Of a stretch of DNA of 44,742 bases, positions 1 through 44,742 are shown piece by piece. Both the position numbers and the translations under genes were made by a program. Under the pieces are notes generated by a model, which worked only from the letters and a program-made list of their open reading frames with translations, did not search any database and was not told the origin of the DNA. Source of the DNA: Pseudomonadota bacterium (GTDB lineage Bacteria; Pseudomonadota; Alphaproteobacteria; UBA1280; JAAZVW01); the NCBI GenBank assembly GCA_018623135.1, contig JAAZVW010000008.1:1-44742 (forward strand), in the 5' to 3' direction. The stretch's first letter is position 1. The number at the start of each line of letters is the position of its first letter.

Positions 1-2
1 GG

Positions 3-485
3 CATATTGCCAATGCTTCACAGGTTGTTGATAACCCTTATTTAAAACTTTCAAATAAACAAAAAGATTTTATTAAAGAAACTTTTAAAGCACGCCAAGA
101 TATTCATGCGCCAGAACCAGAAAAAGCGACCTACCTATTTGGTAAAGACGTTACAGAATTGGTTTTAAAACTTAAAGCCGCCATTAATGGTGATAAACGC
201 GCAGAAATGGCCTTAGAGCAAATTAAAGATTTTGAAGTGCCTAAGTTCCCTCTTTCGGGTAAAGATGCAAAAGAAATGGGTATAGACGCAGGCCCAGAGA
301 TGGGTGCACGCTTAAAAGCAGCTGAAAAATGGTGGATAGATAATGATTTTCCACCTAAAGAAATTGTAGCATCTGTATTAGAACAAGATAAAGAACTTAG
401 CCTTTCGGAACTTGAAAAACAACGCTTTCCCGAAAAAGACTTAAGCAAAGAGGCGCCTGAAATCTCTTTAGAAATTGAGCGTTAA
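3..485 (+). CDS. cca: CCA-adding enzyme (CCA tRNA nucleotidyltransferase), C-terminal part
   Basis: This is the 3' end of a gene that begins before the window; the open frame runs from base 3 to the stop at 483-485. The family adds or repairs the 3' CCA end of tRNA in the cytoplasm. What remains is the C-terminal helical tRNA-binding part, about 160 residues. The recognisable stretch is FPLSGKDAKEMGIDAGPEMG followed by WWIDNDFPP, which is typical of the alphaproteobacterial form of the enzyme. The catalytic head domain is outside the window, so activity cannot be judged. The last 30 residues are charged and look like a variable tail. Only 75 bases separate it from the antiporter gene downstream and I see no strong terminator there, so co-transcription is possible. 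Confidence 0.82.
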   Translation, partial: HIANASQVVDNPYLKLSNKQKDFIKETFKARQDIHAPEPEKATYLFGKDVTELVLKLKAAINGDKRAEMALEQIKDFEVPKFPLSGKDAKEMGIDAGPEMGARLKAAEKWWIDNDFPPKEIVASVLEQDKELSLSELEKQRFPEKDLSKEAPEISLEIER

Positions 486-560
486 CCCTCGCTTTTTAAC
501 ACAAATTTTGTTATACATTTCTTATCAAAAACAAATAATTTAACTTGAAAGTACGCCCAT

Positions 561-1562
561 ATGTCTTTTGCATCTGAACTTATTATGTCCCTTGTGCCTT
601 TAAAGGCTGTTTCTGTACCTTTGCTTATTATATTGGGCTTTGTGCTACTTATGAAGGCAGGCGACAAATTGGTTGAATCCGCAGAAGAAATTGGCGTTAT
701 TTTTAAGTGGTCACCTATTTTTATTGGTGTATTTATTTTAGGGTTAGGCACATCTTTACCTGAAATTATTTCAACTCTTTATGCGGCTATTTCTGGCTCT
801 ACCACACTAGGTTTAGCTAATATTGTAGGTTCTAATATTGCAAACTTAGGTCTTATTTTAGGCTTAGGGCTTGTTGGTATTGCACTTAGCAAACAGCGCC
901 TTTACCCAACAAAAGCAAAAATGGATTTTGTCCTTATGCTATTGGCAACTGTTTTACTTGTTGTAAGTTACCATTTTACAGGCGGTGTAGATTTAGCCTT
1001 TGGCATTACATTTTGTGCTCTTTTAGCAACTGGTCTTTACCTTTCTCTACAAAGTTCTAAAGCACAGATGGCAGAAGCAGAGCTAGAAGAAATTGCCGCA
1101 CACCGCCCTAAACTTTTACCTGCTGCTATTGGTGTTGCCATAAGCTTATGCTTACTTATTTTAGGAGCAAATTTACTTGTAGATGGCGCCGTTATCACAG
1201 CAACTTCCCTAGGTGTTTCTGAACGTTTTATTGGGGTTTCTTTAGTTGCACTAGGCACTTCATTACCAGAAGTTTCCGCCACTTTAGCGGCAATTAAACG
1301 CAAACAAGCGGGTATGATTTTAGGTAATGTTTTTGGTTCAAACATGCTTAATATCTATGCTGCAGGTGGTTTAACAGCTCTTATAACACCTCTTAAAGCT
1401 GAAAATATGGCAACAGACATCTGGATTATGCTTGCATTCACCCTTTTAACACTGCCTTTATTCTGGCATCATAAGAAAAAACATATATTAACAACAGGGG
1501 TTATATTGTTAGCAGGTTATATCTCTTACATGGGGTACCTTGTCTTTACAATGAATGTATAA
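561..1562 (+). CDS. Calcium/sodium antiporter, CaCA family (YrbG-like)
   Basis: Inner-membrane cation/Ca2+ exchanger of 333 residues with about ten hydrophobic segments. It has the two inverted alpha repeats that define the family: GTSLPE at residues 63-68 with NIVGSNIANLGLILG at 87-101, and GTSLPE at 232-237 with GNVFGSNMLNI at 255-265. The acidic residue in each GTSLPE and the asparagines of the GSN motifs form the ion site in known members. The hydrophilic loop at about 165-185 is short, as in bacterial exchangers. Its stop codon overlaps the next start in the sequence TAATG, so it is probably translated together with the pilin-like gene that follows. The link to the fimbrial genes may be only transcriptional. 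Confidence 0.9.
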   Translation: MSFASELIMSLVPLKAVSVPLLIILGFVLLMKAGDKLVESAEEIGVIFKWSPIFIGVFILGLGTSLPEIISTLYAAISGSTTLGLANIVGSNIANLGLILGLGLVGIALSKQRLYPTKAKMDFVLMLLATVLLVVSYHFTGGVDLAFGITFCALLATGLYLSLQSSKAQMAEAELEEIAAHRPKLLPAAIGVAISLCLLILGANLLVDGAVITATSLGVSERFIGVSLVALGTSLPEVSATLAAIKRKQAGMILGNVFGSNMLNIYAAGGLTALITPLKAENMATDIWIMLAFTLLTLPLFWHHKKKHILTTGVILLAGYISYMGYLVFTMNV

Positions 1563-2050
1563 TGGGTATTTGGCTTTATAAGAATTTAGCAACAGTCTTT
1601 TTTCTCTTATGCTGTTTCAGCAGCTTAAGCTTTGCCCAGAAAGTGCGCATTACCAATTTAGATGACATGGCTTTAGAAGATATTGACCGTTTTCAAGGCC
1701 GTACCAAAACTGTTGTAGACACTGTCTGTGCTTACGAACGTAACGATAACGACAATAAATACTGGATTGTTGCTGATGATGGCGACATAAACGGTGAATT
1801 TGAAATTACTCATGTAACCACAGGCCAAAAGATACCCGTACGTGTACGCTTTCAGCAAGAAAATGGCAGATGGAAGCGCCTAATAGAAGGTCGCGCAAAA
1901 GCCTTTGTTGGTACTTCCAATCGCCAATTTTGTAATTCTGGTGATAATGCAGCTATAGAAGTCCGCGCCACACGACGCAATACCCAAGCACAACCTGCAG
2001 GTGATTATTTTATTAAACTCAACATTACAATGCATGCAAAACGACCATAG
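1562..2050 (+). CDS. Exported pilin-like subunit, SCPU/CsuA-type fold, lacking an N-terminal donor strand
   Basis: This 162-residue protein has a clear signal peptide, with cleavage expected near A25|Q26. It resembles the major pilin encoded at 5288-5806: both carry ITNLDD or VTNLDD, both have two mature cysteines about 68 residues apart (C56/C124 here, C66/C133 there), and both end in an AG-Y-LNI strand pattern. Unlike the pilin, the mature protein starts almost directly at the ITNLDD strand and lacks the roughly 25-residue N-terminal extension that serves as donor strand. In chaperone-usher fimbriae a subunit without that extension can only sit at the tip, so a tip role is my inference. It lies directly before the chaperone gene. 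A non-fimbrial periplasmic role is not excluded. Confidence 0.62.
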   Translation: MGIWLYKNLATVFFLLCCFSSLSFAQKVRITNLDDMALEDIDRFQGRTKTVVDTVCAYERNDNDNKYWIVADDGDINGEFEITHVTTGQKIPVRVRFQQENGRWKRLIEGRAKAFVGTSNRQFCNSGDNAAIEVRATRRNTQAQPAGDYFIKLNITMHAKRP

Positions 2051-2072
2051 TTATTTAAGGATATTCAAACAT

Positions 2073-2777
2073 ATGAAAATTTTAGTATTTATTTTTTCAT
2101 TTCTCTTTTTATCAACAGGGGCAGAAGCACAAGTTGCTGTGCAAGGTGTTTTTAGAATATTGCAAGCAAACGAACGACCAATTGAAAATGTAAATGTATT
2201 CAACACTTCAGAATCAGACAATGTACAAGTTACAGTTAGTGCGCATAAAGTAACCTTCCCTGACAGCCTAACAGAAACACAAACTGTTGCGACAGACCTT
2301 AAATTTGCGCCTAAAAACTTTGTTCTCCCCGCTAAGTCAGAAAAATTGGTACGTATATTTAAAACATCTGCACCTGATGCAAATATGGAAAAACTCTACC
2401 GTATTCACTTTAAACCCTCAACCGTCGCTAAAGAACTACAAGATGACGCATCTTCAGAAGCGGACACTAAAGTAAACGTTAAAATTTTAACAAGTATGGG
2501 TATTTTATTGGCTGCGGCACCGCAACAGATTAAACCAAGCCTTACTTATGAACGTACAGATGGCAAAGTAACGCTGCTAAACACAGGTAATGTTACGCTA
2601 CACATGCGCGCGAACAACGTACTTTGTGAAAGCTCAAATGGCTGCACAAAACTGATTGATAGATATTTACCACCTAATCGAAGATGGACATTTGATGTTT
2701 CATCTAATGAAGAATTCACCTACTTTTATGAAGTTTATGGTAAGCCAAACTCTATTCGTATTAAGGCGAAAAAATGA
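2073..2777 (+). CDS. Periplasmic fimbrial chaperone (PapD-like)
   Basis: A 234-residue exported protein with signal peptide MKILVFIFSFLFLSTGAEA. I chose the ATG at 2073 because TAAGGA lies about 11 bases upstream and the signal peptide starts there; a longer in-frame start at 2001 would bury it. Known PapD-like chaperones hold pilin subunits by donor-strand complementation and deliver them to the usher. The first domain has FRILQANERPIENVNVFNTSESDNVQV and a basic-hydrophobic strand near KFAPKNFVLPAKSEKLVRIFK, where these proteins bind subunit termini. The second domain contains LLNTGNVTLHMRANNVLCES, the usual domain-2 LxNtGN pattern. It sits between a pilin-like gene and the usher gene, overlapping the latter by ATGA. 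Confidence 0.85.
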   Translation: MKILVFIFSFLFLSTGAEAQVAVQGVFRILQANERPIENVNVFNTSESDNVQVTVSAHKVTFPDSLTETQTVATDLKFAPKNFVLPAKSEKLVRIFKTSAPDANMEKLYRIHFKPSTVAKELQDDASSEADTKVNVKILTSMGILLAAAPQQIKPSLTYERTDGKVTLLNTGNVTLHMRANNVLCESSNGCTKLIDRYLPPNRRWTFDVSSNEEFTYFYEVYGKPNSIRIKAKK

Positions 2778-5059
2778 AACAAATAGCTGTTGTTTTTTTA
2801 CTCAGCTTTAGTCTTTTCATGCAGCCATTCTGCACCAAAGCAGAAGAGGCTTTAACCATTCCATTTGATGTTTTTATTGGTGAAAAAAACCTTGGCTACA
2901 CACCAGTTACCTATACAGCGAATTCATTAACCTTTGATGCACCAGAACAAATTATTCATTTACTGACAGACCTAAAAACACCTGAAAATTTACTGCCTCT
3001 TTTCTCTCGCCCTATTCAGAATTCTTTAACGCTTGAGGGTTTAGGCCGTGTGGATGTAAACAGAGATCTCTTTAAAATTACCATTGAGCCCGATATCCGC
3101 CAACTTAATGTACGCAAGCTTGCAAAAGATGAAGAGATAGATTTTACAACAGCAAGCCCTAGTTTTAAGCAAGACCTGCTGTTTAGTGGTCAGCTTTCAT
3201 CCTCTCAAGACCAAGCCTACAGCTTACAACACAATTCTAAAGCCTACACAGGGCCTATTGGTGGCTTTTGGCGGGGCAGTTATAACAAAGAAGGTGGTTA
3301 TGAAATAAATACGCTTGCAGGTGAGTATAATAATGGCAAAACATCGCTACAATTAGGCATGTTAGAGACATCTGGTAGTAATATGTCTTCTGCACAGTCT
3401 TTTTGGGGCGCAACAATACAGCCAAATAACCAATATCTTTATAGCAAAAGCAATTTAAATGCTCCTTTAGAAGTTTTTGTGCCTGAACGAAGCACCGTGG
3501 TTATTTTAAGAGATCGTCGTATTATTTATTCAGAAATCTTAGACTTTGGTTTACAAGAAATTCCAACGGATAACTTCCCGCTCGGAAGCTATGATATTGA
3601 AATTGTCACCAACTATAACGAGGCAAATGAGCGCCGCGAAACACGATTTTTTAACAACAATCAAAGCTTTGTCCCTCAAGCCAAAATAGATTGGCGCTTA
3701 AGTATTGGACAAACCCGTGACGATCTCGACACCACAGGTAAAGACTTGGCAGAACTTTATATTGCAAAACGCCTCAACACGTCTTCCGAAATTGCGCTAT
3801 CTGCTCTGCAAATTGGTAATTTACGCCTTTTTGAGCCACAATTTAGAACCCTATTCGGACAAAATGAAATTAAATACGCTTTTTTAAAGTCAAATCAGAA
3901 TGATTTAGCCGCTCTTATAGAGCTCACACAATACATTCGTAATGGTAGCTGGTCTGTTACCTTCTCAAAAGCATTGCAAGGGTTTACAGGACTTGAAGAC
4001 GACCCTCTTTCAGATACAAAAGAGTATTTACGTTTTTACCTCAGCCAAAACATAGGCCCGCTACAAGCTTCTTTTTCTGCAAACAAAACAAAAAATAGTA
4101 ATGCGGAAGAGAATTTTAATGTAGGTGGTCGTCTTAAATACAATATTGTACAAAATCGAGAACATAACCTTAGCCTAGAAGGCAGTCATTTTAATGCCAA
4201 TAACGGCGCAAATTCACAAGTTGGTCTTAAATATCGTTACAAACCACAAAATAATCGTACCTACGATAGTCAAATAACGCATCGCTCTGCGTCCGATGAT
4301 TCTGAACTTCTTTTAAGTCAGCGTTTCCAACAGTCAACACAACAAAATGCCCAAAACAAAAAAGACTACAATCTTCTTGTGCAACAACGCCAATCAGATA
4401 ACACTGAGCAACGCGCCGAAGTTGGAACAAATATTCTTACAGATAAAAGCCGTATCAGAGCGACAGCCACCCACCAACAGCTAGAAAATGACACCAATAC
4501 ATCGCTAACATTTAGCGCAGCAACCTCTTTTTCTTTTGGGCAAGATCGCATCGTTCAGGCCGCACAAAACAGCGATGAATCTCAAGTTCTTGTACGCATT
4601 AATGGCGATAGTGGAGAAACTTTTAATGTTCTCGTCAATAACCAAAAAATGACATCTCTCACCGCAGGTGAATCTGCTCTTATCAACTTAAAAGCTTTTA
4701 AAACCCACACATTACGCATCGAGCCCAAAAATAAAAATAACGCCCTTGTTTATTTTGATGGTGAAGAACGTCTTTTAAAACTCCACAAAGGTCAAATGCA
4801 TTACGAAGCTTTTAATACACGCCCTATGGTCATGCTTTTTGCACGTGTATTCTCCGCACAAGGTCAACCACTTAACTGGAAGTATATCAAAAGCCCAGAT
4901 GGCAATTCTCTCATTGATGGGGAAGGATACATGCAGTTTGAATATACGGGCTTAGGCGCTCTTTCTGTCGAAAATAAAAACCAAAGCTGTACCCTAGCCT
5001 TGCCTCCTATTCCTAAAAACCAAATCTTCTATGATATTGGCAATGTGCTTTGTATGTAA
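2774..5059 (+). CDS. Outer-membrane fimbrial usher
   Basis: A 761-residue exported protein with signal peptide to about residue 23. Ushers form an outer-membrane beta barrel that accepts chaperone-subunit complexes and secretes the growing fibre. The sequence is dominated by alternating beta strands with many Asn and Gln residues. The region TRPMVMLFARVFSAQGQPL resembles the C-terminal domain of SCPU-associated (sigma or archaic) ushers, and the protein ends with a cysteine pair, C739 and C760, as ushers often do. It is slightly shorter than the usual 800 or more residues. The start overlaps the chaperone stop (ATGA), which indicates translational coupling. The major pilin gene follows after a 228-base gap with its own promoter. 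Confidence 0.85.
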   Translation: MKQIAVVFLLSFSLFMQPFCTKAEEALTIPFDVFIGEKNLGYTPVTYTANSLTFDAPEQIIHLLTDLKTPENLLPLFSRPIQNSLTLEGLGRVDVNRDLFKITIEPDIRQLNVRKLAKDEEIDFTTASPSFKQDLLFSGQLSSSQDQAYSLQHNSKAYTGPIGGFWRGSYNKEGGYEINTLAGEYNNGKTSLQLGMLETSGSNMSSAQSFWGATIQPNNQYLYSKSNLNAPLEVFVPERSTVVILRDRRIIYSEILDFGLQEIPTDNFPLGSYDIEIVTNYNEANERRETRFFNNNQSFVPQAKIDWRLSIGQTRDDLDTTGKDLAELYIAKRLNTSSEIALSALQIGNLRLFEPQFRTLFGQNEIKYAFLKSNQNDLAALIELTQYIRNGSWSVTFSKALQGFTGLEDDPLSDTKEYLRFYLSQNIGPLQASFSANKTKNSNAEENFNVGGRLKYNIVQNREHNLSLEGSHFNANNGANSQVGLKYRYKPQNNRTYDSQITHRSASDDSELLLSQRFQQSTQQNAQNKKDYNLLVQQRQSDNTEQRAEVGTNILTDKSRIRATATHQQLENDTNTSLTFSAATSFSFGQDRIVQAAQNSDESQVLVRINGDSGETFNVLVNNQKMTSLTAGESALINLKAFKTHTLRIEPKNKNNALVYFDGEERLLKLHKGQMHYEAFNTRPMVMLFARVFSAQGQPLNWKYIKSPDGNSLIDGEGYMQFEYTGLGALSVENKNQSCTLALPPIPKNQIFYDIGNVLCM

Positions 5060-5213
5060 CGCTACACATATTAAACATATAAAAAATAAGACAAATACTC
5101 AGTTGTACACATATATTGCATTGATCTAATACACCAATTCGGTTAATATATCCTTATAGTTATTTCTTATACAATTATCTAAAAATAAGAAAAACAAAAC
5201 GGTAAAAGAAAAA
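5060..5213. other. AT-rich intergenic region upstream of the pilin promoter
   Basis: No gene is seen here. The stretch is very AT-rich and precedes a sigma-54 promoter, where an activator-binding enhancer and an IHF bend site would be expected. I could not pick out a convincing inverted repeat for an activator. No terminator for the usher operon is obvious, so some read-through into the pilin gene is possible. Confidence 0.4.
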
Positions 5214-5229
5214 TGGCATGACTCGTGCA
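5214..5229 (+). promoter_or_regulatory. Sigma-54 (-24/-12) promoter for the major pilin gene
   Basis: The sequence TGGCATGACTCGTGCA matches the RpoN consensus TGGCACG-N4-TTGCA at 14 of the 16 aligned positions, counting the four N as matches. The invariant GG (5215-5216) and GC (5227-5228) have the required spacing. Transcription would start near 5240, about 48 bases before the pilin ATG. An rpoN gene is present at 37696-39114. No bacterial enhancer-binding protein gene is visible in the window. Confidence 0.7.
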
Positions 5230-5287
5230 TATTATAAACCAAATGAGAGATGTTATTAACTAATATATAATCAGGGGAACAAAGATT

Positions 5288-5806
5288 ATGAAAAAACTTC
5301 TTCTTGCTACAGCTGCAGTTTTAGCAACTGCAACGACAACTTTCGCTGCCAACAACGGTACAGTTGGTGCAACTTCTTCAGGTGATCTAGATCTTACTCT
5401 AACGATTGCTGAACAAATCATCGTAACAAACCTAGATGACGTTGATCTACTAGATGGTACAGCTGCTCAAACTGAAAGCATCTGTGTTGCTGGTAACATC
5501 GCTACTCCTTACGATATTCGTTTTACATCTGTAGAAGGTAGCTTCATTCTAAACCATGGTTCAGTTGCTGACACAATTGCCTACACTGTAGGTTACGACC
5601 ACGGTGCTACAGGCACATTTTCTCCTGCAACATACAACACTGCAATTGTTGATGCGGGCGCAGTATTTGCAACAAACCTAGACTGTGATGCCGCAGCAAA
5701 TAACAATGGCGACATTGAAATCACACCTAACGCTGGTGATGTTTCAGCTGCCACTGCAGGTACATACACAGGTACACTAAATATTGAAGTTGCTGCTACA
5801 CTATAA
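5288..5806 (+). CDS. Major fimbrial pilin, SCPU/CsuA-like
   Basis: A 172-residue exported subunit with signal peptide ending near A20 and a strong ribosome binding site, AGGGGA, at 5273-5278. The mature N-terminus contains SGDLDLTLTI, an alternating hydrophobic strand that fits a donor-strand extension. It is followed by VTNLDD, two cysteines (C66, C133) likely to form a disulfide, and the C-terminal pattern AGTYTGTLNIEVAA that is typical of spore-coat-U/Csu-type pilins. Its own sigma-54 promoter and its terminator make it a single-gene unit next to the usher operon. Leucine codon CTA is used far more than in neighbouring genes, which may reflect high expression. Subunit role is well supported; the fimbrial class is inferred. 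Confidence 0.78.
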   Translation: MKKLLLATAAVLATATTTFAANNGTVGATSSGDLDLTLTIAEQIIVTNLDDVDLLDGTAAQTESICVAGNIATPYDIRFTSVEGSFILNHGSVADTIAYTVGYDHGATGTFSPATYNTAIVDAGAVFATNLDCDAAANNNGDIEITPNAGDVSAATAGTYTGTLNIEVAATL

Positions 5807-5829
5807 GTAACAGCACACAATAATACCTA

Positions 5830-5856
5830 AAGCCACTTCTTATGAAGTGGCTTTTT
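5830..5856 (+). terminator. Intrinsic terminator of the pilin gene
   Basis: Ten-base stem AAGCCACTTC / GAAGTGGCTT with a TTAT loop, followed by a T run. It lies 24 bases after the pilin stop. Confidence 0.9.
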
Positions 5857-5925
5857 GTTGTTTAAACACAACAGTGTGTAATTTTAAAAAAGCATATAAA
5901 AATCAATCTTCTTATACGATCTTAC

Positions 5926-5940
5926 AACTTATGATAAGTT
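5926..5940. promoter_or_regulatory. Inverted repeat upstream of the chemoreceptor gene
   Basis: AACTTATGATAAGTT is a perfect 7-base inverted repeat around a single central base, 60 bases before the chemoreceptor start. It could be an operator half-site pair. In AT-rich DNA chance occurrence is not negligible. Confidence 0.25.
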
Positions 5941-5999
5941 ATATTTATCTGACCATTGATGATATTATTTTTACCTACATTTAAAAGGCTTTATTTATT

Positions 6000-7484
6000 A
6001 TGGAACTTAGAAATTCCCGTATTCGTACGCGTTTAGGCTTAAGCTTTATTACCATTAATTTATTACAAGTTATTATGGCTGTTGTTGGTGTTATCAAGGC
6101 TGGTAGCCTTGCCGATAATATTCAATCGGTAAATAATTTTTCTCAAGAAAGTGCTGTTATTCAAGAACTTTCAACGACTCTTTCTAATAGCTACAAAAAC
6201 ACCTTATCCGCCATTTTACAAGATACAGATCAAAAAATTACAGAGCATCTTTCTCAAGCAGAACAAAACATTGCCACTATGGCGAACTTACTTAAATCTG
6301 AACATATTAATGCGATGCATAACGAGCATTTAACCCCTCTGTATGTCACATACAAAGAAACTTTTACACGATTAACACCCTACATTCATAATAAAGATGA
6401 CGCCTTAGCGAAAAACATTCTCTTTAATAGCTTAAAACCTGCTGAGCAAAAAATAACTCTAGCTCTAAAGCAGTTCCAATCAGAAGAACAAGCCACCCTT
6501 ACGCAAGCAGTAGAAGAAGCAGAAGCAAACTACCAAACAATTGTACAACAAATGATATTTCTGACATTGTTTGGGTTCTTAATTGCCCAAGTTTTAGCAC
6601 ACTTTATTACAGGCTCTATTACCAAAGCTGTTAGAGAACTTTCTCAGCAAATGTACGATCTTGGCCAAGGCGATGCCGATTTACGCATCCGTATTGCAGA
6701 AAAAGGGCGCGATGAAATTACACAGCTTGCAACAAACTTTAATGCTTTTTCAGAAAAAGTGCATAATATTATGAAAATGGTTAAAGTAACAGTGGCCGGT
6801 GTTCAAAGCACTTCTGCCGTTGTCGCAACCGAGTCGGAAGAGATTAATAAAGAACTTCAGGCCGAGAAATCTGCACTTACGGAAATCGTTATTGCTGTTG
6901 AAGAATCTGCACGCACCATTACAGACTTACATGAAAACATTCAAAATGTTGCTAAAGACATGTCTCAAATTACACATGAAGCAGAAAACACAAACGAAGC
7001 TATGCGTAAACTTGAGCGTGATTCTAAAGAAATTGATGCTGTGCTCAGCATTATTAACGACATTTCTGACCAAACGAATCTCTTAGCCCTTAACGCAGCA
7101 ATTGAAGCCGCTCGCGCAGGCGAAGCAGGCAAAGGCTTTGCTGTTGTTGCCGATGAGGTGCGCAAACTCGCTGGGCGTACAAATGATTCAACAGCTAAAA
7201 TTCGTACTGTTGTTGAAAAACTGCAAAAAAACGTAACAGAATCACAAGAAGCTTTAGGACGTGTTGAAGTTTCTATCGTTGATATTAACAATAAAATGAG
7301 CAATGCCTCTGAAGCGGCGCTCACACAATCAAGCACCATTGAGCAAGTTTCAGGAACCCTTACAAGCTTCTCAAGCAAAGTGGACCACACCACAAATTCA
7401 ATCACTGAAACAGGTGAAAAAACAATTCACCTTGCAGAAGAAGTTGAAGGCCTAGCCAAAGAAGTAAATAGCTTTAAAGTATAG
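6000..7484 (+). CDS. Methyl-accepting chemotaxis protein
   Basis: A 494-residue transmembrane chemoreceptor. The first membrane helix is at about residues 13-33, followed by a periplasmic all-helical sensor domain of about 150 residues (four-helix-bundle type). The second membrane helix is at about 185-205, then a HAMP domain (about 205-258) and the cytoplasmic signalling coiled coil. The conserved hairpin tip that binds CheA and CheW runs from [19 protein letters not shown] (about 357-375) to [16 protein letters not shown]. There is no C-terminal NWETF-type tether. AAAGG at 5984-5988 is the likely ribosome binding site. The ligand cannot be read from the sequence. Chemotaxis kinase genes are not in the window. 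Confidence 0.95.
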
Positions 7485-7494
7485 CCCGCAAGCA

Positions 7495-7524
7495 AAAAAA
7501 TAAGCCCTCATGGGCTTATTTTTT
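7495..7524. terminator. Bidirectional terminator between the chemoreceptor gene and hemF
   Basis: A long stem, AAAAAATAAGCCC / GGGCTTATTTTTT, with a TCAT loop. It serves both convergent genes and overlaps the hemF stop codon (7523-7525). Confidence 0.92.
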
Positions 7525-8359
7525 ACCAACTGGCAACCGGTGGCATAGACATTAAAATGGCTTCAGGGTTACCACCTGTCATAAAGCCAAATTTTGTACC
7601 TCTATCATAAAGCAAATTAAACTCGACATATTTGGCACGCTTTTGCAGCTGCTTTTGTTTGTCTGCATCTGAATAATCTGTAGCAATACGCTTTTCTAGA
7701 ATAGGCATATATGAATCTAAGAAGGCGTCTCCTATTTCCTTAATAAAGGCAAAATCTTTCAGCTGATCGCCCGAATCTAGGCTATCAATAAAAATCCCCC
7801 CTACGCCACGTGGCTCATTCCAATGTTTAATAAAGAAGTACTCATCGCACCACTTCTTATAGGTCGGATAAGCTGTTTCCGAATAACTTTCACAAGCTTG
7901 CTTTAAAATATCATGAAAATGTGTCGTATCTTCTTCATATTCAATTGTAGGTGTTAAATCGGCACCTCCACCAAACCAACTTTTAGCTGTTTCAATACGC
8001 CTTAAATTCATATGAACCGTTGGGGCGTGTGGGTTTTTCATATGAGCAACAAGAGAAATACCACAAGCCACAAAACGCCCTTCATTTTCTTCCGCACCTG
8101 GTATTTGCTTTACAAATTCTTCAGAAAACACACCATGAACAAAAGAAAAATTAACACCAACCTTCTCAAAAACATCACCGCGCATAAGGCGCATTTCACC
8201 ATAACCTTGTAATCTGTCTTCTGGTGTTTTTTCCCAAGCGGTGCATTCAAATGATGCTCCCTCTTCTAAGCCTTCAAAAGCTTTAGTAATACGCTCTTGC
8301 AGAGACTTAAAATACTCTGCAGCCTGATGCATTTGGTCAGAAGCAGGGATACTAGGCAT
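7523..8359 (-). CDS. hemF: Oxygen-dependent coproporphyrinogen III oxidase
   Basis: Cytoplasmic haem biosynthesis enzyme that converts coproporphyrinogen III to protoporphyrinogen IX using O2. The family signatures are present: VGVNFSFVHG, GGADLTPTIEYEED, CDEYFFIKHWNEPRGVGGIF, and the C-terminal YVEFNLLYDRGTKFGF with TGGNPEAILMSMPP. I place the start at the ATG at 8359, which overlaps the stop of the MFS gene by 8 bases and gives a normal length of 278 residues. Longer in-frame starts exist at 8395 (ATG) and 8407 (GTG), and no candidate has a good ribosome binding site. It is the last gene of a trmL-MFS-hemF unit. The presence of HemF indicates an oxygen-using organism. Confidence 0.93.
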   Translation of the reverse strand: MPSIPASDQMHQAAEYFKSLQERITKAFEGLEEGASFECTAWEKTPEDRLQGYGEMRLMRGDVFEKVGVNFSFVHGVFSEEFVKQIPGAEENEGRFVACGISLVAHMKNPHAPTVHMNLRRIETAKSWFGGGADLTPTIEYEEDTTHFHDILKQACESYSETAYPTYKKWCDEYFFIKHWNEPRGVGGIFIDSLDSGDQLKDFAFIKEIGDAFLDSYMPILEKRIATDYSDADKQKQLQKRAKYVEFNLLYDRGTKFGFMTGGNPEAILMSMPPVASW

Positions 8360-9635
8360 GTTTTTTAGTACTTTTTTTGTTTGTTGGTGCGACATAAGCT
8401 GTTTCACTTTGTTGTTTTAATTCTACTAATAAAGGTAAGGATAATCCCCAAATTGGCTTAACATCAAGCGCTTTTCCTTTCTTACGTGGCATAACTTTAC
8501 GAATAAGCAGTAAAGTCATACATATAATGGCAAAAGTAAGAGGCACACCCGACCCACCTACAGCACTTAAACCAAACCCTAAAAAGACAGGGCCAAGCAA
8601 ACAACCCGCATGGTAAAGAGCAGATTGTAAAGCCACCGCTAAAATACGTTGTTGCCCGCTAAATTTATCACCAACCAATGCAAGGCTTGCAACACCTAAA
8701 ACATAACAAATACCACCCCATACCGATAAACTCAGCGCAAAAGCCAAATATCCATATTGTGCAGAAAAAGCCACAACAAAGCTCCAAAGAGCAATAAACG
8801 ATATCAAACGAATGGTATAACGCATACGATGGCTTTTATCCATAAGCAATGATAATGGATACTGAAGAACAATGCCACCTAAGAAAAACCAGCTCATCAG
8901 CTGTAAGGATTCTTTTTGCGTGTATTCCAAATCTAACGCCATAACACCTAAAAAGGCATCAACAGATTCAGATGCCATGCCACCCACAAAGCAAATCATC
9001 CATAATACTGGGTATGCCTGTAAAAGTGGTATAAAGTCACTCAAACGTGGTGATTCAACAATTTGTTCTTTTAGATTTAATCGCTTATGAAGCAACAATA
9101 AAACAACGACAAAGGCCATAGGTGCTCCAACAATACTTAAAGAGCTAAAACCAACTTCCGCATAAATAAGCGGCGCCAACATAAACCCAAAAACAGAGCA
9201 CATAAAGTATAGCGTAATACCACGTGCACGTTGGCTAGGCTTTAAAAGGGGCACAAAACTCGCCTCTACCATAAAATAAAGTGCATTACCTGCAAAAGCA
9301 CGCACAAAAAAAGCAATAAGCCAAAACAGATAATTTTCTGGTACATAACTCAAGGGAAGATAACTGATAACAGCCAGTGTCACCAAGGTAATAGGTGATG
9401 TCATCAGCGGGTATTTTTTTAAAAACTTAGGCAGCAGTAAAGCCATAAGAATACCGGCAAAGCTAGCCAGTACAAATAATGTAGAAAAATAAGCCGTTGG
9501 CCATTTAAATATGTCACTAGCAAGTGTTGCAAGTGATAAGTTAGCCCCTGTTGTTAAGCTAATAAAAATAGTTGCCACAAAATAAGACCAAAAGCGCAAA
9601 AAATCTTTAGGAATAATTTGGTTTAAAGCCTGCAT
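8352..9635 (-). CDS. Major facilitator superfamily transporter
   Basis: A 427-residue inner-membrane protein with about 12 hydrophobic helices split by a hydrophilic central loop near HKRLNLKEQIVESPRLSD. The loop between helices 2 and 3 has LLPKFLKKYP, a weak version of the MFS motif A. The substrate cannot be inferred. A TAGGTGA ribosome binding site precedes the ATG at 9635. The gene is 14 bases from trmL upstream and overlaps hemF downstream, so the three are probably one transcript. A drug or metabolite exporter is as likely as an importer. Confidence 0.85.
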   Translation of the reverse strand: MQALNQIIPKDFLRFWSYFVATIFISLTTGANLSLATLASDIFKWPTAYFSTLFVLASFAGILMALLLPKFLKKYPLMTSPITLVTLAVISYLPLSYVPENYLFWLIAFFVRAFAGNALYFMVEASFVPLLKPSQRARGITLYFMCSVFGFMLAPLIYAEVGFSSLSIVGAPMAFVVVLLLLHKRLNLKEQIVESPRLSDFIPLLQAYPVLWMICFVGGMASESVDAFLGVMALDLEYTQKESLQLMSWFFLGGIVLQYPLSLLMDKSHRMRYTIRLISFIALWSFVVAFSAQYGYLAFALSLSVWGGICYVLGVASLALVGDKFSGQQRILAVALQSALYHAGCLLGPVFLGFGLSAVGGSGVPLTFAIICMTLLLIRKVMPRKKGKALDVKPIWGLSLPLLVELKQQSETAYVAPTNKKSTKKHA

Positions 9636-9649
9636 GTTATCACCTATTT

Positions 9650-10111
9650 TTATTTCGGGAGCATATTTTGTTGTTTCAAAGCTTCATAAGCTGTGATACC
9701 ACAAGTGATAGCAAGGTTCATAGAACGCTCGCCTGCAACCATCGGGATAACAACACGTGCATCCGCCTGATTATGAACATCACCTGGCACACCGGCACTT
9801 TCTCTACCAAAAAGCAACACATCATTTGCCTGAAATTCAAAATCCTGAATCGGCGTTGCACCCTTGGTTGTTAAAAGTACAATACGCTTACCTTGCGCTT
9901 TTACCTGCTCATAAAAATTTGTATAAGATTTATGGCGGGTAATATTTGCACGATCCAAATAATCCATACCGGCACGACGCATTTTCGGCTCATCCCATAC
10001 AAACCCCATAGGCTCCATAACATGAACAGGCATACCCAAAGCAACAGCTGTACGTACAATTGTGCCTACGTTTTGGGCAATATCTGGTTGATAAAGTGCA
10101 ATCTCTGGCAT
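9650..10111 (-). CDS. trmL: tRNA (cytidine(34)-2'-O)-methyltransferase
   Basis: A 153-residue SPOUT-family methyltransferase. TrmL methylates the ribose of the wobble base in leucine tRNAs using S-adenosylmethionine. The length is typical of this minimal family. The trefoil-knot motifs are clear: NVGTIVRTAVALGMPVHVMEP near the N-terminus, LLFGRESAGVP in the middle, and the SAM-binding IPMVAGERSMNLAITCGITAYEAL at the C-terminus. AGGAAG precedes the start. It heads the trmL-MFS-hemF unit and is divergent from the ABC exporter gene. Confidence 0.93.
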   Translation of the reverse strand: MPEIALYQPDIAQNVGTIVRTAVALGMPVHVMEPMGFVWDEPKMRRAGMDYLDRANITRHKSYTNFYEQVKAQGKRIVLLTTKGATPIQDFEFQANDVLLFGRESAGVPGDVHNQADARVVIPMVAGERSMNLAITCGITAYEALKQQNMLPK

Positions 10112-10196
10112 TAATAAACTTCCTATAAATATTGATCGTATGTTATGCTTTTTAGCTTACAAAGGCAAGTTCGTTAGTATAAAAGAGGCCAAAAGC

Positions 10197-11978
10197 ATGC
10201 AAAAACTACCCAACAAAGTATTTCCATTTATTTGGCACTTCCTTATGCAAGACAAATGGCGCTTTTTTATAGCTTTATTTTTTATTGCTGTTATCTACGC
10301 AGGTATTGTTTATATGGGCTACACCATAAAAGTCCTTATTGATACCATTACCGCCTACGATAAAAACACCGACTTCTGGTCATTTATCTCACCTGCTCTA
10401 TTTGTCTTTATTGCCATACAATCTACTATTATCCTAAGTTATCGTGTTACAGGTATTCTTATGCCTTTTATCGGCTCACAACTTATTACACGTAGTGTTG
10501 AAGAAACGATGGCCTATGTCTCTCAGCACAGCAACAGATTTTTTCAAGATAACCAAACAGGTGCTGTCTCCAACAAGCTCAGCACAATTGGTATGTCTTC
10601 TCGTATGATATTCAGTACATTTTCTTTTAGTATCTGGGGGATTATTTGCGCTCTCCTTACATCAAGCTTTATCTTTTGGCAAACATCTACAGAACTTTTT
10701 ATAGCGCTTTGGCTGTACATTGCTCTTTATAGCTTATTTACAGTTTATACCGCCAAAGCCAAAGGCATTAAAAAAGGCGAAGGTTTATCAAAGTCTCGTA
10801 ACGAAGTTATGGGCAACATTGTCGATACAATTACCAATATTATAACGGTTAAAACATTTGCTACAGAAGAGATAGAACTTGAGCGCCAAAAACAAAAGCA
10901 CATCACTTGGCGTAAATATTTTAAAGACAGTATCCTCTTTCAAGAAAAAGAGCGCACCTTAAAAGCTTTTTTAAACTTTAGCATGCAACTTCTTGCCTTA
11001 CTTTTACTTGCGCATGCCTTTCAGCAAGAACAAATCACTTTAGGTGAACTGGTTTTTACCTTTGGTGTGGTCACAACAATTAGCCGCTTTTCTTGGGAAT
11101 TGGCCGATACCATTATCGGTATGATGGAACAAATTGGCCAACTGCAAGATGCCTTAACCCTTATTACACAAGATATTGACATTAAGGATACTCAAGATGC
11201 AAAACCCCTTAAAGCAACAAATGGTGCTCTCAGCTTTAAAGACTGTACTTTTACGTATAAAGGGCAACAAACCGCTGCTTTAAATCATTTAAATCTTGAT
11301 ATTCAACCAGGTGAAAAAATTGGTATTGTTGGGTATTCGGGTGCAGGTAAATCAACTTTCGTAAATCTTATTCTGCGCTTTTTCGATGTTACCTCTGGCA
11401 GCATTTATATAGACGGACAAGACATTAGCAAAGTGACGCAACAATCCTTACGCTCTCAAATTGCCTATATCCCACAAGAGCCAATGCTCTTTCACAGAAG
11501 CATTTACGACAACATCGCCTACGGCCAACCTAACGCAAGTAAAGAAGATGTTTTAGAAGCCTCTAAAAAAGCTCAAGCACATGAGTTTATTGAAGACCTC
11601 CCCGATGGCTACGACTCTCTTGTGGGTGAACGTGGTGTTAAGCTTTCTGGTGGCCAGCGTCAACGCATTGCCATTGCCCGTGCTATTTTAAAAAATGCAC
11701 CTTTGCTTATATTAGATGAAGCAACATCTGCACTGGATTCTGTAACCGAAAAATCCATTCAATGCGCACTGGAGAAAGTTATGGAAAATCGTACATCTAT
11801 CGTTATTGCCCATAGGCTTTCAACACTTAAAAATGTGGATCGTATTTTAGTACTTAAAGATGGTGAAATTATTGAACAAGGTAAGCATAACAGCCTTATC
11901 CGTAAAAAAGACGGGCAATACGCAAAAATGTGGCAATTACAATCCGACGGCTTTTTACCTGAAGACTCTCAACGTTAA
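10197..11978 (+). CDS. ABC exporter half-transporter (permease fused to ATPase)
   Basis: A type-IV ABC exporter subunit (MsbA/multidrug-like). I prefer the ATG at 10197, with GAGG eight bases upstream, over an in-frame ATG at 10140 with no ribosome binding site; this gives 593 residues. The N-terminal half has six membrane helices. The C-terminal ATPase has Walker A GYSGAGKST, Q-loop IPQEPMLF, signature LSGGQRQRIAIARA, Walker B LLILDEATSALD and the switch histidine in IAHRLST. It probably works as a homodimer at the inner membrane. The substrate is unknown. It converges on the hvf operon with only 3 bases between stop codons and is not part of it. Confidence 0.92.
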   Translation: MQKLPNKVFPFIWHFLMQDKWRFFIALFFIAVIYAGIVYMGYTIKVLIDTITAYDKNTDFWSFISPALFVFIAIQSTIILSYRVTGILMPFIGSQLITRSVEETMAYVSQHSNRFFQDNQTGAVSNKLSTIGMSSRMIFSTFSFSIWGIICALLTSSFIFWQTSTELFIALWLYIALYSLFTVYTAKAKGIKKGEGLSKSRNEVMGNIVDTITNIITVKTFATEEIELERQKQKHITWRKYFKDSILFQEKERTLKAFLNFSMQLLALLLLAHAFQQEQITLGELVFTFGVVTTISRFSWELADTIIGMMEQIGQLQDALTLITQDIDIKDTQDAKPLKATNGALSFKDCTFTYKGQQTAALNHLNLDIQPGEKIGIVGYSGAGKSTFVNLILRFFDVTSGSIYIDGQDISKVTQQSLRSQIAYIPQEPMLFHRSIYDNIAYGQPNASKEDVLEASKKAQAHEFIEDLPDGYDSLVGERGVKLSGGQRQRIAIARAILKNAPLLILDEATSALDSVTEKSIQCALEKVMENRTSIVIAHRLSTLKNVDRILVLKDGEIIEQGKHNSLIRKKDGQYAKMWQLQSDGFLPEDSQR

Positions 11979-11981
11979 AAA

Positions 11982-12740
11982 TTAAGGGGCGTTTGTTATA
12001 AGCTGTAACACCGACTTTTCTAACAGCTTTTGTAACTGGGGCAAATATTCATCCTCGGTTACTTTTGTGCCTTGGTGTAGTTCAAGGTAGCCTTGAGCTT
12101 TGGCAAAACTGCTTGGCTCAGCCTCAAAAGCCTGCAAAAGTAAAAACATTTGTGGGTTTAGTAGAATAAACTTTATTTCGTCTTCTGAATCTCGGTACAC
12201 AAGTAAAAAACTCGGCTGTGGCTCTGTCGGAATATTTTCAGGGGAAATTTCATAAACAGGGTAATTATACGCCAATACCCAAGAGGTGTTTTTAAGCTTT
12301 AGCAGGCTATTTTTATCAATAGATTTAAGCCTTGTGACTTGTCCCTTTAAACCCTCGTCTTCCTCTAGTGTTGAAAGGGCAAGTTCCACCCACTCATAGT
12401 GCATAAGCTCCAACATATAGGCAGGTAAATTCTGTTTTTCTTGCACATATTCTAAAAATTCTTCTGCAATTTCTCTAAATAAAGGCGTTTGAGAATGGTG
12501 ATGTTTAAAAAACTTGCCCACCATAGTCAGCCAATTATCCCCTAAGATATTTTTTGTAATAGGATAAGCAGATGCGCAAAAACCCTCCACATTATTAAAT
12601 AACAGCTGCTGATAAACGCCTATACGCTTAGCGGATAAACCTAAAGGTGTCGCGCCCTTTTCTTGGTCACGAATTGCTTTGGTAAATTCAAATTGCATAT
12701 CTATAAAATCTGCTCTGTTTTTATGGGGCATTCTTTTCAC
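11982..12740 (-). CDS. hvfC: HvfC/BufC-like RiPP maturation partner (DUF2063)
   Basis: A 252-residue protein with the DUF2063 signature: RIGVYQQLLFNNVEGFCASA, then ITKNILGDNW, SQTPLFREIAEEFLEYV and LMHYEWVELAL. In characterised systems this protein pairs with the MNIO enzyme and presents the precursor peptide to it. The C-terminal half is a small mixed alpha/beta domain that ends in a degenerate winged-helix-like segment. The start is either a GTG at 12740 that overlaps the maturase stop (GTGA) or an ATG at 12731; neither has a strong ribosome binding site, which fits translational coupling. It is the last gene of the operon, and no terminator is visible before the convergent ABC gene. Confidence 0.88.
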   Translation of the reverse strand: MKRMPHKNRADFIDMQFEFTKAIRDQEKGATPLGLSAKRIGVYQQLLFNNVEGFCASAYPITKNILGDNWLTMVGKFFKHHHSQTPLFREIAEEFLEYVQEKQNLPAYMLELMHYEWVELALSTLEEDEGLKGQVTRLKSIDKNSLLKLKNTSWVLAYNYPVYEISPENIPTEPQPSFLLVYRDSEDEIKFILLNPQMFLLLQAFEAEPSSFAKAQGYLELHQGTKVTEDEYLPQLQKLLEKSVLQLITNAP

Positions 12741-13546
12741 TTTTGTAATTGTTTTATATGTTTTACTTCTTTTATTAAAACATCTATAGGCGGAAAGTTA
12801 AAGTCTCGCTCTAAAAGAGTCGGTAAAGCACCAAACATTTTATAAGCCTCACCAAGAATCTGCCATACATCCGTGCTCACATTTGCACCATGTGTATCAA
12901 TAATAAGATCTGGCTCTTCTTGCAGATGCCCTGCTACATGCACATAACGTACATCTACATCTGCCATTTGCTCTAAAAACTCTGTCGGCGTATATTCTTT
13001 ATGGTTAATACTGTTAACATAAATATTATTAACATCTAACAGCAATGGGCAATTTGCCTCTTTTAACACAGCCTTTGTAAATTCAATTTCTGTCATTTGA
13101 TCGGTTGGTTTTGCGTAATAAGAAACATTTTCCATAATCAGCGGACGTTCAATAATATCTTGCACCTGCCTAATGCGCCCAGCCACATAATGCACAGCTT
13201 CTTCTGTAAACGGGATCGGCATTAAATCATACAAATGCCCCTCATCCGAACAATAGCTTAAATGCTCAGAATAAATATCAATCTGATACGCATCTAAAAA
13301 AGTTTTTACGTTTTTTACAAATTCAATATCTAAGGCTGTAGGTCCACCAATAGAAAGTGATAACCCATGACAAATAATTGGCCAAATTTCTGAAGCCTCT
13401 TGTAAATTTCTTTTAAATTTACCCCCCATTTGCATCCAATTTTCAGGCGCTATTTCTAAAAAATCTATTTCTGAAGACTGTGTTCGCAAAAGCTCTTCAA
13501 TAAAACCACGCCTTAACCCTAAACCTGCACCTTGTATCTGTTGCAT
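12737..13546 (-). CDS. hvfB: MNIO-family RiPP maturase (DUF692, HvfB/MbnB-like)
   Basis: A 269-residue TIM-barrel multinuclear non-haem iron oxidase. Related enzymes (MbnB, HvfB and the bufferin maturases) modify cysteines of precursor peptides into oxazolone/thioamide or thiooxazole groups using O2. Family residues are in place: EIAPENW at 31-37, H60, SEHLS at 93-97, the EN pair at 139-140, LLLDVNN at 168-174, HVAGH at 203-207, D217 and H219, and ERDFN at 246-250. Most of these are the expected iron ligands. A clean AAGGAT ribosome binding site precedes the ATG. It lies 60 bases after the precursor gene, with a hairpin in between, and overlaps the DUF2063 gene. Confidence 0.93.
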   Translation of the reverse strand: MQQIQGAGLGLRRGFIEELLRTQSSEIDFLEIAPENWMQMGGKFKRNLQEASEIWPIICHGLSLSIGGPTALDIEFVKNVKTFLDAYQIDIYSEHLSYCSDEGHLYDLMPIPFTEEAVHYVAGRIRQVQDIIERPLIMENVSYYAKPTDQMTEIEFTKAVLKEANCPLLLDVNNIYVNSINHKEYTPTEFLEQMADVDVRYVHVAGHLQEEPDLIIDTHGANVSTDVWQILGEAYKMFGALPTLLERDFNFPPIDVLIKEVKHIKQLQK

Positions 13547-13566
13547 TTTGCTATCCTTATAAAAAG

Positions 13567-13591
13567 AAAGCGCCCTATTTAAGAGCGCTTT
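13567..13591 (-). terminator. Hairpin between precursor and maturase genes (partial terminator or processing site)
   Basis: On the minus strand the stem AAAGCGC / GCGCTTT, extendable by two inner pairs, is followed by CTTTTT. It lies between hvfA (stop at 13607) and hvfB (start at 13546). There is little room for a separate hvfB promoter, so it probably lets only part of the transcription continue, giving more precursor than enzyme. Confidence 0.65.
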
Positions 13592-13606
13592 ATCTCTGAA
13601 ACGCTT

Positions 13607-13969
13607 TTAGTGTGCACCACCGCATTTGCCTTCGCCGCACTTACCTTCTTTGGCTTTCGCATCACCACCGCATTTGCCTTCGCCGCATTTGCCTTCTTTA
13701 GCTTTCGCATCACCACCGCATTTGCCTTCGCCGCATTTGCCTTCTTTGGTTTTCGCATCACCACCGCATTTGCCTTCACCACACTTACCTTCTTTAGCTT
13801 TATCCTTAGCATCGTCACCACCAAATATATCAAACAAGCCTGCAACTTGGTAACCTTGCTCTAGCTCTGTTGTTTGTGTCGGTGCCGCTTCAGCAGAAAC
13901 CGAAAGCGCTGCAGCCACGGCTGCTGTTGATAGACCCAATGCGAATTTTGTTTTTTTACAACCAGACAT
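13607..13969 (-). CDS. hvfA: HvfA-like RiPP precursor with eight EGKCG motifs (putative copper-binding peptide)
   Basis: A 120-residue precursor. It has a Sec-type signal peptide, with cleavage expected near residues 27-29. A short leader-like stretch containing GYQVAGLFDIFGG (39-51) precedes a Cys-repeat core. The core (60-118) is four units built on KEGKCGEGKCGGDAKA, with cysteines at 63, 68, 79, 84, 95, 100, 111 and 116, and C4 lies in the signal peptide. The EGKCG motif is the modification site in HvfA of Haemophilus, where modified cysteines bind copper. AAGGA precedes the ATG. The downstream maturase and partner genes support the call. The modification state and metal are inferred. Other frames are open across the repeat, but only this one has a signal peptide and ribosome binding site. 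Confidence 0.92.
   Translation of the reverse strand: MSGCKKTKFALGLSTAAVAAALSVSAEAAPTQTTELEQGYQVAGLFDIFGGDDAKDKAKEGKCGEGKCGGDAKTKEGKCGEGKCGGDAKAKEGKCGEGKCGGDAKAKEGKCGEGKCGGAH
13616..13792 (-). repeat. In-frame 48-base tandem repeat, 3.7 copies
   Basis: The Cys-repeat core of the precursor is encoded by near-identical 48-base units at 13745-13792, 13697-13744, 13649-13696 and a partial 13616-13648. Most differences are synonymous. The period of 16 codons keeps the frame, so unit gain or loss would change the number of EGKCG motifs by two per step. Confidence 0.93.
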
Positions 13970-14034
13970 ATTTTATTTTTCCTTATCTTAATTTTATGAA
14001 CACAACTTATAAAAGTTTGACTGATATTTATGTA

Positions 14035-14060
14035 TTCGGCAACTGACAAAAATAAGTTAC
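14035..14060 (-). promoter_or_regulatory. ECF-sigma-type promoter for the hvf operon
   Basis: On the minus strand GTAACT, 16 bases, then CGAA. This closely matches the GTAACC-N16-CGAA motif I recall for the Caulobacter ECF factor SigF, whose regulon includes bufferin (MNIO peptide) operons. Transcription would start near 14028, giving a leader of about 60 bases. It lies just downstream of the aspS terminator, so the operon appears to be independently transcribed. No ECF sigma or anti-sigma gene is in the window. Confidence 0.6.
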
Positions 14061-14062
14061 AA

Positions 14063-14094
14063 AAAAATAACCGCCTATTTAGGCGGTTATTTTT
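14063..14094 (-). terminator. Intrinsic terminator of aspS
   Basis: Thirteen-base stem AAAAATAACCGCC / GGCGGTTATTTTT with a six-base loop and a T-rich 3' arm on the minus strand, 12 bases after the aspS stop. Confidence 0.9.
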
Positions 14095-14106
14095 AAAGTT
14101 GTCCAA

Positions 14107-15915
14107 TTAGCTTGCAGCAGCTTCTTGATCTTTTGGTAAGTTCACATGTTTAATATGTAAATCCATCATTTGCTCAAGAGAAACTTCAGAAGGAGAACCC
14201 ATCATCGTATCCTGCGCCTGACCATTTGCAGGGAAAGTAATCACCTCACGGATATTACTTGTGTCTGCTAAAATCATAATCATACGCTCAATACCCAAGG
14301 CAGAACCACCATGTGGCGGCGTACCATGCTTAAATGCACGATAAAGTGCACCAAACTTATCTGCAACAACAGATTCATCGTAGCCCACAAGTTCAAATGC
14401 TTTTTTCATGCATTCAGGAGAGTGGTTACGAATAGCACCTGAAAGAATTTCGTAGCCATTACAAATAAGGTCATATTGCAGAGCTTTTACATCTAAAGGA
14501 TTACCTTCTAACGCTTCTAAACCACCTGCAGGCATAGAAAATGGGTTATGGCTAAAGTCTAGCTTACCATCTTCTTCTTCATACATCGGATAATCAACAA
14601 TCCATGCAAAGCGGAAAGCACCTTTTTCACATAAATCAAGGTCAGCACCTAAACGATCACGCAGTGGTGAGGCAATACGGTAAAGCTCTTTCATTTTCTT
14701 AGAAGCTACTAAAAAGACAACATCGCCCTCTTTACAGCCACAACGCTCAAACATTTGCGCAGTAAGTTCTTCACCTAAAAACTTAAGTAGAGGGCCCTTA
14801 AATGTACCATCTTCTTGTTTTGTAATATAACCAGGAGCCGCAGGCGCACCTAGTTCTTTTTGTGCCCAAGAGCCAATTTTATCAAACCAACTACGAGATT
14901 GCGCAGCCGCACCCTTAGCAGGAATCGCACGCACTGCACCGCCAGAAGTTACAATATCTTTAAAAATCGCAAAGTCTGTTTGTGCCCATAAGTCTGAAAC
15001 ATCAGAAATTTCAATCGGGTTACGCAAATCAGGCTTATCAGATGCATATTTTAGCATCGCTTCTGCATAAGGGATATGACGGTAAGTTGGGCCATCTAGT
15101 TCCCATTTTTCACCGTTAAAGCCATTAAATTTCGTAAACACATGCTGTGTTAGGGCTTCAATTTCCGCAAAAACATCTTTTTGCTCTACAAAGCTCATTT
15201 CCATATCAAGCTGATAAAATTCTAGCGGATGACGGTCTGCACGCGGATCTTCATCACGGAAGCAAGGTGCCACTTGGAAGTATTTATCAACACCAGAAGC
15301 CATAAGAAGCTGTTTAAACTGCTGTGGCGCTTGCGGCAACGCATAAAATGTACCAGGATGTAAACGAGATGGCACCAAATAGTCACGCGCACCTTCAGGC
15401 GAAGAAGCTGTTAAAATTGGTGTCTGGAATTCACGGAAACCACGGCTCCACATATGTTTACGTAGTTCTGCAATAAAATCAGTACGCAGGTTCATTAAAC
15501 GAGACATACGCTCTGTACGCAAGTCTAGGTAACGGTTACGCAGGCGTAATTCTTCTGGGATAGATTCATCAGAAACAGAATAAGGTAGTTTTTCTACACG
15601 AGACTGAATAGTTAAGGCTTTGGCATTTACTTCAATTTCACCTGTGGCCATTTTAGGGTTTTCTAGCCCTTCTCCGCGTGCTTCCACAACACCTTCAATC
15701 GTAATAACAGATTCAAGCGGTGTATGAGAAATCTCATCAATCAAACCACATTCAGGATGAAAAACAACTTGAGTAATGCCATTATTATCACGCAAATCCA
15801 CAAAGACAACGCCGCCATGGTCACGACGGTGGAACATCCAGCCAGAAAGCTTAACTTCTGCACCCACATCTGCTTTTGTCAGCTGGGCACAAGTATGTGT
15901 GCGATATGCGCTCAT
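14107..15915 (-). CDS. aspS: Aspartyl-tRNA synthetase
   Basis: A class II synthetase that charges tRNA with aspartate. I choose the ATG at 15915 because AAGGTG lies just upstream; an in-frame GTG at 15924 sits inside that site. The protein has 602 residues, normal for the bacterial type. The N-terminal OB-fold contains GWMFHRRDHGGVVFVDLRD. Class II motif 2 is FRDEDPRADRHPLEFYQLDM and motif 3 is GGSALGIERMIMIL. The long GAD insertion is present between them. The histidine in RRDHGG is the residue linked to the non-discriminating type that also charges tRNA-Asn; that subtype is an inference. The gene has its own terminator. Confidence 0.97.
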   Translation of the reverse strand: MSAYRTHTCAQLTKADVGAEVKLSGWMFHRRDHGGVVFVDLRDNNGITQVVFHPECGLIDEISHTPLESVITIEGVVEARGEGLENPKMATGEIEVNAKALTIQSRVEKLPYSVSDESIPEELRLRNRYLDLRTERMSRLMNLRTDFIAELRKHMWSRGFREFQTPILTASSPEGARDYLVPSRLHPGTFYALPQAPQQFKQLLMASGVDKYFQVAPCFRDEDPRADRHPLEFYQLDMEMSFVEQKDVFAEIEALTQHVFTKFNGFNGEKWELDGPTYRHIPYAEAMLKYASDKPDLRNPIEISDVSDLWAQTDFAIFKDIVTSGGAVRAIPAKGAAAQSRSWFDKIGSWAQKELGAPAAPGYITKQEDGTFKGPLLKFLGEELTAQMFERCGCKEGDVVFLVASKKMKELYRIASPLRDRLGADLDLCEKGAFRFAWIVDYPMYEEEDGKLDFSHNPFSMPAGGLEALEGNPLDVKALQYDLICNGYEILSGAIRNHSPECMKKAFELVGYDESVVADKFGALYRAFKHGTPPHGGSALGIERMIMILADTSNIREVITFPANGQAQDTMMGSPSEVSLEQMMDLHIKHVNLPKDQEAAAS

Positions 15916-15945
15916 TTTTATCACCTTTTTAAATTGTTTTATTTA

Positions 15946-15954
15946 TGTTATAAT
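15946..15954 (+). promoter_or_regulatory. Extended -10 promoter for the ankyrin gene
   Basis: TGTTATAAT is a perfect extended -10 element (TGn plus TATAAT), 85 bases before the ankyrin-protein start. The -35 region is weak and T-rich. Confidence 0.45.
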
Positions 15955-16038
15955 AGACCTATATTCTATGCTACAAAAAACAAAAATTTGCAAGCAAAAC
16001 CTTAAAAACTAAGCATATAAGCAGGATTTTTTTTACCC

Positions 16039-17064
16039 ATGAACGCTGTTTATCTTTTTATTATCAGTTTCTTTAGTCTTACAACAATTGGGCACACCCA
16101 AGCTTTAGATGCTTTTGTGGGCGTAGATGAAGGTAAGCTAGAAAATAGAACCAACCAAGTTAAACGTAACACCTCGGTGCTTGATCCTAAAACAACGGAT
16201 TATGAATTTAACGCCCGTGAATTTGTAACAAAAGCCGGTTTTAAGTACTCTGTACAAGGGCTTATAGAAGCTGCCGTACAAGGCAATATTGAGGTTGTAG
16301 ATGCCCTTATTGATAGCGGTAAAGACATAAACGCCAAAGATACAACAGGCTTAAATGCACTTATGTCTGCAACTGTTGCCAACCAACCCGAAATGGTGGC
16401 ACACCTTCTTTCTCGTGGTGCTGATCTAGAATCCAAAAACTTTAATAATGACACCGCACTTACGCTTGCCCTTACCGCAGGCTATCAAGATGTTGTACGC
16501 ATTATTTTAGCCTATAAACCCTTGCTTGAATATCATAACGATGAAGGTTGGTCACCTCTATTCTTAGCTCTTCTTAAACCTGATTTTGATATGGCTGCTT
16601 TACTCATTCAAAAAGGCGCAGATATTAACTATGCCGATAAAAACGGCCAAACACCGCTTATGTTTTCTATTCGTAAAAACTACGATAGCCTAACCAACGT
16701 TTTGCTAGAACTTGGTGCAGACGTAAATGCCGCCGATAATGATGGCAACACTGTTTTATTCTCAGCAACAGAGGCGATGGACTTTAACATGGTACAAAAC
16801 CTTATCGCTCACGGTGCTAATATTTATAAGGTAAACGATTATGGTGAAAGTGTTATTACACTTGCTGAATCCCTTAAAACACCTCAAATCGCTGATTTTT
16901 ACAGACGCTTGCAACGACGTGATTTACTACGCAAACGCTATGAAGAGATTCTAGAAAAGCGCGGGCTCACGGCAGAAGAAGCTCAAGAGCAAGAAAAAGA
17001 ATCTGAAGAATTTAAAAATAGCCTTTTCGAAAAAATGGGCATTAAGAAAAAAGCCAGCGAATAA
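16039..17064 (+). CDS. Exported ankyrin-repeat protein
   Basis: A 341-residue protein with an N-terminal signal peptide (about residues 1-22), so it probably acts in the periplasm. Residues 71-290 hold six to seven ankyrin repeats, seen as repeated GxDINxxDxxGxTPLM-like patterns such as GADINYADKNGQTPLMFS and GADVNAADNDGNTVLF. The C-terminal 50 residues are highly charged and probably form a coiled coil. Ankyrin repeats bind proteins; the partner is unknown. It is divergent from aspS and is a single-gene unit with its own promoter and terminator. Nothing indicates a host-directed effector role. Confidence 0.85.
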   Translation: MNAVYLFIISFFSLTTIGHTQALDAFVGVDEGKLENRTNQVKRNTSVLDPKTTDYEFNAREFVTKAGFKYSVQGLIEAAVQGNIEVVDALIDSGKDINAKDTTGLNALMSATVANQPEMVAHLLSRGADLESKNFNNDTALTLALTAGYQDVVRIILAYKPLLEYHNDEGWSPLFLALLKPDFDMAALLIQKGADINYADKNGQTPLMFSIRKNYDSLTNVLLELGADVNAADNDGNTVLFSATEAMDFNMVQNLIAHGANIYKVNDYGESVITLAESLKTPQIADFYRRLQRRDLLRKRYEEILEKRGLTAEEAQEQEKESEEFKNSLFEKMGIKKKASE

Positions 17065-17077
17065 CGCTGGCTTTTTT
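17047..17077 (+). terminator. Intrinsic terminator of the ankyrin gene
   Basis: Thirteen-base stem AAAAAAGCCAGCG / CGCTGGCTTTTTT with an AATAA loop. The 5' arm overlaps the last codons of the gene. It may also work in the opposite direction. Confidence 0.9.
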
Positions 17078-17130
17078 ATATGAGATTAAAATCAAATTAC
17101 GGCTGTTCATAAACTTAAAACCAATCAGCT

Positions 17131-18324
17131 TTAAAAGTCTTCAAGCCCTTTGGCATATAAGCGCAACGCCTCATCTATTTGCTCATAGCTAATCACCAAA
17201 GGCGGCGCAAAACGAATCACGGTTTCATGTGTTTCTTTACACAACATACCCATATTTTTAAGGGCTTCACATAAAGGCCTTACAGGCTTATTAAACTCTA
17301 TACCAATAAGCAATCCCTTACCACGCACCTCTCGCATATCTTTATGGGAAATTTCTTTAAGCTTCTCCATAAAGTAAGCGCCCTTTTCAAAAGCTTGTTG
17401 GCTTAATTTTTCAGATTCTATCAACTCAATCGCTCTTAAGCCAACAGCCGCCGCTAAAGGGTTCCCACCAAATGTAGAACCATGAGAGCCGTAATCAAAC
17501 ACATCCATAAGTTCTTTTTTAGCAACAAAGGCAGAAATAGGTAACATACCCCCACCAAGCGCTTTACCAAGCATTAATCCATCTGGCAAAATACCTTCAT
17601 GCATATAGGCACAGTTTTTACCAGTACGCCCTAAGCCCGCTTGTATTTCATCTAATAATAAAAGAACATTATGCTTATCACAAATATCTCTTACCTGTTT
17701 CAAGTACCCCTCATTGGGCACATTAATACCCGCTTCACCTTGTACAGGCTCAACCAAAAAGGCGCAGGTATGTTCAGTTATCGCTTCTTCTAAAGCTTTA
17801 GCATCATTAAAAGGCACTTCTTTAAAACCTGGTGTTAGCGGACCAAACCCCGCTTTGTAACCTGCTTCAGAAGAAAAACTCACAATAGAAATACTACGGC
17901 CATGAAAATTTTGTGCTGCCACAATAATTTCAGCTTTATTTTCTGGGATATTTTTAACATTATATCCCCATCTTCGTGCCGCTTTAAGGGCGGTTTCCAC
18001 AGCCTCTGTACCTGTATTCATCGGCAGCACCGCATCAAGACCTGTAAAGTCACAGATCTTTTTAACAAAAGGACCTAATTTATCGGTATAAAAAGCCCTA
18101 GAAACAATCGCCAAATCTGCCACCTGTTCTTGCACCGCTTTAACCATTTCCGGATGACTATGCCCATGAGAAACTGCCGAATACGCCGACATCATATCTA
18201 AATATTTTTTGCCCTCAACATCATACAAATACACCCCTTTACCAGAGCATAAAACCACATCTAAAGGATGATAATTATGTGCCGAATATTTCTGTTCTAA
18301 ATCTATAAAATTTTGCTTATTCAT
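17131..18324 (-). CDS. rocD: Ornithine aminotransferase
   Basis: A PLP-dependent class III aminotransferase that converts ornithine and 2-oxoglutarate to glutamate semialdehyde and glutamate. The ATG at 18324 is preceded by AAGGA and overlaps the arginase stop by 8 bases; this gives 397 residues. Motifs include MNTGTEAVETALKAARRWGY, LVEPVQGEAGI, LLLDEIQAGLGRTGK and the PLP lysine in GKALGGGMLP. The N-terminal sequence YSAHNYHPLDVVLCSGKG is characteristic of ornithine rather than acetylornithine aminotransferases. The arginase gene immediately upstream confirms a role in arginine breakdown. Confidence 0.94.
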   Translation of the reverse strand: MNKQNFIDLEQKYSAHNYHPLDVVLCSGKGVYLYDVEGKKYLDMMSAYSAVSHGHSHPEMVKAVQEQVADLAIVSRAFYTDKLGPFVKKICDFTGLDAVLPMNTGTEAVETALKAARRWGYNVKNIPENKAEIIVAAQNFHGRSISIVSFSSEAGYKAGFGPLTPGFKEVPFNDAKALEEAITEHTCAFLVEPVQGEAGINVPNEGYLKQVRDICDKHNVLLLLDEIQAGLGRTGKNCAYMHEGILPDGLMLGKALGGGMLPISAFVAKKELMDVFDYGSHGSTFGGNPLAAAVGLRAIELIESEKLSQQAFEKGAYFMEKLKEISHKDMREVRGKGLLIGIEFNKPVRPLCEALKNMGMLCKETHETVIRFAPPLVISYEQIDEALRLYAKGLEDF

Positions 18325-19225
18325 CCTCTTTTTTTCCTTCCACAACCGCGCAAATAAGCTCAGCTAAAAAATTTGCCGTTTTTTGCGCTACATCTCTTTC
18401 GGGGTTAAATTCTGTAATTTCCACAGCCTTAAGCTTAGGATGCTGGCACAAATAACGCAAAACATCTGCCGCATTATAAGTCGGGATACCATTTTTCTCG
18501 CGTGACCCTACGGCCGGCACTTCTTTAGGGTCAAACCCATCTAAATCAATACTTATACCAAAAGCTTTTGTTTGAGAACTTACATACTCTTGCGCCTCTA
18601 TCATCACAGCTTCAAAACCACGTTCAAGTACCTCATCAATATAGTAAATTTTAACACCTAATGTGTTGAGTAACGCCTCTTCACCTGCCTCAAAAGACCG
18701 AATACCCACTAAGCAAAGATGCTTAGGGTTAATTTTTGCTTTATCAGAAAGCAACTGCGTAAAGTTTTTATGCCCATAACCCAAAAGCGCGGCAACAGGC
18801 ATACCATGAGGCGCTTTAGAAGGAGAGGTTTCAAATGTATGGCTATCCATATGCGCATCTACCCAAATAAGCCCAAATTCACCTTCTGCTTTTAAAGCAT
18901 GCGTCATAGCCGACCATGTACCCATAGCAATAGAATGATCCCCTCCTAATATAATCGGAAAATGCTGGGGCAGGCTTTCCAAAACAGCCTCTGCTGTACG
19001 GGTAATGACTTCTGTCACATGTGGCAATGTGTCTGCAGGGGTTACCTCGTGCATGCTGCGCTCTTTCACACTAGGCTCAACAGCCTCAGACCATAAAATA
19101 TGTTCACTTGTCTGATGATGTACTTTTTGACGCAAGCCCGAGCCTTTAAGCGCATCACCACCTAAGCCCGTACCACGTATTTGCGCGCCCCAACCAGAAT
19201 TTACAGGAATAATTTTAAATTGCAT
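18317..19225 (-). CDS. rocF: Arginase
   Basis: A 302-residue ureohydrolase that splits arginine to ornithine and urea in the cytoplasm. The binuclear manganese ligands are in GGDHSIAMGTWSA, WVDAHMDSHT and SIDLDGFDP. The substrate loop SPSKAPHGMP matches arginase rather than agmatinase. It is followed directly by rocD, so the pair turns arginine into glutamate semialdehyde, a source of nitrogen and glutamate. No proline dehydrogenase or regulator gene is adjacent. The first gene of the two-gene unit starts at an ATG at 19225. Confidence 0.93.
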   Translation of the reverse strand: MQFKIIPVNSGWGAQIRGTGLGGDALKGSGLRQKVHHQTSEHILWSEAVEPSVKERSMHEVTPADTLPHVTEVITRTAEAVLESLPQHFPIILGGDHSIAMGTWSAMTHALKAEGEFGLIWVDAHMDSHTFETSPSKAPHGMPVAALLGYGHKNFTQLLSDKAKINPKHLCLVGIRSFEAGEEALLNTLGVKIYYIDEVLERGFEAVMIEAQEYVSSQTKAFGISIDLDGFDPKEVPAVGSREKNGIPTYNAADVLRYLCQHPKLKAVEITEFNPERDVAQKTANFLAELICAVVEGKKEDE

Positions 19226-19325
19226 GCTCGGCCTTTACATTACTTTTTATTATTTAACCTATCCAAAAGTATGAGACCTCCCCCATAAAAAAGCAAGCCA
19301 ACAAAAGTTGTTCTGTCACCATAAA

Positions 19326-19355
19326 AAAAGCGCCCTTTAACTCAAGAGCGCTTTT
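19326..19355 (-). terminator. Intrinsic terminator of trxA
   Basis: On the minus strand AAAAGCGC / GCGCTTTT followed by more T residues, 25 bases after the trxA stop. Its arms and part of its loop resemble the hairpin between hvfA and hvfB. Confidence 0.82.
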
Positions 19356-19379
19356 CTTTTTATAAAATTTTAGAAAAAC

Positions 19380-19697
19380 TTATTTGTGTTCTTCGATCCA
19401 GCTTGTCAGATCAGACTTCGCCATAGCACCTGCTTTTTGGGCTACAATTTCACCGTTTTTGAACAAGAACAATGCAGGAATACCACGCACTGCATAAGTT
19501 ACAGGCGCTTCAGGTGATTCTTCAATGTTAACTTTAACAAAATCAACATCCGCCATTTCCGCTGCGACTTGGTCAATCACAGGGCTTAGCATTTTACAAG
19601 GGCCACACCATTCTGCCCAAAAATCTACAAGAACAAGTTTATCTGATTTAAGTACATCTGCTTCAAAAGATGCATCTGTTGCATGAATGACAGCCAT
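19380..19697 (-). CDS. trxA: Thioredoxin
   Basis: A 105-residue cytoplasmic thioredoxin with the active site WAEWCGPCKM and the cis-proline region RGIPALFLFKNGE. It is a general disulfide reductant. Length and motifs are normal. In many alphaproteobacteria trxA follows addA; here a small unknown gene on the same strand lies between them, separated from trxA by a terminator, so trxA probably has its own promoter. Confidence 0.97.
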   Translation of the reverse strand: MAVIHATDASFEADVLKSDKLVLVDFWAEWCGPCKMLSPVIDQVAAEMADVDFVKVNIEESPEAPVTYAVRGIPALFLFKNGEIVAQKAGAMAKSDLTSWIEEHK

Positions 19698-19791
19698 TTC
19701 TATCTTCCCACTCTTTTTTGATTAGTAATTGAATATTTAATTTATATATTCAGACTGCACCAAAGCGCCCCAAAGGTCAAGCAAAACAAAA

Positions 19792-19808
19792 CCCCACCTT
19801 AGGTGGGG
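19792..19808 (-). terminator. Intrinsic terminator of the 96-residue gene
   Basis: Stem CCCCACC / GGTGGGG with a TTA loop, followed on the minus strand by TTTTGTTTT. Confidence 0.85.
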
Positions 19809-19814
19809 CTAAAT

Positions 19815-20105
19815 TTATCGGTAGGCGAAAATCATGCGAGACATGCTTATAAAAAACAACATACTCACATCTGTCGGCATCGGGGAAGCAAACACCAAAC
19901 CATTATCTTTTTTACAGATAACAATTTCTGCTAACCTCTTTTTTAAGTTAAGAGAAATCGTAAATTTATCTGCATGTTTACAGCCTAAATAACAACAACC
20001 AAAAGCGGCGATACGATTATTTTTCTTAACCCTTTTTACAGGCAAATATCTGGGTGTTCTCTGTACAGATTTAACGCCTAAGCGCCTATAAGGTTTTACG
20101 GACAT
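19815..20105 (-). CDS. Small basic protein of unknown function
   Basis: A 96-residue protein I do not recognise. It has a good ribosome binding site (AGGTGA, six bases before the ATG) and its own terminator, which makes it a likely real gene. The first 32 residues are very basic (KPYRRLGVKSVQRTPR). A GCCYLGCKH motif at 36-44 plus C64 could form a metal site or disulfides. The C-terminal part has a short hydrophobic patch (SMLFFISMSRMIFAYR). It lies between addA and trxA on the same strand. A nucleic-acid-binding role would fit the charge but is not shown. Confidence 0.6.
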   Translation of the reverse strand: MSVKPYRRLGVKSVQRTPRYLPVKRVKKNNRIAAFGCCYLGCKHADKFTISLNLKKRLAEIVICKKDNGLVFASPMPTDVSMLFFISMSRMIFAYR

Positions 20106-20168
20106 AACATCACCTAAACGGAAGATAAATATTCCTTTAGCATAAAGACTTAAGCAAAATTGTCGAGC

Positions 20169-23100
20169 TTAAAATGACACCTCAATTTCCTGTAAATCAG
20201 GTTTAGGGTAAGTCCAAAGCAAAGCTGTTTTAATCTGGTACTCTTTAAAAATAAGGCTTAATGCACGCTTATACCAAGCAAGTTGCGTTTTATATGTTTT
20301 AGGCACCTCTGCTTCTTTAAAGCGATCCGTTTTAAAATCAATAACCCACAGCTGTTTGTTCTGCACATCTATTTTTAGCAAATCTATCGCCGCGTCAAGT
20401 TGACCTTGTTCAAATAGCGCCGCCACATCTACTTCAGATAATCCACTGAACAAATCAGGGTAAGCTTCAAAAACAGCTAAAGCCTCAGCCAAAATAGTCT
20501 GCTGTTCTACTTCTGTAAGCTCGGAGGCGAGTTGCGCCAACAACTGCATACCTCTTAATTCTTTTTCTGCATCATCAAAACCTTTAAGTTGTTCCAATAA
20601 TTTGTGCACTAAAGAACCACGCTGCATTGTTTTTTGTTCACCTAATGTTTGCCAACGTTCTATAGCAGATATTTTATGAGAAGCCTGAATCTGTTTAACT
20701 CCCTGCTCATAAACAGCTGGCTCTTTAAGCCAATCTTCTGCTACATAATCTGTTACTTTTGCTTCTTCTTTACCTAGCTCTTCTGGCTTTTCAAGCTGAG
20801 GTGCAATTTCATATACACCTTTATATGTCTCAATTTCAGCCATTTTTCGTGCCAAAATTTCATACCAGGAATCTTTAGCAACAAGTTCGCCTTCTTTATT
20901 GGTTTTACCTACACCACCAATATATACACGCTCTCTTGCGCGGGTAAGGGCCACATAAAGCAGGCGCATCTCATCTTCGAAAATACGTTCCTTTTCTTGC
21001 TCAATGAGTGATTTAACCCAATCGGAGGATTCTTTCTGACTTGGTTTATAAAGCAAAAAGTGCTCTTCCGAGCTTTTATCCCAAAGCAATTTTTCTTTCA
21101 CTAAACCTTCATACATGTTTTGGCCTGCATCTGGCATAAATACGATGGGCGCTTCTAGCCCCTTAGACCTGTGGGCAGTCATAATACGCACAACAGGCTC
21201 ATCTGTTCCTGTTTCACGCTTTAAACTTACTTGTCTTTGGTTAAACTGGTGCACAAAACCCAAAGGCGTCGCCCCAGCACTTTGGCTGTAACTCAAAGCC
21301 TCTTGCATAAAAGCATTATAAACGTCAGCAATCTGCATGCGCCAACTTAAAGAATCCTGATTTGCATAGCGCTTTAAGTAAGTCTCTTCAATATTAAGCT
21401 TTTGAGCAACCATATGCATCAGCTCATAAAAAGAAACTCTATACTGATCAGAAATAAACTCTTTAAAAACAACAGCTTGATCAGAATATTTTTTACAATA
21501 AGCCTGCCAAAGCGTTAATTTTTCTTGCCTTAGCTCCAAAATTTCTTCATCCGAAAACCCTACTAGAGGAGACTTTAAAATTTGCGCAAAAAGTAAATCC
21601 TCTTCAGGCAAGGCCATAAAGCGACATAAAGCCAATAAATCTTGAACCATCGGTTCTTCATTTAAAATAAGGGTATCTGCACCAGAATGCATAATGCCAT
21701 AACGATTAAGCGCGGCAATAAGTTGCGGTAACTTAGAACGGCTACGCAACAAAATCATAATATCGCCGGCACTAATTGGTGCACCTAAGCTACCAGAAGC
21801 GTTTTCCTTTGTATAAAGCAATTGATCTGAATTAAGAAGCTGATGAATTTCTGCGGCTGTTTTTTCAAATAAAGTTGTATAAACATCTTCTGTTGGTTGC
21901 CAAGAATCTGGCAACTCCCAAGGTTGTTTTTCTACTTTATTTTTTGTAGCCTCTTCTAGTGGCCAGAGCGTTACACGACCACCTGCCCCGACTTGAAAGG
22001 CTTTATGAGACATTGGCTCCAGTTCACCATCTAAAGCATATCGGTACTTACCATCTGAAAAAAGCGCATCAACAAAAGAAACAACGGCCTCACCCGATCT
22101 AAATGATGTATCTAGCCTCACAGAATGAAACGGGCGACCTGAAATAGGTGCTTTTTCTTGCATATAGTCGTGCATCTGATCAAAAACCTGTCGCTCTGCA
22201 CCCCTAAAGCGGTAAATCGCTTGCTTTACATCACCCACAACAAAGTATGACCTTGGTCCATCTTTTTGCCCTTGGCCTGCATAGTATTCACTAATCATAC
22301 TTTCTAGAATACGCCATTGATCTTGATCTGAATCTTGCGCCTCATCCAAAAGAATATGTGTCAGGCGATGATCCATTTTAAACTTCACCCAATCAGCGGT
22401 ATGACGTTCTGCCAGTAAAGCTTTTGTTGCATAAATAAGATCATCAAAATCTAAAGCTGAAAGTTTATGTTTTTGTTGGGCATATTTTTGCTCAAAAGCC
22501 TGACCAAGCATAAGAAAACTTTGCGTCATCAAATACACAAACAAATCATTTTTTTCTTCTTTAATGGCAAACAACCTTTGTTGTTCTTGCTCAAAAATTT
22601 GCTCTAAATCGGGGTATGTTTCTCTTGTTTTTTTATCTAAAAAGCCAGAGAACTTTTTAAGCCCACCATCTGCCGTTAGGAAAAACCCCTGATATAATTT
22701 AGAAAATTCTTGTCTTTTTTCTAAATCCAACTCCGCAGCCATATCTGCCACAAGCTGCCCAAAAGCTTGCGCCTTTTTACCTTTTGCATGATGTATCAGA
22801 TCATCTGCCATAAGCCTGTATGATGCAAGGATTTGCTCTGGAACTTCTATATACTTTTCATCTAACTCTGTGAGCCCTAGTATGGATGTTATTTCCAAAT
22901 TAAGCTTAGCTTTAAGAGCTGTTAAATAATTTTGCACCCCTGCTTTTTGGTTTAATAACTTAAGAATACGTCCACGATTAAAAATAAAATCTCTTAAAAG
23001 TTTTGCAACAGAGCTATCTGCCAAGTAGGTATTCAAAAAAGAGAAATCTCTAAACAAAGCATGTTGTTGCTGGCTTACTTGTAATAGCAACTGCTCTAAG

Positions 23101-23612
23101 CTTTCTTGCATAAGCTTTTCTTGCTCTGCGCCTTCTATCACTTTAAATTGCGCTTCTAACCCCGCCTCTTGCGGGAATTGCTGTAACAGCAACTGACAAA
23201 AGGCATGAATCGTCGAAATATTAAGCCCACCTGGTGTATCTAACACCAGAGCAAAAAGCTGGCGTGCACGTATTTTTTGTTTTGCAGTTGGTGCTGTTTG
23301 TAAAAGAGCATGTAGCTCTTTTTCGAGCGCTTGATCACTACAAACTGCCCAACGACTTAAAGATTGCCTTAACCTATTTTGCATTTCGGCAGCCGCCGCT
23401 TTGGTATAAGTTACCGCTAAAAACTGGCTTGGGGATACTAAGGCTTCTGTGACCATAAGTTTAAGCAACCGACGCGTAAGCACAAAGGTTTTACCTGTAC
23501 CTGCGGATGCAGATACCCACACAGATGCCTCTGGTTCTGCCGCTTGCATTTGCCTTTGTGTGGCGGCTTGCGAGAGTGCTTTTCTTTGTTGTTCTAGCTG
23601 TAGATTTTTCAT
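20169..23612 (-). CDS. addA: Double-strand break repair helicase/nuclease AddA
   Basis: A 1147-residue UvrD-family (SF1A) helicase with a C-terminal RecB-type nuclease. With AddB it processes double-strand DNA ends for recombination. Walker A SASAGTGKT is at about residues 34-42. Further helicase motifs are LLDEAQDSDQDQW, VVGDVKQAIYRFRGA, RLDTSFRS and MTAHRSKGLEAPIVF, then LLYVALTRARERVYIGG. The nuclease motif WVIDFKTDR with QLAWYKRAL begins near residue 1090. Length and domain order are those of alphaproteobacterial AddA. Its start overlaps the addB stop by 4 bases, which indicates translational coupling. Confidence 0.97.
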   Translation of the reverse strand: MKNLQLEQQRKALSQAATQRQMQAAEPEASVWVSASAGTGKTFVLTRRLLKLMVTEALVSPSQFLAVTYTKAAAAEMQNRLRQSLSRWAVCSDQALEKELHALLQTAPTAKQKIRARQLFALVLDTPGGLNISTIHAFCQLLLQQFPQEAGLEAQFKVIEGAEQEKLMQESLEQLLLQVSQQQHALFRDFSFLNTYLADSSVAKLLRDFIFNRGRILKLLNQKAGVQNYLTALKAKLNLEITSILGLTELDEKYIEVPEQILASYRLMADDLIHHAKGKKAQAFGQLVADMAAELDLEKRQEFSKLYQGFFLTADGGLKKFSGFLDKKTRETYPDLEQIFEQEQQRLFAIKEEKNDLFVYLMTQSFLMLGQAFEQKYAQQKHKLSALDFDDLIYATKALLAERHTADWVKFKMDHRLTHILLDEAQDSDQDQWRILESMISEYYAGQGQKDGPRSYFVVGDVKQAIYRFRGAERQVFDQMHDYMQEKAPISGRPFHSVRLDTSFRSGEAVVSFVDALFSDGKYRYALDGELEPMSHKAFQVGAGGRVTLWPLEEATKNKVEKQPWELPDSWQPTEDVYTTLFEKTAAEIHQLLNSDQLLYTKENASGSLGAPISAGDIMILLRSRSKLPQLIAALNRYGIMHSGADTLILNEEPMVQDLLALCRFMALPEEDLLFAQILKSPLVGFSDEEILELRQEKLTLWQAYCKKYSDQAVVFKEFISDQYRVSFYELMHMVAQKLNIEETYLKRYANQDSLSWRMQIADVYNAFMQEALSYSQSAGATPLGFVHQFNQRQVSLKRETGTDEPVVRIMTAHRSKGLEAPIVFMPDAGQNMYEGLVKEKLLWDKSSEEHFLLYKPSQKESSDWVKSLIEQEKERIFEDEMRLLYVALTRARERVYIGGVGKTNKEGELVAKDSWYEILARKMAEIETYKGVYEIAPQLEKPEELGKEEAKVTDYVAEDWLKEPAVYEQGVKQIQASHKISAIERWQTLGEQKTMQRGSLVHKLLEQLKGFDDAEKELRGMQLLAQLASELTEVEQQTILAEALAVFEAYPDLFSGLSEVDVAALFEQGQLDAAIDLLKIDVQNKQLWVIDFKTDRFKEAEVPKTYKTQLAWYKRALSLIFKEYQIKTALLWTYPKPDLQEIEVSF

Positions 23613-26509
23613 GCCTTAAACTCCCACTCTGACTTACGGCAAAGATGTGCATAAGCACAATATTTACAGCCTGTTTTATCTGCCCGCGCTTGGTAAGTTG
23701 TTTCGGGTGACATCATATACTCAGCAAGCTCATGTAACCCTTCTTCAGCTTCTGTTACTAAATCTTCTAGCGCAAACTTTTTAAGATCAAATGCATCTGA
23801 AATTTTTACAGGCTCTTTACCACCTGAAAGCTTCCAATATTGAGTTGCGTCTGCGGTATATGCTTGCGCTGTATTTTTAATTAACTGGCCTTTATTAAGC
23901 ATTAAAGCTTCTAAAATAAGTTGCGGTTGTTTACCTAAAACCACCTCTTCTTTTGTAGGCACACCACCTGTTTTATAATCAATAATACAGGCTGTTTTTT
24001 CATGTTCATGAATATCAATACGGTCTGCAATGGCAGTTAAACTCACACCCTGAGTAATATCCATATGGCCTTGTTGCTCCATATATAATGGTTTATAGCC
24101 TTTTTGTTGTTGTTCAAAACTATACTGAATAATATCGGGCACCATTGTTAAAAAGCGCTGTTGCCAAAGTTGCGCCACATTTTGTGGCATAGTTTGCAAA
24201 GCTAAATCCATAAGCTTAACAAGATGGGCTTGCGCTTGGCGAAGATTTCTTTCTGTTAACGCACCAAAAGGTTCTGGGAATCCATCAACTTTTTTAAAGA
24301 AAGCCTCTAGCACTAAATGTAAAAGAGTCCCCTTTTCTCGGGCAGAAGGTAGTTGTTCAAAGTCATCTAATTCTTCTATACGTAAAATTTTCTGCGCAAA
24401 ATGCTTATATGGGCAGTACATAATATCTTTAACTTGGGAAACAGACCATCTGCGCATACGCAATGCCATTGGCACTTGTACCTGAGGCCTTGAAATAGCT
24501 TGTATCTGTACTTTATTTTCGAGCGCAGCTAGGCGTTTAAGCCAAATATCACCCGAGCTTAAAAAAGCTTTATACAATTGAGCATTATTTGCCTGAATTG
24601 ACGCCACAAAACGCATTAAAAATCGAGAAGGTAAGGTTTCTACCCCTGCATCTTTAACAGACCTTGTCATCAACACTTCTGATTTTGAGGCAAGCATATA
24701 AAAATCATGGGCATTTAAGCCTGTAAACATTTCAGATACCGGCAAGCCCAAAGTTTCTGACATATGGCCAGAAATCCAACCTTCAGGCACCACTTTTCTG
24801 GGCCAATTACCTTCATTAAGCCCTGCGATAATAATACGGTCTGCGTGCTGGAACCTTGCTTCTAATGGCCCCCATATAAACAAACGAGGGTGCAATGTAC
24901 CTTTTTCTCGTACCGCCGTTTTTTCAAGTAATATTTTTAAGTAATCAACAAAAAAGCTTAAAGGTTGTGCCCCTAAATCAGCTGTAGATTGTTGCCACTT
25001 AGCAAGCAATAACATAAAAGATTCACCGTCTTCTTGGCCTAAAAGTTCTTCAAGTTCTTGATCTTCTGTAAGTGCTGTAAAGACCTCTTTTATCTGTTCA
25101 ACAAATTGAGGTAAATGACAGGTTTTTTCTATATCAATTAAAGGTGTAAAGATATCTTGAATATTTTGCCAAAGCATTAAAGCTTCTTCAGATTGTTTTT
25201 CAGGTTTTAAACTTTGATAAGCTTGTTTAATTTTCGTATCAACCGCTTCTAAGCCCTCACCAGGGTAGAGTCCTCTTAGTAAACTCACAAAAAGAGGCTT
25301 AACAACATTAAATTGGCATAGCGTATATGGGTGCTGTATGAGTTTAACCAAGGATAATGGGCGTGCCTTTGTTTCTATCACATCTAATATAAGGCTTATA
25401 TATTGCCCTAAAGGCCAAACCTGTAAAGCTTTACCAGCGGAGTCATTCACCTCTACCCCATACTTACTTTTAAGTAGTGCGGATACCTTATGAGCTAAAG
25501 ACCTCTGGTTTGTTACAAGAGCGGCTGTTTTCCCTGATACTTCTAACGTCTCACGCATCATTAACGCTAAGGCTTCCGCTTCTTTTTCTGTATCATCTAA
25601 CTTTACATAGGTTAGATTTTCTAAAGCATCAGCTGGCACATGTAACTGTTGCCATTCAAGAGTTTGCTCTGCAGGTAATAAAGCCTTTTGCCATAAGGCA
25701 GCGCGCGCACTACTTGGAGCAAGCTCTTTAATACAGCTCGTATCTATGCCTACTTTTGCAATAAGCTGATGAAGGGCATACTGCGGATGAGCTGCTGTAA
25801 GTGTTGTTTCTGTTTTATAATAACCCGGTAGCAAAATCGCCCCATTTGGCATGGTATAAATTTGCTTTAAAAGTGCCATCGCCTGAGGAATTGTATCTGC
25901 AAAACCTGCCGCAACAACTTTCTGTTCAGGCTGTTGCTGATAATAAGTAATCTGTTGCTCTAATAACTGATTAAGCTTGGTTGCTGCATCTGTTTTCTGT
26001 TGGTTTTCTAGCCATTGAGGGTAAAAAAACCTCACAATTTCTAAAAACTTAAGATTGTTTTGCCAATGTTCTGCATAAGACTCTGGCACAAGGGACTGTA
26101 AATCTTCATCTTTAACTTGATAGGTTGTAAGCCGATCTTTTACTTTAAGTAAATACTCCGCCTGTTCAAAGCACTGGCTAGCTTGCCATTGTGGTTTAAA
26201 CATTTTAACTTGGCGCGCCACATACATAAGTCTATCAAGATCCGACACTTGGTCTATAGGTGATTCTTGATCAAGATACAAATGCTCTTCTTGCCCCTCA
26301 CCTAGCCCCATAGAACGAATACGCGGTAATAAACTAGCGCCAAATTTGTCAATAAAAGCCTGACGAATCGCACGCTCTGCACGGCGCGTTGGCAACCACA
26401 AATCTATTGTTGGTAAAAGCTCTTGTTTTTCATCTGCCAGTTTATAAACATAATCTACTAATAACTTAGGTCCATTATGCCCCGCTGGTATATTATATGC
26501 GTATCCCAT
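23609..26509 (-). CDS. addB: Double-strand break repair protein AddB
   Basis: The partner of AddA, about 966 residues. It has a degenerate helicase region and a C-terminal nuclease domain with IIDYKTGGVPTKEE. A cysteine before the nuclease (MYCPYKHF) and the C-terminal cluster CKYCAYAHLC are the expected iron-sulfur ligands. I place the start at the ATG at 26509 (MGYAYNIPAG) because the longer in-frame GTG at 26557 lies inside the terminator hairpin of the preceding gene, and the shorter version matches the usual AddB N-terminus. Near the N-terminus it has DLWLPTRRAERAIRQAF. The region IIAGLNEGNWP is a well-known AddB motif. Confidence 0.95.
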   Translation of the reverse strand: MGYAYNIPAGHNGPKLLVDYVYKLADEKQELLPTIDLWLPTRRAERAIRQAFIDKFGASLLPRIRSMGLGEGQEEHLYLDQESPIDQVSDLDRLMYVARQVKMFKPQWQASQCFEQAEYLLKVKDRLTTYQVKDEDLQSLVPESYAEHWQNNLKFLEIVRFFYPQWLENQQKTDAATKLNQLLEQQITYYQQQPEQKVVAAGFADTIPQAMALLKQIYTMPNGAILLPGYYKTETTLTAAHPQYALHQLIAKVGIDTSCIKELAPSSARAALWQKALLPAEQTLEWQQLHVPADALENLTYVKLDDTEKEAEALALMMRETLEVSGKTAALVTNQRSLAHKVSALLKSKYGVEVNDSAGKALQVWPLGQYISLILDVIETKARPLSLVKLIQHPYTLCQFNVVKPLFVSLLRGLYPGEGLEAVDTKIKQAYQSLKPEKQSEEALMLWQNIQDIFTPLIDIEKTCHLPQFVEQIKEVFTALTEDQELEELLGQEDGESFMLLLAKWQQSTADLGAQPLSFFVDYLKILLEKTAVREKGTLHPRLFIWGPLEARFQHADRIIIAGLNEGNWPRKVVPEGWISGHMSETLGLPVSEMFTGLNAHDFYMLASKSEVLMTRSVKDAGVETLPSRFLMRFVASIQANNAQLYKAFLSSGDIWLKRLAALENKVQIQAISRPQVQVPMALRMRRWSVSQVKDIMYCPYKHFAQKILRIEELDDFEQLPSAREKGTLLHLVLEAFFKKVDGFPEPFGALTERNLRQAQAHLVKLMDLALQTMPQNVAQLWQQRFLTMVPDIIQYSFEQQQKGYKPLYMEQQGHMDITQGVSLTAIADRIDIHEHEKTACIIDYKTGGVPTKEEVVLGKQPQLILEALMLNKGQLIKNTAQAYTADATQYWKLSGGKEPVKISDAFDLKKFALEDLVTEAEEGLHELAEYMMSPETTYQARADKTGCKYCAYAHLCRKSEWEFKA

Positions 26510-26524
26510 AGGCAAAACTATAGC

Positions 26525-26557
26525 AAAAAAAAGTGCCCTTTGGTATAGAAAGGACAC
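26525..26557 (-). terminator. Intrinsic terminator upstream of addB
   Basis: On the minus strand GTGTCCTTT / AAAGGGCAC (one U-G pair) with a seven-base loop and eight T residues. It ends the unit that contains the 145-residue unknown gene, so addB probably has a start site or read-through just after it. Confidence 0.85.
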
Positions 26558-26600
26558 GGTAAAATCGCTTAAATAGGCTTTTATTTTTAAACCCGATTAT

Positions 26601-27038
26601 TTAAATGTTTGCAAACTGCCGACTCAGGCTGTGCAACCATTTAGCATGATAACGCTGTGGCTGAACCTCCCGCAAACCAAAAAGCAAGCTTTTAAGTGCT
26701 GCTTCAATAGGTTGCTGCGTTTGCATTTGGCGCATAAAATCACCCCAAGCAAGACCTACTTGCTCTGGGACTTCACCGCCATTTTCTAGTGAGGCACGCA
26801 ATACATGAACAAGCGCTTGAGCATTTAAAGAAGAAAGATGAACATGGGCGATTTGATCCATAAGCTTTAACCAAAGCTCGTTTTCTAATCGCTGTAATTC
26901 TTGCTGATCTTGCCCTTTTTCAAAAGCAGATAAAGCTGTTTGAGTTGATTTAATTAAAACATCATGGCCTGGCATTTGCGGAAAATGCTCGCTATGAGCA
27001 TAAAGCTCCGCCAATGAATAAGGTTGAGCATTAATCAT
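26601..27038 (-). CDS. Protein of unknown function between murU and addB
   Basis: A 145-residue soluble protein that I do not recognise. The start at 27038 is set by a clear AAGGAG six bases upstream; longer in-frame versions reach to 27152 but begin with an implausible Cys-rich stretch. It is mostly helical with many Gln and Leu residues (LQRLENELWLKLMDQIAHVH, QALVHVLRASLENGG). The C-terminus has LKSLLFGLREVQPQRYHAKWLH. It follows the tsaE-amgK and murU genes and precedes a terminator, so it is the last gene of that unit. A role near cell-wall sugar salvage is only positional. Confidence 0.6.
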   Translation of the reverse strand: MINAQPYSLAELYAHSEHFPQMPGHDVLIKSTQTALSAFEKGQDQQELQRLENELWLKLMDQIAHVHLSSLNAQALVHVLRASLENGGEVPEQVGLAWGDFMRQMQTQQPIEAALKSLLFGLREVQPQRYHAKWLHSLSRQFANI

Positions 27039-27166
27039 ACAGGGCTCCTTCATGAAAATATCATGAGTATTGAGAGTGCATTGTACCAAAGAAGAAACGA
27101 TAAGCATTAAACAGCAACACCGACAAAATACCCTATTGCATACAAAAAGCAAGCAAGGAGTTGTAC

Positions 27167-27862
27167 CTATTTAATATTTTTTGCTTTTTCTAAACCTTCT
27201 GGCGTACCCATATCCACCCAATAACCCTGTTCATACACAAGTCCATAAAGACGCTCTTGCGCCACAAGCTCTTCATAAATTCCCTTAAGTGCGGCAGGTT
27301 CTACCTTTTGATTTTTAAAGGCACGAGGGTGTAAAATTTGAATACCTGTATAAACATAAGGTGCAGACTCTTTATCACCACGCATCGTTGCTATGCCTGC
27401 TTCATCTAAAAAGAAATCTCCTTTACCAAAAAAAGTATCTGCCTTTTCTTTAGAATACATCAACAATAAAGCATCCATTTTATCAGCATCAAAAGCTTGT
27501 ATCAGTTTTTGCAAAATAGGATGTTCCTTTTCTGTCCAAATCACATCACCATTAACACACAAAAAAGGTTCATCCCCCAAAAGAGGCAAGGCCTTTGCAA
27601 TGCCACCCGCTGTTTCAAGTAGCTCTTCTTCTTCTGAAAGCTGAATATTCAGACCAAAGTTTTGATCGGTAACAGCATCTTTAATCATATGGCCTAAATA
27701 ATGGCTGTTAATAACAATATCTTGTTGCCCCATAGCAGCAAGCAAAGAAAGCGTGCGCATAAGAGGAGATTGCTCCCCCACTTTTACTAAAGGTTTTGGG
27801 CAGTTTTGAGTAAGTTCTTTTAACCTTGTGCCGCGCCCAGCTGCTAAAATCATTGTTTTCAT
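27167..27862 (-). CDS. murU: Sugar-1-phosphate nucleotidyltransferase (MurU-like)
   Basis: A nucleotidyltransferase of 231 residues from the ATG at 27862; the longer TTG start at 27913 would place an odd lysine-rich segment before the conserved N-terminus. The Rossmann-type signature MKTMILAAGRGTRLKELTQNCPKPLV is unmistakable (G-x-G-TR and PKP). Further conserved stretches are ETAGGIAKALPLL, FLCVNGDVIW and YWVDMGTPEGLE. MurU makes UDP-MurNAc from MurNAc-1-phosphate. The upstream kinase gene of AmgK type supports this over a mannose-1-phosphate guanylyltransferase. The pair would form the cell-wall sugar salvage route that bypasses de novo MurA. Confidence 0.85.
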   Translation of the reverse strand: MKTMILAAGRGTRLKELTQNCPKPLVKVGEQSPLMRTLSLLAAMGQQDIVINSHYLGHMIKDAVTDQNFGLNIQLSEEEELLETAGGIAKALPLLGDEPFLCVNGDVIWTEKEHPILQKLIQAFDADKMDALLLMYSKEKADTFFGKGDFFLDEAGIATMRGDKESAPYVYTGIQILHPRAFKNQKVEPAALKGIYEELVAQERLYGLVYEQGYWVDMGTPEGLEKAKNIK

Positions 27863-27905
27863 AAGATATTCTTGGCTCTTTTTGTTTATCTTCTTAATTT
27901 GTAAC

Positions 27906-29363
27906 TTAAGCAATCAGCTCTCTATCCGCTGGCATCACTTGCGCAATAAAGCCTTTAAGTGCGGCACAATCTGGATGCGCCAAAGCCTCATCAATATTTT
28001 GCCATACACGATGCATATCATTTAAATAAGCTGTTTTACCATCTCGGCGGGCAAGGCGCGTAAAAATACCAATAATTTTAAAAGCACGCTGTAATCCAAT
28101 AAGCCTATAGCTCGTCATAAAATCAGTCATGGTAACCTCACCTTCCATGCCATCAACAAAACGACGAATAAGATGGTTTTTAAGATCATCCGGTAAGGTA
28201 ATATAAGCGTCTTGTAACATCGAGGCCATATCATAAGTAACTGGTCCAACAAGAGCGTCCTGAAAATCAATAATGCCTAAAGATTTTTGATGAGAGTGTG
28301 GTACATCTGTTAGCACCATCATATTTCTAATATGATAATCTCTTAAAACCGTTGTTTGCGGTACTTTATTCATTTTACTATAAAGTGGCAACCAAAGGTC
28401 ATGGAACTTTTGCCTTAAAGAAGGGTCTGTCGCCTTGCCTGTAACTTCTGGTAAATACCAATCTGTAAACAAACTTAGCTCTCGCCAATATGTAGCAATA
28501 TCATAAGCCGGTACGTCTGCTTTTTTATTCGCCTTAGCAAGATCAATCAACACATCTACAGCAAGTTCATACCAAGCTTTTTTATCAAAGCCCTTTTCAA
28601 AAGCCTTAGACAGTGTGGTATTGCCTAAGTCTTCCAACAAAAGATACCCTTCTTCGGTATCTTTTTGGTAAATTTTAGGTACATGAATACTTAAACCTTC
28701 CAAATATTCAGCAACTTTCACAAAAGGCTTTACGTCTTCCATAGGCGGTGGTGCATCCATAATAACACGGCTACCCTCTTCTGTTTCCGTACGCCAATAA
28801 CTTCTAAAAGAAGCATCATCTGAAACAGCTTTAATATCAGCAACCTCTATATTATGCATTTGTAAAAAAGAGCGGCGCCCTGTTTCTGAAACTTGGCGGC
28901 ATAAAGAAGGTTCGAAAAAGCCAAAGCGACTTTCCCAAGCTTCTCCTGAAAGAGTGGCAATACGGCCGCCTTTTTCATCTTCTTCAATTTCTATCGTCAG
29001 GGTATTTTCTGGCAAGTAACCCTCACCTTTTTCTGGCCACTCTATAAGGCTTACACCATGGTCAAAATATACATCTAACCCTAAAGATTCTATTTCTTCA
29101 GGCGCATTTAACCTATACAAATCCACATGGGCGACAGGTAAACGTGTATCATGATATGCTTGAATAAGGGTAAAGGTTGGGCTCGGGATTTCAGATTGTT
29201 CTGTTCCCATAGCTTTAATAAAATGACGGGCAAAAAAACTTTTACCAGCACCTAATGTGCCTTTAAGTAAAATAACATCCCCCGCGAGTACATACGGCGC
29301 CATGCTCGCTGCAAGCGCAGCCGTATCTTCTGGCCCTGCCAGTTTTTTCGTTAAATGCATCAT
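27906..29363 (-). CDS. TsaE-AmgK fusion: tRNA t6A ATPase joined to an amino-sugar kinase
   Basis: A single 485-residue open frame with two enzymes. Residues 1 to about 150 are TsaE, the ATPase that helps make t6A37 in tRNA: P-loop GTLGAGKSFFARHF, SPTFTLIQAYHD and HVDLYRLNAPEEIESLGLD. The rest is an aminoglycoside-phosphotransferase-fold kinase of AmgK type: nucleotide-binding region SRVIMDAPPPMED, catalytic loop LRDYHIRNMMVL and metal site GIIDFQDALVGPVTYDMASML. AmgK phosphorylates MurNAc and GlcNAc at C1. In relatives the two are often neighbours. The start is one of two adjacent ATG codons (29363, 29360) without a strong ribosome binding site. The murU gene follows, overlapping only if its TTG start is used. 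Confidence 0.88.
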   Translation of the reverse strand: MMHLTKKLAGPEDTAALAASMAPYVLAGDVILLKGTLGAGKSFFARHFIKAMGTEQSEIPSPTFTLIQAYHDTRLPVAHVDLYRLNAPEEIESLGLDVYFDHGVSLIEWPEKGEGYLPENTLTIEIEEDEKGGRIATLSGEAWESRFGFFEPSLCRQVSETGRRSFLQMHNIEVADIKAVSDDASFRSYWRTETEEGSRVIMDAPPPMEDVKPFVKVAEYLEGLSIHVPKIYQKDTEEGYLLLEDLGNTTLSKAFEKGFDKKAWYELAVDVLIDLAKANKKADVPAYDIATYWRELSLFTDWYLPEVTGKATDPSLRQKFHDLWLPLYSKMNKVPQTTVLRDYHIRNMMVLTDVPHSHQKSLGIIDFQDALVGPVTYDMASMLQDAYITLPDDLKNHLIRRFVDGMEGEVTMTDFMTSYRLIGLQRAFKIIGIFTRLARRDGKTAYLNDMHRVWQNIDEALAHPDCAALKGFIAQVMPADRELIA

Positions 29364-29429
29364 GGTTGCCAATATACGCCTTATTTTATATGTAGACAAG
29401 CAACAAAAGCGCTTAAAACCCTTTTAAGC

Positions 29430-29458
29430 TTGTGCTTTTTAAAAGCTTAGTGTATGTT
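29430..29458 (+). promoter_or_regulatory. Probable sigma-70 promoter for the rhlE leader
   Basis: TTGTGC, 17 bases, TATGTT. Transcription would start near 29465, giving a leader of about 213 bases before the helicase start. The match to consensus is moderate. Confidence 0.4.
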
Positions 29459-29464
29459 GCGCAA

Positions 29465-29677
29465 CAGCTTTACTAATGAATTGATTCTTTGGGCGTTTTC
29501 ACACTCTTCATGAGAATCTACTCCAGATGAAGAGTCGTGCATAAAACCTCAACGCACATTATTACACTTGTAATACGAGGCAACAGCCCCTATATAAGCG
29601 GCACGCCTCGTATTTTTTGTCTCTAGCAACCTTTAGAATGAGGGCAGGTTGCTTATTTTAAAGGTTAATTAAATATT
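29465..29677 (+). promoter_or_regulatory. Long structured 5' leader of the helicase gene (possible attenuator and translation switch)
   Basis: This gene-free stretch carries ordered secondary structures. First, ACTCTTCAT (29503-29511) pairs with ATGAAGAGT (29527-29535). Second is a terminator hairpin at 29572-29618. Third, AGCAACCT (29625-29632) can pair with AGGTTGCT (29646-29653). Alternatively AACCTTTA (29628-29635) can pair with TAAAGGTT (29659-29666), which covers the AAGG ribosome binding site at 29661-29664. The last two helices share bases and exclude each other. No known riboswitch family is recognised. Confidence 0.5.
29572..29618 (+). terminator. Terminator-shaped hairpin inside the rhlE leader
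   Basis: Perfect ten-base stem AATACGAGGC / GCCTCGTATT with a 23-base loop and six T residues, 60 bases upstream of the rhlE start. No plus-strand gene ends before it, so it is either an attenuator or the end of a small RNA of about 150 bases. Confidence 0.7.
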
Positions 29678-30994
29678 ATGAAAAAATTTGTTGAATTTGG
29701 CTTTACAGACCAAATCGTTTCAGGTCTGCACCGTATGAACATTACGGAGCCAACAGAAATCCAATCACAGACGATCCCCGTTGCCTTAAATGGTAAAGAT
29801 ATTTTGGGTTCGGCTCAAACAGGTACAGGTAAAACATTTGCCTTTGGCCTACCTCTTTTGCAAAAACTGATGACAGAAGATCATGATTCTTCTGCTCTGA
29901 TTGTTACACCAACGCGTGAACTTGCAGCACAGGTACATAAATCACTTAAAGATTTGCTTGGTCGCAGAAGCTCTATTGATACGGCTTTGCTTATCGGTGG
30001 TGATTCTATCCCTAAACAAATTCGTCAGCTAAGTAAGCGCCCACAGCTTATTGTTGGTACACCTGGTCGTATTAATGATCATTTATCTAACAACAAACTA
30101 AAGCTTGGTAATGCTAAATATTTAGTACTAGATGAAACAGACCGCATGCTAGATATGGGCTTTTCTGTCCAAATTGAAGAAATTGCTAAACGTATGCCAG
30201 AAAAACGTCAAACGTTACTTTTTTCTGCAACATTACCTAAAGGCATTGTGCACCTTGCACAAAAATATCTTAATGCGCCAGAGCGCATTGCTGTTGGCCA
30301 AGTAAGTGACCCTGCTGCAAACGTAACCCAAGAAGTTATGTTTGTAAAAGATAGCGATAAAACAACTGAACTTATGTACCAGCTGAATAAGCGCAAAGGT
30401 ACAATTATTGTATTTGTGAAAACAAAATCAAAAACAGAAGTTCTTGTAAAGCAGCTTAAAGAGCAAGGCCACGAAGCTATGGCTATGCATGGTGATTTAC
30501 AACATAAAAAACGTGAGCGTGTATTACGTGATTATCGTCGTAAAGATTTCCGTATTCTTGTTGCAACAGATATCGCAGCACGCGGCTTAGATGTACCGCA
30601 CATTGAGCACGTTATTAGCTATGACTTACCACAACTTGCAGAAGATTATATCCACCGTATTGGCCGTACAGCTCGTGCTGGTGCTTCTGGTGAATCTGTA
30701 AGCTTTGTTTCTCCAGCTGACCGTGTTAAATTCCGTAACATCCAAAAACTTCTTCACCCAGAAGCAACAGCTGCTGAACTGAATGAACTTTTCCCGATGC
30801 CTAAAGCTAAATCAAAAGCAAGCCGTGAAAAGATGAAGGATAAGCCAGAAGGCAGAAAACGTGAATTTAATAAAGGCAAGCGTGGCGCAAATCGCCTAGA
30901 AGCCAAACCTACACGTTCTAGAAAGCCGGCGAACAAACCTAAAAACCCTAACGGCCGTAAAAAGAAAAGCCGTAAAGTCCAAGGTTTTAAATAA
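29678..30994 (+). CDS. rhlE: DEAD-box ATP-dependent RNA helicase (RhlE-like)
   Basis: A 438-residue RNA helicase. The order of motifs is complete: the Q motif region FGFTDQIVSGLHRMNI, Walker A AQTGTGKT at 46-53, PTRELAAQ, TPGR, DETD at 152-155 (a variant of DEAD), SAT, and in the second domain ARGLDVPHIEHVISYDLP and HRIGRTARAG. The last 60 residues are a very basic tail rich in Lys and Arg that probably binds RNA. Such helicases remodel rRNA and mRNA, often in cold adaptation. The long structured leader suggests RNA-level control. It has its own terminator. Confidence 0.95.
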   Translation: MKKFVEFGFTDQIVSGLHRMNITEPTEIQSQTIPVALNGKDILGSAQTGTGKTFAFGLPLLQKLMTEDHDSSALIVTPTRELAAQVHKSLKDLLGRRSSIDTALLIGGDSIPKQIRQLSKRPQLIVGTPGRINDHLSNNKLKLGNAKYLVLDETDRMLDMGFSVQIEEIAKRMPEKRQTLLFSATLPKGIVHLAQKYLNAPERIAVGQVSDPAANVTQEVMFVKDSDKTTELMYQLNKRKGTIIVFVKTKSKTEVLVKQLKEQGHEAMAMHGDLQHKKRERVLRDYRRKDFRILVATDIAARGLDVPHIEHVISYDLPQLAEDYIHRIGRTARAGASGESVSFVSPADRVKFRNIQKLLHPEATAAELNELFPMPKAKSKASREKMKDKPEGRKREFNKGKRGANRLEAKPTRSRKPANKPKNPNGRKKKSRKVQGFK

Positions 30995-30996
30995 GC

Positions 30997-31026
30997 AAAA
31001 AGGCTCAGAAAAATCTGAGCCTTTTT
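30997..31026 (+). terminator. Intrinsic terminator of rhlE
   Basis: Thirteen-base stem AAAAAGGCTCAGA / TCTGAGCCTTTTT with an AAAA loop, directly after the stop codon. Confidence 0.93.
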
Positions 31027-31068
31027 CATTTATACATTCTTATTATAAAAATACCCGCATTCAGAGCC

Positions 31069-31096
31069 TTTACAGCCTGTTCAAAAAGCGTATAGT
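31069..31096 (+). promoter_or_regulatory. Sigma-70 promoter for the ferredoxin-NADP reductase gene
   Basis: TTTACA, 16 bases, TATAGT, with transcription starting about 45 bases before the ATG at 31149. Confidence 0.5.
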
Positions 31097-31148
31097 AAGG
31101 CCATACAGCAAATTTTATACATCCCCACAATATTAAAGGGTAAAAAAA

Positions 31149-32162
31149 ATGAAACAAACAGATATCGCAATTATTGGTGCAGGCCCTGTTGGTCTTTTTA
31201 TGGTTTTTGAAGCTGGCATGCTCGGCTATAAATGCACACTACTGGATTCACTAGACCAAATTGGTGGGCAACTGACTGAACTTTATCCAGAAAAACCAAT
31301 TTACGATATCCCAGGCTATCCATCTATTCTAGCAAAAGACATAGTGGAGCAACTTCGTCTACAGGCTGAACCTTTTAAGCCCGGCTACATGCTTGGGCAT
31401 GAAGTTGAAGAAGTTGAACGCCAGGAAGATGGTTCATTTAACATTACAGCAGGCGAACATGAGCTTAATGCCAAAGTTATTGTAATTGCAGGTGGCGCAG
31501 GCGTATTCACACCACGCAAACCTCCTATTGCCAACCTAGAGCAATACGAAAAGAAATCTGTATTTTATTCTGTGAAAAACAAAGAACAATTTGCTGATAA
31601 AACACTTGTTATTGCAGGTGGTGGTGATTCTGCCGCAGATTGGGCTGTAGAACTTGCCCCTAAAGCGAAACATGTACATGTTGTGCACCGCCGTGCCTCA
31701 TTCCGCGCTGCAGACGAAACAGTCCGCCAAATGGAAGAACTACAAGCCTCTGGTAAAATCACAATCCACGCCCCTTCTCAACTTGGCGACATTCGTGGTG
31801 AAAATGGCATGCTCAATCAAGTCATCTTAAAAGACTTAGATAAAAACGAAACAGCTGTAGACGCTGATTATTTGCTTTGCTTCTATGGTCTTGCACCTTC
31901 ATTGGGTAAAATCTCAAATTGGGGGCTTAATACCACATCTAAAAAAGTAATTGTTCAGGCAGATACCATGGCCACAAATGTAGATGGCATTTTAGGCATT
32001 GGTGATATTACAGAATACCCTGGTAAATTGGATCTGATTTTAACAGGCTTTGCAGAATCAGCTATTGCCGCAAAAACAGCCCAAGGCATTATTGAGCCTG
32101 AGAAAAAGTTCAAACTTATTTACACAACATCTCAAGGCTTACCAGAATCTGAATCTGCTTAA
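31149..32162 (+). CDS. Ferredoxin-NADP reductase, thioredoxin-reductase-like type
   Basis: A 337-residue FAD- and NAD(P)H-binding flavoprotein. The FAD site GAGPVG is at 10-15, followed by IGGQLTELYPEKPIYDIPGYP, which is diagnostic of the TrxR-like ferredoxin/flavodoxin-NADP reductases (YumC type). The NADPH site is VIAGGGDSAADWA. No CxxC redox pair is present, which rules out thioredoxin reductase. The C-terminal FAD contact is ILGIGDITEYPGKLDLI. It would supply electrons to ferredoxin or flavodoxin in the cytoplasm. It is a single-gene unit with its own promoter and terminator. Confidence 0.92.
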   Translation: MKQTDIAIIGAGPVGLFMVFEAGMLGYKCTLLDSLDQIGGQLTELYPEKPIYDIPGYPSILAKDIVEQLRLQAEPFKPGYMLGHEVEEVERQEDGSFNITAGEHELNAKVIVIAGGAGVFTPRKPPIANLEQYEKKSVFYSVKNKEQFADKTLVIAGGGDSAADWAVELAPKAKHVHVVHRRASFRAADETVRQMEELQASGKITIHAPSQLGDIRGENGMLNQVILKDLDKNETAVDADYLLCFYGLAPSLGKISNWGLNTTSKKVIVQADTMATNVDGILGIGDITEYPGKLDLILTGFAESAIAAKTAQGIIEPEKKFKLIYTTSQGLPESESA

Positions 32163-32184
32163 ATAAAAGCACCTATTTTTGGTA

Positions 32185-32213
32185 AAAAGAGCACTCCCAT
32201 GGGGTGCTCTTTT
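32185..32213 (+). terminator. Intrinsic terminator of the ferredoxin-NADP reductase gene
   Basis: Stem AAAAGAGCACTCC / GGGTGCTCTTTT-type with a three-base loop, 22 bases after the stop. Confidence 0.9.
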
Positions 32214-32233
32214 AGCCTCCTGTCAGGAAAGTA

Positions 32234-32261
32234 TTGAAATTTACTTGTATCGTTCTATATA
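32234..32261 (+). promoter_or_regulatory. Sigma-70 promoter for the 802-residue gene
   Basis: TTGAAA, 16 bases, TATATA (or TATAAA with an 18-base spacer), about 70 bases before the start codon. Confidence 0.45.
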
Positions 32262-32337
32262 AATATACGTGAAACGAATTTAATAAGGGTCGCCTTTTGT
32301 TAAAACATAAGGCTTTATACATGGGGAATTAGATAAA

Positions 32338-34746
32338 ATGGCTTCTTTTATCTTTAAACAAATACAATCAAACATTTTCGGCAAGCGTCCAGCACCTCAA
32401 GTTGCTGATCGTAAAGAGCCTTATTTAAATATTGATGCTTTCTCTTTAGAAGAGGACACACCTAATCTTGCCTACAACAAACGCCTTAAAGAAGCCGAAA
32501 AGCGTTTTAAACAAGCACAAACAAAAGGTGCACAGCAAGAAAAATCAAAAGAGCCGCAGGAGCGTCAGAGCCTCTTTAAAAACATTTTTGCAGGCTTTGG
32601 GCAAACCCCTCATGCCCAAAAAGCAGCAACAGCTGCAGGTAAAATGGCGCAAACAACCCAAAAAGTCGCTCAAGCCTATGGCATGGATGTGGAAACATAC
32701 AAAAAAGAACAAGCCCGTCTTTTACGTTCTGTTCATGTCAAAAATAACATCGCACAAGAACGCGTAGAATTTGAAAAGCATATGCAAGCACAAAAAGAAC
32801 GTTTTGAAGCAGCACAATCTTCTGCTCATAAACCAGCGCAAGCAGCAACCGAAAAAGCTCAGGATGATATTCCTGTTCTTACAGAAAAAGTAACCCTTCA
32901 TGCACAACATGAAGAAATTTCTGAACCAGTAGCAGAAGAAACAAAAACTCAATACTCTAAACTTTCTAGTGTTAAAAAGTTTTTAAGTCAGTCTTTTAGC
33001 AATGCAAAAAAATATATGGATGAACGCGCCGCAGAAATTCGCCGCGAACGCGCAGGTGAGCCTGATCCAAACACACCAGATCTTAACTTAAAAGAATATC
33101 CTTCAGAAATTGATAAGCTTTTAGCCTATATAGATCAGGAAAACTTACCTGATTACCATATCCAGAACAGTCAGCTAGATAATGAAATTCCTGTAGAAGA
33201 TAAATACTACACAGGGCGCGATTATGTTATTAAGCAAATTAATAAACTTGCTGTACTTGCAGACCAAACAGATATTAAGCTAGAGGCAAACACCCACATT
33301 GTATTGCTACAAACATTTAACAATAGATATGGCGATGATCTCGATCAGTCTTTAGCTGAAAACCCTGAGTTTATTGAAACGCTCAATGAAGAATTAGACC
33401 TAATCTTGACAGAACCTTCTAGCGATGAGCAAGAAAAGATAATGAACATACGTCAGGCAAACTTTAAACCTGGCAACCATAAAGCAGCTGAAAAAATTAA
33501 AACAGATAATAAAAGTTTATCTGATGATATTTTTAAACAAATCGGTCGTGAGCGCCATAAATCTTACATCGAACAAAGTGTTGACGCCCTAAAACTTGAT
33601 GAAGCAAAACAGCTATCTCAGCCTCAAAAACAGCAAATGCAAGTATTCTATTTAGCTGAAGAGCGTGACCGCATTTTAGCCACAGAAAATTTACCATACC
33701 AGCAACAACAAGCTAATATTCTGGATGACTCTATGGCTAAGGTAAACAAAAAATTTGCGCAAGCAATTATTACAGGCCCACAGCTTCCACTAGCGCAAAT
33801 TGTTGCCAATACAAATAATAAGCAACTACGCAGTGGTTATCAGGCCTATACAAAGCATAAAGACGCGATAGAAAAAGGCATCAAACCTAAAGAAATTTCT
33901 GTAAAAATGTCAGAAAAACAAGTTGAGCAAAAACAGCAAAAAACTGAACAAAAAGCACAGGTAAATACACCTAAACCAGCAGCAGAAGCTAAAAAACCGA
34001 CGCAGGCAGAAAAGCCATCAAAAGCATATACACAGGTGTATAAAGACATATCTGCAGATGAGCTTGCTCTTGTACCTTTAGAAGAAGAAACAGCTCAACC
34101 AGAGAAAAAAGTTACAAAAAATAAAGAAAAGCCACAACAAGGTAATTCTAAAACACAAGCCAAAGCACTACAGCAACAAGCTGAAGAAATGCGACAAAAT
34201 CGTGAGCTTAAACGTAAAGAAACAACAACAAAAGAGAAAAAACCTTCTCTTAAAAACCAGTTAGATCAAGAGTTAGAAACTTTAGATATTTACCACAAAT
34301 TCTTTGACCAAAATTTTGAAGGTTTTGAAAAACGTGAGGCAACTTTTGAAACAGCTAAACATGCGCGATATGGCGAAGCTAATAACAATGTACGCAGTGC
34401 TGTGCAAAGCTTTAATAAAGCGTTAGAGGCAAATACAAAAGCCCAAGAGGTTGTTACGAACCGAAAAGAAGATCCTGAAGCCTTTAAAGCTTTACAAGAA
34501 AAATTTGGTTTGGCAACAAAAGAGCAAATTGCACAAACAGCCGAGAATCCAAAAGCATATCGTGACGCTCAGCTAACGGCGATTGACCATGTTAAAAGCT
34601 TAAACATGAAATATGTTGAACTGATTATGCAACATAAACCTGAAGCTGACGAGCCTCCGCTTGAAGTTCAATTTAATGAATTTAAAGAAGCTTTAGAGCA
34701 AGAAAAAGATCAACAAGAAAGAGAAGATGTTTCTCCGAACCGTTAA
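32338..34746 (+). CDS. Large hydrophilic protein of unknown function, coiled-coil rich
   Basis: An 802-residue protein I do not recognise. It has no signal peptide and no membrane helix, and is very rich in Lys, Glu, Gln and Ala. Residues from about 45 to 250 and from about 510 to 650 look like disordered or coiled-coil linkers (for example EKQVEQKQQKTEQKAQVNT). More structured stretches lie near 260-390 (YYTGRDYVIKQINKLAVLAD, IVLLQTFNNRYGDDLDQSL) and 660-790. It contains only rare Cys and Trp. GGGGA 11 bases upstream, its own promoter and its terminator mark it as a real single-gene unit. A scaffold or surface-associated role is possible, but nothing in the sequence decides it. Confidence 0.75.
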   Translation: MASFIFKQIQSNIFGKRPAPQVADRKEPYLNIDAFSLEEDTPNLAYNKRLKEAEKRFKQAQTKGAQQEKSKEPQERQSLFKNIFAGFGQTPHAQKAATAAGKMAQTTQKVAQAYGMDVETYKKEQARLLRSVHVKNNIAQERVEFEKHMQAQKERFEAAQSSAHKPAQAATEKAQDDIPVLTEKVTLHAQHEEISEPVAEETKTQYSKLSSVKKFLSQSFSNAKKYMDERAAEIRRERAGEPDPNTPDLNLKEYPSEIDKLLAYIDQENLPDYHIQNSQLDNEIPVEDKYYTGRDYVIKQINKLAVLADQTDIKLEANTHIVLLQTFNNRYGDDLDQSLAENPEFIETLNEELDLILTEPSSDEQEKIMNIRQANFKPGNHKAAEKIKTDNKSLSDDIFKQIGRERHKSYIEQSVDALKLDEAKQLSQPQKQQMQVFYLAEERDRILATENLPYQQQQANILDDSMAKVNKKFAQAIITGPQLPLAQIVANTNNKQLRSGYQAYTKHKDAIEKGIKPKEISVKMSEKQVEQKQQKTEQKAQVNTPKPAAEAKKPTQAEKPSKAYTQVYKDISADELALVPLEEETAQPEKKVTKNKEKPQQGNSKTQAKALQQQAEEMRQNRELKRKETTTKEKKPSLKNQLDQELETLDIYHKFFDQNFEGFEKREATFETAKHARYGEANNNVRSAVQSFNKALEANTKAQEVVTNRKEDPEAFKALQEKFGLATKEQIAQTAENPKAYRDAQLTAIDHVKSLNMKYVELIMQHKPEADEPPLEVQFNEFKEALEQEKDQQEREDVSPNR

Positions 34747-34749
34747 TCA

Positions 34750-34778
34750 AAAAAGCCACTCATATTGAGTGGCTTTTT
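34750..34778. terminator. Terminator between the 802-residue gene and ahcY
   Basis: Thirteen-base stem AAAAAGCCACTCA / TGAGTGGCTTTTT with a TAT loop. It is symmetric enough to serve the two convergent genes. Confidence 0.92.
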
Positions 34779-34794
34779 ACTTTTTTAAGTAGAT

Positions 34795-36087
34795 TTAGTA
34801 GCGATAAAAGTCTGGCTTATAGGGGCCTTCAACCGCAACACCTATGTAAGCTGCTTGTTCTGCGGATAAAACATCAAGCTCCACTCCTATTTTCGCTAAA
34901 TGTAATGAAGCCACTTTTTCATCTAACACTTTTGGCAACAAATAGACGTCATTTTTATATTGAGAGCCATTTTTAAACAGCTCTATTTGTGCAAGCACTT
35001 GGTTTGTAAAGCTCGCACTCATCACAAAACTTGGGTGACCTGTTGCACAGCCTAAATTAACTAAACGCCCTTCTGCAAGTACAATAAGTTCACGCCCATC
35101 GGGCAAGTGCACTTTATCAACTTGAGGTTTAATATTCTCCCATTTGTAATTACGTAATTTATCAATTTGAATTTCAGAATTAAAATGACCAATATTACAA
35201 ACAATAGCTTGGTCTTTCATGCTCAGCATATGATCAATTGTAATGACATCAATATTACCTGTGCAGGTTACAAAAATATCGCCAAGTGTTGCGGCTTTTT
35301 CCATTGGCATAACTTCAAAGCCTTCCATCGCGGCTTGGAGTGCATTAATTGGGTCGACTTCAGTCACAATTACGCGGGCACCTTGCCCCCTAAAAGATTG
35401 TGCACAACCTTTACCTACATCGCCATAACCGCCGACAACCGCCACTTTCCCGGCAATCATAACATCGGTTGCGCGTTTTATTCCGTCTAGAAGTGACTCA
35501 CGGCACCCATACAAATTATCAAACTTAGATTTTGTGACAGAATTATTAACATTAAAGGCTGGCACCTTAAGTTCACCTGCTTTTGCCATTTGGTTGAGAT
35601 AGTGAACACCTGTTGTTGTTTCTTCTGAAATACCACGCACTTCTTTCATGAGTTCAGGGTATTCTTTATGCATAATCGCTGTAAGATCGCCGCCATCATC
35701 TAATATCATATTAGGTCGCCAACCATCTTTACCTTCTATGGTTTGTTTAATGCACCAGAGGTATTCTTCTTCTGTTTCCCCTTTCCATGCAAAAACAGGA
35801 ATACCTGCTGCAACCATTGCAGCTGCCGCTTGATCTTGCGTTGAAAAGATATTACAAGAGGACCAGCGTACTTCAGCACCTAAAGCGATAAGTGTTTCAA
35901 TAAGCACTGCTGTTTGAATTGTCATATGCAAACAGCCAACAATACGCGCCCCTTTTAAAGGTTGTTCTTTCGCGTATTCTTCCCTTAATGCCATAAGGCC
36001 TGGCATTTCTTTTTCGGCGATAGTAACTTCTTTGCGTCCCCAATCGGCGAGCGAAAGATCTTTAATTTTATAATCTGTAAAAGACAT
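34795..36087 (-). CDS. ahcY: Adenosylhomocysteinase
   Basis: A 430-residue cytoplasmic enzyme that hydrolyses S-adenosylhomocysteine to adenosine and homocysteine, which relieves inhibition of methyltransferases. The NAD-binding region [20 protein letters not shown] and the substrate motifs [15 protein letters not shown] and [20 protein letters not shown] are conserved. The C-terminus PYKPDFYRY is the typical end of the family and supplies residues to the neighbouring subunit. AAGGAG precedes the start. It is 26 bases downstream of rapZ and probably co-transcribed. I saw no SAH riboswitch upstream. Confidence 0.98.
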
Positions 36088-36113
36088 AAGATTCTCCTTG
36101 ATATTTTACCTGG

Positions 36114-36971
36114 TTATTGTGGCATATCGCGGTGATATTTCTGGATCTCAAATGGGCTATCGGCAAAATGTTTATGCATATGCTCTGTTATCATTACACT
36201 ACGATGCTTACCCCCTGTGCAACCAAAAGCAACAGTAAGATAGCTTTTATTTTGTGCAAATAAAGGCAATTGATGCTCAATAAGGGCTGATATTTTATCT
36301 GCTGTTGATATAAAGTTTTCATCGGCCGCAATATAAGCAGCTACATCCTTATTTTGCCCTGTAAAGGGGCGTAAGTTTTCATCCCAATGTGGGTTACGTA
36401 AGAAACGCACATCAAAAACCAAATCAGCTTCTCTGGGAATGCCATGTTTAAAACCGAACGACATAAAGAAAACTTGCATATGAGGACTTGTTTGCGCAGA
36501 AAAATGTTTTTTAACTTCATCAGCAAGTTCTGCTGGTTTCATGTTAGATGTATCCATCATTTGGTCAGACATATGACGCATATCCTCTAACAAATCTTTT
36601 TCAAGCGTAAGGCTTTCTGCGACAGGCCTTGTTGGTGAAAGTGGATGCACACGGCGGGTTTCTGAATAACGCCTTACAAGAACATCCATATCCGCATATA
36701 AATAAAGAATATGACTTTCTATATGCTGATGTGCACGGATTTCATTTACGGCGGATTGCACATGGGTGGTAATATCTTGGTTACGCACATCTACACCCAA
36801 TGCCAAGCATTCTGGCAAGGCTGATTCATCTGAAAGCAAAGATGGGATAAGCCTTAACGGCATATTATCGATACATTCGTAACCCAAATCTTCAAGCGTT
36901 TTAAGCGCGGTAGATTTACCCGCACCACTTAAACCCGAAACAATGACAATCTTTTTCTTATGTTCAGCCAT
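36114..36971 (-). CDS. rapZ: RapZ-family nucleotide-binding protein / RNase adapter
   Basis: A 285-residue P-loop protein. GLSGAGKS at 13-20 is the Walker A motif, and the family signature GYECIDNMPLRLIPSL follows. The C-terminal domain has FMSFGFKHGIPREADLVFDVRFLRNP and VAFGCTGGKHRSV, the segments that bind RNA and amino-sugar phosphate in E. coli RapZ, which controls glucosamine-6-phosphate synthase through small RNAs and RNase E. In other bacteria the exact role is less clear. It lies downstream of hpf, as in many proteobacteria, but the usual ptsN gene between them is absent here. Confidence 0.94.
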   Translation of the reverse strand: MAEHKKKIVIVSGLSGAGKSTALKTLEDLGYECIDNMPLRLIPSLLSDESALPECLALGVDVRNQDITTHVQSAVNEIRAHQHIESHILYLYADMDVLVRRYSETRRVHPLSPTRPVAESLTLEKDLLEDMRHMSDQMMDTSNMKPAELADEVKKHFSAQTSPHMQVFFMSFGFKHGIPREADLVFDVRFLRNPHWDENLRPFTGQNKDVAAYIAADENFISTADKISALIEHQLPLFAQNKSYLTVAFGCTGGKHRSVMITEHMHKHFADSPFEIQKYHRDMPQ

Positions 36972-37020
36972 TTATTTGATTCCCTTTAATTTTTACCCCT
37001 TTAAGGGTAACGAAGATACA

Positions 37021-37051
37021 AAAAAAAGACCAGTAAATACTGGCCTTTTTT
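37021..37051 (-). terminator. Intrinsic terminator after hpf
   Basis: On the minus strand a stem of GGCCAGTA / TACTGGTC flanked by A and T runs, 14 bases after the hpf stop. It separates rpoN-hpf from rapZ-ahcY. Confidence 0.88.
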
Positions 37052-37064
37052 AAGAGGTTGCAAC

Positions 37065-37679
37065 TTAAGCTGTTTTTGCTTCTGTTGCTAATTGGTCTAC
37101 TTCGATCCAACCGATTGTGTCGCCTTCTTCTTCACGGTACACAAGGTTTAAACCACCTGTTTGCGCATTTACAAACATAAAGAAGTTTACGTGTAGAAGA
37201 TCCATTTGCATCACAGCATCATCTACTGTCATTACAGAAATGTTACGCACATCTTTATGCTCTACTTTAGGCATAAATTCAGCGAACATATCTTCTGGTG
37301 TATCTTCTAGAGATTCTTCGTTCACAAGTTGCTGTGTCATACGGAATGCAGCAACTTCGTTAAGTTTCTCTAAATTATCTTTTGTACGACGGCTGTATTT
37401 TTGCATACGACCTTTGTACTTAGAAAGCTGGCTTTCTAGCTTTGCAAGTGCGGCATCAAATGCTGTATAAGCATCGTCGTTGCTACCTTGAGCACGTAAA
37501 CGCAAACCTTGGCCTGCTGTACCAATTTCTGCAACAGTGCGGTGTTGATCTTTATGAAGACTTACGTGAACATCTACAATGTTCACAGGGTATTTTGCTA
37601 AATCAGCTAGTTTTTGTTCAACATATTCAACTACTGAATCGCCTACATCCATATGGATACCTGTTACACGTACATCCAT
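37065..37679 (-). CDS. hpf: Ribosome hibernation-promoting factor, long form
   Basis: A 204-residue HPF/YfiA-family protein. The start at 37679 (MDVRVTGIHMDVGD) has AAGGAG eight bases upstream; a longer in-frame start at 37733 lies inside rpoN. The N-terminal domain (1 to about 105) binds the 30S decoding site with the beta-alpha-beta-beta-beta-alpha fold. The C-terminal domain (about 145-200), with ISVMTVDDAVMQMDLLHVNFFMFVNAQTGGLNLVYRE, drives 100S ribosome dimerisation in long-form members. The gene follows rpoN by 16 bases, so both are probably one transcript, a common proteobacterial arrangement. Confidence 0.95.
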   Translation of the reverse strand: MDVRVTGIHMDVGDSVVEYVEQKLADLAKYPVNIVDVHVSLHKDQHRTVAEIGTAGQGLRLRAQGSNDDAYTAFDAALAKLESQLSKYKGRMQKYSRRTKDNLEKLNEVAAFRMTQQLVNEESLEDTPEDMFAEFMPKVEHKDVRNISVMTVDDAVMQMDLLHVNFFMFVNAQTGGLNLVYREEEGDTIGWIEVDQLATEAKTA

Positions 37680-37695
37680 TGTACTACTCCTTTTA

Positions 37696-39114
37696 TTAAG
37701 TTGGGCGGATGCGTCGTTCCGAACTAGAGCCAATACCTAATGCTTCTCGGTATTTTGCAATGGTTCGGCGTGCGACATCTACGCCTTCTGCTTTTAGCAT
37801 TTTAACAAGCTTCTCATCTGATAGAGGTTTGGCTCTATCTTCTTCAGAAACTAAACGTTTTATCATCTGTTTCACACTCTCTGCGGCAACGCTTTGTGTA
37901 CCACCTGTTGTGTTAATAGCAGATGAGAAAAAGAATTTCAGTTCAAACACGCCAAGGGGTGTTTGCATATATTTACCAGTTGTGACACGAGAAACTGTTG
38001 ACTCATGCACATCAATTTTTTCTGCGACCTCTTTAAGAGTCATCGGCTTAAGACTTTCAACACCAAAGTCAAAGAAGTCTGCCTGCATTTCTAAAATTGC
38101 GTTGGCTGTTTTATAAATACTACGCGCACGCTGTTCTAGGCTTTTAACCAGCCATTGTGCACGATTTTTCTTTTCATGTACGAAAGACTTATCATCGCCT
38201 TTGGCCTTTAAATTATCGTAACCACGGTTAATAAGCACCTTAGGCATCGCTTCTGCGTTAAGTTCCGCAATCCATTGACCTTGGCTATCTCGACTAACCA
38301 TAATATCTGGCACAACGGCAGAGGCGTTTTCTCCGCCATATAGTAACCCTGGTTTTGGATTAAGGTTACGTATTTGTTGTGCCGCAAGCTCAATATCTTC
38401 ACGCTCTACTTTAGCAAGACGCATAAGCTTTTTAAAATCTTGCTGAGCAAGTAAATCAAGATGCTCTAAAATAAGTAAGGCCGTATCGTCTACCAAATCA
38501 ACATCATTTATAAGCTGAATTTTAAGGCATTCTGCTAAATCACGGGCGCCAACACCTGTAGGTTCCATACTTTGGAGCATTTTAAGCGCCTGGTGCATGC
38601 GTTTATCATCTACAGCTAATTTACGAGCAAGGTCATCAGTATCTGTACGCAAATAGCCTGCATCATCCACATCATCAATAAGGTATTTGAGTAAGAACGT
38701 AAGGACAGGGTCATCTGTCATTAAACCAATTTGGTTATTTAAATGTTCTTTAAGGCTTTCTTCTTTCGTGGCTGTTTGTTCCCAGCTTAGGGCATCATCA
38801 TCTGATGCAACAGATTGCGCTGACGCACCGCGACCAGAATCATACATATCTTCCCAGTCGTAATCCATAGACTCTGTTTCTAGCTCACCTGAATCCATCT
38901 TTTCTGCGGAATCTAGCTCTTGGCTATCTTGCTGGTCTGGGGCTACTTCTTCTGAATTTTCATCTGATTTTAAAAACGGGTTTTCAAGCATTTCCGTTTC
39001 AATGTAGCTCTGTAGATCGAGAGAAGACATTTGGAGCAACTTAATAGCCATCTGAAGCTGTGGTGTCATCACCAAGCCTTGACGCATCTCTATATTTAAA
39101 CGTTGCTCTACCAT
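37696..39114 (-). CDS. rpoN: RNA polymerase sigma-54 factor
   Basis: A 472-residue sigma-54. Region I is glutamine- and leucine-rich (LVMTPQLQMAIKLLQMSS and LQSYIETEMLENPFL), which contacts activators. The acidic region II follows (about 50-115), then the core-binding domain and the helix-turn-helix (TLKEVAEKIDVHESTVSRVT). The RpoN box ARRTIAKYREALGI is at about 448-461. Sigma-54 needs an AAA+ activator to open promoters. A strong candidate target promoter in this window is that of the major pilin gene at 5214-5229. The gene has its own sigma-70 promoter and is followed by hpf. Confidence 0.97.
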   Translation of the reverse strand: MVEQRLNIEMRQGLVMTPQLQMAIKLLQMSSLDLQSYIETEMLENPFLKSDENSEEVAPDQQDSQELDSAEKMDSGELETESMDYDWEDMYDSGRGASAQSVASDDDALSWEQTATKEESLKEHLNNQIGLMTDDPVLTFLLKYLIDDVDDAGYLRTDTDDLARKLAVDDKRMHQALKMLQSMEPTGVGARDLAECLKIQLINDVDLVDDTALLILEHLDLLAQQDFKKLMRLAKVEREDIELAAQQIRNLNPKPGLLYGGENASAVVPDIMVSRDSQGQWIAELNAEAMPKVLINRGYDNLKAKGDDKSFVHEKKNRAQWLVKSLEQRARSIYKTANAILEMQADFFDFGVESLKPMTLKEVAEKIDVHESTVSRVTTGKYMQTPLGVFELKFFFSSAINTTGGTQSVAAESVKQMIKRLVSEEDRAKPLSDEKLVKMLKAEGVDVARRTIAKYREALGIGSSSERRIRPT

Positions 39115-39152
39115 AGGCGTTGCCTTTTTTAATTTTTTGTTCTTATATTTTT

Positions 39153-39182
39153 ATTATAACGAACCTGCGCTGAAAATGTCAG
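39153..39182 (-). promoter_or_regulatory. Sigma-70 promoter for rpoN
   Basis: On the minus strand CTGACA, 18 bases, TATAAT. The -10 is perfect and the -35 differs from consensus by one base. Transcription would start about 32 bases before the rpoN ATG. Confidence 0.55.
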
Positions 39183-39189
39183 GCTTTTT

Positions 39190-39211
39190 AAGCATTTTGA
39201 ATGCTTTTTTT
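39190..39211 (+). terminator. Short hairpin with T run between rpoN and lptB
   Basis: AAGCATT / AATGCTT with a TTG loop and a T run on the plus strand. No plus-strand gene ends here, so it may mark an antisense or chance structure; the rest of this 164-base gap holds the rpoN promoter. Confidence 0.3.
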
Positions 39212-39278
39212 ATATCTATTTGTTTTATAAATGATATGTATGAATCTAAGAATATGATTAAGAAGATTTTACTCCCGC

Positions 39279-40040
39279 TTAAGACAACTTAAAGTTCTCT
39301 CCCAAATACACGCGACGCACTTCCTGATTGTTAACGATATCTTCAGGCGTGCCTTCCATAATTACTTTACCTTCATAAATGATATAAGCACGATCTACCA
39401 AACTTAAAGTCTCACGTACGTTATGGTCGGTAATTAATACACCCAAACCACGTTCTTTAAGATCTGCAACCAAATGGCGGATATCAGCAATAGCAATAGG
39501 GTCTACACCTGCAAAAGGTTCATCTAACAAAATATAAGAAGGGTTAGCGGCAAGTGCACGAGCAATTTCTACACGGCGACGCTCACCACCTGAAAGAGAT
39601 GGTGCAGGGCTTTTTCTTAATTTTGTAAGACCAAATTCTTCCAACAAAGCTTCTAAACGACCACGAATATGGCGCGAATCTTTATGGCGTGCTTGTAATA
39701 TAGCGGTAATATTTTCTTCAACAGTCATACCACGGAAGATGGAAGATTCCTGAGGTAAATACCCCAAACCCAAGCGAGCACGGCGGTAAACAGGCAAATC
39801 TGTCACCACATTACCATCAATTGTAACTTGGCCTTTATCTACTTCTGTAAGACCTGTTACAGCATAAAAAGAGGTTGTTTTACCTGCACCGTTTGGCCCT
39901 AAAAGCGCCACAACTTCACCACGGCGCACAGCAAAAGAAATATCTTTTAAGATAGCACGTCGACGAATTGTTTTTTGCAAATTAGAGGCTACTAGACCTG
40001 TTTGAGGTGTATTTAGAGCTGTTATTTTATGTTCTGTCAT
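39279..40040 (-). CDS. lptB: LPS export ABC transporter ATPase LptB
   Basis: A 253-residue cytoplasmic ATPase that powers lipopolysaccharide extraction with LptFG. Walker A is GPNGAGKTT, the Q-loop is YLPQESSIFRGMTVEENI, the signature is LSGGERRRVEIARAL, and Walker B is YILLDEPFAGVDPIA, a stretch typical of LptB. The switch histidine is in ITDHNVRETL. The N-terminal 18 residues extend a little beyond the usual start. It follows lptC and lptA in the standard order and precedes rpoN, as in many proteobacteria. Confidence 0.96.
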   Translation of the reverse strand: MTEHKITALNTPQTGLVASNLQKTIRRRAILKDISFAVRRGEVVALLGPNGAGKTTSFYAVTGLTEVDKGQVTIDGNVVTDLPVYRRARLGLGYLPQESSIFRGMTVEENITAILQARHKDSRHIRGRLEALLEEFGLTKLRKSPAPSLSGGERRRVEIARALAANPSYILLDEPFAGVDPIAIADIRHLVADLKERGLGVLITDHNVRETLSLVDRAYIIYEGKVIMEGTPEDIVNNQEVRRVYLGENFKLS

Positions 40041-40120
40041 TTATATGTATAGCATTTAGTTTTAATTGGTTTTAAATATATCTCTTGATTCAAAGAAACT
40101 GTCAACTCTTAGTTCCTTAT

Positions 40121-40588
40121 TTAGCGACCTTTAATAGCGCCTGCGCTAAATTCTGCACGCACGCGGTTTACATCTTCACCCATAAGTTGAGCTTTTCCTG
40201 TCGCAATATTAAATTCTAGTTTTTCACCTTTAAGCAAAGTACCATCACGTTTATAGTCCACATTACCTTCAAGCAAAAGAATTTGGTTGTTAATGTTATA
40301 GGTTGCTTTATCACCCTTAACCACATCATTGCCTTTAACCACTTTTACATCACCAATAGCGTAAACTTCTTGGATATCATCGGCCTGATTTTCATATGAA
40401 GCGATAAGCTCTTGCGCTGTTAAATACATACCCTGATGCGTTACTTTGACTTGGCCTGTAAAACGCACTTCTTTTTTATCTTGTTCAAAAAATAGAGCAT
40501 CCGCATCAATTTTAACTGGAAAGGGATTCGCGCTTACTTGCAAAGAAGCAACAACAAACAAACTGAGCGATAACAATAGCTTTAGCAT
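40121..40588 (-). CDS. lptA: LPS transport periplasmic protein LptA
   Basis: A 155-residue exported OstA/LptA-family protein with signal peptide to about residue 20. LptA forms the periplasmic bridge for lipopolysaccharide. The beta-jellyroll repeat pattern is visible as strands such as DALFFEQDKKEVRFTGQVKV, DKATYNINNQILLLEGNV and LKGEKLEFNIATGKAQL. The length is typical. It starts 3 bases after lptC and precedes lptB. Confidence 0.93.
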   Translation of the reverse strand: MLKLLLSLSLFVVASLQVSANPFPVKIDADALFFEQDKKEVRFTGQVKVTHQGMYLTAQELIASYENQADDIQEVYAIGDVKVVKGNDVVKGDKATYNINNQILLLEGNVDYKRDGTLLKGEKLEFNIATGKAQLMGEDVNRVRAEFSAGAIKGR

Positions 40589-40591
40589 ATT

Positions 40592-41254
40592 TTATTGCCC
40601 TTTCTGATTAGGATAAAAAACAACTTCAACATTACCTGTAAATGTCATTTTTTGACCACCATTTATCATTTGGAAGTGATTCGCCTTCATTTGACCTTTA
40701 GGCCCTTTGATAACCAAAGGAGCATCAATCACCGCCTCTGATGTTTTAAGATAATAATGCGCGACCTCTGTTACCAGTTCATATCCCTCATAAAGAGCAT
40801 TAACGGATTCTTTTAAAATAACTTTTTTATTTTCCGCATCATAAAAGCCATAGTTTGCGCCAAAGCTTACAGAGCGTTTTTGCGCCGTTTGAGCCTCTGC
40901 ATTAAAGGACTGTAATTCTATTTGCTGATAACCCTCGCCAACCTGCCTTGCAGAAGCAGCAGAAATTTTCCAGTGACGACCTTGCTCATCTCGGCCTGAA
41001 TACTTTGGCCCTTGCATTGTTACAGAAGCGACTTCTTCTACCGCTTGGTCAATTTTCTTTTTAACCTGATCTTTCTTAGAAGATGCTAATGCCGCAACTT
41101 GGGTATTTTCGGAACCAGATACTGATTCTTCCGTAACCACATCTTCTGAAACATAACGATCCACCTTTGCCTCTGAAAACAGCATATATGTACCTAATGC
41201 GGCAAGCGCAATAAGAACAAATTTGATACGAGAAACTTGGCGTGTATGCTTCAT
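40592..41254 (-). CDS. lptC: LPS export protein LptC
   Basis: A 220-residue protein with one N-terminal membrane helix (about residues 9-27, IKFVLIALAALGTYMLFS) and a periplasmic jellyroll domain, the LptC plan. A linker rich in Ser, Val and Lys (about 35-80) is longer than in E. coli LptC. Characteristic strands include ISAASARQVGEGYQQIELQ and GPKGQMKANHFQM with MTFTGNVEV. LptC receives lipopolysaccharide from LptBFG and hands it to LptA, whose gene follows directly. Confidence 0.9.
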   Translation of the reverse strand: MKHTRQVSRIKFVLIALAALGTYMLFSEAKVDRYVSEDVVTEESVSGSENTQVAALASSKKDQVKKKIDQAVEEVASVTMQGPKYSGRDEQGRHWKISAASARQVGEGYQQIELQSFNAEAQTAQKRSVSFGANYGFYDAENKKVILKESVNALYEGYELVTEVAHYYLKTSEAVIDAPLVIKGPKGQMKANHFQMINGGQKMTFTGNVEVVFYPNQKGQ

Positions 41255-41261
41255 ACCTTAA

Positions 41262-41936
41262 TTAAAACTTTCGGTTATAGTGGTGTAAGAAGATGTCTTC
41301 AAAATCCCAACCCATAAGGTCCAGCTGAGAGCGATATGGGAAAAATTCCATACAAGCATTCATAAGTTCTTGACGGCCAAATTTTTCAAGGCGTTCATCT
41401 AGACCTTTTTTAACTTCATGTAGATAAACAACATCTGAAGCGGCATAATCTACCTGCTCATCTGTAAGTGTTTGCGCACCCCAGTAGGTGATATCTTGCT
41501 TTTTAGGGAACTTAGGAGAGTCCACAAATTCATTAATAACCGCTTTTGTGCCATGATGGTCTGTATAAGTACGCACCAAACGAGACGCCACTTTTGTGCA
41601 ATACACAGGGCGTGGCAACACACCTAAGTAATTTAATAGGTGCGCCATATCAACACGTGGGTAATGGAAAATTTTAGTAATGTCTTTATTTTCAAGAAGC
41701 TTAATAAGGTTTGGAGCTTGATTGATATAATTATTCTCATCATCAAATTTAACAAGCCAAATGTTACCATGGCCATCGCCAACCTGAACGATACACAAGC
41801 GATCACGACGTGGGTTTAAGCCCATCATTTCACAATCCATCGCTGCGCAGTTATCTTTAAAATTAATATCCGCAGGGATATCTTTGCAAATTTCTACTTT
41901 TGTGCCTTCTGGAAGCTGGCTTTCGTATGTATCCAT
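41262..41936 (-). CDS. rnd: Ribonuclease D-type 3'-5' exonuclease (short form)
   Basis: A 224-residue DEDD exonuclease. The acidic catalytic residues lie in AMDCEMMGL, FHYPRVDMAHLL and VDYAASDVVYLHEV, so motifs ExoI, ExoII and ExoIII are complete with a tyrosine of the DEDDy type. It lacks the HRDC domains of the E. coli enzyme, which matches the short alphaproteobacterial form. It trims tRNA or other structured RNA 3' ends in the family. It lies 7 bases before lptC in the lpt unit, a recurrent arrangement. Confidence 0.92.
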   Translation of the reverse strand: MDTYESQLPEGTKVEICKDIPADINFKDNCAAMDCEMMGLNPRRDRLCIVQVGDGHGNIWLVKFDDENNYINQAPNLIKLLENKDITKIFHYPRVDMAHLLNYLGVLPRPVYCTKVASRLVRTYTDHHGTKAVINEFVDSPKFPKKQDITYWGAQTLTDEQVDYAASDVVYLHEVKKGLDERLEKFGRQELMNACMEFFPYRSQLDLMGWDFEDIFLHHYNRKF

Positions 41937-42011
41937 TCTTACCTCATTTACTTCATCAAATTTTCAGTACAATTCAGAAAAAGAGTATACCAGATGTTTC
42001 CTTAGAAATCA

Positions 42012-42812
42012 TTAAAAGAATAGCAGTAAAAAGACACCTAAAAGAACGCGATAAATTGCAAAAGGCGCAAAGCCAATTTTATTTACCCATGTCATAAGAA
42101 TGTGAATAGAAAAGAGACCAAAAAGACCTGAGAACAGAGCAATTAAGCCTAAATCCGGCAAGGATATAATGGTATCATCCACTTCCGCTGTTCTTAAAAA
42201 GGTATAAAGCCCCACCATAATTAAAACAGGAATAGACATAAGCATACTAAACTTCGCCGCTGCTTTACGGTTATAGCCTAAAGCACGCCCCATTGTCATG
42301 GTAATACCTGATCTGCTTGTACCTGGCACCATAGCCAAAGCCTGAGACAAGCCAAAAAACAGCGCATGTTGCCACTTCATAAGTTTGATTGTGGCATAAA
42401 TTTTAGCGCCGTATTTATCTGACAACCATAAAAGCACACCAAACAGAATAGACGTAATTGCAAGTACATGGGCATTACGTGCCATGCCTGCAATAAGATC
42501 TTTAAACAACAAAGCGGCAATAAGAACAGGGAAGGTTGCAATAGCAACATTTAGAAAAAGCTGGGCTGCATCTGTTGCTATGCGGCGGCTAAGAAGATCT
42601 TTAAAGCCTATAAGGAGCTGATAAGTATCTTTATAAAAATAAGCAACAACAGCAACCAATGTGCCTGCATGGGCTGCCATATCTGCATAAATACCTTGAT
42701 CTTCAAATGTTGTTAGAATAGGCAATAGAACAAGGTGGGCACTAGAGCTAATAGGTAAAAACTCTGTTATACCCTGAATAAGACTGAGTAAAATAATATG
42801 AGCTATCAGCAT
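42012..42812 (-). CDS. uppP: Undecaprenyl-diphosphatase
   Basis: A 266-residue inner-membrane enzyme (BacA/UppP) that recycles undecaprenyl diphosphate to the monophosphate carrier for cell-wall and LPS synthesis. I choose the ATG at 42812, giving the usual N-terminus MLIAHIILLSLIQGITEFLPISSSAHL; a longer frame to 42878 would overlap queG. Motif 1 is ITEFLPISSSAHLVLL and motif 2 is MVPGTSRSGITMTMGRALG, which carries the catalytic region. About eight hydrophobic helices are present. It is divergent from queG, with 41 bases between starts, and is 75 bases upstream of rnd. Confidence 0.95.
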   Translation of the reverse strand: MLIAHIILLSLIQGITEFLPISSSAHLVLLPILTTFEDQGIYADMAAHAGTLVAVVAYFYKDTYQLLIGFKDLLSRRIATDAAQLFLNVAIATFPVLIAALLFKDLIAGMARNAHVLAITSILFGVLLWLSDKYGAKIYATIKLMKWQHALFFGLSQALAMVPGTSRSGITMTMGRALGYNRKAAAKFSMLMSIPVLIMVGLYTFLRTAEVDDTIISLPDLGLIALFSGLFGLFSIHILMTWVNKIGFAPFAIYRVLLGVFLLLFF

Positions 42813-42853
42813 TTTTATTTGTCTTTTCGAATTATTTATGTTCAAAACATAAC

Positions 42854-43966
42854 ATGAGCACAGAAATAAGAGAAGCAATAAAACTTAAAGGCAAAGAAAT
42901 TGGCTTTGATGTTGTAAGACTTACAAAACCTATTGATAAAGTTGCCGATTTAAAAGAATGGCTTGCCAATGGATACCATGGCGAGATGGATTGGCTTGCC
43001 AAAAACCCAGAGGTACGCGGCAACGCACAAAACATGTGGAAAGAGGTAGAAACGGTTATTTCTGTAGGCTATAATTATGGGCCTGGTATTAATCCGCTTG
43101 AAAATCTTAAAAACACTAAAAACGGTAATATTGCCTGTTATGCTTGGCATAACGATTACCATGATATTATCAAAAAGAAACTCAAAGAATTTGGTAACTG
43201 GATTGCGCGCACCTACGGCTGTGAGCTGAAAGTTTTTGTAGATACTGCCCCTGTGATGGAACGCCCGCTTGCACAAGCAGCAGGTATGGGTTGGCAAGGT
43301 AAACATACCTGCTTAGTCTCAAGAGAGTTTGGTAGCTGGTTATTTTTAGGGGCTATATATATTACAAAAGAAATAGAACCTGACACCCCAGAGGTTGACC
43401 ATTGCGGAAAATGTTCCCGCTGTGTAGATGCCTGCCCTACAGATGCTTTTGTTAAACCCTATGTGATGGATGCGAGAAAGTGCATTTCTTATCTCACTAT
43501 TGAGCATAAAGAAGCAATCCCTGACCATTTTAAAGAAAAAATGGGCAATAGAATATACGGCTGTGATGATTGTTTGGCTGTTTGCCCTTGGAATAAGTTT
43601 GCGCAAAAAACCGAAGAAATTGGGTTTTGGATGCGCGACAATGCTATTAACTTAAGCCTATCAGAATATGCCAAGCTAGACGACGCAAGCTTTCGTGAAA
43701 TGTTTAGAAAATCACCGATTAAGCGTATTGGCATCGATAGATTTTTACGCAATGTCCTTATTGCAATGGGGAATTCCAACGACATAAATTTTTTAGAAGA
43801 TATTAAGCCGCATCTGTGCTCGGACAACCCGATAGTTCAAGACTCTGCGCTTTGGGCTTATGAACGATTACAAATGACGGAAGCGAATAAATCTATTGTA
43901 GCTTGCCAAGCAAAATACAGATGTTGTTCCCATAAGATTACCGCCGATAACAGCGATAGCCGTTAA
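42854..43966 (+). CDS. queG: Epoxyqueuosine reductase
   Basis: A 370-residue cobalamin-dependent iron-sulfur enzyme that makes the last step of queuosine in tRNA. The catalytic region is DTAPVMERPLAQAAGMGWQGKH (starting at D130). The two 4Fe-4S clusters come from CGKCSRCVDACP (C184, C187, C190, C194) and from C210 with CDDCLAVCPW (C237, C240, C244). A HEAT-like C-terminal region follows (about 300-345). The last 30 residues have an unusual composition and overlap the SemiSWEET gene on the other strand by 99 bases. Confidence 0.95.
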   Translation: MSTEIREAIKLKGKEIGFDVVRLTKPIDKVADLKEWLANGYHGEMDWLAKNPEVRGNAQNMWKEVETVISVGYNYGPGINPLENLKNTKNGNIACYAWHNDYHDIIKKKLKEFGNWIARTYGCELKVFVDTAPVMERPLAQAAGMGWQGKHTCLVSREFGSWLFLGAIYITKEIEPDTPEVDHCGKCSRCVDACPTDAFVKPYVMDARKCISYLTIEHKEAIPDHFKEKMGNRIYGCDDCLAVCPWNKFAQKTEEIGFWMRDNAINLSLSEYAKLDDASFREMFRKSPIKRIGIDRFLRNVLIAMGNSNDINFLEDIKPHLCSDNPIVQDSALWAYERLQMTEANKSIVACQAKYRCCSHKITADNSDSR

Positions 43967-44152
43967 ATCTTTAAGGATAAAAATGGCATATAAGAAAGAG
44001 ATGCTGTTCCCGAACGTCCAGATACCCCAAGTTTGTAAAGAGATTGCTTTAGATTGTCCAGTTGCCTTAAGCAACTTAATAATTTGTGGCACAAAGCCCG
44101 CAACACCCATAGCACCCACACCTGCATACATAAAACTGAGTAGCTCTAACAT
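43868..44152 (-). CDS. SemiSWEET-family transporter (PQ-loop)
   Basis: A 94-residue membrane protein with three hydrophobic helices, the size of a SemiSWEET half-transporter that works as a dimer to move sugars. The PQ motif is in GFVPQIIKLLKATGQSKAIS, followed by the conserved WGIWTFGNSISFLYAIF. I choose the ATG at 44152, with AAGGGA eight bases upstream. The substrate cannot be inferred. Its 3' end overlaps the queG coding end by 99 bases on the opposite strand, with no terminator between. Confidence 0.85.
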   Translation of the reverse strand: MLELLSFMYAGVGAMGVAGFVPQIIKLLKATGQSKAISLQTWGIWTFGNSISFLYAIFILKDLTAIAVIGGNLMGTTSVFCLASYNRFIRFRHL

Positions 44153-44221
44153 CAAAGAAATCCCTTAATTAATATCTCTTTCGTTATAATTATGTGAGAG
44201 CACACAAGAAACAAAACTGAC

Positions 44222-44248
44222 AAAAAAAGCCCCTGAACATTCAGGGGC
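44222..44248 (-). terminator. Intrinsic terminator of the 100-residue gene
   Basis: On the minus strand GCCCCTGA / TCAGGGGC followed by seven T residues, 13 bases after the stop. Confidence 0.92.
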
Positions 44249-44261
44249 GGCAAAATATCGT

Positions 44262-44564
44262 TTAAATTTGTTCGACTTGAACTCTCACCAACACAGGGGT
44301 GAAAGTTGTTTTTGTGAGCGGGTAGACACCCATTTTTAGATTATGAGATTCTTTTAGCATCGCCTTTAAGCGATTACGCAAGAGCTCCAAATCCTCTCCA
44401 GCCTGTATAACGTCAGAAGCTTTAAGCGCAAAATGATTCGCAGCAAAAAGCCAATCAACAGAAACCTGTTCGCTTTGATTTTGCTTGATTTTTTTCTCAA
44501 GCGATTCAAACAAATTTCCATAGAACTTCTTTAAGTTTTCACTATTGTCTTTTTGAGGTGTCAT
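44262..44564 (-). CDS. Small protein of unknown function
   Basis: A 100-residue soluble protein I do not recognise. It is charged and helical in the first 75 residues (SENLKKFYGNLFESLEKKIKQN, DLELLRNRLKAMLKESHNL), with a beta-like C-terminal end (TTFTPVLVRVQVEQI). It has a strong terminator directly after it. No signal peptide or membrane helix is seen. It faces the window end and is separate from the SemiSWEET gene. Confidence 0.55.
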   Translation of the reverse strand: MTPQKDNSENLKKFYGNLFESLEKKIKQNQSEQVSVDWLFAANHFALKASDVIQAGEDLELLRNRLKAMLKESHNLKMGVYPLTKTTFTPVLVRVQVEQI

Positions 44565-44661
44565 TGGCTTATCTCTTTAAAAGGTAAATGTATGTATAGG
44601 TAATCAATTAGATAGCCTAGCGCTTAGAGAAAAACAAGGATTTAAGGGGAAATTGCATAAA

Positions 44662-44692
44662 AAAAAGCAAGCTAGGGGGTAGCTTGCTTTTT
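44662..44692. terminator. Symmetric terminator near the window end
   Basis: Thirteen-base stem AAAAAGCAAGCTA / TAGCTTGCTTTTT with a GGGGG loop. A- and T-runs on both sides allow function in either direction; the gene it serves may lie beyond the window. Confidence 0.8.
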
Positions 44693-44703
44693 CTTGGGGT
44701 TAC

Positions 44704-44717
44704 CACAAGGCCTTGTG
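44704..44717. repeat. Perfect palindrome at the window end
   Basis: CACAAGGCCTTGTG is a 14-base perfect palindrome, flanked by TTACC on one side and GGGGTAA on the other. It may be an operator for a gene beyond the window; no gene is visible here. Confidence 0.3.
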
Positions 44718-44742
44718 CTAGGGGTAATTTAAGGGGTATAAA

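Follow-up and report, generated by a model that had tools for sequence, protein, structure and literature searches.

A probable EGKCG-type captophorin locus in a small-genome bacterial order

The genes and their products

The window, the whole 44,742-nucleotide stretch of DNA analysed, carries on its minus strand three genes in the hvfABC-type order of precursor, MNIO and DUF2063, and these lie where the initial annotation had placed them (13969-13607, 13546-12737 and 12740-11982, respectively). The genes, their family membership and conserved residues, and the hairpin and comparative pattern discussed further on, were computed directly. The features are:

11982..12740, minus strand: hvfC, DUF2063/RRE partner (PME-type 1), 252 aa; NF050145, PF09836, NGO1945_C, 3DEE
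12737..13546, minus strand: hvfB, MNIO maturase, 269 aa; NF003818, PF05114, 3BWW
13567..13591, minus strand: terminator/attenuator-like hairpin, 10-bp stem, 5-nt loop, tail CTTTTTAT
13607..13969, minus strand: hvfA-like precursor, 120 aa; signal peptide, leader motif, spacer, eight EGKCG
13615..13801, minus strand: 48-bp tandem repeat encoding the core, 3.9 copies, 92% matches, score 311
14060..14096, minus strand: terminator-like hairpin 3′ of aspS, AATAACCGCC-loop-GGCGGTTATT, T-run next

The precursor agrees with its earlier description as an exported 120-residue peptide whose EGKCG motifs, eight in all, fall into four units of 16 residues. By eye, residues ~1-29 look like a Sec-type signal peptide, the region of which includes the ninth cysteine, Cys4, and the motifs (at residues 60, 65, 76, 81, 92, 97, 108 and 113) form four doublets, each of the four units of the core being one such doublet. 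A tandem repeat with a score of 311 means that the array is not a chance one. Among NCBIfam models the precursor passes that for the HvfA-family metallophore repeat (NF050137; 92.9 bits, cut-off 19.5) and falls short of that for the HvfA equivalog (NF050188; 77.7 bits, cut-off 95), and on these scores its place would be in the wider EGKCG family rather than with the HvfA equivalogs. A Pfam search gave no match to it, and so it has no DUF2282; a search against plasmids, a weak one because of the BLAST low-complexity filter, also gave none. A signal peptide for export, here judged by eye, and repeated EGKCG motifs, usually in pairs, are the marks of an EGKCG-type captophorin precursor, and all are present. 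Of 60 related precursors, 57 have an L..GY motif ahead of their first KCG; in the window precursor the motif is LEQGYQVA, a candidate leader recognition site.

The maturase scores above the cut-off of its NCBIfam model (NF003818; 418.4 bits against 360) and matches PF05114 at 334.8 bits, while with the BufB model its 257.5 bits are below the cut-off of 310. Its solved relative is the Histophilus homologue 3BWW (E 2.5e-78), with which it has in common HGLSLS, EHLS, EN.SYY, LDVNNIYVN, H.AGH, DTHG and LLERDFNFPP, but not the insertion that 3BWW has between the AGH and DTHG motifs. On the basis of motifs and pairwise alignment rather than structure, Arg12-Arg13, Asp248 and Phe249 are equivalent to FonB Arg15/Arg16/Asp249/Phe250, which serve in the choice of Lys-Cys substrates and in catalysis, and Asn174, Asp217 and His219 can, through the 3BWW alignment, be provisionally equated with N175, D242 and H244, each shown to be essential in HvfB. 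The partner, HvfC, is also well above its cut-off (NF050145; 222.4 bits, cut-off 142), matches PF09836 (70.1 bits) and NGO1945_C (61.0 bits), and has 3DEE as its solved relative (E 4.7e-11). The two other components expected of a captophorin locus, an HvfB-type MNIO with its active site and Lys-Cys selectivity residues and an HvfC-type PME-type 1 partner, are present, and the earlier reading of an MNIO with intact metal-site residues beside a DUF2063 partner is borne out by equivalog cut-offs passed and essential residues kept.

The start of hvfC overlaps the stop of the MNIO gene by 4 bp. The upstream neighbour on the same strand reads as aspS, and the stretch with the hairpin 3′ of it folds strongly (72-nt fold, -24.4 kcal/mol, z -5.2). 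Since the terminator-like hairpin 3′ of aspS is a strong one, hvfA is likely to begin its own transcript, and the three genes are probably an operon with its own promoter. An ABC transporter gene downstream, on the opposite strand and convergent, ends 3 bp from the hvfC stop and is not counted in the operon. Inspection by eye found neither a copper-responsive regulator nor a recognisable copper operator adjoining the operon. Beside aspS, positions 16039-17064 encode what, from its translation, reads as an exported protein with ankyrin-type repeats.

Chemistry and purpose of the product

The hvfABC-like assignment, with its roles of precursor, maturase and partner, fits the curated NCBIfam models and the literature, and the accompanying proposal of a copper RiPP is consistent with the same sources. 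With hvfABC(D) of nontypeable Haemophilus influenzae (oxazolin) the window has in common the EGKCG precursor, the HvfB-type MNIO and the HvfC-type DUF2063 protein, but it is without an adjoining DoxX-like hvfD and its precursor is below the HvfA equivalog cut-off. The mmrA-C cluster of Microbulbifer (bulbicupramide), from another lineage, the gammaproteobacteria, has 5 to 8 EGKCG cysteines, in the strain studied arranged in two-Cys cassettes, and its product binds copper (PMC12538549). The captophorin clusters fonABC of Fontimonas thermophila and ngoABC of Neisseria gonorrhoeae have EGKCG repeats and an MNIO-PME1 pair as here, and differ in lineage and in repeat number, FonA having seven sites (PMC12668002). 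Bufferins 1 and 2 (BufABC; DUF2282, Buf_6/12Cys) also combine an MNIO and a DUF2063 protein with an exported Cys-rich precursor and copper, but their precursor family is a different one, and the window locus, with no DUF2282 and a maturase below the BufB cut-off, is not of the Buf1/Buf2 type.

Chemistry, export, copper binding and function are here taken from characterised relatives. Alkylation-assisted NMR of the products of FonA, HvfA and NgoA, all EGKCG precursors, gave 5-thiooxazole on the motifs, with 4 H lost per Cys, and copper binding was observed for the FonA and NgoA products (PMC12668002). By analogy, 5-thiooxazole, at -4 Da per Cys, would be the modification best expected of the window peptide, and copper binding would be expected also. 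It is very likely that the locus is of the EGKCG captophorin type (HvfA/oxazolin/Buf_EGKCG), making a Cu(I)-binding peptide with up to eight 5-thiooxazoles for copper buffering.

On this model HvfC would bind the precursor while it is still unmodified and not yet exported, probably by way of the leader region that carries LEQGYQVA, and would present each EGKCG cysteine to the iron-containing MNIO HvfB, which with O2 would convert each to a 5-thiooxazole with loss of 4 H, up to eight times per peptide. Sec export would then bring the modified peptide to the periplasm, where it would bind several Cu(I) ions, its most likely role being the buffering of excess copper.

That the same enzymes instead generate methanobactin-like oxazolone/thioamide groups, the first assignment for HvfA and the one used in its NCBIfam name and in Table 1 of a 2025 survey, is very improbable. 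The assignment for HvfA has since been revised, the NMR of the FonA, HvfA and NgoA products giving 5-thiooxazole and their absorbance at ~305 nm being unlike that of methanobactins (PMC12668002); the title of a 2026 HvfB preprint also says thiooxazole. Still harder to credit is an unmodified, metallothionein-like thiol array beside a decaying maturase, for which the Cys-rich sequence speaks and nothing more specific, and against which stand an HvfB and an HvfC of full length that are intact, score above their equivalog cut-offs and retain their essential residues.

A main purpose other than copper buffering for the 5-thiooxazole peptide, whether copper acquisition or delivery to a cbb3 oxidase, protection from oxidative stress, or the binding of another metal, is unlikely, though less so than either of these. 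Two P1B ATPases are encoded in the assembly, one CopA-like with an HMA domain and one of FixI/CcoI type within what looks like a FixGHIS cluster (G000:C68); the pair appears consistent with copper efflux together with a copper-requiring cbb3 oxidase, and the FixI-type enzyme, in suggesting such an oxidase, lends something to the idea of delivery. Stress roles are suggested by the DoxX and redox genes that lie close to some relatives, and PMC12668002 leaves open what EGKCG products do physiologically. The preference for buffering of excess copper comes from reports that excess metal, not starvation, is a frequent inducer of such pathways, and that bufferins improve growth under copper stress.

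The hairpin between precursor and maturase genes

The 66-nt gap between hvfA and hvfB has a fold of -19.5 kcal/mol (z -3.2) that is beaten by 1 of 200 shuffles, and a terminator-like hairpin arises in 4 of 500 shuffles of this gap. Among 31 loci with a gap of 50-320 bp, the window's own included, 22 have a terminator-like hairpin with a stability of 12 kcal/mol or more, where shuffles gave a mean of 0.45 and a maximum of 2, keeping in mind that several of the loci, from Shewanella and Kangiella, are close relatives and not independent. The stems vary in sequence among genera, so that the hairpin seems to be recurrent rather than one inherited element.

Terminators between adjacent co-directional genes are common in general, a scan of the whole region picks up terminator-like sites just as often once it is shuffled, and in the closest order members hvfA and hvfB stand without any gap between them; for these reasons the case for the hairpin is suggestive only. 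At the window locus it likely results in more precursor than enzyme, and its position 3′ of the precursor gene would probably permit the excess to be large. That across EGKCG loci the recurrent hairpin is an attenuator setting a high precursor to maturase ratio, possibly tuned by repeat number, is put forward tentatively, its chances being a little under even. The EGKCG-family papers searched for a precursor-maturase hairpin made no mention of one, and nothing on attenuators within operons for RiPPs came out of a literature search with the terms used. The pattern offers a simple testable idea for how many substrate peptides are provided per enzyme.

Relatives, distribution and descent

A scan of GTDB genomes with HvfB yielded 80 loci at 56-61% identity, nearly all gammaproteobacterial, the betaproteobacterial members being three Nitrosomonas. 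In 60 related precursors the number of EGKCG motifs ranges from 1 to 16, with 8 and 12 the commonest, and the doublets recur with periods of 17 (65 cases), 16 (23) and 18 (17). No special status thus attaches to eight motifs or to 16-residue units, the one being among the two commonest counts and the other the second commonest period, and the novelty earlier seen in the eight-motif array does not stand, counts of 8-16 and 16-residue periods being common. Buf_EGKCG/oxazolin precursors number ~2,000, mostly from Pseudomonadota; a single protein has as many as 58 Cys, and the core genes occur in various combinations (PMC12452194).

The initial annotation was right that no DoxX-like fourth gene adjoins the cluster, which is accordingly not of the four-gene hvfABCD form. 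The assembly, 85% complete, has a single DoxX match (L093 1402-1653; G000:C65), which is cut by a contig end, and no MNIO gene is nearby in the stretch read. Among the 79 relatives having enough downstream sequence, 24 have a DoxX-like gene close by, possibly an undercount as the survey profile was built from one seed, and ~70% are without. Clusters lacking DoxX are therefore the rule and, with mmrABC already published, the ‘minimal three-gene version’ is neither a novelty nor a special form.

Of the 58 same-class genomes listed, 36 have GcrA, whose other matches are to Caulobacter and one archaeal control only, and for this reason the class is indirectly inferred to be Alphaproteobacteria, the window's own assembly having neither GcrA nor 16S. 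Within the class HvfC exceeds its cut-off in 4 of 289 sampled genomes, all of the window's order and its own genome among them, and MNIOs in sampled genomes of the class outside that order are at most 40% identical to the window HvfB. In the sampled class an HvfC/HvfB pair of this type is found only in the window's own order. The tree groups the window HvfB with those of two order relatives, G003 and G005 (99/95), leaves that of a third, G002, unresolved, and sets six non-HvfB-like MNIOs of the class on a separate branch (100/100). These data fit an acquisition long ago from a gamma- or betaproteobacterial pool, its direction being set neither by a tree that is rooted at midpoint only nor by 80 loci that were chosen by similarity.

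The window locus is an ordinary member of a family on record in hundreds of other bacteria. What is gained is the extension of this known copper-peptide family to a small-genome order in which hvfABC recurs; the distribution in the order and the hairpin pattern leave the understanding of the EGKCG family unchanged. Three of the five other genomes of the order have hvfABC, in the stretches read none of the three has DoxX after it, and the G003 precursor carries its EGKCG motifs, twelve of them, in units of 16 residues. All three (L095, L096 and L097) have a kbl-like gene, for 2-amino-3-ketobutyrate CoA ligase or a similar aminotransferase-fold protein, upstream of hvfABC, unlike the window, where hvfABC follows aspS. 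In G002 (L097 2334-3191, C5) a single MNIO/DUF2063 pair is preceded by two precursor genes in tandem, whose KCG motifs are divergent.
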